16,929 nt of DNA from Deltaproteobacteria bacterium. Its GTDB lineage: Bacteria > Myxococcota > UBA796 > SXON01. Below are positions 1 through 16,929 of the stretch, piece after piece. The notes beneath the pieces are model-generated. The model was given only the letters and a program-made list of their open reading frames with translations, made no database searches and was not told the DNA's origin. The position numbers were made by a program, and so were the translations under genes. The DNA is taken from positions 1-16,929 of the forward strand of contig CANKNP010000072.1 of the NCBI GenBank assembly GCA_947483545.1. The letters are read 5' to 3'. Positions within the stretch are counted from its first letter, which is position 1, and each line of letters opens with the position of its first letter.

Positions 1-3
1 GGT

Positions 4-103
4 GGCGCCGTCTTCGGCGCCGGATGAGGGCTCCCCGCGGATGTTGAGCGGCCCTCATCCGCCCGCGAGTACACGGGCACCTTCTCCCGCAAGCGGGAGA
101 AGG
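4..103. repeat. Cluster of three short hairpins, intergenic-repeat type
   Basis: Three inverted repeats stand in a row. Positions 4-10 and 15-21 pair perfectly around a TCTT loop (GGCGCCG/CGGCGCC). Positions 21-31 and 51-61 pair as CGGATGAGGGC/GCCCTCATCCG. Positions 80-90 and 93-103 pair as CCTTCTCCCGC/GCGGGAGAAGG. The CCCTCATCC plus CTTCTCCC-GC-GGGAGAAG combination resembles dyad repeats common between genes in high-GC Proteobacteria; that likeness is from memory. No T-run follows, so a classical terminator is not supported, although the hairpins could end or protect a transcript from a gene left of the window. I see no gene in 1-259. Confidence 0.6.
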
Positions 104-259
104 GGAGAACCCCCGAAATCCGCCGCTGGGGAGGGAGGTCAAATGCCGCCAACCACATTTCCCCGAACGCTGCTATGAGCCTGGAGGCCATAGACCGGAG
201 GCTGGAGGCCGAAGACACCGAGGCCTCGTCCCCACGTAGGGGCTCGCGGGCACCCGTCG

Positions 260-1282
260 TTACTGCGTCTCCGGCCCGCCGTCCGTTGGCGTCGCCGGCA
301 CGATCAACTGAATCGCGTGCTTCACCACCTCGACGCGCCATTCGGTCCCAGGCGGGTGCTCCTCGCCGTCCACCTGCGACTCTACCGGGACCCCGCGCTC
401 GCGGAACCGGAGCTCAAACCACGGCGCGCGCAGGATCTCGGAGAGCTGCAGCCCTTCGGGGAGCTCCTCTGCGAACATCGGCACCTCTTCGTGCGCCAGC
501 ACCGCGCGTGCGATCAGCTCGTTGCGCCCGCGCAGGGGGACCAGCTCCATCAGCCCATCCTCGGGGGAGGCGGTCTCGTCAAAGATCCACGCGCCCGCGT
601 AGTACCGGGTGTTCTTCACGATGAGGTCGGTGATCTCGCCGAGCTGCACGGTCCCCGCCGGCGTGGTCACCTCGCAGTCGAAGTCCTGCTCCTGGACGTA
701 GCTGGCCAGAAACGCCTGCAGGACTGCGCCCGCGTACACGAACTTATCCCGATAAAGCTCCCGAAGCAGGGGGACCTGCCCGACCACCGCCCGGTCCTCA
801 TTCCGCCACCGCAAGACCCGGGCGGACATCCCCCAACCCGCGCTGTCGAAGAACCACGTGGCTGGGCCTCCGCCGAGCGGCAGCAATCGCCCGCCATCGA
901 GCGGGACGATGTGGCGCTCAGCGAGGGTCGCCACGTTGTGGTCCAGCGCCTCCGCGGCGGCGCTCATGCCAAAACTCCGGCCCTGGTCGTTCGCCGTCCC
1001 CGTGGGAAGCATCCCCATCACCACGGGGCAGCCGCTGTCCAGGATGCCGGCTCCGACTTCCCGAAACGTGCCGTCCCCGCCCATGGCGACGATGGTGTCG
1101 TACTTTCCGGTCCGGGCGGCGGCGGCGACGAGCCCGACGGTGGCGCCTGCGGGCTGGGTCGCCAGCAGCTCGTGCCGCAACCCCAGCATGTCGAGCAGCT
1201 CCCGGGCCCGCGAGATGCGCTCCTGGTTTCTGCCGGATTGAGCGGTGGGGTTGCCGACGAGGAGGTGCATGCGGGCGGGCAT
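260..1282 (-). CDS. Diacylglycerol/lipid kinase family protein (DAGK catalytic domain, YegS/DgkB-like)
   Basis: This 340-residue cytosolic protein should phosphorylate a lipid alcohol such as diacylglycerol with ATP, giving phosphatidate. The nucleotide-binding GGDGT motif is at residues 68-72, preceded by the hydrophobic strand YDTIVAM. PTGTAND at 93-99 is the second family signature. The C-terminal half carries SPEDGLMEL and QVDGE, both typical of the second, beta-sandwich domain of the family. The length matches bacterial members (about 300-340 residues). The ATG at 1282 is used; a second ATG at 1270 (protein beginning MHLLVGNPTAQSG) fits the family N-terminus better and may be the true start. 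It is divergent from an LtaS-like transferase whose reaction would release diacylglycerol, so a recycling role is plausible but inferred. Substrate specificity cannot be read from the sequence; some relatives act on other lipids. Confidence 0.9.
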   Translation of the reverse strand: MPARMHLLVGNPTAQSGRNQERISRARELLDMLGLRHELLATQPAGATVGLVAAAARTGKYDTIVAMGGDGTFREVGAGILDSGCPVVMGMLPTGTANDQGRSFGMSAAAEALDHNVATLAERHIVPLDGGRLLPLGGGPATWFFDSAGWGMSARVLRWRNEDRAVVGQVPLLRELYRDKFVYAGAVLQAFLASYVQEQDFDCEVTTPAGTVQLGEITDLIVKNTRYYAGAWIFDETASPEDGLMELVPLRGRNELIARAVLAHEEVPMFAEELPEGLQLSEILRAPWFELRFRERGVPVESQVDGEEHPPGTEWRVEVVKHAIQLIVPATPTDGGPETQ

Positions 1283-1390
1283 ATCGCGATTGCGTTACCC
1301 GCCCGGTCGGTGAGCCCGCGGTGACCTTCGCTCGTACGATCCTGGGCCTGCTGCAGCGGGGCGGCCGGCCCGCCGCCGATTCTCGCCGAT

Positions 1391-1644
1391 TCTCCCGCCC
1401 CGCGAGGGCGCGGGCCGGGCGCATCGGCCAGTGTTGGCGAAGAACGCCCGCATCCGCGGGCTTGTGTTCGCGTCCATTCGGCCGGGTCCGGCGCTACCGC
1501 GCCGTTCCCGCCCGAGACGCAAACACGGGAGCCAGCGTTGAAGGCGCGCACTTCGTGCCGCCTTCAATTCTGGCTCCCGCCGCGCGAGGGCGCGCGCCGG
1601 GATTATCGGCCTGTGTTGGCCAAGAACGCCCGCATCCGCGCGGG
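1391..1644. repeat. Direct repeat of about 70 bp (1391-1460 and 1573-1644)
   Basis: The two blocks align almost end to end. Both contain CGAGGGCGCG, then CCGGG, ATCGGCC, GTGTTGG and a shared AAGAACGCCCGCATCCGCG near their ends. Differences are scattered substitutions and small indels. The second block is flanked on both sides by copies of a GGGAGCCAG hairpin; the first has no clear complete hairpin next to it. The arrangement suggests that a composite unit (hairpin plus spacer) was duplicated in the divergent intergenic region between the lipid kinase and the LtaS-like gene. The rest of 1283-1652 holds a small GGCGC/GCGCC hairpin near 1490 and no recognisable gene. Confidence 0.75.
1527..1578. 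repeat. Imperfect hairpin, first copy
   Basis: Left arm 1527-1546 (GGGAGCCAGCGTTGAAGGCG) pairs with 1559-1578 with two mismatched positions in 20, around a 12-nt loop. It is the diverged sister of the perfect hairpin at 1642-1693. It also contains an in-frame GGGAG...TTG that mimics a ribosome site and start codon, as if the beginning of the downstream gene had been duplicated. Confidence 0.8.
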
Positions 1645-1693
1645 AGCCAGCGTTGAAGACGCTCCCTTCGTGGCGCCTTCAACGCTGGCTCCC
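1642..1693. repeat. Perfect 17-bp hairpin covering the RBS and TTG start of the LtaS-like gene
   Basis: GGGAGCCAGCGTTGAAG at 1642-1658 is exactly complementary to 1677-1693. Four further pairs can extend it inward after one mismatch, leaving a short loop. The GGGAG at 1642-1646 and the TTG at 1653-1655 both lie in the left arm. In mRNA the stem would hide the ribosome site and start codon. This could be translational control, or the repeat may simply have landed there and recruited a start. Confidence 0.85.
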
Positions 1694-3866
1694 CGGCCTC
1701 CCCGAGCTTGCGCAGACCCACCTCACCCTGCTCGTCGCCTTGACGCCCCTCTGCGTGTATCGCTGGCGCCTCGCCCACATCTACGAGCCCGAGGTGGACC
1801 TGTTCGAGATGAGCGGCGGGGAGCTCCAGTTCTGGCTGCCCGTGGGCCTGATCGGCGCTGTTTTGCTCCGCTGGATGCCGAAACCGGGTAGGCCCGCCCT
1901 CGCAATGCTCTTTCAAGGGGTGTGTTTCGCGTTGCTCTTGCTCGGGGCCGCGGAGCTCGCGTTCTTCGAGGTGACCGGCACCCGCACGGATTGGGACGCG
2001 CTGGGCTTTCTGGTAGGCGACCTCGACAATGCGCTGCCCGTCGCCCTGAGCGAGGTGAAAGCCGGACAGGTGCTGGCCGCGGCCTTTGGGGCGGTCCTCT
2101 GCTCCCTCCCGCTGCGGCTACGCATCCCCTACGATCCCGCCTGGGGCTTCGTCGTCGGGCTCCCCTCGCTGGCGCTGGTGATCTGGCTCCCTCAGGGGCG
2201 AACGATGTTCCGCGGCCCGCTCCGGGAGCTGCAGCCTTCGCTGGCGGAGCACCTGTACTGGGATGGCATTGACCGGATCGGGGACACGACCACCCCACCC
2301 GAGGTTGCCGACGTACAGGCCCGAAAAGTCGAGCGCATCTCCGACGCGCGCCCCAACATCGTGCTCATCCTGCTTGAATCCGTTGGATGGAGCGCGACCT
2401 CGCTCGGGGGCGACGTGGCGACCACGCCGAACCTCGCCCGCTTCGCGGAGCACGGGCTGCTCGCCGAGCACATGTACGCGGTCGTCCCGCACACCTCGAA
2501 GGCCCTGGTGAGCACCCTCTGCGGAGATTGGCCGTTGCTTCGAACGGATATCGCTGAGGCTCGCCCGGGGGGTACGCCCGGTCGGTGCTTGCCCGAGCTC
2601 CTGCGGGATCTCGGATACTCCACCGCGTTCTTCCAGACCGCGAATGAGGACTTTGAGAGCCGAACCGCCCTCGTCCATCAATTCGGTTTTCAGTTTTTCC
2701 GCGGCAGGGGCAGTTTTATGACAGGCCCAGGGGGCGCGAAGATCGTGCCGATCAACTACTTCGGAATCCCAGATCGACACATGGTCGCCCCCAGCGTGGC
2801 TTGGGCGACGCGTCAGCAATCCCCGTTCTTCGCGACGTATCTGACGCTCGCGACCCACCACGACTATGGCACCATCCCCGGCTGGACGTACCAGACGATC
2901 CCCGGCAAGTCCGGGCGCCAGGCGAAGTACCTCAACAACGTCCGCTACATCGACGATTTCGTGAACCGGGTGGTCACGGGCTACCAGAACGCCAACCTCG
3001 CCGAGAACACGGTCTTCGTGGTGGTGGGCGATCACGGCGAGGCCTTCGGCGAGCACAACCGTTGGGTTCACGACATGGTCATTTACGAGGAGGGGCTGCA
3101 TGTGCCCTTCCTGATGTGGGGCGCGGGCATTGAGCGTGGGGAGATCGAGGGAAATCGCCAACAGATCGACGTCCTACCCACGCTGGTAGGAGTCGCGGGG
3201 GGCCAGCTCTCCGGCAGTGTGCGTGGCTCCGATCTGCGAGCCCCCGTGCCCGACCGGGTCTTGCGCCACTCCTGTTGGCGCTCCCACCGCTGCCTCGCCC
3301 AACGCTCCGCGGATCGGAAAAAGGTGATTGACCATTACAACGATGGCCCCATGCAGCTCTTCGACCTGCACGTCGACCCGTTTGAGCGCACGAACCTGAT
3401 CTCGGAGACGACGGATCGGGAGGCCCGACGCGCCGAGTTGAGGGGCTGGCGCTCGATGGTGAACGGGCGGTACGACGAGATGGTTCAGCGCTGGCTCGCC
3501 CACATGCAGCGCCCGAACGATCGGCCCGCGCAACACTCCTGGCCCGCCATGGACATGATGGGCTGCACGACCACACAGAATTTCGCGGTTCCGGGGCAGA
3601 CCTTCTGGCTCGAGTGCGCCTGGCGCCCGCCCGCCGAGATCGTCGCGTCTCTACGCGTCTCTGTCCGGTTTGCCGGCCAACTCAGCCATTCGAGGCCCCT
3701 CGCCGGGGTGTGGCCTACCTGGAAGTGGATCCCCGGCTGGACCGTCGCCGACAGCGTGCCCATCCGCGTGCCCGACGCGACGGTCGAAGGTGACTTCCCG
3801 ATCGAGGTGAGTTGGGACGGCGCCGACTGGGCAACGGTCGGGACGATGCCGGTGATGCTGGACTGA
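1653..3866 (+). CDS. LtaS-like membrane sulfatase-fold phosphoglycerol/phosphoethanolamine-type transferase
   Basis: This 737-residue inner-membrane enzyme belongs to the alkaline-phosphatase superfamily (LtaS/OpgB/sulfatase clan). About five hydrophobic segments (residues 24-36, 58-74, 82-105, 140-156, 164-180) precede a periplasmic catalytic domain at about 233-600. PNIVLILLES places the metal ligand at E242. HTSKA gives T281 at the nucleophile position, and there is no Cys-x-Pro-x-Arg formylglycine motif, so a transferase is likelier than a true sulfatase. GDHGEAFGEH (459-468) supplies the Asp/His metal ligands. A beta-rich tail (about 620-737) is beyond the usual LtaS end and unassigned. 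The first possible start is TTG at 1653 with GGGAG seven bases upstream, but both lie in a hairpin repeat, so the first ~14 residues are uncertain. The stop abuts the stop of the convergent cystathionine lyase with no gap. The acceptor molecule is unknown. Confidence 0.85.
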   Translation: MKTLPSWRLQRWLPGLPELAQTHLTLLVALTPLCVYRWRLAHIYEPEVDLFEMSGGELQFWLPVGLIGAVLLRWMPKPGRPALAMLFQGVCFALLLLGAAELAFFEVTGTRTDWDALGFLVGDLDNALPVALSEVKAGQVLAAAFGAVLCSLPLRLRIPYDPAWGFVVGLPSLALVIWLPQGRTMFRGPLRELQPSLAEHLYWDGIDRIGDTTTPPEVADVQARKVERISDARPNIVLILLESVGWSATSLGGDVATTPNLARFAEHGLLAEHMYAVVPHTSKALVSTLCGDWPLLRTDIAEARPGGTPGRCLPELLRDLGYSTAFFQTANEDFESRTALVHQFGFQFFRGRGSFMTGPGGAKIVPINYFGIPDRHMVAPSVAWATRQQSPFFATYLTLATHHDYGTIPGWTYQTIPGKSGRQAKYLNNVRYIDDFVNRVVTGYQNANLAENTVFVVVGDHGEAFGEHNRWVHDMVIYEEGLHVPFLMWGAGIERGEIEGNRQQIDVLPTLVGVAGGQLSGSVRGSDLRAPVPDRVLRHSCWRSHRCLAQRSADRKKVIDHYNDGPMQLFDLHVDPFERTNLISETTDREARRAELRGWRSMVNGRYDEMVQRWLAHMQRPNDRPAQHSWPAMDMMGCTTTQNFAVPGQTFWLECAWRPPAEIVASLRVSVRFAGQLSHSRPLAGVWPTWKWIPGWTVADSVPIRVPDATVEGDFPIEVSWDGADWATVGTMPVMLD

Positions 3867-5024
3867 TCAGCCTACCGCAAACGCCGCTTCCAAATCCGCG
3901 ATCAGGTCCTCCACGTTCTCGATGCCGACCGACAAGCGGATCAGCCCGTCTGCGATCCCGATCTCCCGGCGCTTCTCCGGCTCGATGCTGGCGTGTGTCA
4001 TGAGCGCGGGCACCTCGATGAGGGACTCCACGCCGCCCAGGCTCTCGGCCAACGTGAAAACCTTGGTGGCTGCGACGAAGCGGCGCGCACGGTCCAAATC
4101 GCCCCGCAGCTCGAAGCTGATCATCCCGCCGAAGCCGGACATCTGGCGGCTGGCAACGTCATGATTCGGGTGCGTGGCCAACAGGGGCGTGTAGACCCGC
4201 GCGACCTCGGGGTGGCCGGCGAGCCAACTTGCCAGGAGCTTTCCGCTCTGTTGGTGGCGATCCATCCGAACGCCGAGGGTCTTCAGCCCCCGCAGCACCA
4301 GCCAGCAGTCCATCGGCCCCGGCACCGCGCCCGCCGCGTTCTGTAGGAACTTCAGTTTGTCGTAGGTCGCGGTGTCGTTGAGCGCGATCATGCCCATCAC
4401 CACGTCGCTGTGGCCGTTCAGGTATTTGGTCATGCTGTGCACGACGAAATCGGCGCCGAGGGCCAGCGGGCGCTGGAAATAGGGCGTCGCAAACGTGTTG
4501 TCCACAGCGACGAGCGCGCCTACTTGCTTCGCGCGTGCGCACACAGCCGCGATGTCGCTCACCTTGAGCAGCGGGTTCGTCGGTGTCTCCAACCACACCA
4601 GCTTCGTGCCCGCGGGGATTGCCTTCTCCAGGTCACAGGTGGAGAAGTCCGCGTAGCTGAAGGTCACGCCCCAGTGACGGATCACTTTGTCGAACAGTCG
4701 ATAGCTGCCGCCGTACACATCGTCGCCGCACACGACATGATCGCCCGGGCGGACGACTGTGCGGACGAGATTGTCGGTGGCGGCCAGGCCCGACGCATAG
4801 ACCAGCGCGTGATTCGCCCCTTCCAACGCGGCGAGACACACCTGCAAGGGCGTGCGCGTGGGGTTGTCGCTGCGCGAATAGTCGTAGCCTTTGTGGTTTC
4901 CGACGCCGTCCTGCGCGTAGGTGCTGACCTGGTAGATCGGCACCATCACCGCACCTGTCGTCGGGTCGGGGGCCTGGCCCGCGTGGATCGCCAGCGTATC
5001 GAAGCCTGCCTTGGTGGCGCTCAC
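3867..5024 (-). CDS. Cystathionine gamma-lyase (PLP-dependent, Cys/Met metabolism family)
   Basis: This 385-residue cytosolic enzyme should cleave cystathionine to cysteine, 2-oxobutyrate and ammonia. The PLP lysine is K200 in HSMTKYLNGHSD, the PLP-binding aspartate is D175 in VDNTFATP, and the cofactor-stacking tyrosine is Y104 in DDVYGG. The C-terminal signature reads SLGGVESLIEVPALMTH. The Glu-x-Pro-Ala stretch resembles gamma-lyases, whereas E. coli MetB has a different stretch there; this distinction is from memory of the families. The start is GTG at 5024, overlapping the stop of the upstream CBS gene as GTGA, so it is probably translated by coupling. Being paired with CBS argues for reverse transsulfuration. 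Cystathionine gamma-synthase or a mixed activity remains possible from sequence alone. Confidence 0.9.
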   Translation of the reverse strand: MSATKAGFDTLAIHAGQAPDPTTGAVMVPIYQVSTYAQDGVGNHKGYDYSRSDNPTRTPLQVCLAALEGANHALVYASGLAATDNLVRTVVRPGDHVVCGDDVYGGSYRLFDKVIRHWGVTFSYADFSTCDLEKAIPAGTKLVWLETPTNPLLKVSDIAAVCARAKQVGALVAVDNTFATPYFQRPLALGADFVVHSMTKYLNGHSDVVMGMIALNDTATYDKLKFLQNAAGAVPGPMDCWLVLRGLKTLGVRMDRHQQSGKLLASWLAGHPEVARVYTPLLATHPNHDVASRQMSGFGGMISFELRGDLDRARRFVAATKVFTLAESLGGVESLIEVPALMTHASIEPEKRREIGIADGLIRLSVGIENVEDLIADLEAAFAVG

Positions 5025-6415
5025 GACCCACCCCGCTGCATCGCGCCGGTGACCTTCGAGATGTAGTCGATGAGGTCGATGCGCGTGATGATGTCGATGG
5101 CCTTGCCGCCTTCGATCACGACTGCCGCCTTCGCACGCTTGAACAATTCGGTCAGCACCGTGATGTCCGTCGCGCCGTCCACTGTGCAGTAGTTCGACTC
5201 CACCATGTCACGCACGGCCGAATCGGCCCGCGCCCCCGCGAGCGCGCGCTCCAGGAGCCGGCTCTCCGACAGGAGCCCGAGCACCTTGTCGCCCTCCATC
5301 ACCGGGACCTGCGAGATCCCGTTCAGCTTCAGCACCCCGATGACCTCGCTCACGCGCTGGTCGGGACCCACGGAGACGATGGGCCGCGAGCCCTTGTGGT
5401 CGATCAGGTCGTTCACGCTGCCGAGCCCCATCTCCGGCTCCAAATAGCCGTTCTCCCGCATCCAGTTGTCATTGAACACCTTCGACAGGTACCGCGCACC
5501 CGAGTCCGGCATGATCACGACGCCGCGCATCCCCGCCACCCCGTTGTTCTTCCACCATTTCAACGCCCCCGCCATCGCGGCACCGCAGGAAGATCCCCCG
5601 AAGATCCCTTCTTCGCGGACGAGCCGGCGCGTCATCACAAAACACTCCTTGTCGTTCACGCGCACAACGTCATCCACGTACGAGAAGTCCATGGTGGACG
5701 GCAGGAAGTCTTCGCCGATGCCCTCGACCTTGTAGTTGTAGGGGGTCGTGAGCTGCCCGGTGTGGAAGTAGTCGAAGTACAACGACCCCACCGGATCGAC
5801 GCCCACCACGCGGATCTTCGGGTTCTTCTCCTTCAAGAACTTCGCGGTCCCGGAGACCGTGCCACCGGTGCCAAGCGCGCAGATGAACACGTCGAGCTTC
5901 CCATCGAACTGCTCCCACAGCTCCGGACCGGTGCTCTTGTAGTGGGCACGGGGGTTTGCGGGGTTGTGGTACTGGTTTGAATACGCCGAATTCGGCGTCT
6001 CCGCGACCAGCCGCTTGGCGGTCGAGTAGTACGAGTTCGGGTCCTCCGGCTCCACGTCCGTCGGGCACACGACCACGCGAGCGCCATACGCCCGGAGCGC
6101 GGCGCGCTTCTCCTCCGACTGCTTGTCCGCCATCACGAAGATGGTCTTGTACCCGCGCACCGCGGCGACCATCGCGAGGCCAGCGCCTGTATTGCCGCTC
6201 GTCGCCTCGATGATCGTGCCGCCTGGCTTGAGCTTGCCGGTCTTCTCCAGATCGTCGATGATCTCCATCGCGATGCGGTCCTTGACCGAGTTCGCCGGGT
6301 TCAGGTACTCGATCTTCGCGTACAGATCGCCAGGCAGGCCGGCCATGATCCGGTTGACGCGAACGTTGGGCGTATCACCAACGCAATCGAGGATGCTGTT
6401 GTACAAGGGGCGCAT
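5021..6415 (-). CDS. Cystathionine beta-synthase
   Basis: This 464-residue enzyme condenses serine with homocysteine to cystathionine. The fold-type II PLP domain spans about residues 1-330: the lysine is K45 in NSVKDR, the phosphate-side TSGNTG loop is at 72-77, and the GTGGT loop at 182-186. GGSSCGAA and PDSGARYLSK are also typical. Two CBS modules follow (about 345-464), the usual regulatory tail. No heme-binding N-terminal extension is present; the protein starts straight into MRPLYNSILDCVGDTP. The reading frame is open far upstream, but the ATG at 6415, with GAGG five bases before it, gives the family N-terminus and is preferred. It is the first gene of a two-gene operon with the lyase (4-nt overlap). 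A cysteine synthase is the main alternative, but the CBS tail and the lyase partner argue against it. Confidence 0.93.
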   Translation of the reverse strand: MRPLYNSILDCVGDTPNVRVNRIMAGLPGDLYAKIEYLNPANSVKDRIAMEIIDDLEKTGKLKPGGTIIEATSGNTGAGLAMVAAVRGYKTIFVMADKQSEEKRAALRAYGARVVVCPTDVEPEDPNSYYSTAKRLVAETPNSAYSNQYHNPANPRAHYKSTGPELWEQFDGKLDVFICALGTGGTVSGTAKFLKEKNPKIRVVGVDPVGSLYFDYFHTGQLTTPYNYKVEGIGEDFLPSTMDFSYVDDVVRVNDKECFVMTRRLVREEGIFGGSSCGAAMAGALKWWKNNGVAGMRGVVIMPDSGARYLSKVFNDNWMRENGYLEPEMGLGSVNDLIDHKGSRPIVSVGPDQRVSEVIGVLKLNGISQVPVMEGDKVLGLLSESRLLERALAGARADSAVRDMVESNYCTVDGATDITVLTELFKRAKAAVVIEGGKAIDIITRIDLIDYISKVTGAMQRGGS

Positions 6416-6424
6416 GAAAACCTC
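6416..6424 (-). promoter_or_regulatory. Ribosome binding site deciding the CBS start
   Basis: Read on the minus strand, GAGG (6424-6421) lies five bases before the ATG at 6415. It supports this start over a 160-residue in-frame upstream extension that has no family similarity. Confidence 0.6.
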
Positions 6425-6454
6425 GGGAAAGGGGGAACGGCCGGCGTTTAGCCC

Positions 6455-6493
6455 GGGCGAGGGGGATGGGCGAGGGGGATGGGCGAGGGGGCG
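6455..6493. repeat. G-rich 13-bp tandem repeat in a divergent promoter region
   Basis: Three successive 13-mers read GGGCGAGGGGGAT, GGGCGAGGGGGAT and GGGCGAGGGGGCG. They fill the centre of the 106-bp gap between the divergent CBS and FHA-regulator genes. The plus strand has many G-runs and could fold as a G-quadruplex, or the repeats could be binding sites. Slippage of a GC-rich sequence is the simplest explanation. Confidence 0.8.
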
Positions 6494-6521
6494 GCGGGCG
6501 CCCACGGGAATAGACGCCCCG

Positions 6522-7415
6522 ATGACCCGCGCGCTCGTCTGGATCCGGCTGCCTGACGACTCCCTGGTGGCGCTCGGGCACGGAGACTTCATCGGGCGGG
6601 TGTGGACCGCCGCGCTGGTGCTCGACGACCCGAGGGTCTCCGAAGGGCACGCGATGGTCAGCCTGCGCGGCGGGGAGCTGTGGATGCTCGCGCTTCGGCG
6701 ACGCATCGCGGTGGATGGCAGGAGCGTCGGCGAGGTCCGTCTTCGCGCTGGCCAGGCGATCGAGCTTGCCGACCGCCTGGTCCTTCGCGTGGAGACGGTG
6801 GACGTGCCGGACGTGGTGCTCGCGATCGCTGCGGAGGGCCTTCCGCCGGTCGCCCTGCCGGCGGTTGCAGCGCTTCGCGGCAGGCCACTCCCCACGCTGG
6901 TCGGTCGTCACGACCCGACAGCGCCGTGCGTCATCTGGACCACGGGCGAAGGGTGGAGCCGGCTCTCAGCAGGGGTGACGACCGCGCTCCGTTCGGGCGA
7001 TACATGGCTGGTGGAAGGGGTGACGTTCACGGCGTTGGAGCTCGCCCTCGGGAGCAGTGGCGCCACGAGGCAGACGGGCGGCGTGGACCCGCCGCTCCGC
7101 ATCACCGTTGCCTTTGACACCGCCCAAGTCCAACGGGGCGGCGACGCACCGATCTTGTTCTCCGGACAGCCCGCGAGGATCCTGTCGGAGCTGGTCGCCT
7201 TCGGGGGCCCGGCGGGGTGGGCGGTGGTTGCCCGTGAGCTCTGGCCCGATGAGCCCGATGAGTACATGCTGAGAAAGAAGTGGGACGTGGCGCTCGGCCG
7301 GCTGCGGGCACGGTTGCGGGACGGCAGGGTGCGGGCCGATCTCGTGCGGGCCGCCGGCACCGGGCAGGTCGAGCTGGTGATTCACGATGGGGACGTGGTC
7401 GACGACAGGACCTGA
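6522..7415 (+). CDS. FHA domain fused to winged-helix (OmpR/SARP-type) DNA-binding domain
   Basis: The 297-residue protein shows an FHA-like domain at about 20-92: IGR (24-26), then VSEGHA with S40 and H43, VDG at 64-66, and LRAGQAIELADRLVLRV (74-90). This matches the GR...S..H layout of phosphothreonine-binding FHA folds. Residues about 125-175 end in LRSGDTWLVEGVTFTAL and could be a second, degenerate beta-sandwich. The C-terminus (about 205-295) looks like an OmpR/SARP winged helix, including ARELWP and RKKWDVALGRLRARLRDG. The likely role is a cytosolic transcription regulator that docks a phosphorylated partner, possibly the Ser/Thr kinase 3 kb downstream. The start is ATG 6522; the open frame upstream to 6123 is antisense to CBS and has no domain. 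The ribosome site is weak. Its 3' end overlaps that of the convergent HTTM gene by 34 nt. Target genes are unknown. Confidence 0.75.
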   Translation: MTRALVWIRLPDDSLVALGHGDFIGRVWTAALVLDDPRVSEGHAMVSLRGGELWMLALRRRIAVDGRSVGEVRLRAGQAIELADRLVLRVETVDVPDVVLAIAAEGLPPVALPAVAALRGRPLPTLVGRHDPTAPCVIWTTGEGWSRLSAGVTTALRSGDTWLVEGVTFTALELALGSSGATRQTGGVDPPLRITVAFDTAQVQRGGDAPILFSGQPARILSELVAFGGPAGWAVVARELWPDEPDEYMLRKKWDVALGRLRARLRDGRVRADLVRAAGTGQVELVIHDGDVVDDRT

Positions 7416-8239
7416 CCCCGACGCCAGGGTCCGACGACGACCGGGTAGAGCGCCAGCATGCCCCAGGAGAACATGCCGAGGTGCATGGTCAGCGCGATCC
7501 CGAGGTGCATGCAGATGCCGCCGACAGCCCAGAAGCGGGCCCAGCGGGTGAAGATCAGCGGGGAGGCGAGCTCCAGGGCGACGGTCCCCCAGCCCAAGAC
7601 ACGCAACGGCGCGAACCATGCAAGCGCAGCGTGCGGGTCGAGGTGACCGGCGAGGGGGTCGGCCATGAGCCGGTAGAGCACAGGCGTGCCGTTGGTGGCC
7701 AGCCAGGCAGGCTGCGAGCTGAGCTTGGCGAACCCCGACGTCATGTAGACGATCACCAGCAGCAAGCGGAGCGTGTCCGACGGCCAGGCGCGGACGGCGT
7801 CGGCGCGTTTGCCAAGTAGCGAAAAACGAAGGTGTGAGCCAGAGAAGAGCAACACGAGCAGCGCCGTGCGCAGCAGACGATCGATCGCCCGGTCGCCCGG
7901 CGAGTACATGTGCCCGAGCTGAGCGTAGGCCAGGGTCCCCATGAGGATCGCGGGACGGGTCCCGACCCCAAGGGCCGCCAGGGTGAAGGCCCCGATCGCA
8001 ACGATCCAGGCGATGCGCCCTCCTTCGGGGAGCGCGTCGATCCACACGTGCTGGGTCTGCAGGCTGGAGAGCCCGCCAAGAGCGTAGGGTCGGAAGAGCA
8101 CGTCGACCAGCCCGAGCTGGCCCACCCGCACAAGATCCAGCAGGATCGCCACGGAGACCCCGATGCGAACGAGGGCGAGCGCTCGGGCGTCCTCCAGGCG
8201 GGCGCAGCGCAGGACCCACCATTGCCAAGCGCGGGTCAC
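7382..8239 (-). CDS. HTTM-domain multi-pass membrane protein
   Basis: This 285-residue protein is strongly hydrophobic, with several membrane segments (about 20-40, 77-97, 123-133, 157-170, 215-230, 235-270). The stretch YMTSGFAKL at 165-173 and the C-terminal HLGIALTMHLGMFSWGMLALYP are typical of HTTM proteins, the bacterial relatives of the membrane part of vitamin-K-dependent gamma-carboxylase. No biochemical activity is established for most bacterial members, so no reaction is assigned. The start is GTG at 8239, overlapping the stop of the upstream gene as GTGA; translation is probably coupled. The open frame further upstream is antisense shadow. The 3' end overlaps the convergent FHA-regulator gene by 34 nt. 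Confidence 0.8.
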   Translation of the reverse strand: MTRAWQWWVLRCARLEDARALALVRIGVSVAILLDLVRVGQLGLVDVLFRPYALGGLSSLQTQHVWIDALPEGGRIAWIVAIGAFTLAALGVGTRPAILMGTLAYAQLGHMYSPGDRAIDRLLRTALLVLLFSGSHLRFSLLGKRADAVRAWPSDTLRLLLVIVYMTSGFAKLSSQPAWLATNGTPVLYRLMADPLAGHLDPHAALAWFAPLRVLGWGTVALELASPLIFTRWARFWAVGGICMHLGIALTMHLGMFSWGMLALYPVVVGPWRRGQVLSSTTSPS

Positions 8240-8781
8240 AAGGGCGCCGGCTCCCAGTCCGGGGCGGCGAGCATGAACGCGTGGTGGGTCGTGGCGTCGT
8301 CTCCTGGAAAGTTCGCGATGGTGCACCGCAGTTCGACGGTGCGGGTATCCGGCCACTCGGCGCGCACCCGACCGGCCACATACCGGCCAAGGCCCTTCCA
8401 GTTCGGCGACGACCGCCTGCTGCACGTGGATTCGACCACCGGTCGAACCCGACGATTCTGAAATTGGCCGGCGAGCCAGGCGTGGGCAGGGTCGACGCTG
8501 CGGAAGAGCAGCACGCCGTCCGCAAAGACCTCGAGCCGCCGGATCTCGTCGGGACCGTCGGCGTACAGGTACCAGAGCTGGCTCACCCGGAAGGTGCGCA
8601 GCACGGGCGCGAACACCATGAACATGGGCTGGCGGACATAGCGGTCGGTCGCGGACGCCAGGCTCTCGAGCATGCTCTCGCCCCCATCCCGGTAGGCACG
8701 TTCGTCATCGTCGGCTCCGGGGCGTCCGAACGCCGGGCCTGGCAGGGCCATACCGATCAGGACGGCGTGCACCCCGAGCAA
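8236..8781 (-). CDS. Membrane-anchored partner protein of the HTTM protein, unknown function
   Basis: The first recognisable start is TTG at 8781 (181 residues), but the frame is open to 8857. The upstream codons encode LPPARIDTLRAVA, which would complete a signal anchor ending near GMALPGPAFG, so the true start may be further out, possibly a CTG near 8820 or 8838. After the hydrophobic N-terminus come an acidic stretch and a soluble region with MFMVFAPVLRTF, LWYLYADG and NWKGLGRYVAG. Many HTTM genes have a downstream or upstream partner with a MFAP-type motif followed by a beta-sandwich; this looks like one, by inference. It probably faces the periplasm and acts with the HTTM protein. No catalytic motif is visible. 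Confidence 0.65.
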   Translation of the reverse strand: MLGVHAVLIGMALPGPAFGRPGADDDERAYRDGGESMLESLASATDRYVRQPMFMVFAPVLRTFRVSQLWYLYADGPDEIRRLEVFADGVLLFRSVDPAHAWLAGQFQNRRVRPVVESTCSRRSSPNWKGLGRYVAGRVRAEWPDTRTVELRCTIANFPGDDATTHHAFMLAAPDWEPAPL

Positions 8782-8871
8782 GGCGACCGCCCGTAGCGTG
8801 TCGATGCGGGCGGGGGGCAGGAACGTGGAAACGGGCAGTCCTGGATCGCGGTGCGATTAACCGGACCCCGG

Positions 8872-8985
8872 GTCGCTGCCGGCGGCCGAGCTCTGCGCAA
8901 CCAGCAACGTCCTAAGTCACTGGAGGGACTTGACCCGGCGCCGGGCTGCCCCCCACCCGCACCGTTCCAGGTGGAAGGCGGCGGA
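8872..8985 (+). repeat. Interspersed repeat, copy A
   Basis: This block matches the reverse complement of 15029-15148. Shared sub-blocks include CGTCCTAAG, CTGGA, CCGGGCTG and GCACCGTT-CAGGTGGAAGGCGGCGG at the right end. Translated in the frame starting at 8872 it gives QQRPKSLEG and APFQVEGGG, against QHRPKPLEV and APLQVEGGG in copy B. It lies in the 312-bp gap before the exported-protein gene; the rest of that gap holds a hairpin (8959-9032) and no gene that I can support. Confidence 0.8.
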
Positions 8986-9032
8986 CCGGCGTCTTCGACG
9001 GGCCGACCGTCTTCCACCGGTTGGAACGGTGC
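8959..9032. repeat. Long imperfect hairpin upstream of the exported-protein gene
   Basis: GCACCGTTCCA at 8959-8969 pairs with TGGAACGGTGC at 9022-9032. After a 3-nt bulge, GGTGGAAGGCGG (8970-8981) pairs with its near-complement around 9008-9019 (CGTCTTCCACC), leaving a loop of about 25 nt. The left arm is the conserved right end of interspersed repeat copy A, so the hairpin may be part of that element or of a 5' leader. No T-run follows. Confidence 0.7.
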
Positions 9033-9150
9033 AAAAGAACCGTCGATCCGGGCGCGAGGTTCGCCGAGCGCACGGATCGCCGGCCTGTTGGATCTGCGAG
9101 GGATCCCAACCCCGAGGCCCACAGGTACAAGGGGTGACCCCGAGGTCATC

Positions 9151-10368
9151 ATGCTTCTCTCCCTGGTTCTCCCGGCTTTCGCTCTCACCGTCCCCCTCCG
9201 CGCCACCTTCAAGGAGACCGTCGAGCCCGGCGAGCAGGCGCTCGCGTCGGGCACGATCACGGCCGTGGCGGCTGCCTACAGCACGACCTCGGGCGCCCGG
9301 TTCACCGTCAGCGATGACGAGCTCACGGCAAACAAGCGCGAAGCCTCGGGCAGCGGCGGCCTCTCGTTCGAGGGCAGCCCGGCCGACTCGGTGCGCTCCT
9401 GGGCCATCTACTACATCGCCGCCGACGGAGAGGTGCTCAGCGATCCGGACATCGTGACCATGTCCTTCGATTCGAGCGGCACCGGCAACGTCGCGGCGGG
9501 GACCGGCAAGCTGCTGGCAGCGAGCGATGTGGTGACGCTCGACCCGAGCGGCTTTGGGGTGCAGGCCAAGAACAAGGATGGTGACAAGGACGACACCGGC
9601 ATCATCATCGACGTCTTCCTCGACGGCGACACCGACGGACTTGGCGACATCGACAACATGGGTCCGCCCGTGCCTCCCGGCTCGCCCACCTGGGCGTACT
9701 TCGTGAACGACACCTACAAGGTGACCCTGCTCGACAGCAGCGGACGTGTGCGCGCCGAGCACTCCTGCACGCTGGACGCCACGCCAAAGACGGTCGCGGG
9801 CACCGCGAACCAGCAGACCATGGTTGGCCAGTGCACCGACGACCCCAGCGGGACCGAGGTTCGCCGCCTGCAGCTCAAGCTCGGTGAGAAGCACATGCAC
9901 TTCACGGTCGACGTGGCGAGCCCGCTCTTCGCCGAGGGTGCGGCGGAGAAGACCTGCGACAAGGCCGGGGTCTGCACGGAAGGTGCCACGGCCCTCGGCG
10001 GCAAGATCGAGGTGTCCCTCGACGGCTCGCCGCTCTGGACCCATACCTTGGCCGTCAACGAGACCGCCTTCGACCTGCCCTTCTCCTTCACAGAGGTCTC
10101 CGACGGCCTGGATGGCAGCGTTGCCATCGACATCTACACGCCGACCGCGGTGACCTGGACGGTGAAGGACGGCGTGGCGACCGCCACGGACGCCACCGGT
10201 GTCGTCGCCTCGTTCAACCTCGACGACGTCGGACTCACGCCCACCGGCGACATCACGGCCAAGGACTGGACCGCAGAGAGCGCCGCCGCCCCGAAGGCGG
10301 ATTCGACCGAGCCTCTTTCCCTCTCGACGGCCAGCTCCACCGCGCCTACGGTCAAGCTCCAGCGTTGA
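9151..10368 (+). CDS. Exported acidic protein of unknown function
   Basis: I do not recognise the family. The 405-residue product begins MLLSLVLPAFALTV, a short hydrophobic signal-like segment without the usual N-terminal lysines, so export is likely but not certain. The mature part is rich in Asp, Thr, Ser and Gly and mostly looks beta-stranded. Two Asp clusters (D143-D148 in NKDGDKDD and D158-D168 in DGDTDGLGDID) resemble calcium-binding loops. Four cysteines (206, 228, 269, 275) could form two disulfides, consistent with a periplasmic or surface location. The ATG at 9151 has GAGG five bases upstream; the open frame back to 8851 runs through a repeat and is not used. It lies 12 nt before the kinase gene on the same strand, so the two are probably cotranscribed and this protein may serve the kinase as an extracellular partner (inference). 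Confidence 0.75.
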   Translation: MLLSLVLPAFALTVPLRATFKETVEPGEQALASGTITAVAAAYSTTSGARFTVSDDELTANKREASGSGGLSFEGSPADSVRSWAIYYIAADGEVLSDPDIVTMSFDSSGTGNVAAGTGKLLAASDVVTLDPSGFGVQAKNKDGDKDDTGIIIDVFLDGDTDGLGDIDNMGPPVPPGSPTWAYFVNDTYKVTLLDSSGRVRAEHSCTLDATPKTVAGTANQQTMVGQCTDDPSGTEVRRLQLKLGEKHMHFTVDVASPLFAEGAAEKTCDKAGVCTEGATALGGKIEVSLDGSPLWTHTLAVNETAFDLPFSFTEVSDGLDGSVAIDIYTPTAVTWTVKDGVATATDATGVVASFNLDDVGLTPTGDITAKDWTAESAAAPKADSTEPLSLSTASSTAPTVKLQR

Positions 10369-10380
10369 TAGCGGGGTCGG

Positions 10381-13300
10381 ATGCCCACGGACCCTGACGA
10401 CCCCGACGTCAGTGGTCCGGCGGGCAGCCAGGTGCCTGACGGGGCGGAGCTTCCTGTGCAAGGCGTTGTGCCCGAGGCCGAGCGCTACACCCGCGAGGGT
10501 CTGCTGGGCAAGGGCGGCATGGGCGTGGTCTACCTCGCCCGGGATCACCGCCTTGAGCGTGCGGTAGCCCTCAAGGAAGCAGCCCACGCCGGGGCGATGG
10601 CCTCCCGCCTCGTGCGGGAGGCCACGGTCACCGCTGGCCTCGACCACCCCGGCATCGTCACCGTTCACGACTCCGGCGTGACCGAAGATGGCCGCCCGTT
10701 CTACACCATGCGGCTGGTGAGAGGCCGGCCCCTCTCCAGCCTGCTCGCGGAGCGCCGTTCGCTGCCCGAGCGGCTGGGGTTGGTCCGGCACTACCTGGAC
10801 ACCTGCAACGCCGTCGCCTACGCCCACGCCCACGGCATCGTGCACCGCGATCTCAAGCCTGCGAACGTGATGGTGGGTGGCTTTGGCGAGACCCAGGTGG
10901 TGGATTGGGGGTTGGCCACACGCTTCGGGGAAGCCGAGGGCGTGCCGTCCGGAACCCCCGCGTACATGAGCCCCGAGCAGGCGCGCGGGGAGCCAGCAGA
11001 TCCGCGCGCCGACGTCTGGAGCCTCGGCGCGATGCTCTATGAGCTGTTGACCCGGCAGTCGCCGCTCGGGGTTGGCAGCGCCGAGGAGCTCACGGGCCGG
11101 GCCCGAGTCGGCGGAAGGGTGCCGGCGCCCGCCATCGCGGATGCCCCGCCGGAGCTGGTCGCCATCGCGGAGCGCGCCCTCGCCGCCGATGCCGCAGGGC
11201 GGTACCCGGACGCAGGTGCCCTGGCGCTGGACGTTGCGGCGTGGATCGACGGGCGCCCGGTCCACGCGCACCGGTACACCCCCTGGGAGCTGCTCACCCG
11301 GCTGGTCCGGGCCTGGCGCGGGCCGCTGGCCGTGGCGGGGATGGCCCTCGTGCTGGTGATCGGCCTCTCAGCCTTCGGCACCTGGCAGATCGCCGAGGAG
11401 CGCGATCGGGTCACGGCTGCCGAGAAGGAGACCCGTGCGGCGCTCGCCACCTCGGACGCAAACCTCGCGGAGGCGCTGATCGCAGAGGCACGCGGCGCGC
11501 TCGTCCACGGGTCAACCGCTGTCGCCGCGGTGCTGGCGAGCCACGCCGTCACGCTCGCGGATGCCCCCGAAGCCTGGGGTGTGCTGGCCGCCACTTCGGT
11601 CAGCACCCGGGCCGAGCGGATGGACCAACAGGGGTTGCCGGCCTGCGCCCGCCACCTGCCGCTTGGCCCCGACGACCTGGTCTGTGTGACGGCGCACGAC
11701 ATCCAGCGGTGGACGGGCGATCGGGCGAAGTGGACGTGGAGAGGCGTGAGCCTGTCGGCGCGCGTGCAGGGAGCGGCGCTGTACGTGGAGCGACCGGCGG
11801 GCACGGTGACCGTCGTGGACCTTGAGACAGGCGCTGCGACGGAAGGTCTGGTCTCGTTTCGAATCAACGGCGGCCCGCTCTGGCCTGTTCGTGCCGCGGA
11901 CTGGGACCTCGGCCGCTCTGATCGCGCGCTGAACGAGCTTGCCTCGCGGTTCTGCCCGGGGGACGCCGCTGCTGCCGCCGCCTTTTCGGTCGACCGCGGG
12001 CGCTACGCGGTTCTGTGCGAAGACGGCCGGGTAGGCGCCGACAGGATCGGCGCGCTGCCCGAGCAGTACTTCCAGTCAACGGCCACACGCGTCGCGCTCT
12101 CGGGCGTCGTCGCCGCTGAGCTGACGCCGGATGACCGCTACCTGGTGCTCGGGGGCACCAAGGGAAAGATCGCGGTGATCGCGCTCGACTCTGGCGCCAC
12201 GAGCATGGTCGCCACAGCCGCAGACGACGCCGCCTGGCTGGTCGAGCTCTCGGAGGATGGTACCCGCCTGGTGATCGGCGGCGACAGGGGTGACGTGGAG
12301 GTGCGGACCTTGCCCGATCTCGAGCCCGTGGTGCGCGTCCCCGTGCCAGCCCGTGCGGCCCGGTTCGTATCGGACGGCACCCTGATGCTCGCGACCACGG
12401 CCTCCGCGAGCCGCTGGCGGCTTCCAACCCGGCGAACGGTCGACCTGCTCCGAGGCCCCGACGGCGTGACCCAAGCCGTGTTCTCGCCGGACGGCGCCCA
12501 CCTCGCGCTGGCCCTCGGGCGCTACGAGGCGAGCGTGTGGGACACGTCCTCGGGTGCGCGGCGAGTGACCTTCCCCCTCGGCGCTGCAACGGCGAAGGCG
12601 GCTGCGTTTACGCCGGATGGCTCCACGGTCTGGTTCGGCCTCACCGGCGCGAACACCGAGGCGTGGCAACCGCGGGCAGTCAGGCTCGATGGCGGGCCAG
12701 CCCCTCGAATCCCCGAGCCGCTTTTGGTCCGGAGACCCGGCGGGGACGCCGGCTTCCAGGCGCGCCGAGCAGTGATCTTGAGGTCCGGGGTGCTGATCGC
12801 GGTGGGCTACGGGCGCGGCCCGGGCCAGCTGCTCGCGGTGGACACTGTGACCCTCGAGCCCGTGGCGCTGGACGGCTGCCCGGATGTGGAGTGGTTCGAC
12901 GGCGCGCAGTCCCCTGGCGGGGAGTACGCGGTGCTCGTGGGCGACGGCGGGCAGGTGGTGAGCATCGCGGATGGGGAGCACCTCGCGTGCCGCGCGGCCG
13001 TGAGGCTGGATGGCGCGACCGCGGCGGACGTCCAGGCCGACGGCGGCCTCGTGGTTGGCGTGGACACCACCGTCGCGAAGCTCGACGCCGCGGGAACCCC
13101 CTTGTGGACCGCGGAGTATCCGGGTGGACGCGTCCTGGACGTCGCGGTCTCTGCGGATGGTCGATGGGTCGCCGCAGGGGGCACCGACCACGGGCGAGGC
13201 TCTGGGACGGCGCGGGAAACCTGCGCGCCGTCCTGGCCGCTCATGGCGAGCGGGTGGCCAGCGTGGACTTTCGCCCGGACGGGCGGGCGCTCGTCACCGG

Positions 13301-13430
13301 GAGCTGGGACGGCACGGCACGGCTGTGGGGGCTGGATGTTCTTGGCCGCGATCCAAGTCAGTTTGACGCTGAGGCGGCAAGCACCTGGGGGTTGACGCTC
13401 GCCGAGGCGCTTGGCGCCGCGGGGCGTTGA
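10381..13430 (+). CDS. Transmembrane Ser/Thr protein kinase with WD40-like C-terminus, frameshifted near 13192
   Basis: An N-terminal Hanks-type kinase (residues about 36-290) has the glycine loop GKGGMGVV (43-50), K65 in VALKE, E80 of helix C, HRDLKPAN (155-162), DWG at 175-177 in place of DFG, and GTPAYMSPEQ (191-200). A transmembrane segment follows at about 314-336, then a short coiled stretch and a long beta-propeller-like region with repeats such as FSPDGAHLALALG...VWD. The frame of the start codon ends at 13395 with a sequence unlike WD40 after VAAGGTDH. From 13194 the frame one base back reads ARLWDGAGNL and RALVTGSWDGTARLWG, an obvious last blade, to a stop at 13428-13430. One extra G in the GGG at 13192-13194 would restore a 1016-residue protein, so this is a sequencing error or a recent mutation. 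Spacing to the exported-protein gene suggests an operon. Substrates are unknown. Confidence 0.85.
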
Positions 13431-13464
13431 GGGTCGCCGATCTCCGTGCGATCCGTCCAGCGGC

Positions 13465-14202
13465 TCACTCCGTGGTCGTCCACCCGCAACCCCGCGCGTA
13501 GAGGTCGTCGCCCGCCGCCTCGTAGGCCTCGGACCAAGTGCCCCAGAAGTCCTCGGTGTGCCGAACAAACTCGGCCACGTCGGCGTCCGTGGCGGCGACC
13601 TCGGCCATCGCGTCGCCGCCGGGGTCGATGAGCCCCGCCGCGTTCCCAAGGCCGGGGATGCGGGTCGAGAGCCTGGGGACCCCGTCGGCCTCCGCCCACG
13701 GGTCGGATTCCGTGCTGGGAAACATGCCAGGCAGGTTCGACCAGGCCTCGACGAACGTGACCTCGCCCAGGTCGTTGAACGTGAACTCCTCGTAGATCGG
13801 GCAGGGCTGGCCCTCGAAGTCCATCGTCACGCGGCAGCGACCGAACGGCTGGACGTCGAACGAGCGGCAGTCGCGGTCCGGCACGGTGGTGCCCGGAAAG
13901 ACGGCGAGCACGACCTCGTCCACCGCAAGCGTCAGGTCACGCCCGTAGCCGGTGAGCAGAAGCCAGGGCGGCCACTCCCACCGCGCGACCAGGTCTGAGT
14001 AGGTCGGTTCGCTGTCGGGATCGGCGCTCGCGTCCAGGGTGTCGAAGTAGGCCTGCCCTTGGTCCTCGTAGTAGTCGTCTGACTGCGTCGGCGAGAGGCA
14101 AGTCGAAAGCGAGTCGTCGGCACACGCCACAGGCGGCTCTGCCGGCGCACAGGCCAACGCTGGGAGTAAGACGACGCAGAGAGGGACGACGGCAGCGCGC
14201 AT
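13465..14202 (-). CDS. Lipoprotein of unknown function
   Basis: The 245-residue product starts MRAAVVPLCVVLLPALAC, a signal peptide with lipobox LPALAC and the acylated cysteine at C18, followed by Ala-Pro-Ala-Glu. With Ala at +2, outer-membrane sorting is plausible under the E. coli rule. The mature protein is acidic, with many Tyr, Trp and Phe. The pattern of the middle (EVVLAVFPGTT, CRVTMDF, YEEFTFNDLGEVTFVEAW) is compatible with a cone-like NTF2/SnoaL fold, but I can only suggest this weakly. Seven further cysteines are present. The ATG at 14202 is chosen because it gives the signal peptide; the frame upstream is shadow. It converges on the kinase gene with a 34-nt gap and is divergent from the 14280 gene across 77 nt. 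Confidence 0.75.
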   Translation of the reverse strand: MRAAVVPLCVVLLPALACAPAEPPVACADDSLSTCLSPTQSDDYYEDQGQAYFDTLDASADPDSEPTYSDLVARWEWPPWLLLTGYGRDLTLAVDEVVLAVFPGTTVPDRDCRSFDVQPFGRCRVTMDFEGQPCPIYEEFTFNDLGEVTFVEAWSNLPGMFPSTESDPWAEADGVPRLSTRIPGLGNAAGLIDPGGDAMAEVAATDADVAEFVRHTEDFWGTWSEAYEAAGDDLYARGCGWTTTE

Positions 14203-14279
14203 GACCGCCGCGTATTTCGTTCCACCAACACAGAGCGCCGCGGCGCACACTCGGCCTCCCCCTCGGATAGCCTTCGCCG

Positions 14280-14900
14280 ATGCCCGTCCAACAACGCGTC
14301 GCGCAGACCTCGCCGGTCTCCACCCCAACGGCCGAGCAACAAGCGACCCCGCCGGACCGGCAGTCGCGGTACGGCAATGGATTCCTGGCGACGCAGCTCG
14401 CCAACGAACCTGGGCGCGAGGCGCTGAGCCTGGATGCGCCAGCGACCGGTCCGACCACCGAACAGGCCCGGCAGCCTGAGCAGGTCGCAACGCCTGTGGC
14501 GCCGCTCAAGGTGCGAAACCCGCTCCCGGTGGTGCAGGGCGAGCAGCGGCGCACTGTGCTGGGCGTGCAGATCATCGGGCGCGGGGTCTCGCCGAGCGCG
14601 CTGGACCTGGAGGCCACGCAGCCGCGCGCGAGCGTGCCGCAACATGGCTGGAACAACCTCGGTACCGAGCGAGGCGTGGTGCGGGGGCGGTGGATGCTCA
14701 TCACCAACCCGACCCGCGGCACTCCCCCGAGCTTCGTGGAATGGGCACCCGGGGCCAACCCGGCCGCTGCCGACGAGGCCATGCAGGCGACGCTGAGCGC
14801 GATGTTGACCGCATGGGACGCCGTCGCCCCACCGTTCCAGCAGGATTCAGCGACAGAAGCGACGAAGGAGGGCCTGAGGGCCCTGGGCTACCACGACTAA
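14280..14900 (+). CDS. Hypothetical protein with Gln/Pro/Thr-rich N-terminus
   Basis: I do not recognise the 206-residue product. It has no signal peptide or membrane segment. The first ~85 residues are rich in Gln, Pro, Thr and Ala and probably disordered, but contain RYGNGFLATQL (30-40), which resembles the GN-type short helix near the N-terminus of some contractile-injection cargo or DUF4157 proteins (weak inference from memory). The second half looks folded, with TVLGVQIIGRG, RGVVRGRWMLITNP and a C-terminal helical part with AMLTAWDAV. The ATG at 14280 has only a weak ribosome site. Codon use and high third-position GC agree with its neighbours. A tandem repeat array starts 10 nt after its stop. 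Confidence 0.6.
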   Translation: MPVQQRVAQTSPVSTPTAEQQATPPDRQSRYGNGFLATQLANEPGREALSLDAPATGPTTEQARQPEQVATPVAPLKVRNPLPVVQGEQRRTVLGVQIIGRGVSPSALDLEATQPRASVPQHGWNNLGTERGVVRGRWMLITNPTRGTPPSFVEWAPGANPAAADEAMQATLSAMLTAWDAVAPPFQQDSATEATKEGLRALGYHD

Positions 14901-14909
14901 ACGAAAGGC

Positions 14910-15026
14910 GGCGCGCGCGCCGCTGGGCTTGGGCCGGGCCGGGGTGGTCAACGCGGCGCGCGCGCCGCTGGGCTTGGGCCGGGCCGGGGTGGTCAACGCG
15001 GCGCGCGCGCCGCTGGGCTTGGGCCG
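14910..15026. repeat. Tandem 45-bp repeat, about 2.6 copies
   Basis: The unit begins with the palindrome GGCGCGCGCGCC and ends GGGGTGGTCAACGC. Copies at 14910-14954 and 14955-14999 are identical, and a third is cut after 27 bp at 15000-15026. The identity shows recent expansion. The array begins just after the stop of the 14280 gene and runs up to interspersed repeat copy B. Each palindrome could form a hairpin, but no T-run follows. Confidence 0.9.
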
Positions 15027-15190
15027 TGCCCGCCGCCTTCCACCTGTAACGGTGCGGTCAGGGGCCAGCCCGGCTCCAAGTCACGCACTTCCAGGGGCTT
15101 AGGACGGTGTTGTTTGTTCAGCGCCCGGGCTGGCCCCCCAGCGGCAACGAAACCCGCGCCGATGGGCCCCGATTTCCCCTCAACGCTCAC
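14993..15190 (-). CDS. Possible small protein coupled to comEC, containing repeat copy B
   Basis: A GTG at 15190 overlaps the comEC stop as GTGA and opens a 65-codon frame, beginning MSVEGKSGPIGAGF and ending at TGA 14993-14995. Most of it is repeat copy B, and the same frame is shared with copy A at 8872. Several differences between the copies are in third codon positions, especially in the first five codons (both VAAGG). That hints at coding selection, but the end of the frame runs into the tandem repeat, and copy A has no stop-bounded equivalent. It may be a chance open frame in GC-rich DNA. Confidence 0.25.
   Translation of the reverse strand: MSVEGKSGPIGAGFVAAGGPARALNKQHRPKPLEVRDLEPGWPLTAPLQVEGGGHGPSPAARAPR
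15029..15148 (-). repeat. Interspersed repeat, copy B
   Basis: This is the inverted partner of 8872-8985. A perfect 13-bp inverted repeat, GGGGCCAGCCCGG at 15061-15073 and CCGGGCTGGCCCC at 15125-15137, encloses a 51-nt loop holding the conserved CTTAGGACG. The copy lies directly downstream of the comEC stop. I see no other gene in 14901-15186 apart from the doubtful small frame. Confidence 0.8.
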
Positions 15191-16929
15191 TCCGGCCGAT
15201 CCGGCAAATCCACCCGTAGATCCCGCCCATCTGTCGTCACCACCACCGTGCCATCCCGATCCGTGCGGTAGACCTTCCGCCCCCGCAAGTGCGCGAGCGC
15301 TTCGGGGTTTGGGTGTCGAAATCGATTGTCCTCGCCGCAGGAAATGACCGCCACGGAAGGATTGACCGCCGTGACGAACGGCCACGACGACGACGTCCGA
15401 CTCCCGTGATGCGCAACCTTGAGCACATCCGCAGCCAACTCCCGGGGCCGCTCGGTCAGCAACTCCGCTTCGCCCTCCCGCTCGATATCGCCCGTGAAAA
15501 GGAACCGCCGACCTCCAAACGTCAGGCGAAAAACCAGGCTCTCGTCGTTCACGGGATCCCGGGAGGTGCCAGTCCAACCGAGCATCGGGTGCAACAGTGT
15601 GGCGGGTTTGGGCAGCTCCGCGAAGCTCACCCGGTCCGCGAGACCCAGCAGCGCCGCAAACTCGGCCTCCCCCGAGCGAGGCGCCCGCGGCACGACGAGC
15701 GCATCCACCTGAAGGTTCGCCAACAGGGCCTCGATCCCACCGTAGTGATCGGGGTGGGGGTGGCTCACGATCACCCGGTCCAGGTGGCGAACTCCCTGGC
15801 GTCGCAGGGTCTCGAGCATCCCCTCGGCGGAGGGGCCCGCGTCCACGACCCACACCTTGCCATCCGGGAACGTCACGATCGCGCCGTCCCCCTGCCCGAT
15901 GGCGAGGAATTGAACGACCAGTCGCCCGTCGATCGGCGGGACCGGCCAACGCATGCCGAGCGCGACAATCAGGAGGATCATCACGAGCCAGGGGCGACGC
16001 GGCACGAGCGCGGCGAAGACGAGGAGCAGGGCGCCGCCTGGGCCGACGGCCGGGTGCCAGGGGTCCACGTCGAGCGGGGCGAGCACCTGGAGCGCGAGGT
16101 CGGTCGCGTTGTCGGCGAGGGTGAAGGCCACGGCGGACAGTGCCGAGGAGGTGTCGGAGAGCGCGAAGCCGGCGACCGCGGCGGGGGTCGCCAGGGCGCC
16201 GAGGAGCGGGCCGGCCAGCAGGTTCGTCAACGGGGAGAGCGGCGAGAGGGTCTGGAAGGTCCAGGCGATCACGGGCAGGGTGCCGAAGGTGGCGCCGAGC
16301 GTCGCGCCGATGCTGCTCGCCAGCGTGCGGACGAGCCAGGGCGCGTCGGGAGGGACCCAGCGGGTGACGCGGTGGGACCACAAGAGGATGCCTGCGATGG
16401 CGGAGAAAGAGAGCTGAAAGCCGAGGTGATCGACGGCGCTGGGATCCAGGACGAGCGTGCCGCAGAGCGCGAGGGCCAGCCCCTCCCAGGCCCCGAGCGA
16501 CACCCCTGCGGCACGGCAAATGCCCGCGGCGGAAGCCAGGATCGCCGCGCGAACGGCCGATGGCGGCGAGCCTGCCGCGTGGGTGAACGCGAACGCCGCA
16601 ACAGCGGCACCGAACGCCGCGGGCCATCGCAGGCCGCCGTACGGCCAAAACAGAGCCAGGGGCCGGCACAGCATCCCGACCGCCCACCAGGCCACGCCGG
16701 CGACGAGCCCGACTTGCAGCCCCGACACCGCGATCAAGTGCCAGGTCCCCGTCCTTCGGAGCAGGTCGCGCTCGGCGTCGGGGACCAAAGCACCCGGCTG
16801 CCCTGCCATCGCCGCGATCAGCCCGCCATGCACCAGCCCGCTCGCCGGCGACGCCACCCGGTCGATCCCCGTGGCCAGGAAGTCCCGCACGGTGAACCGG
16901 TGCGACACGTTCGCCCGCGCCGCTGCCCA
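15187..16929 (-). CDS. comEC: ComEC/Rec2-family DNA uptake channel, 5' end cut by the window edge
   Basis: ComEC carries single-stranded DNA across the inner membrane during natural transformation. About 580 residues are visible. Counting from an in-frame GTG at 16908, the competence domain is at about 20-320, with GTWHLIAVSGLQVG (54-67) and many membrane segments. The C-terminal metallo-beta-lactamase-like domain follows at about 325-573, with GQGDG (338-342), SHPHPDH (382-388), FTGDIE (471-476) and AHHGS (499-503). The full Zn-ligand set is present. The frame remains open to base 16929 with no clear start, and the N-terminal OB-like part of the family is missing, so the gene must continue past the edge. 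The family usually has SGLH where this has SGLQ. The neighbours are not competence genes. The stop overlaps a possible small GTG frame. Confidence 0.93.
   Translation of the reverse strand, partial: WAAARANVSHRFTVRDFLATGIDRVASPASGLVHGGLIAAMAGQPGALVPDAERDLLRRTGTWHLIAVSGLQVGLVAGVAWWAVGMLCRPLALFWPYGGLRWPAAFGAAVAAFAFTHAAGSPPSAVRAAILASAAGICRAAGVSLGAWEGLALALCGTLVLDPSAVDHLGFQLSFSAIAGILLWSHRVTRWVPPDAPWLVRTLASSIGATLGATFGTLPVIAWTFQTLSPLSPLTNLLAGPLLGALATPAAVAGFALSDTSSALSAVAFTLADNATDLALQVLAPLDVDPWHPAVGPGGALLLVFAALVPRRPWLVMILLIVALGMRWPVPPIDGRLVVQFLAIGQGDGAIVTFPDGKVWVVDAGPSAEGMLETLRRQGVRHLDRVIVSHPHPDHYGGIEALLANLQVDALVVPRAPRSGEAEFAALLGLADRVSFAELPKPATLLHPMLGWTGTSRDPVNDESLVFRLTFGGRRFLFTGDIEREGEAELLTERPRELAADVLKVAHHGSRTSSSWPFVTAVNPSVAVISCGEDNRFRHPNPEALAHLRGRKVYRTDRDGTVVVTTDGRDLRVDLPDRPE

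Follow-up and report, generated by a model that had tools for sequence, protein, structure and literature searches.

Two inverted blocks in a Myxococcota contig as probable decayed copies of a dispersed, three-hairpin repeat

Two related blocks in one window

Two short blocks of a deltaproteobacterial contig resemble each other although they lie about 6 kb apart and in opposite orientation, which raises the question of what kind of unit they derive from. A first-pass annotation of the analysed window (the whole stretch of 16,929 nucleotides) had offered three readings, namely a small coding module, a structured RNA and a non-autonomous mobile element. The relatedness of the two blocks, at positions 8872-8985 on the plus strand and 15029-15148 on the minus strand, was confirmed: their local alignment scored 93, whereas the best of 2000 dinucleotide-shuffled pairs scored 34, and the observation stands because the first score is so far above the second. 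A repeat finder placed the longest inverted arms of the window at 8886-8984 and 15030-15128 (99 nt, 79% complementary), and the near-identity noted at the right end of both blocks was borne out.

The first block lies between divergent ORFs (8236-8781, minus strand, on its left and 9151-10368, plus strand, on its right), neither of which has a Pfam match. The second adjoins the end of a ComEC-like gene (15187-16905, minus strand), whose start is cut by the window and whose product has its best named relative in a Myxococcales MAG (68% identity), which points to Myxococcota as the source; a possible ORF (14280-14900, plus strand) lies on the other side. A Pfam scan of the ten predicted proteins (E up to 0.001) hit no transposase family, in agreement with the earlier remark that none is encoded nearby.

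The blocks belong to a unit of about 207 bp

Both blocks are best read, and probably correctly so, as worn copies of a protein-free, dispersed repeat of ~207 bp with three hairpins. The border that had been placed at 8985 cuts through this unit: copy 1 extends to about 9083, as a locus in another Deltaproteobacteria MAG (L001, at a contig edge) matches window positions 8957-9083 at 88%. This locus is one of three stretches of the genome collection that were hit by a pattern of 21 letters, 20 of them fixed, taken from the right end. We built a family model, R1, from an alignment (A1) of 33 copies (13 from genome G017 and 20 from genome G021) plus copy 1; L001, which is outside the training set, scored 106.9 bits with R1, and the other two stretches (L002 and L003) had no match to the model.

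Units are ~204-209 nt long and follow the consensus order H1, H2, A-rich linker and H3, with H3 ending at the 3' end of the unit. Consensus H1 runs from GGGGCCA to TGGCCCC and encloses a loop with CAAACA and CTGAAAT, while consensus H2 is of the type GGCGTTCC...GGAACGCC. Across lineages the stems vary, and the unpaired CAAACA and CTGAAAT motifs and the A-rich linker are kept.

Copy 1 occupies 8880..9083 on the plus strand and matches R1 positions 1-207 (116.1 bits, E 2.8e-28, a score that is not independent since copy 1 is one of the 34 training sequences). Its first domain, H1 (8880..8955, plus strand, by alignment to R1), is partly degraded: what is left of the basal stem accompanies the loop core (CAACCA / CTGGAGG), and the 5' arm deviates from the family consensus. 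The sequence itself delimits hairpin H2 at 8959..9032 on the same strand (GCACCGTTCC ... GGAACGGTGC; helices 4 and 5 in the fold of the family) and hairpin H3 at 9040..9083, also on the plus strand (CCGTCGATCCGGGCGC GAGGTTCGCCGA GCGCACGGATCGCCGG; helix 6).

Copy 2 turned out to be truncated. Its H1 domain (15055..15137, minus strand), with a 13-bp basal stem GGGGCCAGCCCGG / CCGGGCTGGCCCC, was recognised by R1, which had not been trained on it (46.2 bits, E 7.5e-11), and direct reading and pairwise alignment with copy 1 placed the left part of H2 at 15030..15055 on the minus strand. The remainder of H2 and the entire H3 are missing: after GGCGGCGG comes a 45-bp tandem array (14908..15030; 2.7 copies, 98% matches, Tandem Repeats Finder) that replaces the right half of the copy. 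With copy 1 diverged and copy 2 truncated, both are presumably inert. The tandem array itself contains a GCGGCGCGCGCGCCGC palindrome.

Two kinds of departure from the standard unit were seen elsewhere. Variants in G021 (L104 and L113, also L090 and L100, where the contig ends) carry ~120 extra nt in the H3 loop, and this insert, nearly identical between loci, could represent an additional domain or another repeat nested in the element. On the minus strand of L056 (1004-1025), a lone copy of the first ~19 nt of the element (GGGGGGCCAGCCCGGGCGC) is followed by unrelated sequence, perhaps a 3'-truncated insertion.

Pairing is conserved while the letters change

The covariance test that the annotation had suggested favoured its structured reading, as the hairpins covary. 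Compensatory double changes occurred in 23 of the 50 base pairs of A1, and 96.7% of cells were paired, as compared with 30-49% when the partners were slid. The covariation score was 0.324; slid partners gave 0.091 at best, and the score was not reached in any of 500 shuffles. Related sequences can exceed shuffles in such a comparison, and deriving the structure from A1 itself favours it over the slid versions. Double changes were seen in 15 of 27 pairs of H2 (helices 4 and 5) and in 4 of 15 pairs of H3 (helix 6). For the basal stem of H1 (positions 8-13) we used the 29 distinct arm pairs found among 56 copies (one from the window, 22 from G017, 24 from G021 and nine from G005), excluding copy 1 because of its degraded 5' arm and L001, which has no H1; 122 of 174 cells paired, and the best of 1000 shuffles reached 115.

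A narrow and patchy distribution

The annotation had also proposed counting copies in related genomes, and this search revealed many in G017, G021 and G005. At E values up to 1e-4, R1 matched four of the 22 genomes of the taxonomic family of G017, with at least 77 matches in G017, at least 112 in G021, 15 in G005 and one in G001; these counts include partial matches and possibly antisense ones, as a hairpin arm can match both ways, and 110 candidates were scored per genome. The other 18 genomes of the family had no match at this threshold. Across 86 relatives, with E up to 0.01, matches appeared in the same four genomes and in a fifth, G011, whose weak partial match (26.9 bits, E 0.0017) covered only the tip of H2, vanished at E up to 1e-4 and was not counted as a copy. 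Nine copies from G005, none of them used for training, scored 54-69 bits; their H2 letters are quite different, and they keep the three-domain layout at a length of mostly 208 nt.

Two further searches bear on this pattern. A DNA search of 93 genomes (relatives of G001; E up to 0.01) found matches in 28 of them, strong only in G001, G017 and G021, with many copies in G017 and G021 (40 of 266 and 40 of 237 candidates scored); twelve of the weak matches in other relatives, read around the end of H3, looked by eye unrelated and mostly coding. An exact pattern of the H1 core was found in four of 377 genomes of the phylum, 66 times in G021, 32 times in G017, 15 times in G005 and once in G253. The same pattern read backwards, as a control, matched seven times in six other genomes and never in these four, so that single matches can be put down to background, unlike those of the three multi-copy genomes; the locus of the one match in G253 (L145) had no R1 match. 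G001 lacks an H1-core match because its sole copy has no H1. The block of copy 2 had no match among 72,556 plasmid records, nor did the exact pattern match any viral contig.

The element therefore has a narrow, patchy distribution and reaches high copy numbers in some carriers. All carriers are fragmented assemblies, in which many contigs end in the element, and absences are for this reason weak evidence; the element itself seems to break the assemblies, given the many contigs that end inside copies.

Copies lie between genes, within a gene and next to each other

Many dispersed copies, together with one insertion whose orthologous sites lack the element, agree with the annotation's reading as a non-autonomous mobile element. 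Among the top 30 matches in G017, the 29 after the query's own were 90-98% identical to the query copy, and this identity indicates that the spread in this genome was recent. Of 70 copy groups, 62 were clear of genes predicted with a simple ORF caller and eight shared more than 30 nt with a predicted ORF; the groups stood in every orientation to neighbouring genes and at no fixed position.

In one G017 locus (L068), a copy lies antisense in a 656-residue ABC-transporter ORF, where it separates the membrane domain (25-293) from the ATPase domain (430-564). The corresponding 69-residue block was absent from all 14 homologous proteins aligned (14 of the 147 found, leaving aside the query's own record, P0090); P0091, also without the block, was 95% identical over half of the query in the best local alignment. 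At the DNA level, the flanks of this locus matched 18 of the 22 family genomes, G017 itself included, and none of the seven other orthologous loci examined (of 17) carried an R1 match. Since homologous proteins and orthologous loci are free of the element, this copy was inserted, and in frame. It is the one insertion checked against orthologous sites, none of which was close enough to give the exact target. At another locus, L080, a ketoacyl-synthase ORF reads through a copy near the end of the ORF.

Neighbouring copies on the same strand form head-to-tail arrays in eight of 29 loci of G021 (L090, L091, L094, L095, L109, L112, L113 and L115), two of 30 of G017 (L062 and L071) and one of nine of G005 (L125). 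The junctions are alike across arrays, with ATCGGCGG directly followed by GCCA (GCAG in L115). A regular expression picked 31 copies with both flanks. The unit was followed by C or G in all of them, and either position of the dinucleotide ahead of GGGCCA held G in 25; these counts are not fully independent, because nine of the copies belong to arrays (five stand after another copy and four before one). The same 31 copies showed no excess of words common to both flanks (mean 3.68 versus 3.64 when permuted), a test that a 1-3 bp target duplication inside the run of G could escape. Reading the ends revealed no terminal inverted repeats, the 5' end (GGGGCCAGCC or GGGGCCAATCC) not being complementary to the 3' end (ATCGGCGG).

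A proposed mechanism and the search for an enzyme

To account for the established copies, covarying fold, arrays and single intragenic insertion, we propose a non-autonomous mobile repeat of ~207 bp that encodes no protein, consists of three hairpin domains and spreads by insertion, an explanation that we consider likely. The element would insert at new sites, mostly intergenic and next to G/C bases, with no target duplication detected, and insertion directly behind the 3' end of a resident copy would produce the head-to-tail arrays. An enzyme supplied in trans would recognise the element in its folded form, most likely that of single-stranded hairpin DNA, as has been proposed for the action of Y1-type enzymes on REPs; we place this enzyme in trans because no reverse transcriptase, Y1 transposase or neighbouring mobility gene is linked to the copies. 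As ~207 nt equal 69 codons and several frames are open in most G017 copies, the element could lodge in genes without a frameshift. A bolder version, which we advance as speculation with the odds clearly against it, would make the element a bacterial counterpart of SINEs, that is, a selfish element without a protein of its own, in which the folded nucleic acid, with its three covarying hairpins and the conserved loop core of H1, would itself be the recognised substrate of transposition. An enzyme of the host or of a mobile element, so far linked to no repeat, would act on it in trans and insert it beside G/C and onto its own 3' end, and the element would survive in genes through its 69-codon length and open antisense frames.

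Matches to Y1_Tnp were absent from G017, the genome with near-identical copies, and exceeded the cut-off four times in G005 and once each in G021 and G001, while RVT_1 had no match in G017, G005 and G001 and three matches at two loci in G021; these absences come from assemblies that may be incomplete. No element was near any of the 11 reverse-transcriptase or Y1 loci searched (nine of them Y1). We therefore found no linkage to a Y1 transposase, which had no match in G017 and was unlinked elsewhere. Nor did a transposase-like gene recur beside the copies, in flanks of up to 1.5 kb from 69 loci of these fragmented assemblies. Comparing the flanks gave 12 locus pairs with some translated similarity, of which L094/L099 are the same place and several reflect the tail of the H3 variant. 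The flanking ORFs of the largest other set (L069, L076 and L095) were rejected as a mobility gene, for they carry acidic repeats of the DxDxDG / DGIDNNCDG type, which we take to be MopE-like metal-binding motifs; no tRNA was found at this set.

Alternative explanations

The strongest competitor is a structured RNA that serves a cellular function (regulatory, processing or terminator-like) and exists in many copies, dispersed by happenstance and with its fold kept by selection on the RNA. The conservation of the unpaired motifs and of the A-rich linker across lineages, as the stems change, would suit such a role, and folding of both strands gave the given strand the lower energy in 20 of 20 G021 copies. 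This preference is weak in G017 (9 of 13) and fails in G005 (2 of 9), and we dropped the claim of an RNA strand because both-strand folding clearly favours the given strand only in G021. A count of G-T versus A-C cells (150 versus 8) was also discarded as strand evidence, since predicting the structure on the given strand biases it. The lack of a fixed position or orientation to genes in the 70 copy groups, the arrays, the antisense copy within a coding gene and the 18 same-family genomes without a match at E up to 1e-4 all argue against this explanation, which we regard as unlikely.

Considerably less probable is an origin as retrotransposed copies of a retron, an origin suggested earlier for msDNA-like repeats in Nannocystis exedens that Lampson and Rice reportedly described in 1997. 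GC-rich hairpins, chromosomal repetition and a source in what is probably the same broad bacterial group fit this idea. RVT_1 has matches in only one of the four carriers and is unlinked there, which leaves a connection to a retron or group II intron reverse transcriptase unsupported. The a1 and a2 ends of retrons are complementary, unlike the 5' and 3' ends of the element by direct reading. Eight loci searched against Rfam (E up to 1) gave a single sub-threshold CRISPR-repeat match (23.2 bits, gathering threshold 39) on a variant copy in L099; in the whole window, five sub-threshold matches (E up to 5) were all outside both copies, so that no Rfam family was recognised in the copies searched.

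A small coding module common to both loci is very improbable. The reading frame that the annotation saw in both blocks is indeed present as letters, being open through copy 1 and, from the copy start, in 19 of 22 G017 and 19 of 24 G021 copies; a coding signal does not accompany it. All three reverse frames are open as well in 20-21 of the 22 G017 copies, the G005 consensus has a TAG stop with one of nine G005 copies open, and some copies have indels. Substitutions at codon positions 1/2/3 numbered 115/78/64 in G017 (22 copies), 234/212/256 in G021 (24 copies) and 38/31/40 in G005 (nine copies), with no third-position excess and thus no coding signature in this variant of the suggested coding test. 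The shared QxRPK-like residues would instead be by-products of the conserved nucleotides GCGCTG.GCAAACA and CTGAAAT. Chance similarity from high G+C can be dismissed, even with ~70% G+C in the matched stretches, as 0/2000 shuffled pairs reached the score and the model independently matched copy 2 at the E value given above.

Comparison with known repeats

Bacteria typically carry small non-autonomous repeats in the form of shorter hairpins, and for some of these a partner enzyme is known; the non-autonomous repeat that we favour here is longer. According to PMC10969869, Rickettsia palindromic elements (RPEs) measure ~150 bp and insert in frame, with 44 in genes of R. conorii. Compared by description only, the two are alike in being short, palindromic, repeated and protein-free and in sitting in frame within a host ORF (here in one case, L068), whereas the ~207-bp element has three separate hairpin domains, is mostly intergenic, forms head-to-tail arrays and occurs in other bacteria. 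In its sole verified intragenic case the element acts like an RPE, and an in-frame position is unusual for it.

With MITEs and other small repeats (RUP, BOX, ERIC and RU-1/2/3) it shares being small, non-autonomous, dispersed, mostly intergenic and structured. Like a classical MITE it is short, protein-free, multi-copy and dispersed (~207 bp; 77 and 112 matches, as minimum counts, in G017 and G021), but it differs in having neither terminal inverted repeats nor a visible target duplication, and no parent transposon was found in the flanks of 69 loci. REPs and REPINs with their RAYT enzymes likewise are high-copy, non-autonomous hairpins. According to PMC3733652, REPs measure 20-40 bp and bear on one end an unpaired tag, GTAG or CGTC, and CGTC REPs apparently have no dedicated transposase. 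At ~204-209 nt, the element has neither tag at its ends, although many copies contain CGTC in the tip of H2; it also differs in that G017 has no Y1_Tnp match and that no element lies beside any of the nine Y1 loci elsewhere. The Nannocystis exedens repeats resemble it as repeated hairpin DNA of probably related bacteria, and they are set apart, by description rather than sequence, in that three of the four carriers have no reverse transcriptase match.

The element is best read as a new family of non-autonomous, structured, mobile repeats that resembles the in-frame RPEs and is longer. The open-access literature that we found does not describe it, in a search of which part returned mostly eukaryotic work, so that novelty is unproven; a text search of PMC2267715 found no mention of Myxococc, Geobacter, deltaproteobacteria or in-frame. 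What distinguishes the family is that three domains keep pairing while their letters are rewritten between lineages, that copies form head-to-tail arrays and that in-frame entry into genes is possible. Four carriers with 1 to 112 model matches, next to 18 relatives with none, offer a natural system in which to seek the mobilising enzyme.

Other repeats

A second repeat set lies at 1392-1693 of the window. It comprises a 67-nt direct repeat (1392-1458 and 1574-1640, 90%) and two 53-nt palindromic units (1526-1578 and 1641-1693, 89%) with GGGAGCCAGCGTTGAAG arms. The set had a weak R1 score (15.9 bits) and no match in G001, G005, G017 or G021. The arm pattern GGGAGCCAGCGTTGAAG matched five times in the window (four times at 1392-1693 and once, weakly, at 3483), versus 0.10 expected. 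G017 contains another repeat of ~138 nt, separate from the element, whose copies at L072:2787-2924 and L079:2354-2490 are 95% alike.
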